The notes beneath the pieces are model-generated. The model saw only the letters and a program-made list of their open reading frames with translations, was not told the DNA's origin and searched no databases. Below, one piece after another: positions 1 to 63,543 of a DNA stretch of 63,543 nt. The stretch covers positions 1 to 63,543 of the forward strand of contig CADDZJ010000013.1 of the NCBI GenBank assembly GCA_902812415.1, read 5' to 3'. The DNA comes from Acidobacteriota bacterium (lineage in GTDB: Bacteria > Acidobacteriota > Terriglobia > UBA7540). The position numbers and the translations under genes were made by a program. Position 1 is the first letter of the stretch, and each line of letters opens with the position of its first letter.

Positions 1-129
1 ACTTCCAACTGGCGATGCTGGCCTACAACCTGAACTGCTGGCTGATGCTGTTCAACCGCGAGGAACCAGCGAGCACGCAGGAGCTAAAGCATACGAGGCT
101 GGCCACGGCGCGGCTGCGGTTTCTGTTCA
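1..129 (+). pseudogene. IS1380-like transposase, C-terminal fragment
   Basis: Read from base 3, the first ~125 bases encode a stretch containing LAYNLNCWLMLFNRE and LATARLRFLF, which resembles the conserved C-terminal part of IS1380-family DDE transposases, where a histidine/lysine-rich segment normally follows LRFLF. Here the resemblance stops at about base 128 and the sequence changes to the reverse-strand anti-sigma-like gene, so the transposase is truncated on its 3' side and is cut by the window edge on its 5' side. The family call is from memory of the motif; the truncation is seen directly. Confidence 0.6.
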
Positions 130-819
130 GATGCACCGGTGGCTTGCCGTTCCGTTCAGAAAGTTCAATTTCGTATTTTCCTGGCTGGCTGCCCATCGGC
201 AGGTAAATGACAAGCAAGGCGTTCGCCCGTTGGAGCGTGAGCGGCTTTCTGGCCGGATTCGGCACACCTTCGTCGCTGCGCACGGCGGACCAGCTTCTAA
301 GGTCCACGATTGCCGTCCGCAAGATGCCCGCGCCCGAGTTCGTCGCTATTGCAGTGCCGGACTTCACCTGCGGGTGTCGCCCGACGGCCAGCCAGATGGC
401 CGCGCAAATGGCAATGATGATGACAGCAGAGGCGCTCCCTACCTCAATGCGCTTCCGCCAGCGGATTTGACGGAAGAATTCGTTGAACTCCCTTGAACAC
501 GGAGAACAGGATACAAAGTGATCAATCCAGCGATTCTCTTCAGCCAGGCTGAGCTTTCCAGCGGCAATCTGCTTGATGAGCTTCGATTCGGGACACCCCT
601 TCCGCTCCGGGTTGGGAAAGTGATTTATTGAGAATTACAAATTATAGTGACAACGAAAACGGTAGCGGCGCTGCCCTCAGCGCCGAAAAACGCCGGTGAG
701 GACACCGGCGCTACAGAAAACGGTGTCACGATAATTGTAAACCTCAGTAGAAAGACTTCACGCCCCAGCTCAAGAAACCGCTTTTCCTCTTTTTTCGACA
801 GCACGGTATTTTCACCCAT
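130..819 (-). pseudogene. zf-HC2 (anti-sigma-like) membrane protein, disrupted
   Basis: On the minus strand an ATG at 817-819 opens MGENTVLSKKEEKRFLELG and continues to about 748. The reading then enters a palindromic element (635-740). Past it, in a different frame, come FPNPERKGCPESKL and a zf-HC2-like cysteine motif FVSCSPCSREFNEF, a transmembrane segment (SASAVIIIAICAAIWLAVG), and an extracytoplasmic domain with YLPMGSQPGKYEIELS, which runs into the IS1380 fragment near 130. Proteins with this layout (cytoplasmic zinc-finger, one TM helix, periplasmic domain) are usually anti-sigma factors. The gene is broken twice, by the inserted repeat with a frame change and by loss of its C-terminus. 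It is probably non-functional. Confidence 0.7.
635..740. repeat. MITE/REP-like palindromic element
   Basis: About 106 bp with imperfect terminal inverted repeats of ~20 bp: the left end begins TTACAAATTATAGTGAC and the right end, read on the other strand, begins TTACAATTATCGTGAC. The interior is also palindromic, with GTAGCGGCGCTG... facing GTAGCGCCGGTG.... It encodes nothing and splits the anti-sigma-like gene. No clear target duplication is visible. The whole element could fold into one long hairpin. Confidence 0.7.
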
Positions 820-1436
820 GCGGATTTACTCTGCTTTGCTCCGTTACCCGCCGATCCTCATTGCGAATCGTGCTTGGTAGGGTGCATGGCACGCGCCCGG
901 GCGCGGACGCCATCCGCGAGACCTTGATTTAAATAGACTATAAATGTAGACTATGCATGAGACGGATGCGCACGCTTTCATTGGACGCGCCCAGTAAGAA
1001 CTTCAGGACCAGGATGAGACCTTCCACTACAGGAAGAATAACGAGCGTTGACACGCAAGCGTCCCTTGCCTTGCGGAATGCGATTCTCGGGCCGTCGCAA
1101 GATGGGCGCAGACTGAAATTTTTCTCAACGAACCCTAATCCATGTTTGAAATCAATAAGGCGAGTTTTGACATGAGGCGGATTTTCAGGCCGAAAAACGA
1201 ACCTTGGCAAGGATTTTCGTCAACACATTTTTTACGGAACGAACCCTAACTATGTAAATTTAACACTATGTGTTTTTAATATATGAAATATGTAGTGGAA
1301 GATGCGTAGGGGCTGCAAACCATACGCTTTGGGAGGATGCCGTCCGCTCCCGGTGTTTGACCGGTAGGCCAGTCGTGATCAGTATCCTTCCATCCCGATT
1401 TATCCCTCCGGTATTTCATATTCGGAAATAACTCTG
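820..1436. other. Gene-free stretch upstream of the TonB receptor
   Basis: Over 600 bp with only short open frames lacking ribosome-binding sites or recognisable domains. It includes an AT-rich part near 1240-1300. I see no RNA gene or repeat here. With the promoter at 1437-1465, the receptor has a leader of roughly 80 bases. Confidence 0.5.
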
Positions 1437-1465
1437 TTGACATCGATTTGATGCTGAATTAGAGT
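1437..1465 (+). promoter_or_regulatory. Sigma-70-type promoter for the TonB receptor
   Basis: TTGACA at 1437-1442, a 17-bp spacer, and TAGAGT at 1460-1465 (four of six matches to TATAAT), on the strand of and ~87 bp before the receptor start. Sequence match only. Confidence 0.5.
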
Positions 1466-1551
1466 GAGCGGGGTCGGAGGTAGTCATAAGTGAAGAAACT
1501 GAGCGAATTCGATCAAGACAGGAGACACATAAAATCCTTCAGGAGTATTTT

Positions 1552-4500
1552 ATGGAGAGCAAAACGGATACCCGAAAGCACGCCAGATTTCTTCATTGGC
1601 TTTGCGTGACGGCTGTAGCCCTGTTCTTCTTATCTCCGGCCCATGCAAACGCCCAGACCACTTTTGGAGCCTTGACCGGCGCCGTTACAGACCCCTCCGG
1701 AGCCGTCGTCCCCGGAGTGCAGGTGACACTCACCAACACTGGCACAAATGCCAAGCAGGTGACCACCACCAACGCGGACGGTATTTATGAATTTGTGAAC
1801 GTGCTGCCGGGCAATTATCGCATTGATGCGGAAAAGAGCGGTTTCAAGCATTTCAGCCGGTCGCCCGTCGTGGTGCAGACGCAGCAGAGCTATCGGATTG
1901 ACATCCTCATGCAACTGGGCGCTATCACACAAAGCGTGCAAGTGACGGCCGCCACCCCCTTGCTTCAGTCGCAAAGCGCCTCGCTGGGTCAGGTGATTGC
2001 CGGGCGGGCCGTCGGCGAGATGCCGCTGAACGGCCGCAACGTGTTCAACCTGATGTCTCTTGTGCCCTCCGTCGTGCCGCAAGGTCAATCCCAGGGAACG
2101 CCTACAGGAGCCAATCCCTTCGCCTTCAACAACTATCAGATTAACGGAGCTTTTGGAAACCAGAGCGCCATCTTCCTGGACGGAGTGCCGGAAAATAATG
2201 GTTACCTCAACCTTCCAGCGTTTGTCCCCACCCAGGACTCCATTCAGGAATTTAAGGTTCAAACCGATAATCTGGGACCCGAATGGGGGCGCTTTGCCGG
2301 CGGCGTGATGAACCTTACGACCAAGTCGGGCACCAATGAAATCCACGGCGAAGCTTACGAATATTTGCGAAACAAGGTGCTGAACGCCAACACGTTCTTT
2401 AACAATCGGGCAGGAATTCCCGTGGGGCCTTTCACCCAGAATCAATTTGGCGCCAATGCCGGCGGCCCGCTTGACCTCCCCGGCATCTATAACGGCAAGG
2501 ACAAGACGTTCTGGTTCTTCAGCTACGAAGGATTCCGGCTGCGGCAGGGGCAGACCTTCGTGGAAACCGTGCCCACGGCCGCAGAGCGGCAAGGCGATTT
2601 CTCGGGCCTGCTCGACTCGAACGGCAATCAGATTCCGATTTACAGTCCTGTTCAATGCGCAAACGGCCCTTGCACCGTGGGGTCCAACGGGCAACTCACT
2701 TCTCCCCGCGTGCAGTTTCCCGGAAACGTCATCCCAACTTCTGACATCAATATTACGTCTGCTGCGCTGATGCGGTTATGGCCGGCGCCCAACGCCGTAG
2801 GCGCGCCGTTCACCAACCAGAACAACTTTGTTACCAATGCCAGTGTCGGCGGCAACAACGACGAATACGTGGCGCGGATTGACCAGAATGTCAGCGACAA
2901 GCAGCATGTTTTCGGGCGCTATTCCCGCTGGAGCAACCTGAACCTGCCCATCGATCCCCTGGGGACAGGCGTGTGCCAGGACCGCTGCACTGAAACGTTC
3001 ACCACGAACGACATCGTGCTGGACGACACCTATAACTTTACTCCGACGCTCATCAGCGACATTCACGTGGGCTTTGACCGATTTGCTTATGACCGGACTC
3101 CGCTCTCGAAGACAGGCTTTGACCTCACCTCCATCGGCTGGCCCGCCTTTACGAATGCGGAAGTTCCGCCCAACCTGCGCACCTTCCCCATGCCAAACGT
3201 TCAGGATATGTCGAGCGGTCTCTTTGGATCGCAGGGCGGAGGGAGCGTGATCATCGCGCGGGATAACAACTGGTACGTTTCCGGCGACTTGACGAAAATC
3301 GCCGGCCGCCACACGCTGAAGGCCGGCGCGCAATTTCTCGTTTTGCAGCACAATTACGCGCAGACCAACGTCGCCACGGGCATCTTTGCCTTCGACCGTA
3401 ATTTCACTGCAAACGTTCCCATCGGCGGCACTGGGGGCTTCGGCTTTGCCTCCTACTTGCTGGGTTATCCTTCCAGCGGCGGAAACAGCCTGCCTGCTCT
3501 GGTGGCCGGCCAGCAAATCTATCGCGCGGCGTACGCCGGCGACACCTGGCAGGTGACCAACAAACTCACCCTTGATCTTGGCCTGCGCTACGACCAGGAT
3601 GGGCCGTGGTCCGAACGCTTCAATCGCCTCAGCTTCTGGGATTTGAACGTTCCCAGCCCCTTGGCCCAGGCCACGGGGCTGCCGCTGAAGGGGGAGTTGG
3701 GTCTGGTTGATTCTTCTCTGCGCCAAAGCCGCAATCCCGTGAATCTGAATGAGGCGCAATTCGCTCCGCGCTTCGGCCTGGCCTATCGCATGAATGACCA
3801 GACGGTGGTGCGGGGCGGCTATGGCATCTTCTGGATTCCGAACCTGGTGGCCTGGAATATCGAACCCAACAATGATGCGGTGAACAGCATCGGCACGCCG
3901 TTCGTCGCCACAATCAACGGCGGCGTGACGCCTTTCAATCCGGCTCAGGGGTGGACCAACCCTTATCCTAACGGAATTCTTCAGCCGCCGGGCCGCTCCC
4001 CCAACCTGAACCAGATCCGTCTGAACACAGGAGGCGCGGGCGCGGTGGTTCCGAACGAACCCTCGGGGTATATGCAGCAGTGGAATTTTGACATCCAGCG
4101 CCAGTTGCCCAGCGGCTTCTTCGTGGATTTGGCCTATGCCGGTTCGCGTGGCACTCACCTGCATACCGGCAATCAGAATATAGACTTCCTGCCCGATCAG
4201 TACCTTTCTCTGGGGAATGCGTTGAATGCGCAGGTTACGAACCCGTTTTTCGGTTTGATCTCGAGCGGACCACTCTCTACCCCTACGATTGCCGCGGGCC
4301 AGCTTCTTCATCCCTATCCGCAATACACGGGAGTGAGTATTGCCGGCGCCGGCTGGGGTGACAGTTATTACCACTCCTTCCAGATGAAGGTCGAAAGGCA
4401 ATTCAAAGGGGGTGGAACGCTTTTGGTCGCTTACACCGTTGCAAAACTCATGACCGACACCGATACCGTCTCCGGCTGGCTCGAAGGGGACACCGGCGGT

Positions 4501-5103
4501 GTAGGAGGCACGATCGATTGGAACAATATCAAAGGCTCATCCTATTCTATTTCCTCTCAGGACATTCCGCAGCGCCTAGTCGTGAGCTATGTGTTGAACC
4601 TGCCTGTGGGTCACGGGCAGCGGTTCCTTCCTAGGATAAGCGGCGTGGCAGACAAGCTCATTTCCGGATGGGGTTTGGACGGGATCACCACATTCCAGTC
4701 AGGCTTTCCGCTGAAAATCGGCTCCTCAGGAGGCGGCAATCACCCTAATCGGATTTGCTCCAATGCAGGCCGTCCGGGCAGCCCCGAGTCGCGACTGAAT
4801 GAATGGTTCAACACCGCGTGCTTTGTCCAGTCGGCGCCTTTTACTTACGGCACCGAATCGCGTGTTGATCCCAATCTGAGGCAGGAGGGGACCAATAATT
4901 GGGATGTCTCTCTATTCAAGACGACGAACTTCGGTCCGGCTGAGAGGCTCGGCTTGCAGTTTCGAGCGGAGTTCTTCAACCTGTTTAACCGGCCCCAGTT
5001 TGGCCCCCCGGGCACAACCCAGGGGACTTCATCATTTGGGGTGGTAAGCTCGCAGGTCGGTAATCCGCGCCTGATTCAGTTTGCGCTGAAGTTTCTGTTC
5101 TAG
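1552..5103 (+). CDS. TonB-dependent receptor, carboxypeptidase-regulatory-like N-terminus
   Basis: This 1183-aa outer-membrane receptor starts at an ATG with the Shine-Dalgarno CAGGAG ~7 bp upstream. Residues ~1-35 are a signal peptide (hydrophobic VTAVALFFLSPA, cleavage near ANAQT). Residues ~38-125 form a Cna_B/CarboxypepD_reg-like beta-sandwich (TGAVTDPSGAVVPGVQVTL). A plug region follows (LNGRNVFNLMSLVPSV), then a long beta-barrel ending in a terminal phenylalanine (LKFLF), as outer-membrane proteins usually do. Receptors of this Oar-like type are heavily duplicated in Acidobacteriota and are thought to import large oligomeric substrates; the substrate here cannot be told. It stands alone, with no TonB/ExbB or glycan-degradation genes beside it. 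Confidence 0.93.
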   Translation: MESKTDTRKHARFLHWLCVTAVALFFLSPAHANAQTTFGALTGAVTDPSGAVVPGVQVTLTNTGTNAKQVTTTNADGIYEFVNVLPGNYRIDAEKSGFKHFSRSPVVVQTQQSYRIDILMQLGAITQSVQVTAATPLLQSQSASLGQVIAGRAVGEMPLNGRNVFNLMSLVPSVVPQGQSQGTPTGANPFAFNNYQINGAFGNQSAIFLDGVPENNGYLNLPAFVPTQDSIQEFKVQTDNLGPEWGRFAGGVMNLTTKSGTNEIHGEAYEYLRNKVLNANTFFNNRAGIPVGPFTQNQFGANAGGPLDLPGIYNGKDKTFWFFSYEGFRLRQGQTFVETVPTAAERQGDFSGLLDSNGNQIPIYSPVQCANGPCTVGSNGQLTSPRVQFPGNVIPTSDINITSAALMRLWPAPNAVGAPFTNQNNFVTNASVGGNNDEYVARIDQNVSDKQHVFGRYSRWSNLNLPIDPLGTGVCQDRCTETFTTNDIVLDDTYNFTPTLISDIHVGFDRFAYDRTPLSKTGFDLTSIGWPAFTNAEVPPNLRTFPMPNVQDMSSGLFGSQGGGSVIIARDNNWYVSGDLTKIAGRHTLKAGAQFLVLQHNYAQTNVATGIFAFDRNFTANVPIGGTGGFGFASYLLGYPSSGGNSLPALVAGQQIYRAAYAGDTWQVTNKLTLDLGLRYDQDGPWSERFNRLSFWDLNVPSPLAQATGLPLKGELGLVDSSLRQSRNPVNLNEAQFAPRFGLAYRMNDQTVVRGGYGIFWIPNLVAWNIEPNNDAVNSIGTPFVATINGGVTPFNPAQGWTNPYPNGILQPPGRSPNLNQIRLNTGGAGAVVPNEPSGYMQQWNFDIQRQLPSGFFVDLAYAGSRGTHLHTGNQNIDFLPDQYLSLGNALNAQVTNPFFGLISSGPLSTPTIAAGQLLHPYPQYTGVSIAGAGWGDSYYHSFQMKVERQFKGGGTLLVAYTVAKLMTDTDTVSGWLEGDTGGVGGTIDWNNIKGSSYSISSQDIPQRLVVSYVLNLPVGHGQRFLPRISGVADKLISGWGLDGITTFQSGFPLKIGSSGGGNHPNRICSNAGRPGSPESRLNEWFNTACFVQSAPFTYGTESRVDPNLRQEGTNNWDVSLFKTTNFGPAERLGLQFRAEFFNLFNRPQFGPPGTTQGTSSFGVVSSQVGNPRLIQFALKFLF

Positions 5104-5145
5104 CTGGTTGGAATGAGCGGGAGCTTTTTCCGATAACACGAGTCG

Positions 5146-5181
5146 CCGTCACGGTCCTTCAAAAACGATGGGCCGTGACGG
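5146..5181 (+). terminator. Possible terminator hairpin after the TonB receptor
   Basis: Arms CCGTCACGGTCC (5146-5157) and GGGCCGTGACGG (5170-5181) pair over 12 bp with one G-U, with a 12-base loop. It lies 43 bp past the receptor stop. There is no strong U tract, so it may only be a stabilising hairpin. Confidence 0.4.
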
Positions 5182-5302
5182 TTGCCTGTTTCCAACTCGA
5201 GGTCAGGCAAGGGATGAAGGAACTGGTGCATTGTTTGAGGAAGTTAGTTTTAAACAAGGCGCCAAGAGCCTACGATTCACCACGGTGGATGAAAATAGCA
5301 AC

Positions 5303-5329
5303 GTCATTCCTGCGCAAGCGGGAATCCAA
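5303..5329. repeat. Dispersed palindromic repeat (copy 1 of 3)
   Basis: GTCATTCCTGCGCAAGCGGGAA and flanks match, in one orientation or the other, the copies at 44463-44489 and 46614-46640. The core GCG-rich palindrome with GTCATTCC at one end is the well-known type whose chance translation is VIPAQAGIQ. The rest of the 5182-5481 gap holds no supported gene. Confidence 0.65.
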
Positions 5330-5481
5330 CCTTGGACCCGCTTGCGTGGAGATGATGGCGAAAGGCGCCTGCGGCATGAGGCTACCGTGCATCGCTTTGA
5401 CTTCTCGGCGATCTGAGCGGTCATTTCCACAGCGGTCTGTATTTGGAAATGCGAACGAACTGCTTAAATAGTTTATTTTTT

Positions 5482-5724
5482 CTAATTTCGTTTTTGCTGG
5501 CTGAAATCGGTCACTTTATAGACTTTGCCCTTTCGATCATAGGTAATCCATTCACCGGTTTGTTTACCATTTTTGAAATGGCCTGACCGCATCCGGGTTC
5601 CATCTTTTCTGAACCATTCCCAATAGCCTTCGGCGACGCCATCCATCATGGTTCCTTTTGCCCAGATGCGGCCATCGTTGTGATATTGGATGTGCGGCTT
5701 CTTCGATCCCTTGTTTGCAGCCAT
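5482..5724 (-). CDS. YwqK/MORN-like small protein
   Basis: An 80-aa protein starting MAANKGSKKPHIQYHNDG, with GGAGGA 3-8 bp upstream of the ATG at 5722-5724. The body is made of repeated aromatic-glycine strands (AEGYWEWFRKDGTRMRSG, TGEWITYD) typical of MORN/YwqK beta-hairpin repeats, often annotated 'toxin-antitoxin system YwqK family antitoxin'. No cognate toxin is visible nearby, so the antitoxin label should not be read as function. A longer reading that begins inside the tRNA (to 5853) is an artefact of the open frame crossing the tRNA gene. It probably follows the tRNA-Ser transcript, ~45 bp away. Confidence 0.75.
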   Translation of the reverse strand: MAANKGSKKPHIQYHNDGRIWAKGTMMDGVAEGYWEWFRKDGTRMRSGHFKNGKQTGEWITYDRKGKVYKVTDFSQQKRN

Positions 5725-5769
5725 CAATTCCTCCAGCGCCGGCTTGCATATCGAGACCGATGGCGAAGG

Positions 5770-5859
5770 TGGCGGAGAGGGTGGGATTCGAACCCACGAT
5801 GCAGTTTCCTGCATACACGCTTTCCAAGCGTGCTCCTTAAGCCACTCGGACACCTCTCC
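5770..5859 (-). tRNA. tRNA-Ser(GGA)
   Basis: The minus strand gives a 7-bp acceptor stem GGAGAGG/CCTCTCC, a D-arm with GAGTGGCTTAAGGA, an anticodon stem CACGC/GCGTG with loop TTGGAAA (anticodon GGA), a long class-II variable arm, and a T-arm GGGTTCGAATCCC. The discriminator is G at 5773 and CCA is encoded at 5772-5770. All elements of a class-II serine tRNA are present. Decodes UCC/UCU. Confidence 0.96.
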
Positions 5860-6027
5860 ACTTCAAACCCATTTCAGCAATCGTTCAGCGCATAGCGCAG
5901 CAGCGTCACACGCGGCGCACGGAAGGCAGATTGCTCTATGAGTATAGCAACTCACGCTGGAACGTGCACAGCGTCTTAAATTGGGTAGTCTTGAATTTGA
6001 GCTTCCCCAAAGCGCCAAACCATCGCG

Positions 6028-9000
6028 TCACTTCAGCCTGCGGTGGAAGCGCACCTCAAAACCAAAAACTCCGTTAATATCCCGTTCGCCGATCAGCGAG
6101 ATCTTATTGCTGAGGTCCCAGCGTACGCGAATATCGCGCTGCTGCGCCGCCGCCGTGTTGGTGGAATAGGTGATCGTCAGGTCTCGCGACACCTGTTCTT
6201 CGATGGTGACTCGGGCGCCGCCAGCCGTGGTGGGTCCAAGCAGATTCGGGTCGATGCGAATCCGACTGACCCCGAAGAGTCGCTGCACGCGACCGGATAC
6301 CTGGCTTGATAGAGCCTGCGAAAGCAGAGCGCTCGCGCCAATCGCTCCAAAAGGCTCGGTCCCGCTCGAACGCATCAAGGCCTGCTGGGGAGCATAACCC
6401 AGCGCCAGCAACGAGAGAACGTCTTCGCTGGGCAACGGCGGATCGGAACGATAGGCCAGCTTGGGCCGATCGACAGGGCCGGTGACATCGACGATGATGT
6501 TATAGCGTTCCACCCTCGTTTCCGCCTCAATATCCAGCACCGGCGTGGTCTGAAAGGGGCTGGTCATGGTGATGTCGCCGCGCGTGATGTTGTAGCGGTT
6601 GCCGGCGATCACAGCCTGGCCGTTCCGGATGTGAATGTTCCCCATCGCGACTGGATTGGCCAGCGTCCCGCGCAGGTTCATATTCATGGAGGCTTCCAGA
6701 GTGAGCGCGCGCGATGAGAGCCTGACCTCCGGATTGGTCATCGCGTGGATATCCAGCCGAATCTTTGACGAGGTCGACGGCTCGGTGGATATTTCAACTC
6801 CGTTCGATGGAGCGCCCATTTCACCCAGCCAGTTGACCAGGTTGAAGTTCTCGCTCACGAACATTTGCCCAACGGTGACGTCGCCCGTAAGCTGCCCTGC
6901 CTGGGTCGATCCGGTAAGCCTCAGGTCCCCTGAAAGCAGGGTTGTGAAATCCCTGGGGTACTCCAGTCGAACGCGCTGGAACGCGGCGTGCAGATTAAAC
7001 CGGGGAACGGAACCGATGGTGGCGTAACCCGTAAGCTGAATCGAGGTCTGTCCGCTCTGCGCGCCCAGCGATTCAATGGTGGCGCGGTTCCCCTTCAGCA
7101 CAATTGTCCCATTGAGACCGGCGATGGGGAGAGGCAGGCTGGCATAACGCATGCTCAGGCTGTGGATGGCAATCTGTCCCGAAAGCGAAGGCTGAGTGAG
7201 AGCGCCCGTGGCATGAAAGTTGATGTCAAGCCCTCCGGTAGCTTGAATGGATGGGTCTATCAGTTTCAGGACCGACGCATCTGTTTTACCTATCGCATCT
7301 AACGACACGGCAGGCGCCGGTCCGGATCGAGCCGCGAGCTGGATCCCGAGGTTCGTTGAAGGACCTTGCATCGCAAAATGATTTGAATGAAGGGTGCGCG
7401 CAGCGTAACGGATCTCCACAGGTTGCGTGTTTTTCAGATCGAAGCCGGGCAACACGACTTCGAGCTTCTGCGCCTGGGCTTCCATTGACATTTCCCTGGG
7501 CTTTTTCAGCGGACCTGTTCCTTTAAAGGAGCCGGAAACGATCACCGGCGTCTGGAGGTTGTGGCGGCCAAGCCAATCGAACCACGGGTCGAGGCGGAAA
7601 TTTGAGAATTTCCCCGAAAGTTGTGATGTCCAATCACCCTCGATGGAAGACTTCAGGTCAATCCTCACGGTTCCAGCAGGCCCTTGCAACTGGCTCTGGC
7701 CTTGAAGTTGCTTCCCTTTCAACGTGAGTTGGGCTTCGAGATCACCCAGCTTGATGTCTTCAAGGGTCAAGCCCTGAATGTTCAAGGTTGATGTGATCTG
7801 GGGTTGGGTGAAAGTTCCGTTGGCCTGGACGCGAAACTCTGCGACCCCCTGGATGGGCTCCGATTCGCTCTCCTCTGCTTCTTCGGGTTGTCGCAGCTTC
7901 AGACGCTTAAACTCTGCGAGTGAGAAATGAGTCCCGTGAAGGTCGGTTGCAAAAGAGTGCTTGGGTAAATCCACGCGAGCCCATCCCGTAAGGCTTCCGC
8001 GTCCCTTGCGAAGCAGGATATCTTGAAAATTCCAGACAGAACCGCTGATCATGACCTTGCCTGACAGCGAGTTGAACGGCTCCTGCTCAATCGCGCCGTC
8101 CGACAACTGAAAATTTCCGGAACCTTCCAAACTGGCAGAAGTCCCGGCCAGCTTCAGCCCGCCCGTGATGACTCCTGTGACCGGATAATGAACTCTGAAT
8201 GCATTTTCTAATCCCTGTAAGGGTGAGCGCCGGGCCTGGGCTATCAACTGGATTGCGGAATGTTGCGTTACCTTCCAATCAGCCAGTTTCACGAAACCGC
8301 TGAAATTGAGAGAACTGGGACCGGAGCGCAACTCGCCGGAACTGACTTGGAAGCGCTGAGAAGAGGCCTCAAGATTGGCAGCAAAACTCTGCCATGACCA
8401 TCCGCCATAATCGAATGCTCCGGCGCTGAGATGACCCTGAACGTTCGGTCGTTCCACAGAGCCTGTCACCAGCCCTTTGAACGTGGCGGTGGATTTAAGC
8501 TTCAAGGGGACGCTTTCGGAAAGCCCGACAACGTGCTCGATTAAGGGCGCTACTTCCTGAAAGTTCGTCGTGGAACAGCTCACATTCAAAGCTGAATTTG
8601 AGCCGCCCAGAATTCCCTGCACCGTAAGCGAAGCATGGGGGCTTGTAAACTCCGCCTGCTCCAGGCTTATCGTTAAAGCCGGGGTGTAAGTCGCTGATCC
8701 GCGCGCGGCGCCGGTCACTGGAAGCCGGCCCGGCGATGGAGTAGTTGGCGCGGTGAATTGCAAATCAAAATTCGACTTGAAATTGTGAAAGGTTCCATTC
8801 CAGCTTGCCTCGATAGGGCCATCTACCTTGGACGTAACCGGAATAAGCTTCCCAAACTCACGCCACTCGGAGACCACCTGAAGCGCTTCGGCAAGGTCGA
8901 TGTCCCGCAGTTGACCACGCGTCCTGAAGACAGGGGTTTTACCCCGAAGTTCAACGTTCGTTTCACCTTCGAGCGAGCCTCCCAGAGATTGAACCCGAAG

Positions 9001-9996
9001 ATTGGTAAATTGAATGCGATTTTGATCGGCGGTGAAGTTCGAGATTAAATTCACTTTGCCCGAGGCGAATTCGGGAGTCTGAATATCAACCCCTTGCGCT
9101 CGAGCGCGGCCTGTGGCTTGAAACTTTCCTCCCTGATAATTGACCTCGCACTCCATCTGAAACTCGCCGGCTTTCACCGGCGTCAGACGTAGGGCCGCCG
9201 CCAGGCGACGAAGATTTCCCTGTGCCTGGAGCTTCGCCCACCCCTGAAGGGCGGGCTCCCATTTCAGGTTAGCCACGCCCTGCCCCGTGACGCCTGTTGA
9301 TCGCCAGATGAGATCCTTCAAGCCCAGTGTCTTCCGCGAAAATTCCAGCCTTGTTGCCACCGTCAGCGGAGGAAGAGTGTTCCGGCCGGAGACGAGTTGG
9401 ATCGGGGAAGAAGAAAAAGTTCCCCAATAGCCGCGACCAGCGCTATAACGCAGCATCACCGCTACATTGTGCGCTGTCAGGTCAAGCGGTATTTTCTGAT
9501 CATTCCAGAAGAGGTTCGTATTTTGGAGGTTCAGCGCGCTAATTGAGAGATTCATCAATTCATCCACCGCAGAACCGGCCTGATGGCGCGGACCCGGAAG
9601 ATTGGTGCTGCCGTCGCGGTATGTCCAAAGATGCGCTTCCAACCCTACGCCTGCGAAGCGCGTCAAAAGCAGCTTTCCGCGAAGCGCCGAGACCGGGTTG
9701 ATCCCAACCATAAGCGTCTGGGCTGTGAATAAAGGCGGCTGTGTGGGAGCTTCCTTTCCATGCAGGATCAATCCCTTTAGTGTGACTTGAAAAATGAAGG
9801 GCTGAATGTTGACGCTGCCCAACTGGACGCTGGCGCCGGTGAGTTTCTCAAGGTTTTGGACAATGTAGCGTTGAAGCTCAGAGTGAAACCACTGAGTTCT
9901 AAGCAGCGCAACGGAGCTTCCGTATAGCGCCAGCAGAACGATGAATATTCCCAGAATGGCGCGAACGGGCCACGAGATTTTAAAAGACTTGGTCAT
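6028..9996 (-). CDS. TamB/AsmA-like envelope protein (DUF490)
   Basis: A 1322-aa protein with one N-terminal membrane anchor (VRAILGIFIVLLALYGSSVA, residues ~12-31) followed by more than 1200 residues of repetitive beta strands and a C-terminal TamB (DUF490) domain with NRYNITRGDITM and VSRIRIDPNLLG near the end, closing in a beta-strand that ends FHRRLK. TamB-family proteins form a periplasm-spanning hydrophobic groove and act with an Omp85 partner in outer-membrane protein insertion or lipid transport. Here it is the last gene of an operon behind an Omp85 protein and a SurA-like chaperone, which supports that role. Its length is close to that of Escherichia coli TamB (about 1260). Confidence 0.9.
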   Translation of the reverse strand: MTKSFKISWPVRAILGIFIVLLALYGSSVALLRTQWFHSELQRYIVQNLEKLTGASVQLGSVNIQPFIFQVTLKGLILHGKEAPTQPPLFTAQTLMVGINPVSALRGKLLLTRFAGVGLEAHLWTYRDGSTNLPGPRHQAGSAVDELMNLSISALNLQNTNLFWNDQKIPLDLTAHNVAVMLRYSAGRGYWGTFSSSPIQLVSGRNTLPPLTVATRLEFSRKTLGLKDLIWRSTGVTGQGVANLKWEPALQGWAKLQAQGNLRRLAAALRLTPVKAGEFQMECEVNYQGGKFQATGRARAQGVDIQTPEFASGKVNLISNFTADQNRIQFTNLRVQSLGGSLEGETNVELRGKTPVFRTRGQLRDIDLAEALQVVSEWREFGKLIPVTSKVDGPIEASWNGTFHNFKSNFDLQFTAPTTPSPGRLPVTGAARGSATYTPALTISLEQAEFTSPHASLTVQGILGGSNSALNVSCSTTNFQEVAPLIEHVVGLSESVPLKLKSTATFKGLVTGSVERPNVQGHLSAGAFDYGGWSWQSFAANLEASSQRFQVSSGELRSGPSSLNFSGFVKLADWKVTQHSAIQLIAQARRSPLQGLENAFRVHYPVTGVITGGLKLAGTSASLEGSGNFQLSDGAIEQEPFNSLSGKVMISGSVWNFQDILLRKGRGSLTGWARVDLPKHSFATDLHGTHFSLAEFKRLKLRQPEEAEESESEPIQGVAEFRVQANGTFTQPQITSTLNIQGLTLEDIKLGDLEAQLTLKGKQLQGQSQLQGPAGTVRIDLKSSIEGDWTSQLSGKFSNFRLDPWFDWLGRHNLQTPVIVSGSFKGTGPLKKPREMSMEAQAQKLEVVLPGFDLKNTQPVEIRYAARTLHSNHFAMQGPSTNLGIQLAARSGPAPAVSLDAIGKTDASVLKLIDPSIQATGGLDINFHATGALTQPSLSGQIAIHSLSMRYASLPLPIAGLNGTIVLKGNRATIESLGAQSGQTSIQLTGYATIGSVPRFNLHAAFQRVRLEYPRDFTTLLSGDLRLTGSTQAGQLTGDVTVGQMFVSENFNLVNWLGEMGAPSNGVEISTEPSTSSKIRLDIHAMTNPEVRLSSRALTLEASMNMNLRGTLANPVAMGNIHIRNGQAVIAGNRYNITRGDITMTSPFQTTPVLDIEAETRVERYNIIVDVTGPVDRPKLAYRSDPPLPSEDVLSLLALGYAPQQALMRSSGTEPFGAIGASALLSQALSSQVSGRVQRLFGVSRIRIDPNLLGPTTAGGARVTIEEQVSRDLTITYSTNTAAAQQRDIRVRWDLSNKISLIGERDINGVFGFEVRFHRRLK

Positions 9997-10073
9997 CGTT
10001 GCAGCCAGGCAGCTTACATCATCCGATTTCCCTGTGCGATGTCTGCCGGGTTCGCCCGAAAATCGGCCACAGC

Positions 10074-10859
10074 TTATTGAAAAATGATGCGCACATGATG
10101 ATCTTTCCTCAATTCAGAAAGCCATTCATCAAGGAGCTGATTGATTTTCCTTTGCACTAAAATTTCCTGAATTTTATCCTGGACGTCCGCTACGGGCGGC
10201 GGAGCGCTCCGCGATTGTTTCTTAAATTCCGGCACGAAAGTCGCTCGGTAGTAATTTTCGATTTCTTCCTGCGTGACCCCGGCAGCCGGCCGTAACCGCT
10301 CATCGATCATGCGCAGGATGCGTTGTTGTTCCTCGAGATGTTCCAGAAGTTCGCTGGGACTCATCCCGACCGCGCGAAGCGCAGCTTGAAAATCGTCGTT
10401 AGTCTTGAACATCTTTCGCACCGCAGATAACCGTTCAGCCGCCTGGCGCTGGATTTCCTTTGAGTTTACGGGATAAGAGCTCAGCTCCTGCTGTAACAGC
10501 TCCTGATCGATTAATTTCGACTGTGTTTGCTGGAGGGCATTAGGATCGGGCGGCGTGGCAGGGACGCGGCCTTGAGAAAGAAACATCTCGAGGCGGTATT
10601 CACGTTCAACATCGCTCTGGGTGATGGCTGTATTCCCGATGGAGGCCACAACGCGATCCAGGATCTCCGCGCGAGCTGCAATCATCCGCCAGGCGCACAA
10701 AAGCGTCATGAGCACCAGGAGCGCCTTGGCAGGCAGAAGGCCCAAGGCAGGCTTCGGACTTCTTGCGGGAAATTCAATCGCCAGCCCAAGTCGCCTCGTC
10801 TCAATCTGCGGACGGCAGCCTTGGTGAAGCCGGCGATGTCGAGTAAAAGCTTTTATCAT
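10074..10859 (-). CDS. SurA-like periplasmic chaperone without PPIase domain
   Basis: 261 aa as read from the ATG at 10857-10859. Residues ~40-62 are a hydrophobic export segment (LPAKALLVLMTLLCAWRM) before AEILDRVVASIGNTAITQSD, the usual SurA N-terminal opening. A helical SurA_N domain follows, and the protein ends DEWLSELRKDHHVRIIFQ, resembling the final SurA helix. No parvulin domain lies between them, so it keeps the chaperone half only. The ~40 residues before the export segment are unusual, so a later non-ATG start is possible. It lies 5 bp after the BamA-like stop and 77 bp before the TamB-like start, clearly one operon. Confidence 0.8.
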   Translation of the reverse strand: MIKAFTRHRRLHQGCRPQIETRRLGLAIEFPARSPKPALGLLPAKALLVLMTLLCAWRMIAARAEILDRVVASIGNTAITQSDVEREYRLEMFLSQGRVPATPPDPNALQQTQSKLIDQELLQQELSSYPVNSKEIQRQAAERLSAVRKMFKTNDDFQAALRAVGMSPSELLEHLEEQQRILRMIDERLRPAAGVTQEEIENYYRATFVPEFKKQSRSAPPPVADVQDKIQEILVQRKINQLLDEWLSELRKDHHVRIIFQ

Positions 10860-10864
10860 ACGAT

Positions 10865-13801
10865 TCAGAAGCTCTGTCCAATGCTGATGAAGTACTGAAA
10901 CCTGGATAATTGTTGCATCTGCAAAGGGCCGCTGGGCTGCGGACGAAACTGAAAACGCGGTGCATTCAGGTCGTAACCTAAATCCAGACGTACCGGGCCG
11001 ATCGGAGTTTTATAGCGCAAACCAAAGCCGATCGCCTGCACGGTGTAATTCAGGTCTGTCGAGGATGTCTGTTTGAATTTAAGCAGCCGCATTTCCGCCA
11101 GGCTGGAATAAACATTTCCCGCATCATTAAAAAGAACCAGACCATAGCGCCCGCCGCGCAGCGGCACGCGAAGCTCCAGCGAATTGAGAAAAAGAGCATT
11201 TCCACCCACTGGAAAGCCTGTAACGGGGTCGCGTGGTCCAGCCTGATTCAAAGAGAAAGCGCGCAACGAATCCGCGCCGCCAGCAAAAAAGCGCTCCGCG
11301 AGTGGAATCTGGTTGGTGGTGAAGACCTCTGAGCTTACTCCCGGGAGGGTGATCTCGCGCGGAGCGCCGTAGGGATTTTCCACTCCAAGTTCAGTGTTCC
11401 GGGCAAAGATGAGATGGGTATTTATCCGATAGTATGTGGAGTTCTGTCCAAAAAACCGGACGAAATTGGCCTGCGAGCCCAGCTTCGTTGTAGAAACACT
11501 GGCATCCAGCAGTGAATAAGAGCCACGACTGGCGTCCGTAGGATTGTCGCGCGTGTCGTGGATGAAAGTGGATTCAAAACCGGCGTCTCGCACAGGCTGC
11601 GTAAAGAGAGGGATTTCCAGAGGGTTGATCCTGAGATCGGCCACGGAAACAAGCCGGTAGTTGTAACGGCCTACTAGAAAGGTGCTGGGATTAAATTGTT
11701 TCTCAATCGAAAGCGATGCCTGCCGGATGGTGGAAGTGAATGTCAGGATATCCCGCGTGCGGTCCACGATGCCGTCGACGTGCAGCCTCAGACTGGGATG
11801 ATTCAGAAGATGCGGAATCAGGTAGCTGGCTTCGCCTCCGGTTTCCAGGTCTGAAAGGCGGCCGCGAAGAGAAAAAGTCTGGTCGCGGCCACCCACGTTG
11901 ATCCGCGTCAGGTCGAGTGAAAGGCGCGGGCTGGCCCTGAGCTGCCCTTGTGGCTGATTTCCGCCGCCGCCCAGCTGTTGCACATCGATGCCAAAACCGT
12001 AACCCAGAGTCCAACGCCGGGCCTCTTCCACGTTTACCAGAAGGGTCTTCGCGGTTTCATCTCCTGCCGGATTTGCCGGGGCAATCTGCACAGAATCAAA
12101 AAGTCCCAGGTCATACAAGCGCCGTTGCGAATCAAAAATCTTGGATTGGCTCATCGGCTCGCCGCTCTTCACTTCGAGCTGCCGGCGGATGATGCCCGTC
12201 CGTGTATAACGGTTGCCCATCACCACCACGCGCTGAATCGTCCTCTGCACGCCAGGAGTTATTTCATACTCCACATTTACCTCATCGCGGTCCGGGGGTG
12301 AAACATGGGCCGTCACCGCAGCTTCGCTGTAACCGTGATTGGCAAAGTAGGTGAGAATGGAATTCCGATCCCTGCTAACAAGCGCTGGAGAGTAGGAATG
12401 GCCGGGAAGAGCCTGAAGAAGCGCGCGCAACTGCTTGGCTGTCTCGTCGTCCACACCCTTGAAGCTGAGCGTTCCTACTCGCGTTAGCGCGCCCTCGTGA
12501 ACGTTAAAGGTGACAAAAAGCTCGCCTTCCTTCTTGCTCAGAACCGGCGTGACGCGCGCCTGGAGAAACCCTTTCGACTGGTAGTAAGCGGTCAGAGTTT
12601 TTACATCATGATCAAGCATTTCCTGACTGAAAACGCCATGGAGATGGCTGGGAAAACTTTCAGGCTGGATGGTCACCAGCGGCGAAAGCTCTGCAGACGG
12701 AATGCTTCGATTGCCGTGAAAATCGTAGCCCTCAAATGCTGCCTGCGGACCTCGGTTCACGACGTAAGTGATATCAATTTCGTCCGGATGTTGCACCCGC
12801 AGCCATCGGGCCTTGGCTGAAAAATAGCCTTTCTCCTCAAAATAGTTTTCCAGCCGCTCGGTTCCGGCATCCAGGGAAAGAGCGTCAGTGAGCCCGTCAC
12901 GATAGACAGGCAGAATCTTCTTCAATTGAGAAGACGAAATCTTTGCGCCTTCCACGCGCACCCGGATGCGGGGTCCTGGATCAATCCGGACCACCAGCGA
13001 CTCTGTGTTGTGGGTTGAGTCGTAAATCCGTTTTTCGCTCGTGCCCGCCGCCTCCAAACGATCCTGCTTGGTGAAAAATCGGTGAATGCGATAAAGACCG
13101 CGCTGAATCTTGGCGGCAGTCAGATGCATGCCCCGATGCCAGCCGGCGATCGACATCAGCCGGGCCGGAGAAAGTCCGGTGTGTCCTTGGAACTGGACCA
13201 TACTCAACTTCGCCGGCAGTCCAGGGCGGACAGTAAAGACGATATCAGCAATCTGGACAGCAGGGTTCCTTTGAAGGGAATAGGTCACTTGCGCCTGATA
13301 ATAACCGTCGCCAGAAAGAACGTCTCGAATGCGGCCGACCGCCACCTGCAAAGCACTCCGGGAAATGGATTGCCCAAGATTCAGACGAGTGCTGCTTGCC
13401 AGGGCTTCTGGCGGCACTGCTGGCGGACTCTCATCCACGGTAACCGTTCCCAGAAAATATCGCGCTTCACCGGTGAAGATGAGGTCAACCCCGCCTGCCG
13501 CCTGCTGAATCTCGGCCTGGAGTGTTCGAAACCGGCCTGTGGAGTAAAGATTCTTTAGGCTCTGGGAAACCTTCTGCGCGTCGAGCGGCTGGCCCGCCTC
13601 CTGGACGATTTCCTTCTTGAACTCGGAGATGTTGAGTTGCGGCTGGGTTTGAAGCTGAATATGCAATACCAGCTTCCCCTGGGAGGGCGTCACCTGCTGG
13701 GCGCGGCATCGAAGCAAATTGCAGCGACCCATCAATACCATCAGCAGCAGGACGCGCAGCCCAGTCATTCGCCATGTTGTATCCAAGGGGTGAAAAGGCA
13801 T
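10865..13801 (-). CDS. BamA/TamA-family outer-membrane assembly protein (Omp85)
   Basis: 978 aa with a signal peptide (LRVLLLMVLMGRCNLLRCRA) and then a long series of POTRA domains, at least five by eye from repeated patterns such as GYYQAQVTYSL, GYFSAKARWL, GFLQARVTPVL, GYSEAAVTAHV. The last ~400 residues are an Omp85 barrel, including FFAGGADSLRAF (the conserved xRGF/xRAF-type barrel-lumen motif), and the protein ends in FISIGQSF with a terminal phenylalanine. Omp85 proteins insert beta-barrels into the outer membrane or secrete substrates. An internal ATG at 13768 would also leave a good signal peptide; neither start has a strong ribosome-binding site. First gene of the operon with the SurA-like and TamB-like genes. 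Confidence 0.9.
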   Translation of the reverse strand: MPFHPLDTTWRMTGLRVLLLMVLMGRCNLLRCRAQQVTPSQGKLVLHIQLQTQPQLNISEFKKEIVQEAGQPLDAQKVSQSLKNLYSTGRFRTLQAEIQQAAGGVDLIFTGEARYFLGTVTVDESPPAVPPEALASSTRLNLGQSISRSALQVAVGRIRDVLSGDGYYQAQVTYSLQRNPAVQIADIVFTVRPGLPAKLSMVQFQGHTGLSPARLMSIAGWHRGMHLTAAKIQRGLYRIHRFFTKQDRLEAAGTSEKRIYDSTHNTESLVVRIDPGPRIRVRVEGAKISSSQLKKILPVYRDGLTDALSLDAGTERLENYFEEKGYFSAKARWLRVQHPDEIDITYVVNRGPQAAFEGYDFHGNRSIPSAELSPLVTIQPESFPSHLHGVFSQEMLDHDVKTLTAYYQSKGFLQARVTPVLSKKEGELFVTFNVHEGALTRVGTLSFKGVDDETAKQLRALLQALPGHSYSPALVSRDRNSILTYFANHGYSEAAVTAHVSPPDRDEVNVEYEITPGVQRTIQRVVVMGNRYTRTGIIRRQLEVKSGEPMSQSKIFDSQRRLYDLGLFDSVQIAPANPAGDETAKTLLVNVEEARRWTLGYGFGIDVQQLGGGGNQPQGQLRASPRLSLDLTRINVGGRDQTFSLRGRLSDLETGGEASYLIPHLLNHPSLRLHVDGIVDRTRDILTFTSTIRQASLSIEKQFNPSTFLVGRYNYRLVSVADLRINPLEIPLFTQPVRDAGFESTFIHDTRDNPTDASRGSYSLLDASVSTTKLGSQANFVRFFGQNSTYYRINTHLIFARNTELGVENPYGAPREITLPGVSSEVFTTNQIPLAERFFAGGADSLRAFSLNQAGPRDPVTGFPVGGNALFLNSLELRVPLRGGRYGLVLFNDAGNVYSSLAEMRLLKFKQTSSTDLNYTVQAIGFGLRYKTPIGPVRLDLGYDLNAPRFQFRPQPSGPLQMQQLSRFQYFISIGQSF

Positions 13802-14115
13802 TGAGATATGAAGATATATTGTCCCCCGAGAGATATATTGCTCAACTCATTAGACCGGCGGCTGCTCTCCCGGCGATGCATCAAAGCGCCGGGAGTGCAG
13901 CCGCCGTTACAAACAAACTCTTCCTCTATTTGGAAGTGTACAGGAGCAAGGTGGATGCATCCAAATTTTTCACGAACCTGAGGACCGGCTCGGAAGTCGC
14001 AAAAGGGTTGTAAGCGACAGGCGTTGCACGGCTCCGAATAAACGGCACGCGATGGCGCGCTTCCACGGATTGCTTCTTGCGTCTCGGAATCCTTTCGAGT
14101 GTAATGGGATTGAAG
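13802..14115. promoter_or_regulatory. Divergent intergenic region, bamA-like operon / cca
   Basis: 314 bp between divergent genes. Just upstream of the Omp85 gene, two direct copies of CAATATATCT (minus strand, between about 13808 and 13848) sit where promoter or operator elements would be; TTGAGC with an AT-rich -10-like segment ~17 bp later is a weak promoter candidate. A strong hairpin lies at 13856-13906. No gene is supported in the remainder. Confidence 0.4.
13856..13906. repeat. GC-rich palindrome (REP-like)
   Basis: Two 20-bp arms, CGGCGGCTGCTCTCCCGGCG (13856-13875) and its near-perfect complement (13887-13906), with one mismatch and an 11-base loop. It resembles the core of the MITE-like element at 635-740 (alternating GCGGC and GCCG blocks), so both may belong to one palindromic family. 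Between divergent genes it cannot be a terminator for either. Confidence 0.6.
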
Positions 14116-15477
14116 ATGGACGAAAAACAAACAGCAGCGACGGAAATTCTCAGGAAATTGCGTCGGGCTGGCTTTCAAGCCTATTTTGTGGGCGGCTGCG
14201 TGCGAGATCTGGTCATGGGCGTGAAGCCTAAGGATTATGATGTTGCGACGGACGCGCATCCGGATGAGGTGCTGGAGATCTTCCCTGACGGTCTCGCGGT
14301 GGGGGCGCAGTTCGGCGTGATCCTGGTGCCGCGCAAGGAAGGTCAAGTTGAGGTTGCGACATTCCGCAGCGACGGAATCTATTCAGATGGCCGACATCCC
14401 AATGAAGTGTGCTATGCCAGGACCGCCGAAGAAGATGTCCGAAGGCGGGACTTTACCATCAATGGCCTGCTCTTAGATCCCATCGAGGAAAAGGTCATTG
14501 ACTACGTGGGCGGGCAGGAAGACATCCGCGCGCGTCGCATCCGCACGATTGGCCCTCCCCTGGAGCGCTTCAGCGAAGATCGCCTGCGAATGCTGCGCGC
14601 AGTGCGTTTCGCCGCGCGTCTTGGATTTGCGCTGGACCCCGCAATTCTCCCCGCTATTCGTGAGCTTCGGACGCTTATCGAGACGGTCAGCCATGAACGG
14701 GTGCGAGACGAGATTCTAAAAATTCTTACTGAGGGCGCTGCGCGAAAGGGAATGGAATTGTTGGACGAGACGGGTTTACTCGAAATCATTCTGCCGGAAG
14801 TAAAGGCCATGCAGGGCGTCGAGCAGCCTCCGCAATTTCATCCTGAAGGCGACGTTTGGACGCATACTCTGATGATGCTCGAAAACCTGGAGCAGCCGAG
14901 CGCGACTCTCGCTCTCGGAGTTTTGCTTCATGACGTGGGGAAGCCCCCTACCTTTTCAATCCGCGATCGCATCCGATTTGATCAGCACCCCGAGGTGGGA
15001 GCGAAAATGGCGGCGCAGATTTGCAACCGCCTGCGCTTGTCGCTGCGTCAGACAGAGCGCGTCGTCGCTCTGGTGGAAAATCACCTTCGTTTCAAGGATC
15101 TGCCGCAGATGCGTCGCTCGACGCAATTACGCTTCCTGAGGATGGAAGGCTTTGAGGAGCATTTGGAACTGCATCGTCTAGATTGCCTGGCGAGCCACGG
15201 AAATCTCAGCAATTACGAGCTTGCCCGTAAACTCCTGGATGAGACGCCCAAGGAAAACATCAAGCCCCTACCTCTGCTGCGGGGAGACGATCTCATCGCA
15301 CAGGGCTATGCGCCGGGGCCTCAATTTAAGGAAATCCTGCGGGTTATCGAGGATGCGCAACTGGAGGGCGCTATTCACACTCATGAAGACGCGCTACACC
15401 TGCTTCATGAGAAGTTCCCTCAATCGACTGATCACTTCATCCCTTCAGGTAGTGCGAGGTCGCCAAAAAATAAATGA
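14116..15477 (+). CDS. cca: CCA tRNA nucleotidyltransferase / poly(A) polymerase family with HD domain
   Basis: 453 aa from the ATG at 14116 (MDEKQTAATEILRKLRRAG), chosen because GGGA lies ~6 bp upstream and the family usually starts just before this helix; in-frame TTG 14077 and ATG 14104 are alternatives. The class II nucleotidyltransferase head has YFVGGCVRDLVMG and DYDVATDA (catalytic aspartates), then RRRDFTINGLLLDP and the RFSEDRLRMLRAVRFAARLGF motif. An HD domain follows (LGVLLHDVGKP, FDQHPEVGA). It adds or repairs the 3'-CCA of tRNAs; the tRNA-Ser in this window already encodes CCA, so repair may be its main task there. Family members can instead be poly(A) polymerases; the two are hard to separate by sequence. 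Confidence 0.88.
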   Translation: MDEKQTAATEILRKLRRAGFQAYFVGGCVRDLVMGVKPKDYDVATDAHPDEVLEIFPDGLAVGAQFGVILVPRKEGQVEVATFRSDGIYSDGRHPNEVCYARTAEEDVRRRDFTINGLLLDPIEEKVIDYVGGQEDIRARRIRTIGPPLERFSEDRLRMLRAVRFAARLGFALDPAILPAIRELRTLIETVSHERVRDEILKILTEGAARKGMELLDETGLLEIILPEVKAMQGVEQPPQFHPEGDVWTHTLMMLENLEQPSATLALGVLLHDVGKPPTFSIRDRIRFDQHPEVGAKMAAQICNRLRLSLRQTERVVALVENHLRFKDLPQMRRSTQLRFLRMEGFEEHLELHRLDCLASHGNLSNYELARKLLDETPKENIKPLPLLRGDDLIAQGYAPGPQFKEILRVIEDAQLEGAIHTHEDALHLLHEKFPQSTDHFIPSGSARSPKNK

Positions 15478-15580
15478 AGACACCCACGCCACCCATTGCT
15501 GCGATGAAGGCGCCTATCTTATATAGCAGCACCTTTCGATCCTCAGCGGTGGGCTTCTCCTCATTGATCATCTGGAACAT
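15437..15580 (-). CDS. Small single-pass membrane protein (47 aa)
   Basis: The minus strand encodes a protein starting MFQMINEEKPTAEDRKVL and ending in a TAA-free reading closed by TGA at 15437-15439. A near-consensus Shine-Dalgarno (AGGAGGG) stands 4-5 bp before the ATG at 15578-15580. The first ~16 residues are charged, then KIGAFIAAMGGVGVFIYFLA forms one membrane helix and SHYLKG follows. An upstream in-frame ATG (15608-15610) is less well placed. Its last ~40 bp are antisense to the 3' end of cca, so the two genes converge with overlap. I do not recognise the family; no function is proposed. The strong ribosome-binding site and clean helix make it a convincing gene. Confidence 0.75.
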   Translation of the reverse strand: MFQMINEEKPTAEDRKVLLYKIGAFIAAMGGVGVFIYFLATSHYLKG

Positions 15581-16037
15581 AGTACCCTCCTGCTGACCGA
15601 GCGAACTCATGGGGCCCGGAGGAGCACTGATGATTCAATTCTCGAAGTTGGCCTCCATGTTCGCTAACCAGGAGAATGACTCGTGAACCCAACCCGGCGC
15701 GTCTTGGGAGTGAACTTAGGCGCATGAGCCGCTGGCGTCGGGACTACCCTGTTGATGACTTCAATGTAACTCTTCCGTTTGAAAAGTCAAGCCCCTTTTC
15801 CGCCTTAAAATCAGGTGCTCCCCTTTTCAGCTTCTTGTCTTTAATCCTGTACAAGCGGGCGCCGGAAATCATAAAATCGTTTCAGTGCGCAGTAAGCTGC
15901 GGGCTCGCGTGGAGGGGACAGCTCTTAAGTCAAGGCCGTGCTCAAGAACTCCCCACCTCAATTTTCGGCAGGAGCTGGACGGGCTCAAAGCGAGGCTGGA
16001 GCCGAGCCAGGCCTGCTTCAGATGACAGAGAATAACC
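15581..16037. other. Gene-free stretch
   Basis: About 457 bp between the small membrane protein and the zinc-ribbon gene. An open frame on the plus strand (from 15676) has no ribosome-binding site and a composition unlike a protein. No clear promoter, repeat or RNA seen. Confidence 0.4.
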
Positions 16038-16655
16038 ATGGAAGAAAGCAAAATTAACGCTGAGGATGCTCTCATCCCCAACAGAAACACCTCATCCCCT
16101 ACCCCTGCCCTCCCTACCGAGCCCTTCCCATGCCCGAACTGCGGTCAAATGCTAGCGGCCACCTGCAAGGTCTGTGTGATTTGCCACGAGCCGGTCGATT
16201 TTTCCAAGGTGCGAAGAACGGCCACCCCATGGACGCCTGCGCCCAGGCCTCAAGAGGAGGCTTCCATCAAAGAGGTGAAATCTCAATTTTCCTGGCCCAT
16301 CTTTTTTGTAGTTGTGGCGGTTTACCTTGCAATTGCCGTCACCGCGCGAGCCTACCTGAACCCCATTCACTACGAGGCGCTTCTCAGTGCGCTCCTGGTG
16401 ATCTCTTCCGTCTGGGTGTTTTACGACGCGCACTCCAAACGCTTGCCGCATCCGGTGCGCTGGGGAGTGAGCGCGTTGCTGCTTTGGATCGTTGTATTTC
16501 CCTGGTATCTTTCTCGCCGCAGAAACCCACAGTCTCCCTGCCCGCTGATGGAAGCTGAGGGCAGCGTCTTTATCCGTGCGCTCATCTGGGTTTTGCTGAT
16601 CTTCTTCGTGCTTAGCCTGATTGCAGCAGTGGTTGTGCGCAAGCCGCCGCATTGA
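16038..16655 (+). CDS. Zinc-ribbon multi-pass membrane protein, unknown function
   Basis: 205 aa starting MEESKINAEDALIPNRN at an ATG with AGAGAA ~6 bp upstream. Residues ~31-52 hold a cysteine cluster (CPNCGQ, then CKVCVICHEP), which looks like a small zinc ribbon. After a proline-rich linker come four likely membrane segments: WPIFFVVVAVYLAIAVTAR, EALLSALLVISSVWVFY, VSALLLWIVVFPWYL and ALIWVLLIFFVLSLIAAVVV. Zinc-ribbon-plus-TM proteins of this type are common and mostly uncharacterised. It faces the convergent TPR gene and appears monocistronic. Confidence 0.75.
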   Translation: MEESKINAEDALIPNRNTSSPTPALPTEPFPCPNCGQMLAATCKVCVICHEPVDFSKVRRTATPWTPAPRPQEEASIKEVKSQFSWPIFFVVVAVYLAIAVTARAYLNPIHYEALLSALLVISSVWVFYDAHSKRLPHPVRWGVSALLLWIVVFPWYLSRRRNPQSPCPLMEAEGSVFIRALIWVLLIFFVLSLIAAVVVRKPPH

Positions 16656-16755
16656 TGAGTATTCCGCTGCAGGAGTGCGCAGCGCGTACCCTTCAAGGTG
16701 AACGCCATCCACACCTACAACTTTATGAGCCGGCCTGCGGCGCAGGCAGCGCCCT

Positions 16756-17592
16756 TCACAGGAACTCTTTTGTTGCCTGCCCTGGACGCCCAAAGCAGGT
16801 GAAGTCATATTCGGAATCCAATTCAAGCACTCGCAGCCAGGCCCGGACGGCATCGTTCGGGGCGCCAAGCTCCACAAACGAGAAGCCTAAGGCGTGATGA
16901 ACGAAGGCGTCTTGAACGCGATAGCCGAGAGCTTCGTCGTAGGCAGCGCGTGCGCCCATCCAATTTTTAAAAAGAAGACACTGATAGCCCCGCTCGCAGG
17001 CCATCGCCCATGGCCGGAGTTCCGCGCTCGGCGACATGGGAATCCGCCGCTCCTGCCTGCGCTCGAAGAGCATGCGCGCGCACTCGCGAAGATTGTCGGC
17101 AGCCGGCGAGCCGTCAAAAATCGCAATAGACTGCACCAGTTCGCGCACAGCGCGGTTCAGATCCTCCACGCCTGGATGCGGCAGATAGAGAAGCTTCAGC
17201 GCATTGCGATAATGCTCGCGACTTTCCAGGAGGGATTCAGCCTTAATCAGAAACTCTTCGGCTTTCAGGTGATGAGGATCCGCTTCCAGCGCCCGCCGGT
17301 AGCAAGCGGCAGCCGGTTCCAACTGGCCTGTCGAACCATACGCATGGCCTAGCAGATAATGCGTCATCGCATCAGCCGGGTTGTACCTCAAGGCGCGGGC
17401 CAAGGCTTCCAGCGCCAGATCAGGCTGGCGCGTTTCAAGATAACACTCCCCCAGTTGCCGCCACGCTTCAGCGTTAGTGGAATCTTCGACGACAATTTCC
17501 GAGAGGATTTTGATCGCTTCAGGGAAATCCGCGCGATAGATAGCTTCACGCGCCTGAACAAGACTCACTTTGGGATCACCACTCATGGTCAT
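16756..17592 (-). CDS. Tetratricopeptide-repeat protein
   Basis: 278 aa from ATG 17590-17592 (MTMSGDPKVSLVQA); a start six bases later (MSGDPK) is equally possible, and a longer reading would overlap the upstream gene. It contains about three N-terminal TPRs (AWRQLGECYLETRQPDLAL, HYLLGHAYGSTGQLEPAA, then HHLKAEEFLIKAE) and a further TPR-like pair near the C-terminus (FVHHALGFSFVELGAPNDA). No signal peptide, so probably cytoplasmic, acting as a protein-interaction scaffold. It follows the aldo/keto reductase gene on the same strand with a ~67-bp gap and may be co-transcribed; nothing shows a specific partner. Confidence 0.8.
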   Translation of the reverse strand: MTMSGDPKVSLVQAREAIYRADFPEAIKILSEIVVEDSTNAEAWRQLGECYLETRQPDLALEALARALRYNPADAMTHYLLGHAYGSTGQLEPAAACYRRALEADPHHLKAEEFLIKAESLLESREHYRNALKLLYLPHPGVEDLNRAVRELVQSIAIFDGSPAADNLRECARMLFERRQERRIPMSPSAELRPWAMACERGYQCLLFKNWMGARAAYDEALGYRVQDAFVHHALGFSFVELGAPNDAVRAWLRVLELDSEYDFTCFGRPGQATKEFL

Positions 17593-17659
17593 TCCATAGC
17601 AGCCGACGATGCAATCCGGCCACAAAAGAATGATCGATAATTTAACCCGCACAAGGACG

Positions 17660-18778
17660 CTACATCTTCTTTGAAAAGATCGATCGATACTCCTCAAGGC
17701 TTAAAGGGGGCGCTGCGGCTGTAGCAAGGTTCTGCTCGACATGTTCCATGCGGCTCATTCCCACCAGCGCGCAGGTAACGCCAGGAGTTGACCGGACAAA
17801 CTGAATCGAGCGCTGGGCATCTGTCTTCAAACCCTTGAAACACTCGGCAATTTCCAGGGGCAAGCCGTCGGAAAGCTGGCCTTGGAGGAGAGTAGCGCTG
17901 GCAAATACCATAAGCTTCCGCATCATTGCGCTGCGCAGGAGGGATGCGCGTTGACCATCCAGCGACTGGGTGCTATTCAGCAACGCTTCCGGCATAGCGA
18001 GATTGAAAGGGAGTTGAACCGCGCGGAAATGATGACCTTCGCCACCCGCCTCGCAGGCAACGCGCAGGACTTCCTTCAACGAGATAGCTTCAGGGGAGTC
18101 TGGCTCGGAGCGAAAAGCGTTCCAGGTGGCGACGCCATAAAAGCGAATCTGGCCTTCGGTCACAGCTTCCTCCAGCGCTGCAAAAGCATCTTTCAGGCGT
18201 CTGTAAAACTCTGCGTGGTCCGCGCAACTTAACTGCGTCTCGGGATTATGAACATAATAGAGGTCAATGGTTTCAACGCCCAGGTTCCTGCGACTCACCT
18301 CGACCTGATTTTTTAAGTATCGCGGGGACATCACATGGCATTCCGCCGCCACGTCCTCCGGACGCGCGAGACCGGTCTGAATAATCCGCTCATAGAAATA
18401 AGACGCTGGATCGGCGGGAGGGTCACCATCAAAGGTCAGAAATCCGCCTTTCGTCGCCAGGAAGATTTCATCGCGCGACAGTTCACCCCGGGAAATCAGG
18501 TTGGAAATTGCGCGGCCAATCGAGCGTTCGCTTCTCTGGTGACGGTAGTTGATCGCAGAATCGATCACGTTGACGCCCAATTGAATGGCGCGCTCGATCG
18601 AGTGGGAATAGGAGCGATCAAACTGGGCGTTTGGTTCACCCAGATACGTGCCGATTCCGATCGAAGAAAGCCAGAGACCCTCGAAGCGCCGGAAATGCTC
18701 CGGGAGGCGACCTTCAAAACGCTGTCGAAAACGCGTGGTCCCTTGCTCGGTAGCGTAGCCTGGAATCAACATCAGCAA
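17660..18778 (-). CDS. Aldo/keto reductase
   Basis: 372 aa. The AKR fold is recognisable: LSSIGIGTYLGEP at strand 1, VIDSAINYRHQRSERSIG holding the catalytic aspartate and tyrosine, IFLATKGG with the lysine, and DLYYVHNPE with the histidine. Near the C-terminus, LVGMSRMEHVEQNLA is the usual cofactor-binding end (NADPH expected). The N-terminal ~35 residues before the barrel occur in the larger subfamily of these proteins. The start is TTG at 18776-18778 with GAGGG 6 bp upstream; an ATG six bases downstream is the alternative. Substrate unknown. Part of a same-strand run with the universal stress protein and Nramp genes. Confidence 0.88.
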   Translation of the reverse strand: MLMLIPGYATEQGTTRFRQRFEGRLPEHFRRFEGLWLSSIGIGTYLGEPNAQFDRSYSHSIERAIQLGVNVIDSAINYRHQRSERSIGRAISNLISRGELSRDEIFLATKGGFLTFDGDPPADPASYFYERIIQTGLARPEDVAAECHVMSPRYLKNQVEVSRRNLGVETIDLYYVHNPETQLSCADHAEFYRRLKDAFAALEEAVTEGQIRFYGVATWNAFRSEPDSPEAISLKEVLRVACEAGGEGHHFRAVQLPFNLAMPEALLNSTQSLDGQRASLLRSAMMRKLMVFASATLLQGQLSDGLPLEIAECFKGLKTDAQRSIQFVRSTPGVTCALVGMSRMEHVEQNLATAAAPPLSLEEYRSIFSKKM

Positions 18779-18893
18779 TATTTTCCCTCTTCAGCATCCC
18801 CAAAGCGACAGAAAAACAGAAGGCAAGCCTTGCATCGGCGGGCTCTCAGCTCGTATGACCTGAATAGCAAGACACTGACGGAGTCTCCTTCAT

Positions 18894-19337
18894 TTAACTC
18901 TCGCCCAATTCTTCCGGATTTCCTCGCACCAGCAAGAGAGGGATTTCCGCAGAGTGACGGACGTGGGTGATCGTCGTGCCGTAGATCACGTCGCGGAGCC
19001 AGCGATGGCCATGCGTTGCCATTGCGATCAGATCACAATTTTCCTCGCGGGCCGTCTTTAAGATCTCCCGAGCCGGCTTGCCCGCCGCATGTCGCGCGCT
19101 AACGCGGAGGCCCTCGCTTCGCAGATCACCTTCGATCTTGCGAAGATAAGCCCGATCCTCCCGCATTTCCTCGGAATCTGTCAGGTTGAGGTCGCGTTGC
19201 CATTGCGCTTTCCATCCCGTCGAGACATGCAGCAACAGGACTTCCGCCTGCATCAGGCGAGCCAACTCCTTCACATGAGAAAGCAAAACGGCGTCGGCTT
19301 TGCTGTGGTCCAGCGCGACGAGGATTTTTTTGAACAT
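18894..19337 (-). CDS. Universal stress protein (UspA family)
   Basis: 147 aa, a single Usp domain: MFKKILVALDHSKADAVLL at strand 1, LLLHVSTGW at strand 2, and the ATP-binding-type loop near residues 115-135 (ATHGHRWLRDVIYGTTITH), followed by IPLLLVR. The glycine-rich G-2x-G-9x-G motif is only partly kept (GHRW...YGTT), so nucleotide binding is uncertain. Cytoplasmic. It lies 50 bp after the Nramp transporter gene on the same strand; pairing of Usp domains with metal or ion transporters is common. Confidence 0.9.
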   Translation of the reverse strand: MFKKILVALDHSKADAVLLSHVKELARLMQAEVLLLHVSTGWKAQWQRDLNLTDSEEMREDRAYLRKIEGDLRSEGLRVSARHAAGKPAREILKTAREENCDLIAMATHGHRWLRDVIYGTTITHVRHSAEIPLLLVRGNPEELGES

Positions 19338-19386
19338 ACAAGCGGTTTCACGCCGCGGCTGCCGCGAAGGCTGTCATTCAAGCTCT

Positions 19387-20718
19387 TCAGCCGCGAAGGA
19401 GCAGGATCAAAAAATAGCCGTCCAACACGGCGATGAAGAAAGCCGCCAGCCACGCAACGCTCTGCAAGGCCCGCGAGCTGGCGAATTCGCCCATCTTCTT
19501 TCGATCGCCAGTAAACTGCACCAGAGGGAACACGGCAAAAGGAAGCTGCAAACACAGAATGACCTGACTCAGAATCAGCAACTTCGCTGTCCCCTGGCTG
19601 CCGTAAAGAGCGACCACTACGATGGTCGGAACAATGGCCAGCAATCGCGTGAGCAGCCGTCGCAGCCAGGGCGCCAGGCGGATATTCAAAAATCCTTCCA
19701 TCACCACCTGGCCGGCAAGCGTGCCAGTCAGCGTGGAATTCTGGCCCGAGCACAGCAAGGCCAGCGCAAATAAAAGGCTCGATGCCGGAACGCCCAGCAA
19801 AGGAGCCAACGTGTGATAGGCGTCCTGAATTTCCGCCATGTGATTCAGCCCATGTCGATGAAACGCTGCCGCGGCCATAATCAGGATCGCGGCATTGATG
19901 AGAAAGGCGAAATTCAGGGCGATGAAACTATCCAGGAAGTTATAGCGGATCGCGGTTCGCATGCCTTCCGAAGTCTGCTCGATGGCGCGCGTCTGGACTA
20001 ACGAGGAATGGAGATACAGATTGTGCGGCATCACCGTGGCGCCCAGAATGCTGATCGAGATGTAGAGCATCTCTCGATTGGAGAAGATTTCAGGAGTGGG
20101 CAGGAAACCTCGGGCAATCCCTATGAAATCCGGCTTCACCACAATGATCTCCACCAGATAACAAATGCCAATAGTGCCGATCAGCGCCAGCACCACAGCC
20201 TCCAGATAGCGGAAGCCGCGATGCTGTAAATAAAGGATCGCCAAGACGTCCAAAGCCGTGAGGCAGACACCCAGCAAAAGCGGAATGTGAAAGAGCAGGT
20301 TCAGCGCAATCGCTGAACCGATCACTTCCGCCAGGTCACATGCCGCAATGGCCACCTCCGCAAACACCCAGAGGATAACGCCGGTCCGCCGCGAATAGGC
20401 GCCTCGGCACGCCTGCGCGAGGTCCTGTTGCGCCACAATGCCGAGCCGCGCTGCAAGCGTCTGAAGCAGCACAGCCAGGGCGTTCGAGAGAAGCAGGATA
20501 AAGATGAGACGGTAGGCAAATTGGGACCCGCCGGCGATGTCGGTGGCCCAGTTGCCAGGGTCCATATAGCCGACGGCCACCAGGAATCCCGGGCCTGAAA
20601 ACGCCAGGATCTTCCGCCAGAAGCCTGCACCGCTTGGCACTGGAATCGAGCGATGGACTTCCGGCAAGGAAGGAGCAGCGCTCGATTCACCCACCGAATT
20701 CGAACGAATAAGATTCAT
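19387..20718 (-). CDS. mntH: Nramp-family divalent metal transporter
   Basis: 443 aa from ATG 20716-20718 (GAG 8 bp upstream); a GTG two codons earlier is possible. Eleven or so membrane helices. The signature residues are present: GYMDPGNWATD in helix 1 (DPGN, metal-binding aspartate and asparagine) and ATVMPHNLYLHSS in helix 6 (MPH, metal-binding methionine), plus SGQNSTLTGTLAGQVVMEG, the Nramp transport signature. It imports Mn2+/Fe2+ with protons across the inner membrane. No Mn-responsive riboswitch or MntR site could be recognised in the ~100 bp upstream. Next gene is a universal stress protein. Confidence 0.93.
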   Translation of the reverse strand: MNLIRSNSVGESSAAPSLPEVHRSIPVPSGAGFWRKILAFSGPGFLVAVGYMDPGNWATDIAGGSQFAYRLIFILLLSNALAVLLQTLAARLGIVAQQDLAQACRGAYSRRTGVILWVFAEVAIAACDLAEVIGSAIALNLLFHIPLLLGVCLTALDVLAILYLQHRGFRYLEAVVLALIGTIGICYLVEIIVVKPDFIGIARGFLPTPEIFSNREMLYISISILGATVMPHNLYLHSSLVQTRAIEQTSEGMRTAIRYNFLDSFIALNFAFLINAAILIMAAAAFHRHGLNHMAEIQDAYHTLAPLLGVPASSLLFALALLCSGQNSTLTGTLAGQVVMEGFLNIRLAPWLRRLLTRLLAIVPTIVVVALYGSQGTAKLLILSQVILCLQLPFAVFPLVQFTGDRKKMGEFASSRALQSVAWLAAFFIAVLDGYFLILLLRG

Positions 20719-20817
20719 GAACACGCTCTAAACGGATTACTCTTCATCGACGAGGTCAAAGCGCCGCAGGCCGAGATTAGCTACAAGCGCAGGCGAAGGG
20801 AAGCAGCGCTCCTCTTA

Positions 20818-21753
20818 TCAAAGGTCGCTTGTTTGGATATCATCCAACACCCGACGCAGACGGTTTTCCAGGATTTTATCAGGGGTGAAGTTGGCGATCT
20901 TCAACTCAACCGCCGAAGTATCCTGAAGCGCTGCCTTCGGGACAAGGCCCACAATTTCGCTCTCCAAAATGCTGATTCCCTGTGCATCAGCTTCGCGGCG
21001 AACAGCCTCAAACACCGCCCGAAGGGGCGTAATTTCATAATCGGTCAAATTCATGGAGACCTGCGCCAGGTTCCTTGAGACCAGCGGCAAGCCGAGCGCC
21101 TTGACACACCGGAGGCCGCCATTCGCGGCGCGAATCCTGCGAGCGATTGCCCTGGCGGCGGAGACATCTGAAGTGTTCAAATTGATATTGTAGGCGATCA
21201 GGAATTTCCGCGCTCCAACGGCTATGGCCCCCGCCGTAGGGTGCAATTGCGCTTCACCAAAGTCCGGACGGCGCTCCGTCTGGGTTCGGACCTCCTCGCG
21301 CAGACTTTCAAATCCCCCGCGCCGGATATCCTCAAGATCCTGCCGCTTCGAGCGGCCTGCTGCCGCGCCATAGAGATAAGTGGGAATTCCGTACCGAACC
21401 CAGGCCTGTTCAGCAACCCACCGAGCGATCTGAACACAAGTTTCAAGCCGAACCTCCTGAAGCGGAACGAAAGGTACAACGTCGGTCGCGCCAATACGCG
21501 GATGGACGCCATGATGTTGATTGAGGTTGATGAGTTGGGCAGCTTTCCCGATGGCGCGCAAAGCGGCTTCTCCTACGGTTGTTTCGGTTCCGACAAAAGT
21601 AATGACAGACCGGTTGTGATCCGGGTCTATAGATTGATCCAGGCAAAGGACTTCCGGACCTTCGAGGATCGATTCCAGGATCGCCTGGACCTTCCCCGTG
21701 TCGCGGCCTTCGCTGAAATTGGGCACGCATTCAATGAATGGGCGTAAGGGCAT
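20818..21753 (-). CDS. ftcD: Glutamate formimidoyltransferase
   Basis: 311 aa covering both halves of the formiminotransferase domain: FIECVPNFSEGRD at the N-terminus, DHNRSVITFVG, HHGVHPRIGATDVVPFVP (catalytic histidine region), then IAYNINLNTSDVSAARAIA. It transfers the formimino group of N-formimino-glutamate to tetrahydrofolate, a histidine-degradation step. There is no cyclodeaminase domain, so this is the stand-alone form, matching the usual ~300-residue length. No other hut gene is visible in the window. The next gene downstream is the Nramp transporter, ~100 bp away. Confidence 0.92.
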   Translation of the reverse strand: MPLRPFIECVPNFSEGRDTGKVQAILESILEGPEVLCLDQSIDPDHNRSVITFVGTETTVGEAALRAIGKAAQLINLNQHHGVHPRIGATDVVPFVPLQEVRLETCVQIARWVAEQAWVRYGIPTYLYGAAAGRSKRQDLEDIRRGGFESLREEVRTQTERRPDFGEAQLHPTAGAIAVGARKFLIAYNINLNTSDVSAARAIARRIRAANGGLRCVKALGLPLVSRNLAQVSMNLTDYEITPLRAVFEAVRREADAQGISILESEIVGLVPKAALQDTSAVELKIANFTPDKILENRLRRVLDDIQTSDL

Positions 21754-21830
21754 CAGGTGAATTCAGCCTCCGCATGGGCTTACCTGTGCGCACGAAGCGG
21801 CCTGGGGCCGTCAGCATCAAAGGGTCAGAA

Positions 21831-22127
21831 TCAGGCTGAGGCGCTTTTCCGATACTGGTTAAGACACTCTTCCGAACAAAAATGGAGGAGCTTCCCGTGC
21901 CATTCCAGGCGATGTGACAATTCGGTGGAAACAAACATTCCACAAACCGGGTCTCGCGCTGTTTCGCCGCGCACCGTCTCTCTTTTGCCCTGCGGTCGGG
22001 AGGCAGGATCAGTCGGTGAGGAACGAGTCGCGGCGGAGCCAAACAGCCCGCGAAGGGCGCTCCAAAGCATGCGCGCGACCACAATGACGAGGATGAGATC
22101 GAAGACGATATCAATTAGACGGGCCAT
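21831..22127 (-). CDS. YHS-domain membrane-anchored protein
   Basis: 98 aa. An N-terminal membrane helix (IVFDLILVIVVARMLWSAL) precedes a charged linker and a C-terminal YHS-like domain with DPVCGMFVSTELSHRLEWHG and HFCSEECLNQY, carrying the paired cysteines thought to bind metal. Small YHS proteins accompany copper-transport and other metal systems; here the Nramp gene lies two genes downstream on the same strand. Role inferred only from the fold. Confidence 0.82.
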   Translation of the reverse strand: MARLIDIVFDLILVIVVARMLWSALRGLFGSAATRSSPTDPASRPQGKRETVRGETARDPVCGMFVSTELSHRLEWHGKLLHFCSEECLNQYRKSASA

Positions 22128-22171
22128 CTATTCAATGTGACGGGCTTGAAGTTCTCAAAGATGCCTGTGTG

Positions 22172-22816
22172 CTAAGGAGAAGTTGCATTGCCGGAGGGGG
22201 CTGCATTTGCCTCATCCAAACTTTGCTTCAGGCGGTCGAGGTTGGGGTAATTGGGATTGATCTTCTCCAAGCGTTGCCAGGCCTTTCGCGCGGCGGCAAC
22301 ATCGTGCGTTCCCTCCAGGTTGACCACAATCAGGTTGAATAAGGTAGGCTCGTGACGGGGATCAACCTGAAGCGCTTGTTGTAACTCCTTCAAAGCCTCG
22401 TGCGCATTCCCAAGATTAAAATAGCAGGTCGCCATGTCCGTGCGGGCGTCAACATTGCGAGGATCGAGCTGCAATGCTTGTTGGTACCACCCGATAGCCT
22501 CGGCAAACTGGCGCCGGTCATAGAGGAAGTTTGCCAGCTTCAGGCGCGGCTCAGGGTCAGAAGGGTTGTGAGCGGCGGCATCCTTGAAGAACTGAACAAT
22601 CTCGGCATCATTAAGGGGAGGGTGGCCCTTGGGCAGCCCCGACAACTCATCCGATGCGCCATCCTGGTTGGCAGCCTCGGTGGAAGACGATTGTGAGGCC
22701 GTCGCGGCCGTGATCTGCTCTCGCAGAGACGAGCTTCTTCGCGCGCTGAAGACAAACCCCGCCAGAAAGCCAACTCCCAGAAAGACAATTGCCGTGATAA
22801 GTGTCTCTTTTTTCAC
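22172..22816 (-). CDS. Membrane-anchored TPR protein
   Basis: 214 aa. One N-terminal helix (LITAIVFLGVGFLAGFVFSA) acts as signal anchor, followed by a low-complexity Ser/Gln/Ala linker and three TPR units (EPRLKLANFLYDRRQFAEAI, VDARTDMATCYFNLGNAHEA, EPTLFNLIVVNLEG). The tail is disordered. The layout resembles the periplasmic TPR domains of CcmI/NrfG-type cytochrome maturation factors, but no cytochrome genes are near, so the role is open. It precedes the YHS gene on the same strand (45-bp gap) and is divergent from the export locus. Confidence 0.8.
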   Translation of the reverse strand: MKKETLITAIVFLGVGFLAGFVFSARRSSSLREQITAATASQSSSTEAANQDGASDELSGLPKGHPPLNDAEIVQFFKDAAAHNPSDPEPRLKLANFLYDRRQFAEAIGWYQQALQLDPRNVDARTDMATCYFNLGNAHEALKELQQALQVDPRHEPTLFNLIVVNLEGTHDVAAARKAWQRLEKINPNYPNLDRLKQSLDEANAAPSGNATSP

Positions 22817-22976
22817 TGAACTGCCTTGCGCATCGAACCGTAAAGAGAGTGTATCGGACGCTGATAAGAAACGTCAAGAAACCAGCCGACGCGGCGGGCG
22901 TCAAACAACAAGCGCGAGGGATTAATCTGATGTAACGCCGATAACAGTCCGTTCAACCCGTTCTCTAGCTGGCGAC

Positions 22977-22992
22977 TGTCCGTTTTCGGACA
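22977..22992 (+). promoter_or_regulatory. Enhancer site for a sigma-54 activator
   Basis: Perfect 16-bp palindrome TGTCCGTTTTCGGACA, with a further half-site CGGACA at 23008-23013. It lies ~97 bp upstream of the -24 element at 23089, the usual distance for an NtrC-type enhancer. The obvious candidate binder is the sigma-54 response regulator encoded at 35848-37233. Confidence 0.7.
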
Positions 22993-23088
22993 CTCGAATT
23001 CCAAAAGCGGACACTTCAGACAGCTTTTCGGAGGCCATATTATCCACTAAGTTGCTTATAATGAACAACTTGCTTAAAACAAAATTTC

Positions 23089-23103
23089 TGGCAACTCCTT
23101 TGC
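23089..23103 (+). promoter_or_regulatory. Sigma-54 (-24/-12) promoter of the export locus
   Basis: TGGCA at 23089-23093 and TTTGC at 23099-23103. The invariant GG and GC are exactly 10 bases apart, as sigma-54 promoters need. The HlyD-type start codon is 31 bp further on. Confidence 0.75.
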
Positions 23104-23134
23104 CGTTATAAGACCGGAAGAACAGGAGATTTAT

Positions 23135-24388
23135 ATGGATATTCCGCGTAAAGATGCAGCCCGTAAAAGACGCATTCGGCTGACAATCTACTCCGTCATC
23201 GGTGTGATTGTCGTGGTGGCAGTCACTTTAGGTCTTTCGCGGTTGAAACCTGCGCCGCCTAGTGTAGATCGCTCGACCGTCTGGATCGATACGGTCAAGC
23301 AGGGCGCTATGGACGTCCAAGTGCGCGGCCTCGGCACGCTGGTACCAGAGCAAATTCAATGGATCCCTGCCATTACGGAAGGCCGCGTGGTGCGTCGCTT
23401 TCTTCTTCCGGGTGTGGCCGTCAAACCCGATACGGTATTGCTCGAGCTCAGTAATCCGCAGCTCCAGCAGGAAACATTAAATGCGCAGTGGCAGTTAAAG
23501 GCAGCGGAGGCTAACTACAATAACCTCAAGGCGCAATTGCAAAAGCAGTATCTTGACCAGCAATCGGCGGTCACCAATCTTGAAGCGCAATATCGTCAGG
23601 CCAAGTTGCAGGCTGACGTGGATCAGGTGCTGGCCTCCAAGGGCATTGACTCCAAACTGAAATCGGAGCTTTCGGCGGTAAACGCCAAGGACTTATCCGA
23701 GCGTGAGCAGATTGCCGAGAAGCAACTCAACATGATCCAGGACTCCATCCGCACACAACTGGCGGCCTCCGAAGCGCAGGTGGAGCAGGACCGCGCGCTT
23801 TACGAACTTAAGCAGAGCCAGATGAACGCCTTGATGGTTCGGGCAGGGTACACTGGCGTGCTGCAGGAAGTCTCGGTGGAAGTGGGCCAGCAGGTGCAGC
23901 CAGGGACCACGCTGGCCAAAGTTGTGGACCCCTCCAAGCTCAAGGCTCAGCTTCAAATCGCTGAGACTCAGGCCAAGGATATTCAGATCGGCCAGAGCGC
24001 TTCGATTGATACCCATAACGGCGTTATTTCCGGCCGCGTCACCCGCATTGATCCGGCCGTGGTGAATGGCACTGTGACAGTGGATGTGGCGCTTGAAGGC
24101 AAGCTGCCCGAGGGCGCGCGGCCCGATCTGAGCGTGGACGGCACGGTTGAGATTACTCATCTCAGCGATGTGACTTATGTGGGCCGACCCGCCTTCGGCC
24201 AAGCCCACTCGACCATCAGCCTCTTCAAACTAGTCGATGGCGGAAGAGAAGCCGTCCGCTGCCAGGTGAAAGTGGGTGAGGCTTCCGTCAATGAAGTCCA
24301 AATCCTTCAGGGGCTGCAAGCGGGTGACCAGGTGATTCTTTCTGATATGTCGCGCTGGGATAGTTTTGATCGCATCAGGCTGGAGTGA
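23135..24388 (+). CDS. HlyD/MFP-type periplasmic adaptor
   Basis: 417 aa with ATG preceded by CAGGAG. One N-terminal membrane helix (IYSVIGVIVVVAVTLGLS), a split biotinyl-lipoyl domain (GLGTLVPEQIQWIPAI and VRAGYTGVLQEVSVEVG), and between them a coiled-coil hairpin at residues ~105-230. A beta-barrel domain follows (IQIGQSASIDTHNGVISGRV) and a membrane-proximal domain. Adaptors like this join an inner-membrane ABC or RND pump to an outer-membrane TolC channel. With the MacB-like permeases and ABC ATPases downstream it most likely serves a MacAB-style system. No TolC gene is in the window. First gene behind the sigma-54 promoter. Confidence 0.88.
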   Translation: MDIPRKDAARKRRIRLTIYSVIGVIVVVAVTLGLSRLKPAPPSVDRSTVWIDTVKQGAMDVQVRGLGTLVPEQIQWIPAITEGRVVRRFLLPGVAVKPDTVLLELSNPQLQQETLNAQWQLKAAEANYNNLKAQLQKQYLDQQSAVTNLEAQYRQAKLQADVDQVLASKGIDSKLKSELSAVNAKDLSEREQIAEKQLNMIQDSIRTQLAASEAQVEQDRALYELKQSQMNALMVRAGYTGVLQEVSVEVGQQVQPGTTLAKVVDPSKLKAQLQIAETQAKDIQIGQSASIDTHNGVISGRVTRIDPAVVNGTVTVDVALEGKLPEGARPDLSVDGTVEITHLSDVTYVGRPAFGQAHSTISLFKLVDGGREAVRCQVKVGEASVNEVQILQGLQAGDQVILSDMSRWDSFDRIRLE

Positions 24389-24447
24389 TGAAGAATGATG
24401 ATGAAGCAAAACCATCGGAACAAGTTTTCAGCATTCATAATTCATCA
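24386..24447. repeat. Heptamer hairpin upstream of ADOP 1
   Basis: Left arm from 24386 is made of TGATGAA, GAATGAT and GATGAAG; the HlyD stop codon is part of the first unit. Right arm 24427-24447 is three units of the form TTCANNA (TTCAGCA, TTCATAA, TTCATCA), followed by TTGAACGGAG, which holds the ribosome-binding site of the next gene. The arms are complementary over most fixed positions. Confidence 0.65.
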
Positions 24448-24464
24448 TTTGAACGGAGTTTGAT

Positions 24465-26894
24465 GTGAGCACCTTAATTCAGGACCTGAAATTCGGCTGG
24501 CGGCAACTGGCGAAGCGACCTGGCTTCGCTGCCATTGCCGTTCTGACGCTGGCGCTCGGGATTGGCGCGAATACCGCCATTTTCTCAATGGTGAACGGAA
24601 TTCTCTTGCGCGCGCTACCGTACCCTCAGCCACAGCAACTTTACGAGATCGAGGAAGTCGTGCCGCAGTGGAACATCGGTCCGGTGGGGGTGGCGGGAGG
24701 AAACTTTATCGCCTGGCGGCGCAACTGTCCGGGATTCTCTTCCATAGCGCTTATTGAAACGGATCCTGTTAACCTGAAGGGCGCTGGAGCGCCCCATCAG
24801 GTTCTGGGCGCCCGGGTCTCCACCGTGTTTTTCCCAATGTTGGGTATCCGGCCGGAACTGGGTCGGCTATTCAGGTCGGGCGAGGACGCGGCAGGGCGTA
24901 ACCACGAAGTGATTTTGACGCATCAACTCTGGGAGCATGACTTCCACTCAGATCCCGGCGTGATCGGCAAACCCGTCGAACTGAACGGCACTCAGTTTAT
25001 GGTAGTCGGTGTTCTCCCATCCAGTTTCCCTTTTCCCAGGATCACAGGTTCTCAGGTCCCCGCATTTTTCCAACCCCTCGGTCTCAGTGGCGGCGAGCTT
25101 CGCGAAGGCTTTTATATGCACAACTTCCATGCACTTGGTCGTCTCGCGCCAAGCGTAAGTCCCAGGCAGGCTCTGGCGCAGCTTGACGCGGTGGAGACAC
25201 GGATTGCGAAACAAGCATCGGGCGGAAAGTACGGCCTTTACGCCGTCATGACGCCTTTGAAGACCGCCATCGTGGGCCCGACAGGGCAAGCGCTCTGGAT
25301 GCTGTCGGTAGCGGCAGCAGTCGTCCTTCTGATTATCTGTGTGAATCTGGCCAACCTGATGCTGGTGAGGAACACAGGCCGCGCGCACGAAGTGGCCATC
25401 CGCTCGGCGCTGGGAGCTGCCCCAAAGCGCATCGCGCGGCAGTTGCTGACCGAGGCGTTGATTCTCGCCGCTGCGGGCGGAGCCTTGGGCCTGCTGGTTG
25501 CCTGGTGGGGGCTTGACTTGCTGGTGCGCAACGCGCCCGTCGGAATTCCCCGAGTGGGTGATATTCGGATCGATCCGCGCGTGCTGTGGTTCACGCTGGC
25601 AATTTCCTTAGTCGCGGCGCTGCTTTTCGCGCTGCTCCCCGCACTGCGACTTTCGCGCATCGCGCCCTCGGAAGCGTTGAAATCCGCCGGCCCGACTGTC
25701 AGTGGCGGCAGAGCTAGCGGGCGCCTGCGCGGCGGATTGGTGATCGGTGAAATCGCGCTATGCGGCGTGCTGCTGGCGGGGGCGCTGTTGCTCGTCAAAA
25801 GTTTAATGCATGTGGTCGCGGCGAATCAGTGGATGGAAGAAGAGCATGTCCTCACGTTGAATGTGATGGCGCCGCCCGACACGCATGGTTTCACTGACGC
25901 TCGTATCGCCAAGCGCAGTCGGTTCTTTTCCGATGTCCGGCTAAAAGTTCAAGGTTTGCCAGGCGTTCGTGCCGCCGGATTCATCAGCACGCTGCCTTTG
26001 GAGGGAAACGATTGGGGCGATGGAGTACAGTTCCAGGAGGCGCCGCGGTCTGACACCGAAACCCCGATCGGCGACTTTCGCTTTATCAGCCCGGGCTATT
26101 TTCAGGCCATTGGTTTGCCGCTGGTGAAGGGCCGGTTCCTCGAAGAAAGCGATCGCGGTAAAGATGTGGCGCTCATTTCCGAGAGTGTCGCGCGAAAGGT
26201 TTTGTTCGGCCGCGACCCTATTGGGATGCACGTAGGCAGCACGGGCATGGACGAGGGGTGGCCTCGCGTGATCGGAGTTGTCGGCGATTTTCGCACAGCT
26301 TCTGATAAACCAGCCCCGCTCGCTGTCTACCTGCCCATCTGGCTGGTTAGCCGGGATCGTGAGTCCCTGGTAGTGCGCACCGCCATGGATCCGCGCACGG
26401 TCGCGGCAGCCGTGCGCCGCGCCGTTTCGAGCGTCTCCCCAGACGCTGCGGTTTCGCGCGAGGAAACCCTGAAAAGCATTGTCCAGACATCCATCGCGCC
26501 GCGACGGTACGAGACCTCTTTGGGCGCTCTATTTGCTCTGGTTGCTGTGCTGCTTGCCGCCCTCGGTCTTTACGGTGTGATCTCCTACTCCGTCAGCCAG
26601 CGCACGCACGAAATCGGCATTCGTATGGCCTTAGGCGCGCAGCGACGCGACGTGCTGAGGCTTGTGGTGAGGCAAGGATTACGGCTGGCGCTGATCGGCG
26701 TGGCCGCAGGACTTATTGCCGCCCTTGGGCTGACCCGGTTCCTTGAAAGCATGCTTTTTGGCGTCCGGCCCACCGATGTAGGAACTTTTGCAGTGGTCGC
26801 GCTCGTATTAATAGCTGTGGCTTTTCTGGCGACCTATATTCCCGCGCGCCGGGCGACGAAAGTGGACCCGATGGTGGCGCTTCGTTATGAATGA
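24465..26894 (+). CDS. ADOP-family MacB-like permease (copy 1)
   Basis: 809 aa from GTG 24465 with GGAG 8 bp upstream. It opens with the ADOP signature [18 protein letters not shown] and LALGIGANTAIFSMVNG (first TM helix), then a MacB_PCD periplasmic domain, three TM helices of a first FtsX domain near residues 270-400, a second PCD, and a second FtsX domain ending [19 protein letters not shown]. Two permease halves are thus fused in one chain. MacB-type permeases couple cytoplasmic ATP hydrolysis to periplasmic mechanical work rather than transmembrane passage. It lacks its own ATPase domain; the two ATPases 8-9 kb downstream are candidates. Paralogous to the copies at 28315 and 31577. Confidence 0.92.
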   Translation: MSTLIQDLKFGWRQLAKRPGFAAIAVLTLALGIGANTAIFSMVNGILLRALPYPQPQQLYEIEEVVPQWNIGPVGVAGGNFIAWRRNCPGFSSIALIETDPVNLKGAGAPHQVLGARVSTVFFPMLGIRPELGRLFRSGEDAAGRNHEVILTHQLWEHDFHSDPGVIGKPVELNGTQFMVVGVLPSSFPFPRITGSQVPAFFQPLGLSGGELREGFYMHNFHALGRLAPSVSPRQALAQLDAVETRIAKQASGGKYGLYAVMTPLKTAIVGPTGQALWMLSVAAAVVLLIICVNLANLMLVRNTGRAHEVAIRSALGAAPKRIARQLLTEALILAAAGGALGLLVAWWGLDLLVRNAPVGIPRVGDIRIDPRVLWFTLAISLVAALLFALLPALRLSRIAPSEALKSAGPTVSGGRASGRLRGGLVIGEIALCGVLLAGALLLVKSLMHVVAANQWMEEEHVLTLNVMAPPDTHGFTDARIAKRSRFFSDVRLKVQGLPGVRAAGFISTLPLEGNDWGDGVQFQEAPRSDTETPIGDFRFISPGYFQAIGLPLVKGRFLEESDRGKDVALISESVARKVLFGRDPIGMHVGSTGMDEGWPRVIGVVGDFRTASDKPAPLAVYLPIWLVSRDRESLVVRTAMDPRTVAAAVRRAVSSVSPDAAVSREETLKSIVQTSIAPRRYETSLGALFALVAVLLAALGLYGVISYSVSQRTHEIGIRMALGAQRRDVLRLVVRQGLRLALIGVAAGLIAALGLTRFLESMLFGVRPTDVGTFAVVALVLIAVAFLATYIPARRATKVDPMVALRYE

Positions 26895-26927
26895 TCGATG
26901 ATTGTCGATTGACGATTGCTGATTGAG
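26893..26927 (+). repeat. Heptamer array GATTGNN, left arm at four-helix-bundle gene
   Basis: Five consecutive 7-bp units of the form GATYGNN (GATCGAT, GATTGTC, GATTGAC, GATTGCT, GATTGAG). The array starts at the ADOP stop codon. Bases 26901-26925 match the reverse complement of 27328-27352 at 19 of 25 positions. Confidence 0.75.
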
Positions 26928-26948
26928 AGGCAAAACAGGTTCACCCCA

Positions 26949-27509
26949 ATGACACCGGAAGAACTCAAAGCGCGCACCAAAGCCTTCGCGTTGTGGATTC
27001 TTAAGCTGGTTGACACCATGCCCCGCAGTCTCTCGGGCCAGGTCATTGGAAGGCAATTGCTGCTTTCTGCGACCTCGGTCGGAGCCAATTACCGTGCGGC
27101 GTGTCGCGCACAGTCGCGAGCTGAATTCGCCGCGAAGCTGTCCATCGTTGTGGAAGAAGCTGACGAAAGCCTCTACTGGCTGGAACTATTGGAAGAATCC
27201 GGCTTATTCAAGGCAGAGCGGCTCATTGACCTGCGGAGGGAAGCCCATGAGTTGCTGTCCATAGCCATTGCATCGCGAAAGACATCGAAACAAACCGATG
27301 CGGATAAAAGGAATCATCCTCCCGTTTCAATCATCAATCGAAAATCAGCAATTGTGAGGCGGAGAAGAAAATTCCATGAGCGCATTACTTCGGGACTTAC
27401 GATCCGGCCGAACCATCATGCACAGAGTGCGATTTTTGCTTTGTTCTCATCATTCGTCACTCATCACTTTTTTCGGCTTGGATCAAGGACAGAAAGATGT
27501 TTGAAATAA
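26949..27509 (+). CDS. Four-helix-bundle protein (S23 / IVS-encoded family)
   Basis: 186 aa from ATG 26949 (MTPEELKARTKAFALWIL). Residues ~1-118 match the four-helix-bundle family named after the protein encoded in 23S rRNA intervening sequences: LVDTMPRSLSGQVIGRQLL, ATSVGANYRAACRAQSRAEF (conserved core), KLSIVVEEADESLYWLELL, and AHELLSIAIASRKT. Family members are ~120 residues; the last ~65 residues here read through a heptamer array and spacer DNA, so the real end was probably lost and an extension gained. An upstream TTG start (26916) lies inside the left array and is unlikely. Related proteins include the Avd accessory factor of diversity-generating retroelements. No reverse transcriptase or rRNA is nearby. 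Function here unknown. Confidence 0.8.
   Translation: MTPEELKARTKAFALWILKLVDTMPRSLSGQVIGRQLLLSATSVGANYRAACRAQSRAEFAAKLSIVVEEADESLYWLELLEESGLFKAERLIDLRREAHELLSIAIASRKTSKQTDADKRNHPPVSIINRKSAIVRRRRKFHERITSGLTIRPNHHAQSAIFALFSSFVTHHFFRLGSRTERCLK
27328..27352 (-). repeat. Heptamer array GATTGNN, right arm at four-helix-bundle gene
   Basis: Read on the minus strand the units are GATTTTC, GATTGAT, GATTGAA, inverted relative to the array at 26893-26927. The arms enclose the core of the four-helix-bundle gene. Another heptamer run (CTCATCA, TTCGTCA, CTCATCA) follows at about 27446-27467. Confidence 0.7.
27376..27504 (+). pseudogene. Vestige of an ADOP permease N-terminus
   Basis: Preceded by GGCGGAGAAGAAA, an ATG at 27376 opens MSALLRDLRSGR, which matches how ADOP permeases begin (M-S-x-L-x-x-D-L-[KR]-x-G). 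After ~12 codons the resemblance ends and the frame continues through heptamer spacer DNA to a stop at 27504. It is probably the remaining start of a lost fourth permease gene. Short match, so tentative. Confidence 0.4.
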
Positions 27510-27877
27510 GCGCGGTAAAATCCACGGTCCCGCGTCAGCAGCCGGTCGGCCTGGAGCAAGGCATGCGCGCCGATCAGGAAATCTGCTGCGACGCGCGACC
27601 TGGTCCCACCGTGTTGACGATAGGCCTTCCAGGCCCTGCCGGCCTCGAACGCAGCTTCGGCGGTAAGGGGGCTGAACTCGATTCGGAGTTCAGCCAGCAT
27701 CTGGCGTACAACCTGGCCGGAAGGGAAGAACCCAACGATCTCCGCCCAGACGACGTCACAAGCCACAACGCGTCCCTCGGCGGCCGCAGATTCCAGGGCT
27801 TCACGAGAATCCCGGCCAAAAGCGGAATCGCGGATGACAAAATCGAAGATGACGCTGCTATCGACGGCGGTGACCAC
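27464..27877 (-). CDS. PIN-domain toxin, VapC-like
   Basis: 137 aa. The PIN-domain acidic residues are in place: D6 in MVTAVDSSVIFDFV, the glutamate in VVWAEIVGFF, the aspartate in VAADFLIGAHALL, and LLTRDRGFYRAYF near the end. PIN toxins are Mg2+-dependent RNases that cut tRNA or rRNA. The start overlaps the end of the antitoxin gene by 20 bp, the usual coupling of TA pairs. The module lies on the strand opposite to the surrounding export locus and fills a gap between permease genes 1 and 2. Confidence 0.88.
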   Translation of the reverse strand: MVTAVDSSVIFDFVIRDSAFGRDSREALESAAAEGRVVACDVVWAEIVGFFPSGQVVRQMLAELRIEFSPLTAEAAFEAGRAWKAYRQHGGTRSRVAADFLIGAHALLQADRLLTRDRGFYRAYFKHLSVLDPSRKK

Positions 27878-28103
27878 GTGGAAATGCTTCTCCGCGGAGT
27901 TCGGTTATGATCTCATCGGTGGTCTTGCCAAGCGGCAGGATGCCGTAATATTTCTCGAAAGGATCCGGGGAGTTCAATTTAGTCATCACAAGCTTGCCCT
28001 TATCTTCGTGGACCTCGAGCACTTGCCCCTTGCGGAGGCCCAGACGCACACGCAATGGCTTGGGGATGGTGATCTGGCCCTTTTCGGAAACAATGGTTTT
28101 CAT
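27858..28103 (-). CDS. AbrB/MazE-type antitoxin
   Basis: 81 aa: MKTIVSEKGQITIPKPLRVR is the swapped-hairpin AbrB DNA-binding fold, followed by LGLRKGQVLEV and a toxin-binding tail rich in acidic residues (LNSPDPFEKYYGILPLG). Antitoxins of this class bind and neutralise PIN toxins and repress their own operon. The start codon is part of a perfect palindrome (28101-28117), a likely autoregulatory operator. Confidence 0.88.
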   Translation of the reverse strand: MKTIVSEKGQITIPKPLRVRLGLRKGQVLEVHEDKGKLVMTKLNSPDPFEKYYGILPLGKTTDEIITELRGEAFPRGHRRR

Positions 28104-28117
28104 ACCTTAATGGTATG
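28101..28117 (-). promoter_or_regulatory. Probable operator of the AbrB/PIN module
   Basis: CATACC-TTAAT-GGTATG, a perfect 6-bp inverted repeat with a 5-bp centre, overlapping the antitoxin start codon (CAT at 28101-28103 on the plus strand). Its location suits transcriptional self-repression by the antitoxin. Confidence 0.6.
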
Positions 28118-28215
28118 AATTCCTACTGAACTAGTCAAACGCTTGACGCAGGCACGGGTGCAAAAGGGGTTGGGGTAATGCTCATCTGCGAACGGGATGA
28201 TCAGTGCTGGAGAGC

Positions 28216-28297
28216 GAATTATGAATGCTGAATTATAAATGGTGAATGATGAAGCAGAACCGATAAGGCAATTTTTTTCATCATTCAGAATTCATCA
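28216..28297. repeat. Heptamer hairpin upstream of ADOP 2
   Basis: Left arm 28216-28257: six units beginning GAA or AAA (GAATTAT, GAATGCT, GAATTAT, AAATGGT, GAATGAT, GAAGCAG). Right arm 28277-28297: TTCATCA, TTCAGAA, TTCATCA, then CTTGAACGGAGG with the ribosome-binding site. The right arm has the same three-unit form as those before ADOP 1 and 3. Confidence 0.7.
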
Positions 28298-28314
28298 CTT
28301 GAACGGAGGTTGGC

Positions 28315-30753
28315 GTGAACAGCCTGATCCAGGACCTCAAATTCGGCCTGCGCATGCTGGCGACGCATCCAGGCTTTACGGCCATTGCCATCATCACGCT
28401 TGCCCTGGGCATTGGCGCAACCACAGCCATGTTTAGCGTGGTGAATGGAGTGCTGCTCGCGCCGCTGCCTTATCCGAATCCCAACCGGCTGATGATCCTC
28501 TATGAGACCTCCCCCAGGTTCAATGAGTCGTCCGTCTCCTATCCGAACTTCCTCGACTGGCAGCGCGAAAGCCGATCTTTCAGCGGCATGGCGGCTTACC
28601 GGAATGATCGCTTTAACTTTGCCGCCTCGAGTGGCGCAGAGCGCGCTTCCGCCCGGATGATTTCAGATAACTTTTTTAAAGTGCTCGGCGTTTCCCCGGC
28701 GCTCGGCCGCGGATTCACCGCCCAGGATAGCCGTTTCGGCGCGGCCCCCACCGCGATTCTGAGTTACAACTTCTGGCAGCGGCAGTTTGGCGGGAAACCC
28801 AGTGTCCTCGGCAGGACCATCACGATGGACGATCAGAACTATACCGTGATTGGCGTGCTGCCCAAGGACTTCTGGTTTTTTGACCGCAGGGACGTCTACG
28901 TTCCCATTGGCATTTACCACAGGTTGTGGAGTCAAAATCGCCAGAGCCGTTCCAATACGCGTGTCGTGGGGCGGCTGAATCCAGGCGTCACTCTGGGCCA
29001 GGCGCAAGCGGAAATGACAGGCATCGCCGAACGGCTCCGGCAGGAGTATCCCAAGGACAATGCGGGCGTCGGCATCGGAGTGAAGCCGATCGAGAGTTAT
29101 GTCGTGGAAAATGTGCGCGGCACGCTATGGCTGCTGCTGGGCGCGGTGTGCTTTGTGCTGCTCATCACCTGCGTCAACGTGGCCAACCTGCTGCTCAGCC
29201 GCGCCGCAGCGCGGGAGAAGGAGTTGGCCATTCGCGCCGCGCTCGGAGCAAGCTGGCGGCGCGTAGTGCGGCAACTTCTTACTGAAAGCGTTTTGCTGGC
29301 GCTTTTGGGCGGCGGTCTCGGAATCCTCCTGGCGTTTGCTGGAACAAAACTGCTGCTGGCGTATGTCCCGGGCGAGTTGCCGCGCTCGCAGAACGTGGGG
29401 CTTGACCTCCGCGTTCTGCTGTTTGTCGTTTTCGTCTCGGTGATCACCGGAGTGATTTTCGGCCTTGCGCCGGCGCTGCGTTCGGCCAAGCCGGATTTGC
29501 AGGATGCGCTTAAGGAAGGTAGCCGCGGCTCAACCCGTGGACGGCATCGCCTGCAGCGCGGTCTGGTGGTTGCCGAGGTCGGTTTGGCGCTGGTGCTTCT
29601 GGCGGGCGCCGGGCTGGTGCTCGAAAGCATCCTCTGGCTTAACGGCGTCAAGACGGGTTTCAATCCGAACCACGTTTTGATTTTTGACGTCTATCTGCCT
29701 CCCGCCCGCTACTCGGGCGCTACGAGCACACTCGGTTTTTACCGCGAATTGCTCCATCGTCTCCGCAATCTGCCGGGAGTTGAAGCAGCCGCAGCAGCGG
29801 ACGACATTCCCATGACCGGTGACGATGAGATTTTCTATTATGTCGCCGGACGGCCCAAGCCAGAGCCGCAGAATATGCCCTGGGCCATGTTTTATCTCAC
29901 CACTCCAGGCTACCTGCGCGCCATGGGCATCAGCCTGCTGCGCGGACGCTTTTTTACCGACCAGGATAATCTCAATTCCCAAGCGGTGGTCGTAATTGAC
30001 GATGCCATGGCCCGCAGCATGTTCCCCCACCAGGACCCCATCGGGCAACATATCATCATTCCCTTCAAAGGCCTTGAGGAGCCCAGGGAGATCATTGGTA
30101 TTGCCCGTCACATCAAGCACTACGGGCCAGCCGAAAGAAATTGGAAAATCCAGACTGCACTCTACATGCCGATCGCGCAAATCCCCGACCCGTTGTACCG
30201 CGTTGTGGGCACTTTCAATGCGACGCTCGTGGTGCGCACGTCGGTAGACCCGCAAAGCATCACCGCGTCCGTCAAACGCGCTGTGGAAGCCATCGATAGC
30301 GGGGTGGCGGTAAGCGGCGTCCGCACGATGAACGAACTGGAGCGCACATCGCTGGCCGCGCAGCGGTTTACGATGATTCTGATGGCAGTTTTCGCCGCGC
30401 TGGCCTTGGCGCTGGCCGCGATCGGAATCTACGGTGTGATTTCTTACCACGTATCGCAGCGGACCCACGAAATTGGCATTCGCATGGCGCTTGGGGCGCG
30501 ACAGCGCGACGTACTTATCTGGGTGGTCAGGCAAGGGATGACCTTGGCCCTTTGGGGAGTTGCGGCTGGAGTCGTGGCTGCGCTGGCTTTGACGCGGCTG
30601 ATGGCGAGTATGCTTTACGGCGTCAAGCCCGGCGATCCGGCTACCTTTGTTGCGGTTTCGTTCGTCTTAGCAGGAGTGGCGCTGCTGGCGACTTATATTC
30701 CTGCGCGTCGGGCGACGAAGGTGGACCCGATGGTGGCGCTCAGGTACGAATAA
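28315..30753 (+). CDS. ADOP-family MacB-like permease (copy 2)
   Basis: 812 aa from GTG 28315 with GGAGG 8 bp upstream. Same architecture as copy 1: [20 protein letters not shown] and [17 protein letters not shown] at the start, PCD, FtsX core with [20 protein letters not shown], second PCD, and second FtsX with [19 protein letters not shown] and the closing [10 protein letters not shown]. The periplasmic domains differ clearly from copies 1 and 3, while the membrane segments are close, so the three permeases probably serve related but not identical tasks. The stop is 5 bp from the stop of the convergent PIN toxin gene. Confidence 0.92.
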
Positions 30754-30758
30754 AGCGG

Positions 30759-31199
30759 TCAACCATTGTTGGCAAATGGGTTGATGATCTTCAGCCCCTC
30801 AAACCGGCTGAAATCCCGGTCTCCGGTGATGAGTTCTGAGACGCCGTGTTCGAGACACAGAGCTGCAATATGAGCGTCGTGAATCAAATTGCCCGTCGCA
30901 GCGGCTTGGCGAATGGTTTGCTCGAGCAAGGAACGGTGTCGCACCGTCTCAGTAAGCAGAGCCAGCGAAGGAGAAGCCAGCACTTGTCGCAAATCTTCGA
31001 GAGCAATTTCCAGAGGAACCGGAGGATGGAAGATGCGGGGATGAGTGACAACCCGGAGGAATTCGTAAATGCAAGGCCAGGGAATTGCCCAAGGCAGCGT
31101 TCCTTCGGCAAGTCGCTTCAAGAGTTCAAGCGCAGGACCATGGCGCTTGCTCGATTCGACTTCAGCATAAATGAGGATGTTTGTGTCGATGGCTTGCAT
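30759..31199 (-). CDS. vapC: PIN-domain toxin, VapC family
   Basis: 146 aa. MQAIDTNILIYAEV gives the first catalytic aspartate (D5), IYEFLRVV the glutamate, GNLIHDAHIAALCLEHG the second aspartate, and LITGDRDFSRF the third acidic cluster, the classical VapC set. Expected to be a ribonuclease. Its ATG lies 3 bp past the stop of the antitoxin gene. This is a second, unrelated-looking TA pair placed between permeases 2 and 3, on the minus strand. Confidence 0.92.
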   Translation of the reverse strand: MQAIDTNILIYAEVESSKRHGPALELLKRLAEGTLPWAIPWPCIYEFLRVVTHPRIFHPPVPLEIALEDLRQVLASPSLALLTETVRHRSLLEQTIRQAAATGNLIHDAHIAALCLEHGVSELITGDRDFSRFEGLKIINPFANNG

Positions 31200-31202
31200 G
31201 GG

Positions 31203-31436
31203 CTAGCGCCCATCCATCAGGTCAAACAGCGCGTCGCGATCCAGCAAGTCAACCCCCGGAAGTTCAACGGCTTTCCATCCCCGAAGACGCAGTTGGTACG
31301 GTTCCTGCGGGCTGGCGCTCAAAGAGCGGCGAAGAAGATCATTCGTCACCGCCTGGAGTGTACGACCCTCTTCGGCGGCTTTCTTTTTCAGTTCAAAAAG
31401 AAGCTGATCATCGATCGTCAAAGTGGTTCGTTTCAT
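31203..31436 (-). CDS. vapB: VapB-like ribbon-helix-helix antitoxin
   Basis: 77 aa from ATG 31434-31436: MKRTTLTIDDQLLFELKKKA is a ribbon-helix-helix DNA-binding domain, followed by a toxin-binding tail with LPGVDLLDRDALFDLMDGR. A start four codons upstream is possible, but then the codons would lie in the palindromic operator. No Shine-Dalgarno is seen, so the mRNA may be nearly leaderless. Neutralises the VapC at 30759-31199. Confidence 0.85.
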   Translation of the reverse strand: MKRTTLTIDDQLLFELKKKAAEEGRTLQAVTNDLLRRSLSASPQEPYQLRLRGWKAVELPGVDLLDRDALFDLMDGR

Positions 31437-31461
31437 ATGCAAAAGCATATTATGCTTGCAT
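31437..31461 (-). promoter_or_regulatory. Overlapping palindromes, probable vapBC operator
   Basis: Three overlapping inverted repeats built on ATGC/GCAT: ATGC-AAAA-GCAT (31437-31448), GCATATTATGC (31445-31455) and ATGC-TT-GCAT (31452-31461). They abut the vapB start codon, where RHH antitoxins normally bind to repeated half-sites. Confidence 0.6.
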
Positions 31462-31490
31462 CAAGATGTCAAACACGGACAAATACTGAG

Positions 31491-31559
31491 TGATGAAGAT
31501 GAATATGAATGATGAAAAGCAACTGAGCGCTGGGCGTTTTCACCATTCATAATTCATCA
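31491..31559. repeat. Heptamer hairpin upstream of ADOP 3
   Basis: Left part 31491-31518 is a GATGAA-rich run; right arm 31539-31559 is TTCACCA, TTCATAA, TTCATCA, followed by TTTGAACGAAG. Same three-unit TTCANNA arm as before permeases 1 and 2. Confidence 0.65.
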
Positions 31560-31576
31560 TTTGAACGAAGTGCGAC

Positions 31577-34018
31577 ATGATCACGCTGATCCAAGACCTT
31601 AAATTCGGCTTGCGCCAACTCGCGCGCAATCCCGGTTTCGCGGCGGTGGCGATCGTGACGCTGGCACTCGGCATTGGCGCGAATACGGCCATGTTTAGCG
31701 TGATCAATGGCGTGCTGCTTCGCCCGTTGCCCTATCCGCATGCTGAGCGGATGGTAACCATCTCACTGAGACGCTTCGGGAAGTTGGAGAGGAAAATGTC
31801 TTTCAGCGCGCGCGGTTTTGACTTCTGGCAAGAGCACAACAAACCTTTCCAATATCTGGCTGCTTTTACGGACATGGGCTTCAACCTGGCCGGGGCGGGG
31901 AGGGCGGAGCATCTGGATGCCCTGCGCGTCTCCTCGGAATACTTCCATCTCTATGGCGTTTCGCCGTTCCTGGGCCGCGATTTCAACGCCGAGGAGGAGC
32001 AGCTTGGCGGCCCGAACGTCGCCATCCTGAGTTACAACCTCTGGAAGGAACATTTCGGTGGCAGCCGGAACGGGATTGGAAAGGGGATCCTGCTCGATGG
32101 GGCGCCTTACACCGTCATCGGCGTAATGCCGGCCGGCTTTGCCAGCGTCCCCGCTGCGCGCTTGTGGACCACCATCGGTCAGGTGCGGCATACCATTGGC
32201 AGCGGCTGGAACTATGACGTGATCGGTAGGCTGAAGCCGGGTGTTTCCCAAAGACAGGCAGACGCTTACGTGGCTTCGCTCACTCAGCCGTTTCTCGCGG
32301 AATTTGCTCCCGGTATGAAAGAAACAGCCCGAAGGGCTCTCAGCCTCGCTGCGATCCCTTATAAGTACTCTATTTCAGAAAATGTCCGCACGCCGCTGCT
32401 GGCGCTCTTTGGAGCGATTGGGTTCGTCCTGCTCATTGCCTGCGTGAACGTGGCCAACCTCCTGATGGCGCGCGGGGCAATGCGAAGCCGGGAGATCGCG
32501 GTGCGCGTGGCGCTGGGGGCTAACCGCGCGCGAGTTTTCCGACAGCTTTTGACCGAAAGCGTCCTGCTCGCCGCGCTGGGCGGCGCGCTCGGGCTGCTCC
32601 TGGCCTACTGGGGCCTGCATTTCCTGCTTGCGCTCGCGCCCGCGGACCTGCCCCGCGCCCAGCACATCGCGCTTGACGGCTGGGCTTTGGGCTTCACTGC
32701 CCTCGTGGCAATAGCAACAGGAATCCTTTTTGGTTTGGCTCCCGCTCTTCAAGCCTCTCGAACCGACCTCAACGAATCTCTGAAGGCAAGCGGGGCGCAG
32801 GCGAGCATCAGCCGGGGGCGAAGGCGGCTGAGCGCCGCGATGGTCTCGGGCGAGGTAGCCCTTTCGCTTGTGCTTCTGCTCGGTTCCGGGCTATTGATCA
32901 AAACCTTTGCCAATCTACTTCGCACCAATCCCGGTTTTGACCCGCATCACGTTCTTTCGCTCCAAATCTGGACGACAGGATCGAAATACAATTCCACACC
33001 TGCGCTGGCGAATTTCTATCGAAACCTGGTTCATCGGATTGACGCCATCCCCGGGGTAAAAAGCTCTGCGGTGGTGGCGGTGGGGTTGCCGCTCGAGCGA
33101 GGCGGAAACGTGCCCGTGCGGATTGCGGGAGATTCGAGAATCTATTCTATAGATTACCGTGAAATCACTTCTGGCTATTTTGCTGCAATGGGCGTGCCAT
33201 TACTTCGCGGACGGGCATTCACGGAAAGCGATTCGGCGGAGGCTCCGAGAGTAGCCATCGTCAATAACGCTTTTGCTCGCCGATGGTTTGCGTCGCGTGA
33301 TCCAATCGGCGGTCTGGTGATGCTTCTCGGCATCGGGCCGGGCGCCGGAGAAGAAGCGGTTCAAATTGCCGGCGTCGTTGGCGATGTTCGATCGAGTTTG
33401 AACGATCCGGCGCCGCCGACAGTCTTTATTCCCATCGCACAGGCATCTTACGGCACAGACCAGCTTTTTCAGGGCTGGTTTCCTACGTCGATTCTCGTGC
33501 GGACAAGCGTGGAGCCGCTCAGCCTCAGCCGGGCCGTGACAGAAGTCGTGCGGAACCTGGACCCCAGTATCCCTGTGGGTCAAGTCCGGTCGATGGAGGA
33601 AGTTCTCTCAACCTCGCTGGCCTTCCAGCGCTTCCTTGCTACGCTCATGAGTTTGTTTGCCGGGCTGGCGTTGTTGCTTGCCGCCGTGGGAATTTACGGG
33701 GTCATCTCCTACTCGGTCAGCCAGCGCACGCATGAGATTGGCATTCGCATGGCGCTGGGCGCGAAGAGGCGAGACGTGTTGCTGATGGTCATCAGGCAGG
33801 GCCTGGTCCTGGCAATGATGGGCCTAGCCGCTGGCTTGATCGCGGCCCTCGGCCTGACACGATTGATTGCAAGCATGCTCTACGGGGTGAAGCCAACGGA
33901 TTTTGTCACCTTCACCGTAGCCTCGATCATCTTGGTGGCCGTAGTGCTATGCGCGTGTTACATCCCCGCGCGCCGTGCGGCAAAAGTGGAGCCGATGGTG
34001 GCGCTGAGGTACGAGTGA
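31577..34018 (+). CDS. ADOP-family MacB-like permease (copy 3)
   Basis: 813 aa from ATG 31577. [20 protein letters not shown] and LALGIGANTAMFSVINGVL open the protein; NVANLLMARGAMRSREIAVR marks the first FtsX core and [20 protein letters not shown] the second; it closes [12 protein letters not shown]. Layout equals copies 1 and 2. The stop codon is inside the first unit of a long nested heptamer hairpin (34015-34160). It is followed by the two ABC ATPase genes that could energise it. Confidence 0.92.
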   Translation: MITLIQDLKFGLRQLARNPGFAAVAIVTLALGIGANTAMFSVINGVLLRPLPYPHAERMVTISLRRFGKLERKMSFSARGFDFWQEHNKPFQYLAAFTDMGFNLAGAGRAEHLDALRVSSEYFHLYGVSPFLGRDFNAEEEQLGGPNVAILSYNLWKEHFGGSRNGIGKGILLDGAPYTVIGVMPAGFASVPAARLWTTIGQVRHTIGSGWNYDVIGRLKPGVSQRQADAYVASLTQPFLAEFAPGMKETARRALSLAAIPYKYSISENVRTPLLALFGAIGFVLLIACVNVANLLMARGAMRSREIAVRVALGANRARVFRQLLTESVLLAALGGALGLLLAYWGLHFLLALAPADLPRAQHIALDGWALGFTALVAIATGILFGLAPALQASRTDLNESLKASGAQASISRGRRRLSAAMVSGEVALSLVLLLGSGLLIKTFANLLRTNPGFDPHHVLSLQIWTTGSKYNSTPALANFYRNLVHRIDAIPGVKSSAVVAVGLPLERGGNVPVRIAGDSRIYSIDYREITSGYFAAMGVPLLRGRAFTESDSAEAPRVAIVNNAFARRWFASRDPIGGLVMLLGIGPGAGEEAVQIAGVVGDVRSSLNDPAPPTVFIPIAQASYGTDQLFQGWFPTSILVRTSVEPLSLSRAVTEVVRNLDPSIPVGQVRSMEEVLSTSLAFQRFLATLMSLFAGLALLLAAVGIYGVISYSVSQRTHEIGIRMALGAKRRDVLLMVIRQGLVLAMMGLAAGLIAALGLTRLIASMLYGVKPTDFVTFTVASIILVAVVLCACYIPARRAAKVEPMVALRYE

Positions 34019-34160
34019 CAAGAGGCAAGTGATCAGTGACGAGACAGAAGCAAGCTCTCAGCTTTCAGCAGTCACCATTGGGCTGTGAAGCGGGCTGAGC
34101 GCTGACCGCTTGCTTTTTGGAATTCTCGTCTCTCGTCACGATTCACTCATCACTGTTCTT
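34015..34160. repeat. Nested heptamer hairpins between ADOP 3 and the first ATPase
   Basis: Outer left arm: GTGACAA, GAGGCAA, GTGATCA, GTGACGA, GACAGAA from 34015 in strict 7-bp register, including the ADOP stop. Outer right arm on the minus strand: GTGATGA, GTGAATC, GTGACGA, GAGACGA. Inside lies a second pair with the word TCAGCNN facing GCTGANN. Together they could fold into one ~140-base stem. Confidence 0.7.
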
Positions 34161-34174
34161 AAAAGGAGAAAAAT

Positions 34175-34912
34175 ATGGAACCGAACGGAACCGACCTGAT
34201 CCGACTCGAGGGCGTCACAAAGGTGTTTTACACCGATGAGGTTGAGACGCACGCGCTTTCGGGCATTCATCTTGAAATTCATAAGGGCGAATATATCTCG
34301 ATCGCCGGCCCCTCCGGCTGCGGCAAATCGACGCTGCTTTCCATTATGGGCTTGCTCGATACGCCGACCGAAGGCAAGTATTGGCTGAACGGCACGCCGG
34401 TGGAGGACCTCGATCTTGCGGATCGTTCCCGCATCCGCAACCGCGAGGTGGGATTCATTTTTCAGAGTTTTAACCTCATTGGCGACCTGAACGTTTTTGA
34501 AAACGTGGAACTGCCTCTGACCTATCGCGGCATGCCTTCAGGCGAACGCAAGGAGCGCGTGCAGAAGGCGCTTGAGCGCGTGGGCATGTCGCACCGGGTG
34601 AAGCACTATCCCTCGCAGCTTTCCGGCGGCCAGCAGCAACGCGTGGCCGTGGCGCGGGCGCTCGTGGGCGAGCCTGCCGTCTTGCTGGCGGACGAGCCTA
34701 CGGGGAACCTCGACTCCAAAAACGGCACGGCGGTGATGGATTTGCTGCGCGAATTGCACCGCGCTGGCGCGACGATCGTGATGGTGACGCACGATCCGCG
34801 CTTCGCGCGCTACGCCCAGCGCACCGTAACCTTATTCGATGGCCGCATTGTGAATGAATCATTCGAGCAGTTGGAAATGGGCGAGCAGCCCTCGGCCATC
34901 GAAGGCGCGTAA
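34175..34912 (+). CDS. ABC transporter ATP-binding protein (MacB/LolD type)
   Basis: 245 aa with AAGGAGA ~6 bp upstream of ATG. Walker A GPSGCGKST (residues ~45-53), Q-loop FIFQSFNLIGDL, signature LSGGQQQRV, Walker B VLLADEPTGNLDS, H-loop MVTHDPRF. This is the LolD/MacB/FtsE-like subfamily that works with FtsX-fold permeases. The three ADOPs just upstream have no ATPase, so this and the next gene are natural partners. Cytoplasmic face of the inner membrane. Confidence 0.92.
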   Translation: MEPNGTDLIRLEGVTKVFYTDEVETHALSGIHLEIHKGEYISIAGPSGCGKSTLLSIMGLLDTPTEGKYWLNGTPVEDLDLADRSRIRNREVGFIFQSFNLIGDLNVFENVELPLTYRGMPSGERKERVQKALERVGMSHRVKHYPSQLSGGQQQRVAVARALVGEPAVLLADEPTGNLDSKNGTAVMDLLRELHRAGATIVMVTHDPRFARYAQRTVTLFDGRIVNESFEQLEMGEQPSAIEGA

Positions 34913-35097
34913 TTGATGGCGCTCGCCGGACGATGCCAAGACTGTTTCGGTGCGCCGCGCAATGGCCTGCAAGGCCAGGACGCAAGCCTCCACAATCATG
35001 CGGAGATTCTTCACTGCCGCTCAGAATGGCCGGCGAAAATCTGAGCATGACACATCCAGAATTTTTTAGGAACTTCCTTTAATAGAATCGAGCTTCC

Positions 35098-35757
35098 GTG
35101 ATCCGGATGATCAACGTTGAAAAATCTTATCCCGTGGGGCCCAGCCGTTATTGGGTGCTGCGGCGAATTAATCTCGAAATTCGTGAAGGCGAGTTCATCA
35201 CCATCATGGGCCCTTCCGGCGCGGGCAAGTCAACCTTGCTCGCCATTCTTGGCATGTTGGATGGCGAATTCAAGGGCGAATACTATTTTCTGGATACTCC
35301 GATCCATAAGCTCAGCGTGAAGCAGCGCGCGGAGATTAACAAGAAATACATCGGCTTTGTCTTTCAGCAGTACCATCTGCTCGATGGGCTGACCGTGGCC
35401 GAAAATCTGGATATCCCGCTTTCCTACCGCGACATAAGAGCCTCCGAACGCCAGGCCCTGGTGGGAGACACACTCGACCGGTTTCATATTGTCGGCAAGA
35501 AGGACCTCTTTCCCAGCCAACTCTCAGGCGGGCAGCAGCAATTGGTGGCGGTGGCGCGAGCCGTCATTGCCAGCCCCAGGCTGATCTTGGCGGATGAGCC
35601 CACGGGGAATCTGCATTCTTCGCAGGGCAAAGAAATCATGGACCTCTTCAAGAAGCTGAACGAGGAGGGCACGACGATTATCCAGGTGACTCACAATGAG
35701 AACTGGGCCGCTTACGGCAACCGGACCATCAAGCTGGTGGATGGATGGATATCCTGA
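35098..35757 (+). CDS. ABC transporter ATP-binding protein, second copy
   Basis: 219 aa from GTG 35098 (GAG 5 bp upstream); an ATG three codons later is possible. Walker A GPSGAGKST, Q-loop FVFQQYHLLDGL, signature LSGGQQQLV, Walker B LILADEPTGN, H-loop VTHNENWAAYG. The D-loop reads NLHSSQG where NLDS is usual, replacing the aspartate by histidine; the D-loop aspartate contacts the opposite ATP site in the dimer, so this subunit may be asymmetric in catalysis or be one half of a heterodimer with the preceding ATPase, which has NLDS. This is inference. Confidence 0.9.
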   Translation: MIRMINVEKSYPVGPSRYWVLRRINLEIREGEFITIMGPSGAGKSTLLAILGMLDGEFKGEYYFLDTPIHKLSVKQRAEINKKYIGFVFQQYHLLDGLTVAENLDIPLSYRDIRASERQALVGDTLDRFHIVGKKDLFPSQLSGGQQQLVAVARAVIASPRLILADEPTGNLHSSQGKEIMDLFKKLNEEGTTIIQVTHNENWAAYGNRTIKLVDGWIS

Positions 35758-35766
35758 AAGCAGCGG

Positions 35767-35833
35767 TCAGCCATCAGCATTCAGCTTTCAGTGGTCAAGG
35801 CACAATTTCTCCGCTGATCGCTGAAAGCTTCTC
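35767..35833. repeat. Heptamer hairpin TCAGCNN before the response regulator
   Basis: Left: TCAGCCA, TCAGCAT, TCAGCTT, TCAGTGG, TCAAGGC (35767-35801) in strict 7-bp register. Right: GCTGATC, GCTGAAA, GCT from 35813. Fifteen bases upstream of the response-regulator start. Confidence 0.7.
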
Positions 35834-35847
35834 CACTCCTCCGCACT

Positions 35848-37233
35848 ATGAAGATCTCTACGGAGAATCCGCCCCGTATCCTCGTCGCTGACGACCAGCC
35901 CGACGTCCTTGAGGCTTTGCGCTTTCTGCTGAAGAACGAAGGATATGAAGTCGAAACCGCCGCTTCTCCGGCAGGACTGCTCAAGGCGCTGGAAGGCCGC
36001 GAATTCGACGCTTTGTTGATCGACCTGAATTACGCGCGGGATACAACCTCCGGCCATGAAGGATTGGACCTGCTCGCTCGCCTCCAGACGCTCGACAGCA
36101 CGCTGCCCGTGGTGGTCATGACAGCCTGGGGAAGCGTCGAACTGGCGGTTGAGGCCATGCGGCGCGGGGCGCGGGATTTCATTCAGAAGCCCTGGGATAA
36201 CGCCCGCCTGCTGGCCATCCTGCGCAGCCAGGTGGAGCTCAGCCGGGCCTTGCGCGAAGGACAGCGCCTGGAGGCCGAGAATCGCCTCCTGCGCGCAGAG
36301 GCTCAACCGTCTATCGTGGCCAAATCTCCGGCCATGCAGAGCGTGCTAGCCCTGGTTCAACGCGTTGCGCCCTCGGACGCTAATGTGCTCATCACCGGAG
36401 AACACGGCGTGGGGAAAGAGGTGGTGGCGCGAAGCCTACATGCGCTTTCCCAGCGCGCCTCAAAACCCATGGTCATCGTGAATGCGGGAGGCATCCCCGA
36501 GGGAGTCTTCGAGAGCGAGCTTTTCGGTCACGTCAAAGGCGCTTTTACCGATGCGAAGACTGATCGCGTCGGACGCTTTGAGATGGCTTCCGGAGGCACG
36601 CTTTTTCTGGACGAAATTGCCAACGTGCCTCTGAACCAGCAGGCAAAATTCCTGCGCGTCATCGAGACAGGCGAAGTGCAGCGCCTTGGCTCCTCCAAAA
36701 CGCATCGCGTCGATGTGCGGCTGCTCGCCGCCACCAACGCCGACTTGCGCGAAGAGGTGGCCGCGGGCCGCTTCCGCGAAGATCTGCTCTTTCGCCTGAA
36801 TACCATTGAGATTCACATCCCGCCTTTGCGAGAGCGCCGGGAAGACATCCTGCCGCTGGCTCTTTCCTTTCTCAGCCAGTACAGCAGCCGCTATCGCCGC
36901 CCTTTGTCAGGCTTCGATTACGCCGCCGAACAGGCGCTGAAGATCTACTCCTGGCCCGGCAACGTCCGCGAGCTCAATCATGCTATTGAGCGAGCTGTCC
37001 TGATGGCGCAGGGAAATACGGTCAGCGTTCGCGACCTCGGCCTTCTGCCCTCGGAATCCACGCCCGCGCATCTGGAGGAAATGCCTCTCGAAGACGCGGA
37101 AAAGCTTCTCATTCGGAAGGCGCTCGAACGCTTTCAAGGCAACATCAGTCAGGCGGCGCACGCTCTGAGGCTGAGCCGTAGCGCGCTCTATCGAAGGCTG
37201 GAAAGATACGGAATGAAAGGCAGCGCAGATTAG
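35848..37233 (+). CDS. Sigma-54-dependent response regulator (NtrC family)
   Basis: 461 aa. Receiver domain residues ~10-130 with D15/D16 and phospho-acceptor D59 (ALLIDLNYA), T in VVVMTAWG and K in FIQKPWD. AAA+ domain ~155-385: Walker A-like GEHGVGKE, GAFTDA loop, Walker B GGTLFLDEI, and RFREDLLFRLN. A Fis-type HTH closes the protein (GNISQAAHALRLSRSALYRRL). It activates sigma-54 promoters from upstream enhancers. The sigma-54 loop reads GAFTDA instead of GAFTGA, a substitution known in some family members. It is followed by its probable kinase and is the best candidate to bind TGTCCG-N4-CGGACA at 22977. Confidence 0.94.
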   Translation: MKISTENPPRILVADDQPDVLEALRFLLKNEGYEVETAASPAGLLKALEGREFDALLIDLNYARDTTSGHEGLDLLARLQTLDSTLPVVVMTAWGSVELAVEAMRRGARDFIQKPWDNARLLAILRSQVELSRALREGQRLEAENRLLRAEAQPSIVAKSPAMQSVLALVQRVAPSDANVLITGEHGVGKEVVARSLHALSQRASKPMVIVNAGGIPEGVFESELFGHVKGAFTDAKTDRVGRFEMASGGTLFLDEIANVPLNQQAKFLRVIETGEVQRLGSSKTHRVDVRLLAATNADLREEVAAGRFREDLLFRLNTIEIHIPPLRERREDILPLALSFLSQYSSRYRRPLSGFDYAAEQALKIYSWPGNVRELNHAIERAVLMAQGNTVSVRDLGLLPSESTPAHLEEMPLEDAEKLLIRKALERFQGNISQAAHALRLSRSALYRRLERYGMKGSAD

Positions 37234-37291
37234 GCGCCGGGTTCCACGCCTGGGCATCTGCAGGCTGTGGTTCGTATTTTAAGCGCCGGAT

Positions 37292-38725
37292 GTGGTTAAA
37301 ATGATTCCACGAAGCGATTCAGCCATCGCTCGCAGGGTGGCGTTGATGGCCCGCGACTCCAGGACAGACGCGCGCGTTAGAAGGCTCACGTTCGTGCGGC
37401 GCATTGTCGGCATGGCCTTGCTGGCAGGCCTTCCCGCCTTAATCGTGGCGCTGGTTCTTTTGTGGAGCGGGCCTTATTCCTCGCAGACTCAATGGACGCT
37501 CACCATCCTCATGACGGGCTGCTGGCTGGGAATCTCTCTTGCTTTGCGCCCGCGCGTCGAGATTCCTCTGCACACTCTCTCCAATCTGCTGTCGGCGCTG
37601 CGCGAAGGTGATTACTCCCTTCGCGCCCGCGCGACGCGCGGCGATGACCCGCTTGGGGAGGTGATGCGGGAAGCCAATCTTCTGATCAATACGCTGCGGG
37701 AACAACGCCTCGATGCGCTCGAAGCCACGACTCTGCTTCGCAAGGTCATGGAGGAGATCGACGTAGCCGTTTTCGCGTTTGATGTAAGCGAGCGGCTGCG
37801 CCTGGTGAACCGCGCCGGCGAGCGTCTGCTGGCGCAGCCGGCTGAAAGATTGCTGGGTTCAACCGCTGCCGAACTGGGATTAGGTTCGTGCCTTCAGAGC
37901 GGGTCACATCCGGGCGAGCGCGTCTTTGAAAGGACCTTTCTCGGCGAACCGGACGTGACGGCGCGATGGGGCGTAAGCCGCAGCGATTTCCGCCAGGGCG
38001 GGCTGCCGATGCAACTGCTGGTAATTACAAACCTCAGCCGCGCTCTGCGCGAAGAAGAACTCAAAGCCTGGCAGCGCCTGGTCCGCGTGCTGGGCCATGA
38101 AATCAACAACTCGCTTGCGCCGATCAAATCGATGGCCGGAAGCCTGGAAAAACTGCTGGGCCGCGCCCCGCGGCCCGCCGACTGGGAGGAGGATATGCAA
38201 CGCGGCTTGCGCGTGATTGGCGGAAGAGCGGAAGCCCTGAGCCGCTTCACCGGCGCCTACGCCCGCCTGGCGCGGCTTCCGAAGCCCACATTCCAGCCGC
38301 TTGAAGTAGGCCCCTGGGTTCGCCGCGTAGCGGGCCTTGAAACCCGGCTTCCGGTTGCTGTGCTTCCGGGCCCTGACATGATCATCTCTGCGGATGGCGA
38401 TCAACTGGAACAACTTCTGATTAATCTGGTCCGGAATGCCGTGGATGCTTCTCTTGAGGGCGGAGGCGGTGTGCGGGTTGGCTGGAAGAAAAACGGCGCT
38501 AATCTTGAGGTGTGGGTTGAAGACGACGGCCCCGGAATTTCCAACCCCGGCAACCTTTTCGTGCCGTTCTTCACCACGAAGCCGGGCGGCGTCGGGATTG
38601 GCCTGATCTTAAGCCGTCAGATCGCCGAAGCCCACGGCGGCACGCTCTCATTAAAGAATCGTCTTTCAGGACAAGGCGCGGAGGCGAGGTTGATTCTGCC
38701 CCTCCGAGGCGAATTGATTCATTGA
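37292..38725 (+). CDS. Sensor histidine kinase (NtrY-like)
   Basis: 477 aa from GTG 37292; an ATG at 37301 is an alternative. Two close N-terminal TM helices (MALLAGLPALIVALVLLW, LTILMTGCWLGISLAL) leave almost no periplasmic sensor. Next come a HAMP-like segment (LSALREGDYSLRARATRGD), a PAS-like domain, the phospho-acceptor H in RVLGHEINNSLAPIKS (~residue 269), the N box LLINLVRNAVDAS, and the G boxes VEDDGPGIS and GGVGIGLILSRQIAEAHGG. All ATP-binding boxes are intact. The short periplasmic loop suggests sensing within or near the membrane. Pairs with the regulator upstream. Confidence 0.92.
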   Translation: MVKMIPRSDSAIARRVALMARDSRTDARVRRLTFVRRIVGMALLAGLPALIVALVLLWSGPYSSQTQWTLTILMTGCWLGISLALRPRVEIPLHTLSNLLSALREGDYSLRARATRGDDPLGEVMREANLLINTLREQRLDALEATTLLRKVMEEIDVAVFAFDVSERLRLVNRAGERLLAQPAERLLGSTAAELGLGSCLQSGSHPGERVFERTFLGEPDVTARWGVSRSDFRQGGLPMQLLVITNLSRALREEELKAWQRLVRVLGHEINNSLAPIKSMAGSLEKLLGRAPRPADWEEDMQRGLRVIGGRAEALSRFTGAYARLARLPKPTFQPLEVGPWVRRVAGLETRLPVAVLPGPDMIISADGDQLEQLLINLVRNAVDASLEGGGGVRVGWKKNGANLEVWVEDDGPGISNPGNLFVPFFTTKPGGVGIGLILSRQIAEAHGGTLSLKNRLSGQGAEARLILPLRGELIH

Positions 38726-38732
38726 CTTGAGG

Positions 38733-39353
38733 TCACAAACCCAGGCCCTGGTTTTTCATGAGTCGCGCGATGCCGGAGACCCATGAATCTTCGCTCCTTT
38801 CGAGAGACTCCATCACGCTGGCTTGGTCTTGTTTTGAACGGTTTTGACTCAGCTTGAATTTTCCTTCCAGCCTTGTGGCAGCGATTTCAAAACCAACAAT
38901 CTGACCCATCATCCGCGCCCGATATTCCTTCCGCAAGGCAAACCACTGGTCAAGGTACGGCGGGTCAAATGTCTGGATGGTCTCGACGAGGATTTCTTCC
39001 AGACGCCCGGCTTCCCTCAGCACGGTCGCACGACCGTAAGCGTGAACGGCGGCGTAGTTCCAGGTGGGAACGCTCTCGCGACTTTCGTACAGGCTGGGTG
39101 AGATATAGGCATGAGGGCCGTGGAAGATCACCAGCGATTCCTGCTCCTGCTCCAACATTTGCCAGTGGGGATTCGCTTTCGCGACATGTCCTGTCAGGAT
39201 GATCTGATTCTCATGCTCGTCCGCCAGAACCGGAATGTGCGTCGCAAAGGGAATTCCTCCCGACGCAGAAACAAGTATCGCAAACGGATTCGCCTCCATG
39301 AACGCCAGCGCAGCCGAGAGATCGTCGATACGATAATATTCCGGTATGTACAC
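38733..39353 (-). CDS. PaiB-like FMN-binding protein
   Basis: 206 aa: MYIPEYYRIDDLSAALAFM is the characteristic PaiB/FMN_bind_2 opening, followed by PFATHIPVLAD, GHVAKANPHWQ and VPTWNYAAVHAYGRA, the split-barrel flavin-binding core. Annotated as FMN-binding negative transcriptional regulator after Bacillus subtilis PaiB; a DNA-binding role is not evident from the sequence. It lies 51 bp after the M13 peptidase gene and only 7 bp from the convergent kinase stop. Confidence 0.9.
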   Translation of the reverse strand: MYIPEYYRIDDLSAALAFMEANPFAILVSASGGIPFATHIPVLADEHENQIILTGHVAKANPHWQMLEQEQESLVIFHGPHAYISPSLYESRESVPTWNYAAVHAYGRATVLREAGRLEEILVETIQTFDPPYLDQWFALRKEYRARMMGQIVGFEIAATRLEGKFKLSQNRSKQDQASVMESLERSEDSWVSGIARLMKNQGLGL

Positions 39354-39404
39354 CTGTTGCCTCCAGGAACAATTCGGCTTGCGCCAAGTCGTTGTCTTGC
39401 TCTT

Positions 39405-41495
39405 TCACCAGATCTTGCAACGGTCCTGAGGCGGCCGCACCATGGCGTCGCCGGGCTTGCAATCCCAGGCCTCGGCAAAAGCCGGCATATTCGAAAGCGG
39501 TCCGTTCACGCGGAAGCGCGGAATGGGGTGGGGGTCCACCGAGACCAGCAGGCGCGCAAACTCCGGCCGTATATTCTCGGCCCAGATCTGAGAATAACCC
39601 AGGAAGAACCGCTGGTCGGGCGTAAAGCCGCCGATCTTCGTCTGTGACTTCGCTTCGGGCGTTTGCTGGAAGGCGGCATACGCAATTGTCAGGCCGCCCA
39701 GGTCGGCAATGCTCTCGCCCAGCACCAGCTTGCCGTTCTCATGAAGATGGTCCTCGACGACGTAGCCGTCAAACTGCTTTTCGACGCACTCAGCCCGCTG
39801 CTGAAAGCGTTTCAAATCCTCCGGCGTCCACCAGTTCACTAGGTTGCCGTGCGCGTCAAACTGACGGCCCTCATCGTCAAACCCATGCGTCATTTCATGT
39901 CCAATCACCGCGCCCATCGCGCCATAGTTGATGGCGTCATCGGCGTCAGGGTTGAAGAAAGGCGGCTGAAGAATGCCGGCGGGAAACACAATCTCATTCA
40001 TCGAAGGATCGTAATAGGCGTTTACGGTAGGAGGCGTCATTTCCCATTCCGTACGGTCCACGGGCTTGCCGATCTTGTTCAAATCACGATGGAATTCAAA
40101 TAAATCCGCCTGGAAAACGTTTTCCACGTAGGGGCCCTGCGCGATATGAAGAGCGGAATAATCCCGCCATTTTGTCGGATAGCCAATCTTTTTCATCACC
40201 AATTGGAGCTTGGCAATCGCCTGTTCGCGCGTCTTCGGACCCATCCAACTGAGCGTAGAGATATCGCTCCTCAGCGCCTTGATGAGGTTGTCTACCATAG
40301 CCATGGCCCGCGCTTTCGCCGTCGGAGGAAACGCCACCTGCACGTATTGCTCTCCCAAGGCCATGCCCAGCCCCCGGTCTGTAGCCGCCACGCACCGCTT
40401 CCAGCGGGGAAGAATTTCCTTGGTTCCGGTCAGAATCCGTCCGTTGAAATTGAAATTCTCATCCACGAAGGCCTTGGAGAGATACGGAGCAGCCGCGTCA
40501 ATCAAATGCCAGCGAAGATAGGTTTTCCAATTGGCGAGCGGCGCGCTAGCCAGAACTTTATTGACCTCTTTGAAAAAATCAGGCTGGCCCACATTGATGG
40601 AATCAAGACTTGGATGGCCCACCTCGTGAAAATAAGCGCTCCAGGAAAATTGCGGCGTCACCAGGTTCAGTTGCGCTAGAGTCATCTTGTGATACACCGC
40701 CTTCGGATCTCTCAACTGAACGGGCGTCATCGAAGACTTGGCAAGCTCGGTTTCAAGCTTCATGACCGTTTGCGCTTCTGAGGAGGCCGCATCGGGCTTA
40801 TCGCCCAGCAACTCGAACATTTTTGCAACGTGGTCAACGTACTGAGCGCGAATCTGTTTTGACTTCGGGTCCTGCTTGGTGTAGTAGGTGCAGTTCGGCA
40901 ATCCCAGCCCGCCCTGCTCGGCGTCGCCAATCACCATTTCGCTATTCTTGAAGTCCTGCTCGGAGCCAAACGCAAACAGCGCGTTCACTCCCATGCCTTG
41001 CAGGCGCGCAATCTCCGCCTGCAGGCTCGCTTGATCGTGAATCTGATTAATCCGTTCAAATTCGGAATCCAGCGGTTTTGCGCCCTCCGCCTCAACCTCT
41101 TTCTCATTCATACAGCTTGCGTAGAAGTCGCCCAGCTTCTGAGTGTTGGAGCCTTTCGGAGCGCTTTTGTCCGCCGCGTCTTTTTCGAGAATCTTCCGCA
41201 GAATTTCGCGGTTCCGTTCAGCCAGCTCGTTGAAAGCGCCCCAGGCGGGATAGGCAGGGGGAATGGGATTCGCCGCCATCCAGCCGCCGTCGGCGTATTC
41301 GTAGAAGTTCGCGCACGGTTTCACTTTGGGATCAAGATTCTTCATGTTAAATGCCGGAGCAGCCGGAACCGTGACCGTGCTGGAAGTTTTGGATTGATTC
41401 CCCTTGGAGCAACTGAAAGTTGCAAGACTCAGGAATGCTGTGATGACCAAAGCGCATAAGCGGGCGCTCTTCCGCGAAAGACTCGAACGGCGCAT
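39405..41495 (-). CDS. M13-family zinc metallopeptidase (neprilysin-like)
   Basis: 696 aa with a lipoprotein-like N-terminus (ALVITAFLSLATFSCSKG; the cysteine near residue 29 is a possible lipidation site although the lipobox is not canonical). The catalytic part has NAYYDPSMNEIVFPAGILQ, the zinc motif VIGHEMTHGFDDEG (~residue 530), the third ligand in GESIADLGGL, and WDCKPGDAMV at the end. A large alpha-helical domain covers the active site in this family, which limits it to oligopeptides. Likely periplasmic or outer-membrane attached. Confidence 0.94.
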   Translation of the reverse strand: MRRSSLSRKSARLCALVITAFLSLATFSCSKGNQSKTSSTVTVPAAPAFNMKNLDPKVKPCANFYEYADGGWMAANPIPPAYPAWGAFNELAERNREILRKILEKDAADKSAPKGSNTQKLGDFYASCMNEKEVEAEGAKPLDSEFERINQIHDQASLQAEIARLQGMGVNALFAFGSEQDFKNSEMVIGDAEQGGLGLPNCTYYTKQDPKSKQIRAQYVDHVAKMFELLGDKPDAASSEAQTVMKLETELAKSSMTPVQLRDPKAVYHKMTLAQLNLVTPQFSWSAYFHEVGHPSLDSINVGQPDFFKEVNKVLASAPLANWKTYLRWHLIDAAAPYLSKAFVDENFNFNGRILTGTKEILPRWKRCVAATDRGLGMALGEQYVQVAFPPTAKARAMAMVDNLIKALRSDISTLSWMGPKTREQAIAKLQLVMKKIGYPTKWRDYSALHIAQGPYVENVFQADLFEFHRDLNKIGKPVDRTEWEMTPPTVNAYYDPSMNEIVFPAGILQPPFFNPDADDAINYGAMGAVIGHEMTHGFDDEGRQFDAHGNLVNWWTPEDLKRFQQRAECVEKQFDGYVVEDHLHENGKLVLGESIADLGGLTIAYAAFQQTPEAKSQTKIGGFTPDQRFFLGYSQIWAENIRPEFARLLVSVDPHPIPRFRVNGPLSNMPAFAEAWDCKPGDAMVRPPQDRCKIW

Positions 41496-41634
41496 AAGCC
41501 AGTCACCTTCAATTCGGAAAGATGCTCTTCCTGGCCGGAAAAGGCCAGCGTGAAATGCTACCAGATTACGCAGAACCGCGCCACATATGGCGTTCCGATG
41601 CGATGTTGCCAGGAGAGCAGGAAAGGAAAGAGTC

Positions 41635-42147
41635 TCAGGCCGAGACTTCGGCGGGTTCAGCCTGGACCTTGGCAGGTTTCTCCGAAGGGCGCGGCAAATC
41701 GAGGCACACCGTCTTTTCGTGGCAGTGGAAGTAGCGGTCGCAGCGCAGGCAATCGCGCCACACCTTCATCGGAAAGCGTTCGCGGGCTACCTCGCGGAAA
41801 CCGCATTTCAGGAAGAATTCAGGGGCCAGCGTCAGCGCGAAAACCGTTTTCAGACCATAGCTTTCCGCTTCCGCCAGCACGCGCTCAACCAGCGCGCGGC
41901 CCATCCCACGGTGTTGGGTTCCCGGAGCCACGCAGAGCGAGCGAACTTCGGCCAGTTCTGCGTTGTAGAACTTCAAGGCGCCGCAGCCCAGCACTTGGCC
42001 CTCTTCACCCTCCGCCACCAGAAACTCTCGCACCGATTCATAGAGATCCGTCAGCGGGCGCGGAAGCATGATCTTCTCAGCCGCATAGTGGTTGATCATC
42101 TCAAAGATAGCGGGCACGTCCCGGAGTTCGGCTTTCCGAATGGTCAT
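41635..42147 (-). CDS. argA: GNAT acetyltransferase, likely short-form N-acetylglutamate synthase
   Basis: 170 aa. The GNAT core is clear: MTIRKAELRDVPAIFEMI, VRSLCVAPGTQHRGMGRALV (acetyl-CoA pyrophosphate loop Q-x-x-G-x-G) and LTLAPEFFLKCGFREV. The C-terminus is cysteine-rich (RDCLRCDRYFHCHEKTVC) as in the short ArgA-type enzymes lacking the amino-acid kinase domain. It is the last gene of the argCBDF operon, which has no argJ or full-length argA, so the first arginine step (acetylation of glutamate) is the natural role. Activity assignment is from context. Confidence 0.82.
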   Translation of the reverse strand: MTIRKAELRDVPAIFEMINHYAAEKIMLPRPLTDLYESVREFLVAEGEEGQVLGCGALKFYNAELAEVRSLCVAPGTQHRGMGRALVERVLAEAESYGLKTVFALTLAPEFFLKCGFREVARERFPMKVWRDCLRCDRYFHCHEKTVCLDLPRPSEKPAKVQAEPAEVSA

Positions 42148-42157
42148 AAAAAAACTT

Positions 42158-42235
42158 TCAGCAGTCAGCCATCAGCTTTCAGCAAAAACAGTGGAAGATC
42201 ATCTCATGCTGACCGCTGATGGCTGAAAGCTGACG
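42158..42235. repeat. Heptamer hairpin TCAGCNN between argF and the GNAT gene
   Basis: Left arm TCAGCAG, TCAGCCA, TCAGCTT, TCAGCAA (42158-42185), right arm GCTGACC, GCTGATG, GCTGAAA, GCTGACG (42208-42235), all in strict 7-bp register. Arms pair over 22 of 26 bases and the mismatches fall at the two variable positions of each word. It could act as an attenuating hairpin inside the operon. Confidence 0.75.
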
Positions 42236-42242
42236 GCTTGAT

Positions 42243-43211
42243 TCACGAGTGGTTATCCTGCAACAACAACAACAAAATGGCCTTCTGCACGTGCAGGCGG
42301 TTTTCGGCCTGATCGTAGACGATGGATCTGGGCGAATCAATCACCGCGTCCGTCACTTCCTGGCCTCGATGCGCGGGAAGGCAATGCATGAATACCGCTT
42401 CCCGCCCCGCCGCCTTCATCAGGTTCTCTGTCACCTGAAAAGGGGCGAACACCTGCGCCCGCAGATGGGCGGCGTATTCCTGCCCCATGCTGGCCCAGAC
42501 ATCCGTATAGACCGCCTGGGCGCCTTCGACCGCTTCCACCGGATCGCGGAAGAATTGAATCAAGGCCCCTGTGCCTGTAGCGCAAGCCTGCGCGTCCTCC
42601 ACCATCTCAGGTTTGGGTTCGAATCCGGCCGGCGTGGCGACGCGCAGGGAAACGCCCAGTTTCGCCGCCAGCATCATCAGTGAGTTGCATACATTATTCC
42701 CATCGCCGACAAAAGCCACTCGCAAGCCTTTCAAACGTCCAAACTTCTCCTCCAGGGTAAAGAAATCCGCCAGCGCCTGGCATGGATGGAGGAGGTCGGT
42801 AAGCCCGTTGATGACCGGAATGGAGGCGTTCTCCGCCAGTTCCAGAACGGATTCGTGAGAGAACGTCCGCGCCACAATGCCGTGCACCCAGCGGTCGAGG
42901 TTCCGGGCAATATCCTTGATGCATTCCCGCTCGCCCAGTCGGGGTTTGGCATGGTCAAGGTACACTGCATACCCGCCCATGCTCGTCATCCCCACCTCGA
43001 ACGTGACTCGGGTGCGAAGCGAGGGCTTCTCAAAGATCATTGCCAACTGCTTGCCCTGAAGGGCGCGAGCGTAAGCGCCCGGCGACCTTTTCACCCGCTC
43101 GGCCAGAGAAAAGATCAATTCAATGTCTCCGCGCGTTAAATCGCGCTCAGCGATTAGGTCCTGCACGCTGAGTTTTTCCTGCACCTCAATCTGAGTCAAC
43201 ACAGGCGTCAT
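42243..43211 (-). CDS. argF: Ornithine carbamoyltransferase
   Basis: 322 aa. Carbamoyl-phosphate binding FEKPSLRTRVTFE (S-x-R-T-R), HPCQALADFFTLEEKFG, and the ornithine-binding loop FMHCLPAHRGQEV. Converts ornithine and carbamoyl phosphate to citrulline in the cytoplasm. Its ATG overlaps the argD stop by 4 bp (ATGA), so the two are translationally coupled. Confidence 0.95.
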   Translation of the reverse strand: MTPVLTQIEVQEKLSVQDLIAERDLTRGDIELIFSLAERVKRSPGAYARALQGKQLAMIFEKPSLRTRVTFEVGMTSMGGYAVYLDHAKPRLGERECIKDIARNLDRWVHGIVARTFSHESVLELAENASIPVINGLTDLLHPCQALADFFTLEEKFGRLKGLRVAFVGDGNNVCNSLMMLAAKLGVSLRVATPAGFEPKPEMVEDAQACATGTGALIQFFRDPVEAVEGAQAVYTDVWASMGQEYAAHLRAQVFAPFQVTENLMKAAGREAVFMHCLPAHRGQEVTDAVIDSPRSIVYDQAENRLHVQKAILLLLLQDNHS

Positions 43212-44437
43212 GCGTGTACCTCCTGCCGGGTTTCCTCTCTAAGACCGGCCAGCAGCGGCTTCAAAGCCGCGATCAGCTCGTCGATGTGATGCCGCTCCAC
43301 GATGAGCGGGGGTAAGAAACGTAAAACCTTTTCCTGCGTGCAATTGATCAGGAAGCCTGCCTCAAGCGCCTGGCGGACAATATTCTTCCCCGCCACGGTG
43401 AGTTCCACAGCCAGCATCAATCCCTCGCCGCGCACTTCACGAATCACCGGCAGTTCCTGCTTCAAATTCTCCAAGCGCCTGCGGAAATAAGCGCCCACTT
43501 CGCGTACACGTTCCAGAAACCCAGGCCGTTCGAGGATTTCCAGCACTTTCAACGCCAGCCGGCATTGCAACGGACCGCCTCCGAAAGTCGTGCCATGCAT
43601 GCCGGGCGCAAAAGCCTTGGCTGCATCATCTCGCGCGATCATGGCCGCAAGAGGCAGACCCGCCGCCAGAGGCTTTGCCACGAGCACCACATCGGGCTTC
43701 AGGCTAAACCGTTCGTAAGCAAACATGCGCCCTGTCCGGCCCAGGCCGCATTGAATCTCATCACAGATGAAGAGGGCGTCATTTTCCCGGCAAAGTTCCT
43801 GCGCCGCCCTCAGGAACTCCTCCCGCATCTCGACCACGCCGCCTTCGCCTTGGATGGTCTCAACCAGGAAGCCCGCAACGCGCGGGGTGAATTTTGCCCG
43901 AAGGTCATCCACGTCGTGGAGGCGCACGAACCTGATCCCCGGCGTCAGCGGCTCAAACGGCTTGCGGTACTTCTCCGGCCAGGTGGCCGCCAGCGCCCCC
44001 AACGTGCGCCCATGAAATGAGTTTTCGACCGCCAGAATCTCAAATCTTTCAAACGGCTCCGCCGGATGACGCAGCCGCGCATAGGCACGCGCCAGCTTGA
44101 GAGCGCCCTCGATCACTTCCGTGCCCGAGTTGCCGAAGAACACTCGATCCAGACCCGCAAGCCGCGCCAGCTTTTCGGCGAGCGGCCCCTGATAACGGTG
44201 ATAAATAAGATTGGAAACGTGCAGGACGTTCTCGGACTCATCCCGCAGCGCTTTCATGATCTCCGGCTGCCCGTAGCCCAGGGCATTCACCGCAAGGCCA
44301 CCCAGAAAGTCCGTATACCTCTTCCCACGATCGTCATAGAGATAACAACCTTCGCCCCGCACGGCCAGTATCGGCAGGCGCTCATAGGTGGGAATCAGCG
44401 CCCGCCTTTCGAGTTCCTTGATTTCTTCGTAGTTCAT
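43208..44437 (-). CDS. argD: Acetylornithine aminotransferase
   Basis: 409 aa from ATG 44435-44437 (MNYEEIKELERRALIPTYE). A longer frame to 44494 is rejected because it begins in a dispersed palindromic repeat. Class III PLP aminotransferase: NSGTEVIEGALKLARAYA, NSFHGRTLGALAAT, LFICDEIQCGLGRTG, PLB lysine in VLVAKPLAAGLPLAAM, and GTTFGGGPL. It converts N-acetylglutamate semialdehyde to N-acetylornithine. Ends in a 4-bp overlap with argF. Confidence 0.94.
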   Translation of the reverse strand: MNYEEIKELERRALIPTYERLPILAVRGEGCYLYDDRGKRYTDFLGGLAVNALGYGQPEIMKALRDESENVLHVSNLIYHRYQGPLAEKLARLAGLDRVFFGNSGTEVIEGALKLARAYARLRHPAEPFERFEILAVENSFHGRTLGALAATWPEKYRKPFEPLTPGIRFVRLHDVDDLRAKFTPRVAGFLVETIQGEGGVVEMREEFLRAAQELCRENDALFICDEIQCGLGRTGRMFAYERFSLKPDVVLVAKPLAAGLPLAAMIARDDAAKAFAPGMHGTTFGGGPLQCRLALKVLEILERPGFLERVREVGAYFRRRLENLKQELPVIREVRGEGLMLAVELTVAGKNIVRQALEAGFLINCTQEKVLRFLPPLIVERHHIDELIAALKPLLAGLREETRQEVHA

Positions 44438-44462
44438 CAGGTTCGCCCTGCATGCAAAGCCG

Positions 44463-44489
44463 CTGGATTCCCGCTTGCGCGGGAATGAC
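44463..44489. repeat. Dispersed palindromic repeat (copy 2 of 3)
   Basis: CTGGATTCCCGCTTGCGCGG followed by GAATGAC, inverted relative to the copy at 5303. It lies in the argB-argD gap, the only sizeable gap inside the arg operon. Confidence 0.65.
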
Positions 44490-44532
44490 GGCATTCGGCA
44501 TGGCAGCCCGTTCAGTTATGCGCCCGTGCGCT

Positions 44533-45327
44533 TCACCTGACAATCCGCGTGCCCGCGTGCTCGCGGCTATGAATAACGCGCAGCAGGCCGTTGGAGGCAG
44601 CCGGAGAGATCATATCGATCTCACTCACTTCGCCGGCCATAATGCGGGCGCAGGAAAGAAGCTTGGGGATCATGCCGTCGCGCACAACCCCCTTGCGGAT
44701 CATGCCCCGAATCTCCTTCACCCGCACCTCGGATAGAAGCCTTTTCTGCGCATCCCAGACGCCGCCGGATTCCGTCACGTAAACCAGGCGATCCGCCGGA
44801 AGCGCCGTGGCCAGCGCCGCCGCGAAATCATCTGCATTGACGTTGAAGTACTCGTTCCTCGGCCCCAGGGCGATGCTCGCCACCACCGGTATCATGCGCT
44901 TTCCGAAGGCCCATTCCAGGATGGCCGGATCCACCTTGCTGGGCCGCCCAACAAACCCCAGATCGCACCTCTGGCCTCCATTCCGCAACGCCAGCTTGCG
45001 CGCTTCCATCAACTTCGCGTCTCCGCCGCAAATTCCCAGCGCCGCCTGCCCATGGCCCTCAATCTCAGCCACCCACTGCTTGTTCACCAGTCCGGCGAGC
45101 ACCATCAGCGCCAGGTCGCGCGTCTCTGCATTCGTCACGCGCAATCCAGAAGCGAACTCGGTGGGGATTCCCATACGCTCAAGAGTCTGGGTGAGCGTTT
45201 TCCCGCCGCCATGCACTACCACCACGTCCTCTCCCGAGCGGCGCAGCTCAGTGATCTGGCGCGCCAGATCGTGGCGGAGCTTGCGATCCTCCGCCGCCTG
45301 CCCTCCAATCTTGATGACCAGCCTCAT
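44533..45327 (-). CDS. argB: Acetylglutamate kinase
   Basis: 264 aa from ATG 45325-45327 (MRLVIKIGGQAAEDRKL), which overlaps the argC stop by 4 bp. Amino-acid kinase fold: VVVHGGGKTLTQTLERMG (substrate/phosphate loop), FASGLRVTNAETRDLA, YFNVNADDFAAALATAL, and LVYVTESGGVWD. Catalyses the second step, phosphorylation of N-acetylglutamate. The GGLRVT-type segment and a kinase loop without an N-terminal extension do not by themselves tell arginine sensitivity. A 95-bp gap with a palindromic repeat separates it from argD. Confidence 0.94.
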   Translation of the reverse strand: MRLVIKIGGQAAEDRKLRHDLARQITELRRSGEDVVVVHGGGKTLTQTLERMGIPTEFASGLRVTNAETRDLALMVLAGLVNKQWVAEIEGHGQAALGICGGDAKLMEARKLALRNGGQRCDLGFVGRPSKVDPAILEWAFGKRMIPVVASIALGPRNEYFNVNADDFAAALATALPADRLVYVTESGGVWDAQKRLLSEVRVKEIRGMIRKGVVRDGMIPKLLSCARIMAGEVSEIDMISPAASNGLLRVIHSREHAGTRIVR

Positions 45328-46409
45328 CTGAGCGCCGCATCCTCCGCGCAACCCAGCATCAGATTCATGTTCTCAACAGCCTGCCCGGCTGCGCCTTTGC
45401 CCAGGTTATCGAGCGCCGAAACCACCACCAGGCGGCAAGAGTCCGAATCGAGCACAAAGCCCAGATCGGCATATTGGGTGTAAGCAACAGCCCGAATCTC
45501 CGGCAGCCTGCCATCCTCATAAATGCGCACCAGGGGCGCTGCGCCGTAAAAATCCTGAAACACGCGCATCACTTCCTGGCTCGAATACGCCCGATTCAGC
45601 CTTACGTAAAGCGTGCTCAACAACCCGCGCGTGATGGGCAGAAGATGAGGCGTGAACGTGAAGACCTCAGGCTCGAGCTTCAGCGCCTGAAGCATTTCGG
45701 GAACGTGGCGGTGTTTGAAAAAGCCGTAAGCCCGGCAGTTCTCATTCACGTTTGCGAAAAGCAGTTCGTCCTTGGGCGACCGTCCGGCGCCTGTTGCGCC
45801 TGACTTCGCGTCACAAACAATGCCTGCCTCGACATCCACCATTCGGGCTTGAAGCAACGGAGCCAGCGCCAGAATCGCCGAGGTGGGGTAGCAGCCCGGA
45901 TTCGCCACCAGGCGAGCCTGGCGAATGGCATCTGCATGCAGCTCCGGCAAGCCGTAGACGGCTTCCGCCAGCGCTTCTGCGGCGTGATGCTCAAAGCCGT
46001 ACCAGCGTGGATAAGCGCCAGAATCCTTCAGCCGGAAAGCGCCGCTCAGGTCCACCACGCGCAGCCCGCGATCGAGAAGCTGCGGAACAAGCTCGAGAGA
46101 AGCCTCGTGCGGGGTGGAGAGAAAAACAAAGTCCACTTCGACGGGTGTCAGCCGTTCGAGATCAAGCGGCTGGATGGGAACCGGCAAGGCGCCGCGCAAT
46201 ACGGGATGCGATTCCGCAAGCGTCACGGCCTCCCTTCCGCCGCGCCCCGAGGACATGAGGCTGACCACCTCGACGGCGGGATGCCGGGTCAGAAGATGAA
46301 TCAGCTCACCGCCCGCATAACCTGTCGCCCCGACGACGGCGACGCGCGCCACAGGTTTTAGTTCCGATTGCTGGCGCGCGCGGGCTTCGTGTTCGAGCAG
46401 CGTTTCCAA
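45324..46409 (-). CDS. argC: N-acetyl-gamma-glutamyl-phosphate reductase
   Basis: 361 aa as read from TTG 46407-46409; a GTG at 46350-46352, just before ARVAVVGATGYAGGELIHLL, would give a more typical N-terminus. NADP-binding VVGATGYAGGEL, FLSTPHEASLELV, catalytic cysteine in LVANPGCYPTSAIL, and the SGATGAGR segment. Reduces the acyl phosphate to the semialdehyde. First gene of the arg operon argC-argB-argD-argF-GNAT; argG and argH are not in the window. Confidence 0.94.
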   Translation of the reverse strand: METLLEHEARARQQSELKPVARVAVVGATGYAGGELIHLLTRHPAVEVVSLMSSGRGGREAVTLAESHPVLRGALPVPIQPLDLERLTPVEVDFVFLSTPHEASLELVPQLLDRGLRVVDLSGAFRLKDSGAYPRWYGFEHHAAEALAEAVYGLPELHADAIRQARLVANPGCYPTSAILALAPLLQARMVDVEAGIVCDAKSGATGAGRSPKDELLFANVNENCRAYGFFKHRHVPEMLQALKLEPEVFTFTPHLLPITRGLLSTLYVRLNRAYSSQEVMRVFQDFYGAAPLVRIYEDGRLPEIRAVAYTQYADLGFVLDSDSCRLVVVSALDNLGKGAAGQAVENMNLMLGCAEDAALR

Positions 46410-46729
46410 TTCTCCGGGTTCCTTGCAGCATAATTATACATGCTGCGTATAAATATTCCTGACCCTAATATTCTGGGGCCAGCCTTGCGCGAAGTCAAGA
46501 AAAAATCGCGTTAAAATTTTCAAATCCGGCCAGAGATTTTCGCCCCCCCAGTCTGTCTGGACTCCACTGCTCTCCCTTGACACAAAACCGAGGCTCTTTG
46601 ACTCGTCAGAAGCGGGGTTCCCGCTTTCGCGGGAATGACGATAAGCGGAGCGCATGGAACATCCACCAACCGCATGAAATCATCTTCGGCTATAATCGAA
46701 AGATTCCATAGGCTCCAAACGGTGCGCGC
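46410..46729. promoter_or_regulatory. Divergent promoter region, argC / cystathionine beta-synthase-like gene
   Basis: 320 bp. For the arg operon a minus-strand TATAAT occurs at 46433-46438, giving a leader of only ~15 bases to the TTG start. For the plus-strand gene TATAAT lies at 46691-46696, 33 bp before the ATG. Neither has a convincing -35 box. AT-rich sequence around 46427-46470 might hold ARG-box-like half-sites but no full match is seen. A dispersed repeat fills 46614-46640. Confidence 0.45.
46614..46640. repeat. Dispersed palindromic repeat (copy 3 of 3)
   Basis: GGGGTTCCCGCTTTCGCGGG then AATGACG, a variant (TTTCGC for TTGCGC) of the copies at 5303 and 44463. Confidence 0.6.
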
Positions 46730-48121
46730 ATGCGATACGATAACATCCTTCAGGCCATTGGCCACACGCCGCTCATCAGGCTGCATCGCGTTACAGGCGG
46801 CGCCGCTGCCGAAGTCTATGCCAAGTGCGATTACCTGAATCCGGGCGGCAGTGTGAAAGATCGCATCGGCATCGCCATGGTGGAGGAGGCCGAACGCCAG
46901 GGGAAGCTTAAGCCGGGCGGGACCCTCGTGGAAGGAACTTCGGGGAATACCGGCATGGGGCTGGCGCTGGTGGCGGCAGTGAAAGGTTATAAGGCCATCT
47001 TCACCATGGCCGATAAGCAGTCGAAAGAAAAGGTGGATACGCTCAAAGCCCTGGGCGCTGACGTGATTGTGTGCCCCACGGCTGTCGCGCCGGAAGACCC
47101 GCGCAGCTATCATGCGGTGGTAGATCGCCTGTCTCAGGAGATTCCAAACGCCTATCATCCCGATCAATACCATAATCCTGCTAACCCTGAAGTCCACTAC
47201 CGGACGACAGGACCGGAAATCTGGGAGGACAGCGAAGGCCGCATCACGCATTTTGTGGCGGGCATGGGGACCGGAGGCACCATCACCGGTGTGGGCCGTT
47301 TCCTGAAAGAGAAGAATCCCAACGTGAGGGTGATCGGAGCCGATCCAGCAGGCTCGATCCTTTATGACTTCTTCCATACGGGCGCTGTTCCCGAAGCGGA
47401 AACTTACAAGGTGGAAGGGATCGGCGAAGATTTCTTCCCCACCACACTTGACTTCAGCGTGATTGACGACGTTCGCCGCGTGACCGACAAGGATTCATTC
47501 CTGTGGGCTCGCCGCCTGGCGCGCCAGGAAGGCATCTTCGCGGGCGGCTCGGCGGGCACGGCGATGGCCGCCGCAGCCCAGATCCTGCCCGAACTTCAAA
47601 AAGAAGATTTCATGGTGGTCTTTATTCCCGATACAGGGATGCGTTATCTCAGCAAGGTCTACAATACGGAATGGATGCGAGACAATCGCTACCTTGAGCC
47701 TTCCATTTCCTGGACAGCGCAGGAAATTTTGCAGGCGCGCGCCGACCTGGGAGGGCCGCAGCAGGAACTGGTGAAAGTGGCGCCTTCGGACAAAGTCTCT
47801 GCGGCGCTTGAGTTGATGCAGGCGCATGATTTCTCGCAACTCCCCGTCTTTGATGAGTGCGCCCCCACCGGCGCCATTTATGAAGATGAAATCCTGGGCC
47901 TTGCTCTGGAAGGCAAAGACCTGAAAACTGTTGTCGTGCGCGAGATTATGAGCGGTCCGTTTCCCATTGTCCGGCCTTCCGCAACCGTGGATCAGATCAC
48001 CACGCTGATTACGCGCGAATGCCCGGCGGTATTCGTCGATCTGGGCAGCAACCATTACGCGATCTTGACTAAATACGATTTGCTGCATGCCGTCTCACGC
48101 CTGATGGAGTCACGGCGGTGA
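46730..48121 (+). CDS. Cystathionine beta-synthase-like PLP enzyme with CBS pair
   Basis: 463 aa. PLP lysine K43 in NPGGSVKDRIG, the phosphate/substrate loop VEGTSGNTGMGLA, and GMGTGGTITGVGRFLKEKN, the beta-family (cysteine synthase/CBS) pattern. After residue ~345 two CBS motifs follow (KVSAALELMQAHDFSQLPVF, then VREIMSGPFPIVRPSATVDQI). Enzymes of this layout make cystathionine from serine and homocysteine; the bacterial form may also act as cysteine synthase, so no symbol is given. No heme-binding N-terminal domain as in animal CBS. No methionine-cycle gene is adjacent. Confidence 0.9.
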   Translation: MRYDNILQAIGHTPLIRLHRVTGGAAAEVYAKCDYLNPGGSVKDRIGIAMVEEAERQGKLKPGGTLVEGTSGNTGMGLALVAAVKGYKAIFTMADKQSKEKVDTLKALGADVIVCPTAVAPEDPRSYHAVVDRLSQEIPNAYHPDQYHNPANPEVHYRTTGPEIWEDSEGRITHFVAGMGTGGTITGVGRFLKEKNPNVRVIGADPAGSILYDFFHTGAVPEAETYKVEGIGEDFFPTTLDFSVIDDVRRVTDKDSFLWARRLARQEGIFAGGSAGTAMAAAAQILPELQKEDFMVVFIPDTGMRYLSKVYNTEWMRDNRYLEPSISWTAQEILQARADLGGPQQELVKVAPSDKVSAALELMQAHDFSQLPVFDECAPTGAIYEDEILGLALEGKDLKTVVVREIMSGPFPIVRPSATVDQITTLITRECPAVFVDLGSNHYAILTKYDLLHAVSRLMESRR

Positions 48122-48280
48122 CAATCCTTTGCACTCATCCCGTAACTCTTTACATACTCTCGTGGAGCAACTGAGGCTGGCCTGCCATCTCGGGACTTTA
48201 GCGCAACTTCTGTTTATAAGTTACTGAATATAAACCACTAATATTTAAGGCCCGATTAGCTGATTTAGCCCTAAAAGGGT

Positions 48281-48310
48281 TTGACAGCGTAACAGATAAG
48301 GTAATATCCT
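48281..48310 (+). promoter_or_regulatory. Sigma-70-type promoter for the RodZ-like gene
   Basis: TTGACA at 48281-48286 with TATCCT at 48305-48310 (18-bp spacer) or TAATAT at 48302-48307 (15-bp spacer). It lies ~43 bp before the start codon. Confidence 0.55.
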
Positions 48311-48352
48311 TATCTCAGCCAACATCGATTTCTGTAGGGCCGAGGCGTGCGC

Positions 48353-49372
48353 ATGGCCGGCTTTGGTGAGAATCTGCGACGTGAACGCGAGATGCGAGGC
48401 ATCTCGCTTCAGGAAATCTCCGAGACTACCAAAATCAGCATTCGCCTCCTGGAAGCGTTGGAGAACGAAGAATTCTATAAGCTTCCGGGCGGCATTTTCA
48501 CGCGCAGTTTCATTCGGGCATACGCCAACTATCTGGGCCTGGATGAAGAGCGCGTGCTGGCTGAGTACCAGTTGGTCGCTCCTCCAAAGGGCGAGGAGGA
48601 TTTTTCCCGAATTGGTGTCAGTAGCAACAGGGCTAACCTGAAATCCCGCATTCCCATTCTCCCGTGGGTTATCGCCGTGCTTCTGCTCGCGGGAGGATAT
48701 GCCATCTTTCATTACGGGCATCGCTTTTCCGAATCAGCCTCGACGTTTGAAAATTCATCTCCTGCGGGCGCTGCACTGGCCAAATCTTCCACTTCACTGG
48801 ACACGGCTTCCACGAAACCGCCCCAGGTGTTGACCTCTGTCGATGCGTCAAATTCCGGCTCCAGCCCAGCGCAAGGCAGCGCCACGGCGAGGGATGGAAA
48901 GGCCTCATCTTCGTCCTCCGGCCCGGCGTCCAACTCCACCGCCGGCGGCGCACAGGCGTCGGCTGACGCATCATCTTCCGCCCCTCCAAGTGCGAGCGGC
49001 GATCACGCAGCCGCAGGAGCCGCTACAGGCGCTTCGGCAACCCCGGCAACCCCGGCAACCGCTTCAACTCCAGGCTCCAGTGCGCCGACGCCCGCAGAGG
49101 CGCAAGCACAAGGAGAGATGCTGCTTCAGGTCGCAGCGACGCAGCCCGCATGGGTCGCGGTCGATGCGGATGGGAAAACGGTCTTAGAGCGCGTGCTTCA
49201 TCCCAACGAAATCAAGACGCTGATGGCCAGGAACTATTTCGATGTGACCACCGGAAATGCTCAAGGCACGGTCCTCAGCCTCGACGGCGTCACCCTGAAG
49301 CCTCTCGGCCGGTTTGGAGAAGTCAAGAAAGTTCACCTCACCCGGAATGACCTTAAAGGCTATACCCCCTGA
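48353..49372 (+). CDS. RodZ-like helix-turn-helix membrane protein
   Basis: 339 aa from ATG 48353 with GAGG 7 bp upstream; the GTG at 48347 is too close to that site. Residues ~3-80 are the HTH_25 domain (FGENLRREREMRGISLQEI, FTRSFIRAYANYLGLDEE). One TM helix follows (ILPWVIAVLLLAGGYAIF, ~residues 106-123), then ~130 residues of Ser/Ala/Thr/Pro-rich periplasmic linker and a C-terminal DUF4115 domain (WVAVDADGKTVLERVLHPNE). RodZ anchors MreB in cell-shape control; many acidobacterial homologues have this layout but could have other roles. Overlaps the next gene by 26 bp. Confidence 0.87.
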   Translation: MAGFGENLRREREMRGISLQEISETTKISIRLLEALENEEFYKLPGGIFTRSFIRAYANYLGLDEERVLAEYQLVAPPKGEEDFSRIGVSSNRANLKSRIPILPWVIAVLLLAGGYAIFHYGHRFSESASTFENSSPAGAALAKSSTSLDTASTKPPQVLTSVDASNSGSSPAQGSATARDGKASSSSSGPASNSTAGGAQASADASSSAPPSASGDHAAAGAATGASATPATPATASTPGSSAPTPAEAQAQGEMLLQVAATQPAWVAVDADGKTVLERVLHPNEIKTLMARNYFDVTTGNAQGTVLSLDGVTLKPLGRFGEVKKVHLTRNDLKGYTP

Positions 49373-50264
49373 TTCCGCACCGAACCCTCCCCGCATCGCA
49401 GACTCTCTACGCGAAGGCGTCGCGCCTCTCCCTATCCGCCGCAAAGGCGCGCAGGGCGAATTGCCCGTGCCTCTCATCGAGAAAGTTGAGATTCTCGTGA
49501 TCCTGACCCAGGACCCGGATGAAGAAGTTCGCGCCCAGGCGCTCGCAACTCTTGAAGCCTGGCCAGCGGAGCAATTGCGCGACGCGCTCCGCGATTCCTC
49601 CTGCCCGCCCGCAGCGCTTGAGTTCGCCGCGCGCCATCTCATAGAACGCCGCGAGGAACTGCTGGAAGCTTTGCTCGAAAATCCGTCTCTTCGCCCGGAA
49701 TTGCAGGACCTGATTCTTTCCCGCATGGGATCGCAACCCGCCTCTGTCGCGCCGAGGTCCGCAAACGATGCGGGAACACAGCCTTCAGAAACCGCGGCCG
49801 GCGAAGCCGAAGTCGCTCGCGCGCGTGAAACAACCCTTCAGAAAATTCATCGCATGAGCGTGGCAGAGAAGATCAAATGCGCTCTGACTGGAAGCCCTGA
49901 GGAGCGGTTCATTCTGATACGGGATTCGAATAAAGTTGTGGCGCGCGCCGTGCTCCAATCGCCTAAAATCTCCGAGTCGGAAGTTGAGGCTTATGCCTCC
50001 ATGAAGAACGTCACGGAAGAGATTCTTCGGCTGCTTGCCTTGAACCGCGCATTCATGAAAAGTTATTCCGTCCTCCGCGCCCTGGTGAATAATCCGCGCG
50101 CCCCGCTGGATATGACCCTGCCGTTGATCCATCGGCTGAACGAACGCGACATGAGAAATCTTGCCATCAATAAAAATGTCCCCGACGCTCTCCGCACCAC
50201 CGCAGCCAAAACCCTGACGGCGCGTCAAAGCGCGCGCTCCGTTTCGCCCGGACGAAAACATTAA
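49347..50264 (+). CDS. HEAT-like repeat protein, uncharacterised
   Basis: 305 aa from ATG 49347, overlapping the RodZ-like 3' end by 26 bp, which suggests translational coupling. The protein is helical, without signal peptide. Residues ~45-125 look like HEAT repeats (VEILVILTQDPDEEVRAQAL, WPAEQLRDALRDSSCPPAAL). After a Ser/Gln/Ala linker, residues ~155-290 have LQKIHRMSVAEKIKCALTG, ILIRDSNKVVARAVLQSPK and LRALVNNPRAPLDMTLPLI, again HEAT/DUF2336-like. I do not recognise a named family; it is probably a cytoplasmic scaffold linked with the RodZ-like protein. Confidence 0.75.
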   Translation: MTLKAIPPDSAPNPPRIADSLREGVAPLPIRRKGAQGELPVPLIEKVEILVILTQDPDEEVRAQALATLEAWPAEQLRDALRDSSCPPAALEFAARHLIERREELLEALLENPSLRPELQDLILSRMGSQPASVAPRSANDAGTQPSETAAGEAEVARARETTLQKIHRMSVAEKIKCALTGSPEERFILIRDSNKVVARAVLQSPKISESEVEAYASMKNVTEEILRLLALNRAFMKSYSVLRALVNNPRAPLDMTLPLIHRLNERDMRNLAINKNVPDALRTTAAKTLTARQSARSVSPGRKH

Positions 50265-50327
50265 TCCGGATCATTGACGACCGCGCGCCCCTACAGTTGC
50301 TAATCGGCTGCGCTGGCTGGCTGATAT

Positions 50328-50954
50328 TCACCACACAAGCGCCGTAGCCGTGCCGGCGGCGGAAGCAGAAAGGTATAAGTTGGTCGCATCATAGGCGGGA
50401 GATTGGAACCAGATGGCGATATTGGAAGTGAGTTGAATCACGACGCCGGCGGGTTTGCGCCCGAGAAAATGCTGCACAGTGAAGTTGCCGGCGGCGCTCG
50501 GGGCGAGAGGAACCTGGCCGAAGATTCTGGTCCCCTGTGCCGTTGCCGTCACCCCCGTGGCATTGGTGACGGCCTGGCCGATCAGCGCATCACCGTTGCT
50601 CGCGCCGCTGGCGCTCGACTGCCAGTAAAAGCCGGAATTGGAGTTGTAAAAAAGATAGGATGTGGCATTCGCCGGAGCCGCAGGAATGGCGGGCGCAGAC
50701 GAAGGCGCATAGCGCTGGCCTTGGGCATAAAGGACGCCGGCGGTGAGGCCGGGCGTTAGCGTGGATGAAGTCGAAAGCGCAAATCCGCTCACCACGCCGT
50801 TGGTTCCAAGATCGCCCCACATAAGATCGGTGATGAAGGCCACATTCGCATCCAGCAGCGACCAGTTGGCGTCCTGATCAGCCTCGTAACCGGTGAGGCC
50901 GTGCTGCGATTGAATCAGCCCTTTGCGCGGAAGAATGGTTCGATTGACAGCCAT
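50328..50954 (-). CDS. Tail fibre-like virion protein
   Basis: 208 aa, Ser/Ala/Gly/Thr-rich beta protein: MAVNRTILPRKGLIQSQHG at the start, then GLTAGVLYAQGQRYAPSS, a pattern seen in phage tail-fibre or receptor-binding proteins. The last ~50 residues (QHFLGRKPAGVVIQLTS, then DATNLYLSASAAGT) resemble the end of the 87-aa protein at 60302-60565. It is the last gene of the module. Its start codon lies in an octamer array. Confidence 0.65.
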   Translation of the reverse strand: MAVNRTILPRKGLIQSQHGLTGYEADQDANWSLLDANVAFITDLMWGDLGTNGVVSGFALSTSSTLTPGLTAGVLYAQGQRYAPSSAPAIPAAPANATSYLFYNSNSGFYWQSSASGASNGDALIGQAVTNATGVTATAQGTRIFGQVPLAPSAAGNFTVQHFLGRKPAGVVIQLTSNIAIWFQSPAYDATNLYLSASAAGTATALVW

Positions 50955-50999
50955 GCTTTCATTTCCTCATTTTTTCATTGCGCCATTGAATCAATTATT
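50952..50999. repeat. Octamer array (spacer 1 of the virion module)
   Basis: Six units in strict 8-bp register, each beginning CA: CATGCTTT, CATTTCCT, CATTTTTT, CATTGCGC, CATTGAAT, CAATTATT. It runs from the start codon of the fibre gene into the 3' end of the next. Confidence 0.65.
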
Positions 51000-51473
51000 C
51001 TGATTCACCGAGCTGCGTTGGCAGACGGCGTAGACCTTCACCGTGCCCTGGTTCTGCGCGCCATTGGCGCTGCCATAAACCGAGCAGGCGACGACGCCGG
51101 TGGCATCGTTGATATCCAACTCGTAAGGCGCGGCCACCAGACTCCCCTGATAATTATCCGCATTGGCCAGCGCGGGGAAGCTTGCCTGCCCCGGAACGAA
51201 ACCCGGGGCAGGCTGGCGGGTGGAAACCAACACTGGAATAAACAGGCACTCCGCTCGCGAATAGGCGTACCCATCCACGGGGCTCACCGGAGCGGGCACA
51301 TTGTTGCCGTTCGTGTAGAAACCCATGAAGATGATCTCGCAGCGCACGGCGGCAAACTTGGCGTTGTGCGAAATCTTTTGCAGCGAATCGTCTGTGAGCG
51401 GCTGATTGCCGGCAATGGCGGAATCAGCCAGATCAAAGAATCCGGGGATGGCAGTAAAGGTTAATTGACTCAT
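50991..51473 (-). CDS. Virion-associated protein, unknown
   Basis: 160 aa starting MSQLTFTAIPGFFDLADSAI. No domain recognised. The N-terminus is helical (LTDDSLQKISHNAKFAAVR) and the rest is a beta-rich domain (AAPYELDINDATGVVACSV). Its place between hub and fibre genes suggests a tail-tip or baseplate component. Confidence 0.6.
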   Translation of the reverse strand: MSQLTFTAIPGFFDLADSAIAGNQPLTDDSLQKISHNAKFAAVRCEIIFMGFYTNGNNVPAPVSPVDGYAYSRAECLFIPVLVSTRQPAPGFVPGQASFPALANADNYQGSLVAAPYELDINDATGVVACSVYGSANGAQNQGTVKVYAVCQRSSVNQNN

Positions 51474-51486
51474 CTTTTTATTTTTT

Positions 51487-51542
51487 CATTGGTGCATTGA
51501 GTCATTGAATCAATGAAGAAACGACTCAATGAACCAATTATT
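51487..51542. repeat. Octamer array (spacer 2 of the virion module)
   Basis: Seven units in strict 8-bp register: CATTGGTG, CATTGAGT, CATTGAAT, CAATGAAG, AAACGACT, CAATGAAC, CAATTATT. CATTGANT units face CAATGANN units, so the array is partly palindromic. The last unit reaches the end of the hub gene. Confidence 0.75.
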
Positions 51543-54500
51543 CAAAAGATTGTGTTTCCCGGCGTCCCATCGGCATACAAGCTGCCGGTCGCAGCCTGTG
51601 AGATGAACATATACTGCGCCTTCTGTGCAGCGCTTGCGCCTGCCCAGTCTGGAACGCCGGCGTTTGCCGGGGCGATGAAATATGGTTTTGTCAGATTGAT
51701 GAAGCGCGTGTCGAGCAGGTCAAATTCCACGTTGCCGTGCGCGTAGTTGGGGCGCTTGCCAATCACTTCGCACACGACGCTCGCAAGCCCCATCTTGCCG
51801 GTGGCAAAGTCCGTCGCCAGCGGATGCGAAAGCCAGACGTAATCGCCCAGTTCGATGGTAAGCGCACTCAGAAAAGCCTTCACGTGATAGACGGGCGGCG
51901 CGAAGGCATGGCGACGGAAAATGCGGTCGGCAATCATCTGCGCGCGCATCATGCCGCCGAAATTCAGCTTCAAGCCGGTCGCTTCAATCTGGCGCTGATC
52001 GATCTGGTTATAGCGGACGAGCGACTCGCGCTGTTCAAACGTCACCTGAAAATCATAGGCGCGCGCAGCCGTCGTCACGCCCCCTGATTCAACGTTCATC
52101 TTCACTGTGACCACGTTCACGACCGGCTGGCGGTCGATTTGAGGGATGCCGACGATATTTTTCGGGTTGAGCGCCATGACAGGAGTCTGGCTGACCGGCG
52201 GTTTCATGCTCTTCAGCGCCAGCCGCCCGTCAGGCCTCACGATTAGGTAAAGCCCCAGCGCCTTCAGAATCTGGTCTTCGATAAATTGCTTGCCATCCAC
52301 AGGCCGGGTAATTTCAAACTCAAACCAATCGCCGGAAAATTCCGAGTCGCGCAGAGCAAGAAAGCCCAGCACGTCAATATACGGGTTAGGATTGATCAGC
52401 GTCGCATCCTGGCCGGGCTGGAAGAGGACCCAGCCGGGCGGCGGAGCAAGCGGCTGATAATTCTGCTGTGAGCTGTAAGTTGATACGGCGCGCTCGAGGA
52501 CGTAATCCGAGCCGCGCAGGGATGGATCCTGGCCAACGCCCAGCTCATTTTGCAGCGTCACGAGCAGCAGATCGATCGGATTGCCCTGAACGTAGCGCGG
52601 ATTCTTGTCGCTCACCGGAAAAGCATTGGCGCCTGCCGCAGGGCCGATAGGTTGCGGCGCTTTCGGTTGCCCGGGCGCCCATTCGAGCGGGCCGCCGCGC
52701 AGCCACACCTGCTGGCCCAGCAGGAACCGCTGCACATCGTTCAGAGTGAACGTGACCTGGCCATCCGCCGTCCAGCCCGTTTGACTGATCTGCATCGTAT
52801 GCAGGGTCACAAAGTCGCCAAGCGATTGGCCGGGGAACCCCATCTTCAAACGCGCAACCTTGCCGATCAGGGCGTCCTGCGCGGTCAGGCCTTTGAGCGC
52901 GCCCGATGGATCAATCGTTTTGACGGTCATCGCCCCGATGGAAGACGCTCCTTCAAGCTCGTTTATGGACTGGCTGGCGCCCTGCGGAACAGTGAGGTAA
53001 GGCAGAATCTGCGGATTACTTGAGACAGAAAGCAGCAGATCGGGGCGATTGGCGGTGAGCCACATCCAGGCCGTTGCGGCAAACATCGGCCACGCTTCGA
53101 ATTCGTAGGGCAAGCCCCGGGCAGCGAGGGAATATCCCACGAGCGAGCCATCGGCTGTGGTTGCGCGGATGGTCCGCTGGTCGTTGATGAGACGCGCGAG
53201 AAAAGCATCCAAACCGCCTGCAACGCCAGTAAAATAAGCCTGCACACTCTGGTCATTGTAGAGCCGCAGCAGCGCCAGAATCACGCCCCACGTCCCTTCC
53301 TGCCATATGGAGAGGGGCGAGCCGCTGTAGCCGCCCGGTGAATCGTTATAGGCCTTGAAGCCGGAGAATGGCGTCCGTTGCTGGTAAGCCTGATTATAGG
53401 AATTGGAGATTTGCGATTTCAGAATCTGCTGATTCTGCAAGAAGAAATTTTCATAGACAAATTGCAACGCTTGCTCGGCTTGAGTTGACGCGCCCACGGC
53501 GTAAGCCAGGATCGCAGACCAGGCGCCGGAAGCATCCAACGCCTCGAAGGTATCCAATCCCGCGGCGCTTGCTCCCTGCGCAAAGCGCCCTGGCACGCCG
53601 CCCTGAGGCGGAATATAAAGATTTGCGAGCGTCTGGCTCGCCACTTGCGCGGCAATGGATTCAATCCGCGCCGCCGTCGATGCAAGCGACTGCGCTTGCT
53701 GCTGGGTGATGACGCCGGTTTTCTGAAGCTGCGTGGATGCGGTCGCGAGCGCCCCCGAACAGCGCATGAAGGCAAAGTACACGTCCACCTGATGCTCGGT
53801 TGAAACCGACGGGACGAGGCCAGGCGCAAATTGATAGCCCGGATCCTGATATCGGCCCAGCCCCAGATAGAACAGCCCGTTCGTCAAATCGTTCGCAGTG
53901 GATTGAAGCGTGAGCAGGAAATTGATCATGCGCTGGAGATAGAGCGCGGGAGTGTAGTCAAGCGAGAATGCCATATAGACGGCGTAGGCGTAGCAAACCC
54001 AGGCCATTGCGCCCACCCGGATGTAGGGTTGATCAATCTGTCCGTTATAAATGTCATAACTGAAGCTTAACGAATCCTGCGGCTGCAAACCGCCTATGCT
54101 GAAGTTGTCAAAATACATATCGCCGGGGGCGGAGAGCGTCACCGCGAAGCCCGCAATTCCGGCAAGGACGTCATTCGCCAAATCCGAGACCAGGGATTCG
54201 AGATTCAGAAGCTCCGTGCGGTAGAAATTCCCGCCCGGCCCTACCGCAACGGTGATGGCGCCGGCCGCAGGATTGTAAGAAGCTGGCGCCGGAGGAGCGG
54301 ATGTAACCTGCACCGAAGTCACTTTCCCGCCGCTCGTCTCGATGGTCACGTTAAAAACGAAGCCGACCGTCGAGCTTTCTTTATGCTGGAATTGCAGCAT
54401 GCCATTCGTGGCATTTGGGAGGCCAAGACCCACAAAAGTGAAGCGGTCATTTGCCGCCGCAGCGTGGAAGTCCACCACCAGGCCCGTGCCATAAGGCGGC

Positions 54501-55843
54501 TGGGCAGGATCGTTCACCTCCGTAACCGAGGCTGCGCTATTTGATTTCGTCCAGCGCGTGGGCGCATTGCCGTCTTCCCCGTTTTCGAGTGTCTGAGCGG
54601 CCAGGTATCCCGGATGATCGAGAAAAAAATTGATCTGCCGGATGATTTTTGATGCAGCGATGAAATTCCCTGCCGCGGTATAAACCAGGATTCCGAGCGC
54701 GCAATCGTAGATATAGCTGCGATTTTGCAGAGCGGCCTCGTTGCTTTCGGTGGGATCGGGCACATAGAGCGGATCGGAGGTGGGCACCACGAAAGAACGC
54801 GGCAGGTCCTGATAAGCCGCTTCATTCTGAAGCGAAGTGTAAACCAATGTCGGACCCTTCACCGGATCCTCATAAAGCACATGCACGGTCAATTCGCCCG
54901 CTGCCGGAACCACTTGCGACCCGCAGCGCGCATGGAATGAGTCCTGAACGAAGATCGGGATGTTGTCTTCCTGCAGGTATTCGATATCGGTTTTGGAATA
55001 AATCCGGGCGAAATAATTCGTCAGCTTCTGGCCGACGCCGCTGTTGGAATGGCAGAGACATCCGGCAGGAAGCAATCCTCCGCTCCAGCCAGAGGCGGGT
55101 TTTGGCACACTGGATGGGTAGAGCGCCGCCACCACGACGCCCGGATTCATCACCTGAGCGCCCCAATATCCGTTCAACCCTTGTTGAACCAGCAATGACT
55201 GAAATTGGGAAGGATTCGGTTGCACGCCCTGGCAAATGCCCGTTTGGAACGGTCGCACGCCCGGCGCGCTTGATTGGTAATAATACTGGTCCGTCAGCAC
55301 AAACAGATCGACGCGATAATCCCCGATGTCCGCAAGTCCCGGGGTTGAAAAGAGGTTGAAAATGTAACCGTAAACCGTCATCCCGGGAAGCACCGGATAA
55401 TTGGCGCCACAAATGACGGCGCCGTTCGGCGAAGCGTTGTACATGGCGTCGTAGTAGGCTTGAATCTCGCTGCGGGTGAGTGGAATAACCGGAGCCATGA
55501 GATTGCCGGTAGGCAGCGCTACAGGAGAGAAATTCACAGGGAAACCATCTGGCCCGAGCGATTCATCGAACAGCCAGCCTGGCGGCGGCAGCATCACAAT
55601 GTTTTCAATGGTCGTGACCGGCAGACTTGAAAAGTCCGCCTGCGAAACCAGGCCGCATTCGGCGAGCGCAGGAATAGTGGCGACCTGCGCCGCGCCTGGG
55701 GCATTTGAGATCGGAAGCGAGGTCAGCAGGGCATTTGCGTTCCAGTTGCCGACGTTAACGTTCTGGCGCGAGTAGAGCCAGGCAAGCGTCTGCGCCATAT
55801 CGCTCTGGAAATCGCCGGGATAATACTGCGCTACGTTCGGCAA
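51542..55843 (-). CDS. Tail hub/tip protein with inserted glycosidase-like region
   Basis: 1433 aa from TTG 55841-55843 behind a strong GGGGAGG. Residues ~1-370: unknown, beta-rich. About 370-450 and 605-935: helical segments of (alpha/alpha)6-barrel appearance (YIYDCALGILVYTAAGNF, AMAWVCYAYAVYMAFSLD, VSTEHQVDVYFAFMRC), like those of glycoside hydrolases and epimerases. About 455-600: a jelly-roll insertion resembling a carbohydrate-binding module (GDMYFDNFSIG). About 965-1433: a phage tail hub domain (QMIADRIFRRHAFAPPVY, ALTIELGDYVWLSHPL, VICEVIGKRPNYA-type ending). It probably forms the tail tip and digests or binds a surface polysaccharide. The hub assignment is firm by position; the enzyme call is by fold resemblance. 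Confidence 0.72.
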   Translation of the reverse strand: MPNVAQYYPGDFQSDMAQTLAWLYSRQNVNVGNWNANALLTSLPISNAPGAAQVATIPALAECGLVSQADFSSLPVTTIENIVMLPPPGWLFDESLGPDGFPVNFSPVALPTGNLMAPVIPLTRSEIQAYYDAMYNASPNGAVICGANYPVLPGMTVYGYIFNLFSTPGLADIGDYRVDLFVLTDQYYYQSSAPGVRPFQTGICQGVQPNPSQFQSLLVQQGLNGYWGAQVMNPGVVVAALYPSSVPKPASGWSGGLLPAGCLCHSNSGVGQKLTNYFARIYSKTDIEYLQEDNIPIFVQDSFHARCGSQVVPAAGELTVHVLYEDPVKGPTLVYTSLQNEAAYQDLPRSFVVPTSDPLYVPDPTESNEAALQNRSYIYDCALGILVYTAAGNFIAASKIIRQINFFLDHPGYLAAQTLENGEDGNAPTRWTKSNSAASVTEVNDPAQPPYGTGLVVDFHAAAANDRFTFVGLGLPNATNGMLQFQHKESSTVGFVFNVTIETSGGKVTSVQVTSAPPAPASYNPAAGAITVAVGPGGNFYRTELLNLESLVSDLANDVLAGIAGFAVTLSAPGDMYFDNFSIGGLQPQDSLSFSYDIYNGQIDQPYIRVGAMAWVCYAYAVYMAFSLDYTPALYLQRMINFLLTLQSTANDLTNGLFYLGLGRYQDPGYQFAPGLVPSVSTEHQVDVYFAFMRCSGALATASTQLQKTGVITQQQAQSLASTAARIESIAAQVASQTLANLYIPPQGGVPGRFAQGASAAGLDTFEALDASGAWSAILAYAVGASTQAEQALQFVYENFFLQNQQILKSQISNSYNQAYQQRTPFSGFKAYNDSPGGYSGSPLSIWQEGTWGVILALLRLYNDQSVQAYFTGVAGGLDAFLARLINDQRTIRATTADGSLVGYSLAARGLPYEFEAWPMFAATAWMWLTANRPDLLLSVSSNPQILPYLTVPQGASQSINELEGASSIGAMTVKTIDPSGALKGLTAQDALIGKVARLKMGFPGQSLGDFVTLHTMQISQTGWTADGQVTFTLNDVQRFLLGQQVWLRGGPLEWAPGQPKAPQPIGPAAGANAFPVSDKNPRYVQGNPIDLLLVTLQNELGVGQDPSLRGSDYVLERAVSTYSSQQNYQPLAPPPGWVLFQPGQDATLINPNPYIDVLGFLALRDSEFSGDWFEFEITRPVDGKQFIEDQILKALGLYLIVRPDGRLALKSMKPPVSQTPVMALNPKNIVGIPQIDRQPVVNVVTVKMNVESGGVTTAARAYDFQVTFEQRESLVRYNQIDQRQIEATGLKLNFGGMMRAQMIADRIFRRHAFAPPVYHVKAFLSALTIELGDYVWLSHPLATDFATGKMGLASVVCEVIGKRPNYAHGNVEFDLLDTRFINLTKPYFIAPANAGVPDWAGASAAQKAQYMFISQAATGSLYADGTPGNTIF

Positions 55844-55873
55844 AGCCTCCCCTCCATGAACTGAATCAACCCC

Positions 55874-56053
55874 TTACGTTCCATATCCTGCAATTCCATA
55901 CAGCGCCACGCCATATCCGCCCACGCCCACGCCAAGGGCCGTAGCCGAAAAGCTGGCGATAACGATGCCAAAATCCGGAATCTCCAGCACATAAAGCGGT
56001 TGCTTCTGAAGCTGAGAGAGAGCTGTTTGCCAGGTTTGATTGCCCTGAATCAT
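55874..56053 (-). CDS. Small tail-tip protein with GYG repeats (59 aa)
   Basis: Minus-strand ATG 56051-56053 to TAA 55874-55876. It begins MIQGNQTWQTALSQLQKQ and continues LYVLEIPDFGIVIASF, a hydrophobic strand pair, ending in glycine-tyrosine repeats (GVGVGGYGVALYGIAGYG). The LYVLEIP segment resembles the opening of some phage tail proteins; the protein may be a short adaptor between distal tail and hub. It lies 30 bp upstream of the hub gene. No strong ribosome-binding site. Confidence 0.6.
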   Translation of the reverse strand: MIQGNQTWQTALSQLQKQPLYVLEIPDFGIVIASFSATALGVGVGGYGVALYGIAGYGT

Positions 56054-56064
56054 GGACTATTTTT

Positions 56065-56104
56065 CATTGACTCAATGATCCGATGAATCAATGATTCAAT
56101 TCAT
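56065..56104. repeat. Octamer array (spacer 3 of the virion module)
   Basis: Five units in strict 8-bp register: CATTGACT, CAATGATC, CGATGAAT, CAATGATT, CAATTCAT. It fills nearly the whole gap between two genes and its last unit contains the stop codon of the 127-aa gene. Confidence 0.75.
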
Positions 56105-56484
56105 GTCACCACTTGCCGGAACTTCAGCTTGAACGAATAAAGCCCCGGTGCTTTGTAGCTGGCGCTCCATGTTGTGTCTTCAAGCCAGCAATTGGTAAAA
56201 CTCGATTGAGATGCGTCCGGATAGTAAGCAAACTGGCCGCCCGTAAGCGCGTATTGCATAAAACTATTCCAGGCTTCCACGTCTGCGCCCGCGAGCACCG
56301 CCTGGAGGTTGAGTTCGAGAAAGTGATCAATGCGCTCCAGAATGGACTCGCGCACGCCGGAGCTTGCGACGTTATCATGCCGCGCGGCGACGGATTGATA
56401 GGCCGCCACGTTGCGCGGCGGATAAGTGAACGCGAGCGTCACCGGGCCTGTGCCAGGATCGTAGATGATCTGCGGATTCGCCAT
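56101..56484 (-). CDS. Minor/distal tail protein
   Basis: 127 aa from ATG 56482-56484 (MANPQIIYDPGTGPVTLAF). A start five codons upstream would use bases of the octamer array and is less likely. The pattern (TLAFTYPPRNVAAYQSVAAR, LELNLQAVLAGADVEAWN, SYKAPGLYSFKLKFRQV) is that of phage proteins with a tail-tube fold located after the tape measure, where distal tail proteins are encoded. Confidence 0.65.
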   Translation of the reverse strand: MANPQIIYDPGTGPVTLAFTYPPRNVAAYQSVAARHDNVASSGVRESILERIDHFLELNLQAVLAGADVEAWNSFMQYALTGGQFAYYPDASQSSFTNCWLEDTTWSASYKAPGLYSFKLKFRQVVT

Positions 56485-56496
56485 AAGAAATTGGTT

Positions 56497-56536
56497 CATT
56501 GAGTCATTGCTACGTTGATTCAGTGACTCAATGCGT
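56497..56536. repeat. Octamer array (spacer 4 of the virion module)
   Basis: Five units in strict 8-bp register: CATTGAGT, CATTGCTA, CGTTGATT, CAGTGACT, CAATGCGT, between the tape-measure stop and the start of the 127-aa gene. Confidence 0.75.
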
Positions 56537-56551
56537 CCATGAAAAATTCCT

Positions 56552-57307
56552 TCATCCTGCCGCGTAGGTCGGACGCTGCGCGCGTGTGGCCGTCAACTGC
56601 ACGCCCCGCTGTTCGACGGCGGCGTTCAAAGTTCTGGCGATCCACTCTCCGGCTTCGGGTTCGCCCATGATAGCAATCGTCAAATTCCCACCGGGAACGC
56701 CAGTTTGGGCCGAGGCAGCGCCCGAAGCCAGGGCGGAGATCGGAACGCCAGCGCCCGATTCGCCTTGATCGCCGCCGACAGCGGGAACGCGGCGACCCGG
56801 CGCTGAAGCTCCGCCTCCAGCACTCGCAATGGAGGCAATTTGCGCCCCTGCCAGAGAACCCCAAAGAGCGGCTGAGGCGAAATCCTGCGTGGCAGCCCAA
56901 AAATCAAACTCGCCCAAAGCCTGGAAGCCGGCCGCCGTGGCCGCTATGGCCCGGTAAAAGGCTGTGTGCTGAAGCGTGGTCAGGCTGGCCAGGCTCTTGG
57001 CTTGTTCAGCCCGCGCGTGGGTTGCGACAGACTTTTCTTCAGCCAGGCTGTGCTGATTCATCATGGAGAGCACCTGGCCAATCGTCCGTGTGGCGATGCC
57101 GCTCCAACTTTGCACGGAGCGGCCCAACGCTTCATAGGTTTTGCTGCCTTCCTCACGCACTTTCTCGAAACTGGCGGTCAGCTCGCGGATTGTTGCCAGT
57201 GCCTGGGAAATCCCCTCATTCTCCTGAGATGAGAGAGCATCAAAAGCCTCGGGGGTCTTTCCACGCTCGCCTTGCATTTCAAACATGCGACGCAACGGTT
57301 TCGACAT
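56552..57307 (-). CDS. Short tape-measure protein
   Basis: 251 aa. Helical first half (QALATIRELTASFEKVREEG, coiled-coil-like), a central hydrophobic stretch (FDFWAATQDFASAALWGSLAGAQIASIASAGGG) and a Gly/Ala-rich C-terminus. This order is that of the ends of tail tape-measure proteins, and it follows the chaperone-like pair as tape measures do. At about 0.15 nm per residue it would set a tail of only ~40 nm, similar in size to that of the Rhodobacter GTA. Confidence 0.7.
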   Translation of the reverse strand: MSKPLRRMFEMQGERGKTPEAFDALSSQENEGISQALATIRELTASFEKVREEGSKTYEALGRSVQSWSGIATRTIGQVLSMMNQHSLAEEKSVATHARAEQAKSLASLTTLQHTAFYRAIAATAAGFQALGEFDFWAATQDFASAALWGSLAGAQIASIASAGGGASAPGRRVPAVGGDQGESGAGVPISALASGAASAQTGVPGGNLTIAIMGEPEAGEWIARTLNAAVEQRGVQLTATRAQRPTYAAG

Positions 57308-57373
57308 CAGCTTGACCTCTGATCGTTTCGATCCATCTTTCTTGCAGCCGTTGAAGAACGGCAGACCGCCCTT

Positions 57374-57631
57374 TCACCACCATTCTTCCTGAGCAGCGGA
57401 TACAGAGCCTCTCACTTTCTGCCGCCATAGCCATAGCGAAACCGCTGCCGCGATATCAATCTGAAGAGCCGTTGTGGCATCTAACGCTGAATTGGGACGC
57501 ACGGCGAGATCGGCGGCGAAAATCCGAGCGCTCTCGGGAACCGATCCAGCCGCCGACAAGCCCAGCAATTCACTCGGACGGCAATGGAAAGTTTCGGCGA
57601 CGCGCGCGACCACCAACAGGTTTTCAGTCAT
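57374..57631 (-). CDS. Tail assembly chaperone-like protein 2
   Basis: 85 aa from ATG 57629-57631 (MTENLLVVARVAETFHCRPS). Its start overlaps the previous stop by 8 bp, so it is probably translated by coupling. The sequence ELLGLSAAGSVPESARIFAA is helical. The gene lies between the first chaperone-like gene and the tape measure, where siphoviruses encode G/GT-type chaperones. No family recognised with certainty. Confidence 0.55.
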   Translation of the reverse strand: MTENLLVVARVAETFHCRPSELLGLSAAGSVPESARIFAADLAVRPNSALDATTALQIDIAAAVSLWLWRQKVRGSVSAAQEEWW

Positions 57632-58073
57632 GATGAAATCGACCGAGGTCGCCTGCGGAAGAGGCATCGCCTCCATCCGAAGCAACCTCGCCCATTGCCC
57701 ACCGGATCATAAAATTGAGATCTTCATCCGGAATCAAATCCGGCGGAATCTCGCCCGGGCCTGGTGAAAGAGAGACCCGAGGCTGCACCATGATTTCTTC
57801 CAGAAGCTCCACGATCCAGCGCGCCACACGCTGAAAGTCCTCCGGGGCTTTCAGCGGCGGATTATAGGGCGCGCCAGCGTTCGCTTCAGCGACTTTGGCG
57901 GCCAGCGATGCCGGCAACTGACCGCGGAAAATGAACCACAGAGGCGACGGGCGTCGCATCAAAACAGCTTTTCCCAGCTTAGGCAAGACCACGCGATGGA
58001 CTTCGCGATCCAGATCCTGCGCCAGCTTGAAATCCTGCGGCGTTGCCAGATGATTGTTTTGTTCCTCGCTCAT
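57624..58073 (-). CDS. Tail assembly chaperone-like protein 1
   Basis: 149 aa from ATG 58071-58073 (MSEEQNNHLATPQDFKLAQD). It resembles phage tail-assembly chaperones (GKAVLMRRPSPLWFIFRGQL, then LKAPEDFQRVARWIVELLEEI, and PDEDLNFMIRWAMGEV). It follows the major tail gene and overlaps the next gene by 8 bp. A longer reading to 58160 would run into the major tail gene and is rejected. Confidence 0.65.
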   Translation of the reverse strand: MSEEQNNHLATPQDFKLAQDLDREVHRVVLPKLGKAVLMRRPSPLWFIFRGQLPASLAAKVAEANAGAPYNPPLKAPEDFQRVARWIVELLEEIMVQPRVSLSPGPGEIPPDLIPDEDLNFMIRWAMGEVASDGGDASSAGDLGRFHHD

Positions 58074-58095
58074 CACGATAGACCTTGCATGGAAT

Positions 58096-59028
58096 TTACG
58101 GTTGCCGGTAAATCTTGCCCACCTGATCGCCGGGAGGGCGCGAGGGATCGGCCAGACCATTGAACTTCACCTTCACCGTAGTAGGCTTCTCTCGGGAGAA
58201 CGGCATGGTAAGCGCCTGGGATTGATAAGCGCTGTAAAGCTGGCTCACCACAAATTTTCCAGGCGCGTCGAGGCGCGGAGAGACGATGGCCACGGACATT
58301 TTCGGCACCTGCATCAATCCTCCAAAAGAAAGCTCCTCATAATTCTGCGCGCCTGCCGGCAAGCCCGGATCGCTGCCGCTCGCAAAGATGCCATTCGTCA
58401 TATACGCCCTCAGCCTGGCGTAATCTGTCTCCATGATTTCGGCTTCGATGGATTGCTCTTCCGCCGTCAGACGCGCGTCGATGGGGCCGGTCACCTGATC
58501 TGCGCTCAGGGTTTCAATTTTCGGCGTCCAGATGATGGTGGTGGCGCCGGAAACGGCCCCCGCAAAAACGGGGCCCGCCGTATTCGCAGCCGGCGGAGAG
58601 GCGCTGTTAACGTTGAGCCCCGCGGTAGGCTCAACCCAGTCTTGCCCGAGCGGAACAGGCGACGTGTTCTGTAACTTTTCACCTCCGGCCGCAGTGCCCG
58701 CATAGACTTTATACGCCATGGCGCTCCCCACCGCGGCGGGAGACGACACAACCAGCAAATTCCCGGCTGCCACGGCCAGGCTGGTTTCAGGGGAAGGCGC
58801 AGTCTCCCCCAACGCATTAACATAGGTCACGACGATGTAATATGTCGCGGCAGCGAGCGAGCCTCCGGGTGTCGATGAAAGCGACGGCACAGAAGGTGAG
58901 GGCAATCCAGGAGTAATGGGATTTCCAGCCACATCGATCAGCAGCCGTGAACCGCTGGGCGGCGTCACGCAACCCAGCCACAGGCTGCCGGGGCCTTGAT
59001 GAATCTTCGTTCGATCTACGTTAGCCAT
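58096..59028 (-). CDS. Major tail tube protein with inserted FN3/Ig-like domain
   Basis: 310 aa. MANVDRTKIHQGPGSLWLG opens, and the tail-tube parts are at both ends (SIEAEIMETDYARLRAYM; TTVKVKFNGLADPSRPPGDQ). Between residues ~50 and ~140 there is a fibronectin-III-like segment (AAATYYIVVTYVNALGETAP, AMAYKVYAGTAAGGEK). Such insertions decorate the outside of tails and are thought to bind surfaces weakly. It sits downstream of the tail-terminator gene, the usual place for the tail tube. Confidence 0.75.
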   Translation of the reverse strand: MANVDRTKIHQGPGSLWLGCVTPPSGSRLLIDVAGNPITPGLPSPSVPSLSSTPGGSLAAATYYIVVTYVNALGETAPSPETSLAVAAGNLLVVSSPAAVGSAMAYKVYAGTAAGGEKLQNTSPVPLGQDWVEPTAGLNVNSASPPAANTAGPVFAGAVSGATTIIWTPKIETLSADQVTGPIDARLTAEEQSIEAEIMETDYARLRAYMTNGIFASGSDPGLPAGAQNYEELSFGGLMQVPKMSVAIVSPRLDAPGKFVVSQLYSAYQSQALTMPFSREKPTTVKVKFNGLADPSRPPGDQVGKIYRQP

Positions 59029-59046
59029 GGATTCTCCAGATCATGT

Positions 59047-59580
59047 TCATGTTTCCTGTACTTGGAATAAGACGCTCAACACCACTCGCAACACGGGCGC
59101 GCTGAGGCCGGGCTGGGTCGCCGAACTGTAACGGTGAGACTCGACAAAAACCTCTTTGACGGAACCGGCCATGAGCGGCGAGGTTATGCCGCTTAAAACC
59201 GTCTCGTGGACAATCGGCAACGGGGTTGTCCAATCCGCACCGCTCGCCGTGGTGAGGATCATATCGAGCGCGCGCGCATAATCCTGGCCGTTATCCTGAG
59301 CGATCTCCTGGTCAAATTGGCCGACGTCGAGCGTCAGAATCAGGCTGGCGCTCCAGGCGCGAGTCCAGGGAGAACCGGGGTTGAATTCCGTCTTATCGGC
59401 CGCCAGGGTGAGCCAGGGGAATGCGGTTCGCATTGCCGGGCCTTTGTGGAATTCCTGAATCGGCGCGAGCGCCGGATTGACAATCGAGAGAGCCGCAGAC
59501 TGATCGCGTTGAATAAGGGCGATGGCTTGATTCACAAGCGGCTTCGAAAAAATTGCGTTCCATGCGGGCGTATAAACCAT
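59047..59580 (-). CDS. Tail terminator/completion-like protein
   Basis: 177 aa starting MVYTPAWNAIFSKPLVNQAI. Helix then beta pattern (RDQSAALSIVNPALAPIQEF, LILTLDVGQFDQEIAQDN, VLRVVLSVLFQVQET), the size and position of tail-terminator (gpU-like) proteins immediately upstream of the major tail gene. Sequence identity to known families was not obvious, so the call depends on position. Confidence 0.5.
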   Translation of the reverse strand: MVYTPAWNAIFSKPLVNQAIALIQRDQSAALSIVNPALAPIQEFHKGPAMRTAFPWLTLAADKTEFNPGSPWTRAWSASLILTLDVGQFDQEIAQDNGQDYARALDMILTTASGADWTTPLPIVHETVLSGITSPLMAGSVKEVFVESHRYSSATQPGLSAPVLRVVLSVLFQVQET

Positions 59581-59633
59581 GATGCGCCTTGCTGAGGGGA
59601 TGACTCACAAGGGTTCCTGTATTTCAGGAAACC

Positions 59634-59675
59634 GGGTGGCGCATCCATCGCAAAAAGCGCAAAGATGCGCCACCC
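59634..59675 (-). terminator. Strong hairpin between connector and tail-terminator genes
   Basis: Perfect 12-bp arms GGGTGGCGCATC (59634-59645) and GATGCGCCACCC (59664-59675), 18-base loop. No U tract. It may be a REP-like element or an RNA-processing or attenuation hairpin that separates head from tail gene expression. Confidence 0.55.
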
Positions 59676-59701
59676 CTCGAAGTGCAGGCACTTGCCGAGA
59701 T

Positions 59702-60241
59702 TCACAACTTGTCAAACTTGCCGAAGAAATTTGACAGACCCAGATCGCCGGAGGTTTGATCCTTGGGTTGATCGCCGCCGGCCGTCCCTTGGAATCCCGC
59801 TCGCGGCGAAGGCGTAGACGCCTGTGCATCAAACAAATGATCGTAAAGCCCGCTTGAGACCGGATCGCCTTTCTCATTGAGCGCGTTTAAATCCGAGCAC
59901 AGCTTCCTGAATTCAGATTGGAAGTCCTGCGCCAGTCGCTCCGCGGACGCAACGCCCATCGTGGCGAGCGCCAGGCCAAGCTGCGAGGCCGCGCCGTAGC
60001 GATTAATCTTTTCGAGCACATTCAGCGCATCCGGTGAGAGAGTCGCCTGGAACGCGGCCAAACTTCCACCGAAATTCTGCCGAATCATCTCGCCAAAGCG
60101 GCGCTCGAGAATCGCGTCGAGATCGCTTGCGACGTCGTCGATATATTGCTGGATGAGCGAATCCGAAGGTTTCTGTTGCGGCGTTCCACGCTGAAACGTG
60201 GGAAACATACCGGCGACGTTCTGGACCGTTGTATAACCCAT
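59702..60241 (-). CDS. Head-tail connector (adaptor)-like protein
   Basis: 179 aa starting MGYTTVQNVAGMFPTFQRG. An N-terminal helical domain (DSLIQQYIDDVASDLDAILE, AAFQATLSPDALNVLEKINR, RLAQDFQSEFRKLCSDLNAL) is like the small alpha-helical adaptor proteins that sit under the portal (gp6/gp15 type). The C-terminal ~50 residues are Gly/Ser/Asp-rich and probably disordered. Position between capsid and tail-terminator genes fits. Confidence 0.6.
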   Translation of the reverse strand: MGYTTVQNVAGMFPTFQRGTPQQKPSDSLIQQYIDDVASDLDAILERRFGEMIRQNFGGSLAAFQATLSPDALNVLEKINRYGAASQLGLALATMGVASAERLAQDFQSEFRKLCSDLNALNEKGDPVSSGLYDHLFDAQASTPSPRAGFQGTAGGDQPKDQTSGDLGLSNFFGKFDKL

Positions 60242-60254
60242 GAATCTATTTCTC

Positions 60255-60302
60255 GATTCAGTTATTGAATCAATGAGCCGATGAATCAGTCAGAAAATGA
60301 AT
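60255..60302. repeat. Octamer array (spacer 5 of the virion module)
   Basis: Units in 8-bp register: GATTCAGT, TATTGAAT, CAATGAGC, CGATGAAT, CAGTCAGA, AAATGAAT, continuing CAATAC at the 3' end of the 87-aa gene. Confidence 0.7.
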
Positions 60303-60565
60303 CAATACTCCACAATCAGATTGACGCTGGCGCCGGCGCCGTCCGCCGTGATGTAGATATTCGTGGCGTCGGCAGGCTGCGTTTCATGAAATCCGCCCGC
60401 ACTGGTCGGCTCAATCATCACATTCAGCGGCGCGCGAGGCAGGCCGTGCGGGATCGTGTTCGCCCCCGCCGCAAGGCCCGTCACCACAAGCTTTGCCTTG
60501 TTCAGCATCGCGCCCGTGAGCGTTTGTCTCGTATACTCGTAATTCGGCGTTACCGAGATTGCCAT
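60302..60565 (-). CDS. Small virion protein, related to the fibre C-terminus
   Basis: 87 aa with GGAGG 7-8 bp before the ATG. Beta-rich; the second half (PHGLPRAPLNVMIEPTSAG, DATNIYITADGAGASVNLIV) aligns with the last ~50 residues of the fibre protein at 50328-50954: shared R-x-P, TS, DATN-[IL]-Y and AG positions. Possibly a capsid or neck decoration protein using the same fold. Function unknown. Confidence 0.6.
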   Translation of the reverse strand: MAISVTPNYEYTRQTLTGAMLNKAKLVVTGLAAGANTIPHGLPRAPLNVMIEPTSAGGFHETQPADATNIYITADGAGASVNLIVEY

Positions 60566-60627
60566 GTTTTCCTCCAGATGGCGGTATCCATCAGATTGGG
60601 CTTCAGACTTCGGGTCCGAAGGCGGCT

Positions 60628-60867
60628 CTAGGCGCTTTCCTTTTTGCCTTTTGTCTTCGAGCCGTCGCCTTTTAACTTGATTTCCTCGACCTGTCCCAGT
60701 GTTAACTCCGCCGCTTGTTTTTCGGTGAGCTCGATCGCACCGCCCAAATCGACCGGAATATCCTGGCCATGGCCCGCGCTCTTGACCTTGCCGGGAGCGC
60801 TTTCCGTTTCGGGCAGATAGAGCTTGCCATCGTGCTCAATGGGGCGAAGAACTTTAAATTTCGACAT
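60628..60867 (-). CDS. Small head-region protein, Lys/Glu-rich tail
   Basis: 79 aa from ATG 60865-60867 with GGAGG 7 bp upstream. MSKFKVLRPIEHDGKLYLPE resembles small phage proteins of the 'DUF7210-like' kind placed after the capsid gene; the rest (GGAIELTEKQAAELTLGQVE) is helical with a basic tail (KTKGKKESA). Probably a head-completion or structural accessory protein. Family name not certain. Confidence 0.6.
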   Translation of the reverse strand: MSKFKVLRPIEHDGKLYLPETESAPGKVKSAGHGQDIPVDLGGAIELTEKQAAELTLGQVEEIKLKGDGSKTKGKKESA

Positions 60868-60929
60868 AAGGCCTCCAGAAAAAGCTTCCAGCCGTGAGGC
60901 TTTGGCTGAACCGCCTACGGACAGGTTGC

Positions 60930-61868
60930 TCACGCGACGGCATTCAAAAACGCGAATCCTGCCTGAGCGGCGACAATCTGGATATCATCGTAACGATGAA
61001 CTTCAATCACGTCGGACGCCTTGGACTCCACGCGATACCGCTTGGTGAGCGTCCCTCCCAGATCCGGCGCCCCAAAGAGCCAGCGGAAGGTGTAACCCAG
61101 AGCCGGTTGCAGCCGTTGAGGGGATGGCGGAATATAAGCCAGCAACGCATGTTTGCCCCACACAAAGTCCAGAGCGGGTGTCTGACCTTCATTCGCCGTG
61201 TCGTATTCGGCGCCCATCACCCAGAAGTTATCCACATCGAAAACGCTCTTCAGATGATCCGCCTGCAGAATGCCCACCTGAGTGTATTTGAAGCGGTCGA
61301 TAATCTTGGGGTGCTGCCGCAAGACTGCGTAAACGGGATAGCTCACGGCCAGGGTGTTGGGAGTTTTGGCGATCGCTTTCTTTATGACCGTCTTCTGCGC
61401 CTCCACCGCGGCAATGGGATCAGAGTTCACATAATCGGACCATTGTGAACTCCCTGCCAGCGTGGCGTTGGGCACGCCGCTTCCGGGCGCGGTAATGAGA
61501 TTCATGACTCGGATTTCGAGATCCAGCAGAATCGCGTCGGTCAGATTTTGCACTGTCGTGATCTCGAGATCCGTATCGTCCGAGCCCGATCGTTCCTCGT
61601 CGGAGATCGAGTCTTTGAGCGAGTGATCGTTGCAGAAATACGGATTGTTGGAAAGCGCCCAGGGAGCGATCTCGCGCGATTCCGCTTTGGGAGCGCGGAT
61701 GGTTTCGTAACGGTGAAACTTTTCCTTGCCGAAAACCCAAAAGCGACCGCTGCGTTGTTTCACGGGGATTGGCGGGAAAAGTTTCTCCGCGAAATAGTCA
61801 TCGTTCACGTAGCCCACGCTCACGTTGTTGAGCGGCTGGTCCAGGTATTGCAAACTGATATCTGCCAT
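60930..61868 (-). CDS. Major capsid protein (HK97-fold, gpE-like)
   Basis: 312 aa, GGAGG 6 bp upstream. MADISLQYLDQPLNNVSVGY and LFPPIPVKQRSGRFWVFGKE are typical of a capsid-protein group that lacks a cleaved N-terminal delta domain; later LDLEIRVMNLITAPGSGV (spine-like helix), TLAVSYPVYAVLRQHPKI and RLQPALGYTFRWLFGAPDL fit the P and A domains. It follows the protease and decoration genes, as expected. No long N-terminal scaffold, consistent with scaffold residues in the protease gene. Confidence 0.82.
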   Translation of the reverse strand: MADISLQYLDQPLNNVSVGYVNDDYFAEKLFPPIPVKQRSGRFWVFGKEKFHRYETIRAPKAESREIAPWALSNNPYFCNDHSLKDSISDEERSGSDDTDLEITTVQNLTDAILLDLEIRVMNLITAPGSGVPNATLAGSSQWSDYVNSDPIAAVEAQKTVIKKAIAKTPNTLAVSYPVYAVLRQHPKIIDRFKYTQVGILQADHLKSVFDVDNFWVMGAEYDTANEGQTPALDFVWGKHALLAYIPPSPQRLQPALGYTFRWLFGAPDLGGTLTKRYRVESKASDVIEVHRYDDIQIVAAQAGFAFLNAVA

Positions 61869-61879
61869 TCATCCTCCAG

Positions 61880-62110
61880 GTGACGAGTGACAAGTGATGA
61901 GTGACGAGGCAACGCCGCTCATTCGCTTGCACGGTCTCACGTGGTTCGCCAGGCGCGCTGGCGATTTGAAGCTCTCACGCGCAATCTCGCCACGCCGAGT
62001 GTCGCGCGCTACGCGGGTCCCATCCCGAGTCATCAGGAGGACTCATCCCGCCGCATCTTGAACCGAGCGAAGGCGCCGAGCTTTTCGCTCGTCACCCATC
62101 GCTCGCCACT
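61880..62110. repeat. 246-bp gap flanked by heptamer arms, upstream of the capsid gene
   Basis: No gene is supported between 61869 and 62114. Left arm 61880-61907 is GTGACGA, GTGACAA, GTGATGA, GTGACGA in strict 7-bp register; on the right, read on the minus strand from about 62110, come GAGTGGC, GAGCGAT, GGGTGAC, GAGCGAA. This is the same GTGA-word type as at 34015-34160 in host DNA. Confidence 0.6.
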
Positions 62111-62114
62111 CGAT

Positions 62115-62603
62115 TTACGCCGCCGTCGGCTGAAAGTTCAGCAGCACTTCGACAATATCGTTCGCATTTTGCGTGCTATTCTGCGCGATGCCGACGGGAT
62201 AGATCTTCGTGCCCGCCGCGATCGACAGGTTGGAGACGTTATTGACCCGCCCGTATTGATCCGCAATCACCAGCACATCGCCCTGATTCACGGCGCCCGC
62301 GGCGTAGACTTTCGCAATGCCGTTCACTTGCAGCGTCAGGCCACGCCCTTTCAGGTTGTAGAGCGCGGGCGCGGCGCCGGTCACCGTAGTGGGGTCCGTG
62401 CCTTGCGGTGCAAAATAGTTCGGTTCAACAAAATGCTCCGTGAGCACGCCGAGCACGCCGGGAGCGTTTGCCGCCCCAGGCAACGTGGCGTACTGCTGGC
62501 TTTGGCTGGTATCCGCGGTGTCTTTGACCAGCACGCTGAATTTTGCAATGCGCTGATTCACGCCGCTGCGAAATCCCACCGTCAGTCCATTGATTCCTGC
62601 CAT
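62115..62603 (-). CDS. Head decoration/cement protein (DUF2190-like)
   Basis: 162 aa with GGAGG ~6 bp upstream of the ATG. MAGINGLTVGFRSGVNQRI and a series of short beta strands (LTLQVNGIAKVYAAGAVNQG, DVLVIADQYGRVNNV, TKIYPVGIAQNST, IVEVLLNF), the all-beta pattern of DUF2190-type capsid-cement proteins that bind HK97 capsids from outside. Located between the protease and the major capsid gene, as such proteins usually are. Confidence 0.75.
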   Translation of the reverse strand: MAGINGLTVGFRSGVNQRIAKFSVLVKDTADTSQSQQYATLPGAANAPGVLGVLTEHFVEPNYFAPQGTDPTTVTGAAPALYNLKGRGLTLQVNGIAKVYAAGAVNQGDVLVIADQYGRVNNVSNLSIAAGTKIYPVGIAQNSTQNANDIVEVLLNFQPTAA

Positions 62604-62677
62604 CTGTTCCTCCTCTAGGGGCGGGATTTGACCTGCCCCGGCTGAGGGCGCAGTGAGCGCGCCCTAAAAATGTTCGA

Positions 62678-63543
62678 CTAAGCCGATACGTCATTTGGCA
62701 TCTGTTCCATATGCTTTCGGCGATACCGTTCTCCCAGGCCGGGATTCGCCGTCAGAAGTTCTTTCAATGCCTTTGAATAATCGAGACCTTTCTCGCTCAT
62801 CAGTCTCTTGACTCCCAGGTGGACCTCCTCATCCACCGGCAAAGGGTCTGCCGAACCAATGCCCTTCGTCCCCAGCCGGATAACCGGAGGAGCATTCCTC
62901 ACATATTCCTGAAATTCCTTCGGCCGTTCCAAAGCGTCGTGAAAGAAGAAGGCGCGGTCGCGGGGCAGAATCTTGCCTGCGGCAATGGCCGACTCGATCA
63001 GCTTTTCGGCTTCCTGGCCGCGAATATAGTCCGCTAAAGTGATCCTTCCGGACTCGGCCAACTCGCCTGCGCGCTGGTTATCAATTCTTCCTTTGTGCAC
63101 GGCTTCGCTCAAGAAGAACGCGCGACGACGGGCTTCGCGCGCCGCTGTTTTCAGATTGTTTGTTTCATTGCCGTCTTCACCTCCCAGGCTTTCTTCGGCG
63201 TCCTCCACCGCATCGGGGTTAACGCCCAGATGCTTTGAGGCATACTCAGAAAGCTCGTCGTGGGAAATAAAACCCAGAGGTTCCTCGACGCCCTCTTCAA
63301 AGACGGCATGGTGCCCAGCATGCTCGTGCCCCTCCGGGATCGGTTGAATTCTCAGTTTTTTCATAGCCTTCACTCCTTGAGCTTGACGCTCGCTGATGAA
63401 ATGTTTCCTGCCTGTCAAAGCCGCGTGACTTGGATGCAAACCCTGAGCCACGATCGTGCCATCGCTCAGCATGATCGGGGGCAGTTCCTCAAGAAACGGA
63501 TGATTGGTGAGCGCGCCGCTCGTCAGTGTGGCGCCTTGTGGCT
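62678..63543 (-). CDS. Mu gpI-like prohead protease/scaffold (5' end beyond window)
   Basis: The frame is open to the window edge, so the gene is partial. The edge sequence reads GATLTSGALTNHPFLEELPP, the conserved core of Mu I-like proteases (ALTN-P). The following C-terminal ~220 residues are helical and charged (DAVEDAEESLGGEDGNETNN, REARRRAFFLSEAVHKG, KALKELLTANPGLGERYRRK), as in protease-scaffold fusions. An internal ATG at 63364 (MKKLRIQPIPEGHEHAG) could also start a separate scaffold product, as the internal start of the Mu I/Z pair does. Cleaves scaffold during prohead maturation. Confidence 0.75.
   Translation of the reverse strand, partial: PQGATLTSGALTNHPFLEELPPIMLSDGTIVAQGLHPSHAALTGRKHFISERQAQGVKAMKKLRIQPIPEGHEHAGHHAVFEEGVEEPLGFISHDELSEYASKHLGVNPDAVEDAEESLGGEDGNETNNLKTAAREARRRAFFLSEAVHKGRIDNQRAGELAESGRITLADYIRGQEAEKLIESAIAAGKILPRDRAFFFHDALERPKEFQEYVRNAPPVIRLGTKGIGSADPLPVDEEVHLGVKRLMSEKGLDYSKALKELLTANPGLGERYRRKHMEQMPNDVSA

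Follow-up and report, generated by a model that had tools for sequence, protein, structure and literature searches.

A conserved small membrane protein gene beside cca in Acidobacteriota, with a predicted promoter and a long conserved leader

Introduction

At the 3′ end of cca in an acidobacterial genome, a 47-codon reading frame on the opposite strand converges on the tRNA nucleotidyltransferase gene and overlaps its last codons. Does this frame encode a protein, does it serve to regulate cca in antisense, or is it there by chance? We addressed the question in the window (the whole 63,543-nt stretch of DNA analysed) and in genomes of the same family, class and phylum. The initial annotation of the window had proposed a real small membrane protein adjoining cca, based on a near-perfect Shine-Dalgarno sequence, a charged N-terminus and one membrane helix, and had added that the overlap could give antisense regulation.

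Results

A conserved reading frame under purifying selection

The two converging genes and the ribosome-binding site are laid out as follows.

14116..15477, plus strand: cca-type tRNA nucleotidyltransferase with PolyA_pol, RNA-binding and HD domains, converging on the small gene (assumed start codon)
15437..15580, minus strand: gene for a 47-aa single-pass membrane protein (ATG at 15580, TGA at 15439-15437)
15585..15591, minus strand: Shine-Dalgarno sequence AGGAGGG, 4 nt 5′ of the ATG

The frame on the minus strand runs from 15580 to 15437 and its 47 codons specify the product MFQMINEEKPTAEDRKVLLYKIGAFIAAMGGVGVFIYFLATSHYLKG. A protein search of 61 genomes returned clear relatives, and a profile (A1) built from 27 of these was used to search genomes of the family, class and phylum. 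All 29 orthologous proteins are 44-47 aa long, and start, stop and ribosome-binding site are common to them. The start codon is ATG in 27 and GTG in two; GGAGG lies 5′ of it in 28 of the 29 and GGGGG in the remaining one. An in-frame ATG at 15610 would extend the window protein to 57 aa; conservation starts only at the methionine encoded at 15580.

Substitution patterns point the same way. Synonymous differences (pS 0.23-0.83) exceed non-synonymous ones (pN 0.01-0.29) in all 27 within-genus pairs, and the differences summed over these pairs fall 140/105/497 on codon positions 1, 2 and 3. In GC-rich DNA, frames as long as this one abound, which is what a chance ORF would have in its favour; the start, stop and Shine-Dalgarno sequence conserved in 29 orthologues, together with the excess of pS over pN, refute that explanation and leave it a negligible probability. 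Because the orthologues share length, start and Shine-Dalgarno sequence and show pS above pN, comparison of the sequences settles that the 47-codon frame is a real protein-coding gene under purifying selection. The lack of conservation of frame or ribosome-binding site in relatives, which would have spoken against a gene, is not seen.

A small protein with one membrane segment

Each of the 29 proteins has one hydrophobic segment, which in the window protein spans residues 22-40 (Kyte-Doolittle mean 2.1), and all 29 thus fall by sequence among the small membrane proteins (<50 aa, one membrane segment). The N-terminal part is charged, as first described, with 3-5 K/R and 3-6 D/E. It is followed by a hydrophobic stretch that has small residues (GG) at its centre and a pair of aromatic residues, and then by a short tail. 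In the 27-member profile M1 and F2 are invariant and M4, R15, K21 and F25 nearly so. Positively charged residues number 3-5 before the hydrophobic segment and 0-1 after it, which by the positive-inside rule suggests an N-in/C-out topology. An AlphaFold2 model consists of one helix from residue 12 to 46 (mean pLDDT 85.7). No catalytic residues are evident.

Searches of Pfam, NCBIfam, PHROGs and the PDB with the family gave no credible relative; weak matches were dropped, as they differ from member to member. One of these weak likenesses is to an archaeal-type SecE model, which two of 27 members match (best E 0.0069); together with the tail-anchored layout, it might suggest a divergent SecE or another translocon subunit. 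However, the score of 13.8 bits lies far under the curated cut-off of 106, the genome encodes its own SecE elsewhere (G000:C29, E 4e-17), and 11 of 39 family genomes lack the small gene, including several that are 95-98% complete. We rejected this assignment, to which we give next to no weight.

Distribution among genomes

Carriers of the small gene make up 28 of the 39 genomes of the window's family (12 of 18 among the well-assembled ones) and 29 of the 399 class genomes. The additional carrier, G038, belongs to another family, in whose order one of two genomes has the gene. A sample of 297 genomes across the phylum gave a convincing match in a single genome, the window's own. Nine further genomes gave weak matches (E 6e-4 to 9e-3), which were dismissed as chance since they are short stretches within frames of 166-780 aa. 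At the cut-offs used the gene is single-copy in each genome. Named records carrying it, examined for 15 loci, are all metagenome assemblies of Acidobacteriota, one labelled Acidobacteria subdivision 13 and others Terriglobia. A search of viral contigs confirmed no relative, and one of plasmids returned just two partial VirB10 matches (E 0.3-0.4), neither credible. We found no mention of the gene in the open-access papers searched, and we regard its product as a previously unnamed small membrane protein of acidobacteria.

The relationship with cca

Among the 29 carriers, 23 have the small gene and cca converging tail to tail. Stop codons abut in nine of these 23 copies, are separated by 1 bp in three and by 5-18 bp in nine, and overlap in two, by 41 bp in the window and by 11 bp in another genome. 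In the window the cca frame ends at 15477, and between 15437 and 15477 it extends beyond the stop of its relatives; this C-terminal tail of about 15 residues, absent from the sister species, creates the 41-bp overlap. Six genomes, G014 and five of genus g3, carry the gene away from cca, and five of these six copies keep the same promoter.

These arrangements bear on the suggestion that the frame, or its transcript, is there mainly to control cca in antisense by way of the 3′ overlap. In its favour are the tail-to-tail position in 23 of 29 genomes, with 0-1 bp between stops in 12, and the failure to find a terminator-like site in a search of 15300-16000; overlapping read-through transcripts of the two genes are possible. 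Against it, an overlap with cca is seen in only two of 23 copies, it is the protein sequence that selection preserves, and a promoter and leader of its own are conserved upstream of the gene. Because it lives away from cca in six of 29 genomes, five times with the same promoter, the antisense idea is unsupported; we rejected it as a main function and consider it highly improbable. We see in cca a stable neighbour of the small gene; it is probably not what the small protein acts on, its own product being expected to be soluble.

Turning to the genomes that lack the gene, a cca match is present in nine of the 11 non-carriers in the family, and at these nine cca ends no frame similar to the small gene was seen. 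In four non-carriers a Gfo/Idh-like gene (named by eye) lies 3′ of cca in the same orientation; in G023 a weak 202-aa frame stands between the two. This gene also borders the small gene, on the side away from cca, in the carriers G013, G026, G028 and G016. This common flank in carriers and non-carriers implies that the small gene was lost from, or inserted into, one identical site beside cca. On the cca tree six changes in its presence are needed. Horizontal transfer of the cca block to the second family was considered and rejected: the cca of G038 falls outside the window's family in the tree, albeit on a long branch.

No conserved neighbour of the small gene other than cca was seen. Several local features were recorded. 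In part of g3 (L141, L142, L143 and L145) the gene has in its vicinity an AI-2E-type permease frame, a large carboxypeptidase-regulatory/TonB-like protein, or both, and in L068, L070, L071, L074, L076 and L083 cca lies downstream of prfA-, prmC- and dinB-like frames on the same strand (all named by eye). A tRNA gene (L012, 1947-2020) is close to the small-gene/cca pair in G009. The window also encodes, at 16038-16655 on the plus strand, a 205-aa protein whose N-terminus resembles a zinc ribbon and which contains several hydrophobic stretches; its Pfam matches are all sub-threshold, and it is in no recurring neighbour cluster. A second gene with a PolyA_pol domain is present in the genome besides cca (G000:C153:950-1384).

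A predicted promoter and a conserved leader

Upstream of the small gene, the following elements were recognised.

15763..15790, minus strand: sigma70-type promoter, TTGACT (15790-15785), 16-nt spacer, TACATT (15768-15763)
15581..15756, minus strand: 5′ leader of about 175 nt, conserved in sequence and with a folding signal at the alignment level; transcription start near 15756, as judged from the position of the −10 element
15693..15742, minus strand: leader helix 15742-15735/15700-15693, with one A-C mismatch in the window
15670..15676, minus strand: anti-Shine-Dalgarno element UUCUCCU, predicted partner of the Shine-Dalgarno sequence at 15591-15585

Of the 29 loci, 28 have the motif TTGAC[AT] upstream of the small gene, the exception being G014; that of G029 was found on a flanking contig. 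A scan for complete sigma70-type promoters gave a site on the sense strand in 25 of 29 loci, against about 2.7 expected from shuffling, always with a spacer of 16 nt and at −180 to −216. The promoter lies about 170-215 nt 5′ of the start codon, and the small gene is predicted to form its own transcription unit.

On the antisense strand, a search for the sigma70-type pattern from −240 to the stop codon gave no site in any of the 29 loci. This matters for a comparison with type I toxins, among them Hok and TisB. A toxin-like hydrophobic peptide of this kind would come with a long folded leader, an occluded ribosome-binding site and an antitoxin RNA, and the present gene resembles these systems in the size and single membrane helix of its product and in its long, possibly inhibitory leader with Shine-Dalgarno pairing. 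It differs from them, however, in having no antisense promoter of the sigma70 type (the reason for which we rejected the assignment), in being single-copy, in its charged, conserved N-terminus under strong purifying selection, and in lacking a credible match in plasmids or viral contigs. We therefore judge a toxin very unlikely.

The stretch between promoter and Shine-Dalgarno sequence is strongly conserved. Its mismatch is below the synonymous difference of the small gene in every one of 25 pairs, and below that of cca in all 15 pairs compared, on scales that are not strictly the same. Does this conservation reflect an RNA fold that governs translation? A different account keeps the same protein and attributes the upstream conservation to promoter or DNA-level regulation or to mRNA stability, with leader folds that do not switch translation. 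It is favoured by folding energies of single leaders, which are ordinary (z about 0); likewise, the local energy of the Shine-Dalgarno hairpin showed no excess over shuffles across 13 genera, and pairing of the Shine-Dalgarno sequence is high in shuffled leaders too.

Alignments gave a different picture. Relative to column shuffles, z was −3.2 in g1, −4.1 in g3, −4.3 in g3+g10+g17, −3.9 in g7, −2.2 in g4 and −2.0 in g11+g14; the signal was absent in g11 alone (+0.20) and in g4+g9+g18 (+0.37), two results that again suit a DNA-level explanation. When four group alignments (z −3.65, −5.59, −2.23 and −3.02) were set against 48 control windows from cca (mean −0.07, sd 1.13, lowest −2.88), three folded beyond all controls and the one at −2.23 lay within the control range. 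The sense strand folded more strongly than the antisense strand in all four, which argues against conservation at the DNA level alone.

Compensatory changes argue in the same direction. In the window's own genus, the helix 15742-15735/15700-15693 shows one change from C-G to U-A in the sister species G002, and the anti-Shine-Dalgarno element is kept in three of four members and largely deleted in the fourth, again G002. In an alignment of nine leaders from g3+g10+g17 (A3), for which a structure with a 5′ closing helix and a Shine-Dalgarno hairpin was set by hand, 93.1% of cells are paired, and the covariation score exceeds that of all 500 shuffles, a control that, like the other shuffles used here, retains shared ancestry. 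Four pairs changed on both sides, a number matched by 14 of the 500 shuffles, and compensatory changes occur in both the closing helix and the hairpin. The Shine-Dalgarno sequence is paired in nine of nine leaders and 100% of helix cells, but this helix hardly varies, and shuffled leaders pair the sequence as well.

A covariance model of A3 (R1) gave ten strong matches (E <= 4e-17) in 39 genomes, all of them leaders of the small gene: nine are the model's own sequences, and the tenth (contig C36 of G029) comes from sequence flanking this gene, which a contig end interrupts. All other matches are either pieces or antisense copies of these leaders or are weak, the best of the weak ones being in G026 (E 0.003), and among the strong matches over these genomes none precedes a different gene. 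For most other genera the leader is not strongly recognised, so that one common fold is unsupported, a point in favour of the DNA-level account; leaders of 11 loci had no match in Rfam. By sequence comparison, a conserved, gene-specific leader of about 130-180 nt thus precedes the small gene. That its conservation is entirely a matter of DNA-level regulation or mRNA stability seems to us possible, if doubtful; we infer instead that the leader may switch translation.

Discussion

Taken as a whole, our explanation is that of a bitopic inner-membrane protein expressed from its own transcription unit, docking on a partner and gated in its translation by the leader, for which we estimate a probability of roughly 0.55. 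Its parts differ in strength: a small bitopic protein with a regulatory or accessory role in the membrane is the most likely reading, and control of its translation through the leader is perhaps part of it. The locus would then be an autonomous unit of promoter, Shine-Dalgarno-hiding leader and small bitopic protein. The leader hairpin would hold the Shine-Dalgarno sequence, and translation would rise only once the fold opens. Two surfaces of the protein, the conserved one at the N-terminus (MFQMI[ND]E...DRK...K) and the one formed by small residues (GG) on the helix, may dock on a larger membrane protein, which the small protein would tune or stabilise.

Docking of this kind is suggested by analogy. 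Small membrane proteins of such size are described as acting on a membrane partner (PMC12719787); MgrB, AcrZ, MgtS, CydX and YohP belong to this class of proteins of <50 aa with one membrane helix and few residues outside it. No sequence relation to these five was found in Pfam, NCBIfam, PHROGs or the PDB, and the acidobacterial gene is set apart from them by its own promoter and long conserved leader. Weighing against a docking role, no homologue of known function was found and no recurring neighbour besides cca offers itself as partner.

RNA thermometers and translational riboswitches are leaders that occlude the ribosome-binding site. The leader described here resembles them in the predicted hairpin in which the Shine-Dalgarno sequence pairs with an upstream anti-Shine-Dalgarno element, but differs in being gene-specific, in having no Rfam match for the 11 loci and in that a fold shared across all genera is unsupported. 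We tentatively suggest that, in one acidobacterial family, small membrane regulators of a new protein family could be combined with a new gene-specific translational control RNA of about 130-180 nt in a single compact cassette, whose two parts move jointly when the gene is relocated.

The window also illustrates that when a small gene runs into a housekeeping gene from the opposite strand, the overlap need not serve regulation and can have arisen late, by accident, in a single lineage. Overall, these results add a well-conserved small-protein family to a poorly studied phylum, on evidence strong enough for annotation, and tie the small protein to a conserved leader that appears to be folded.
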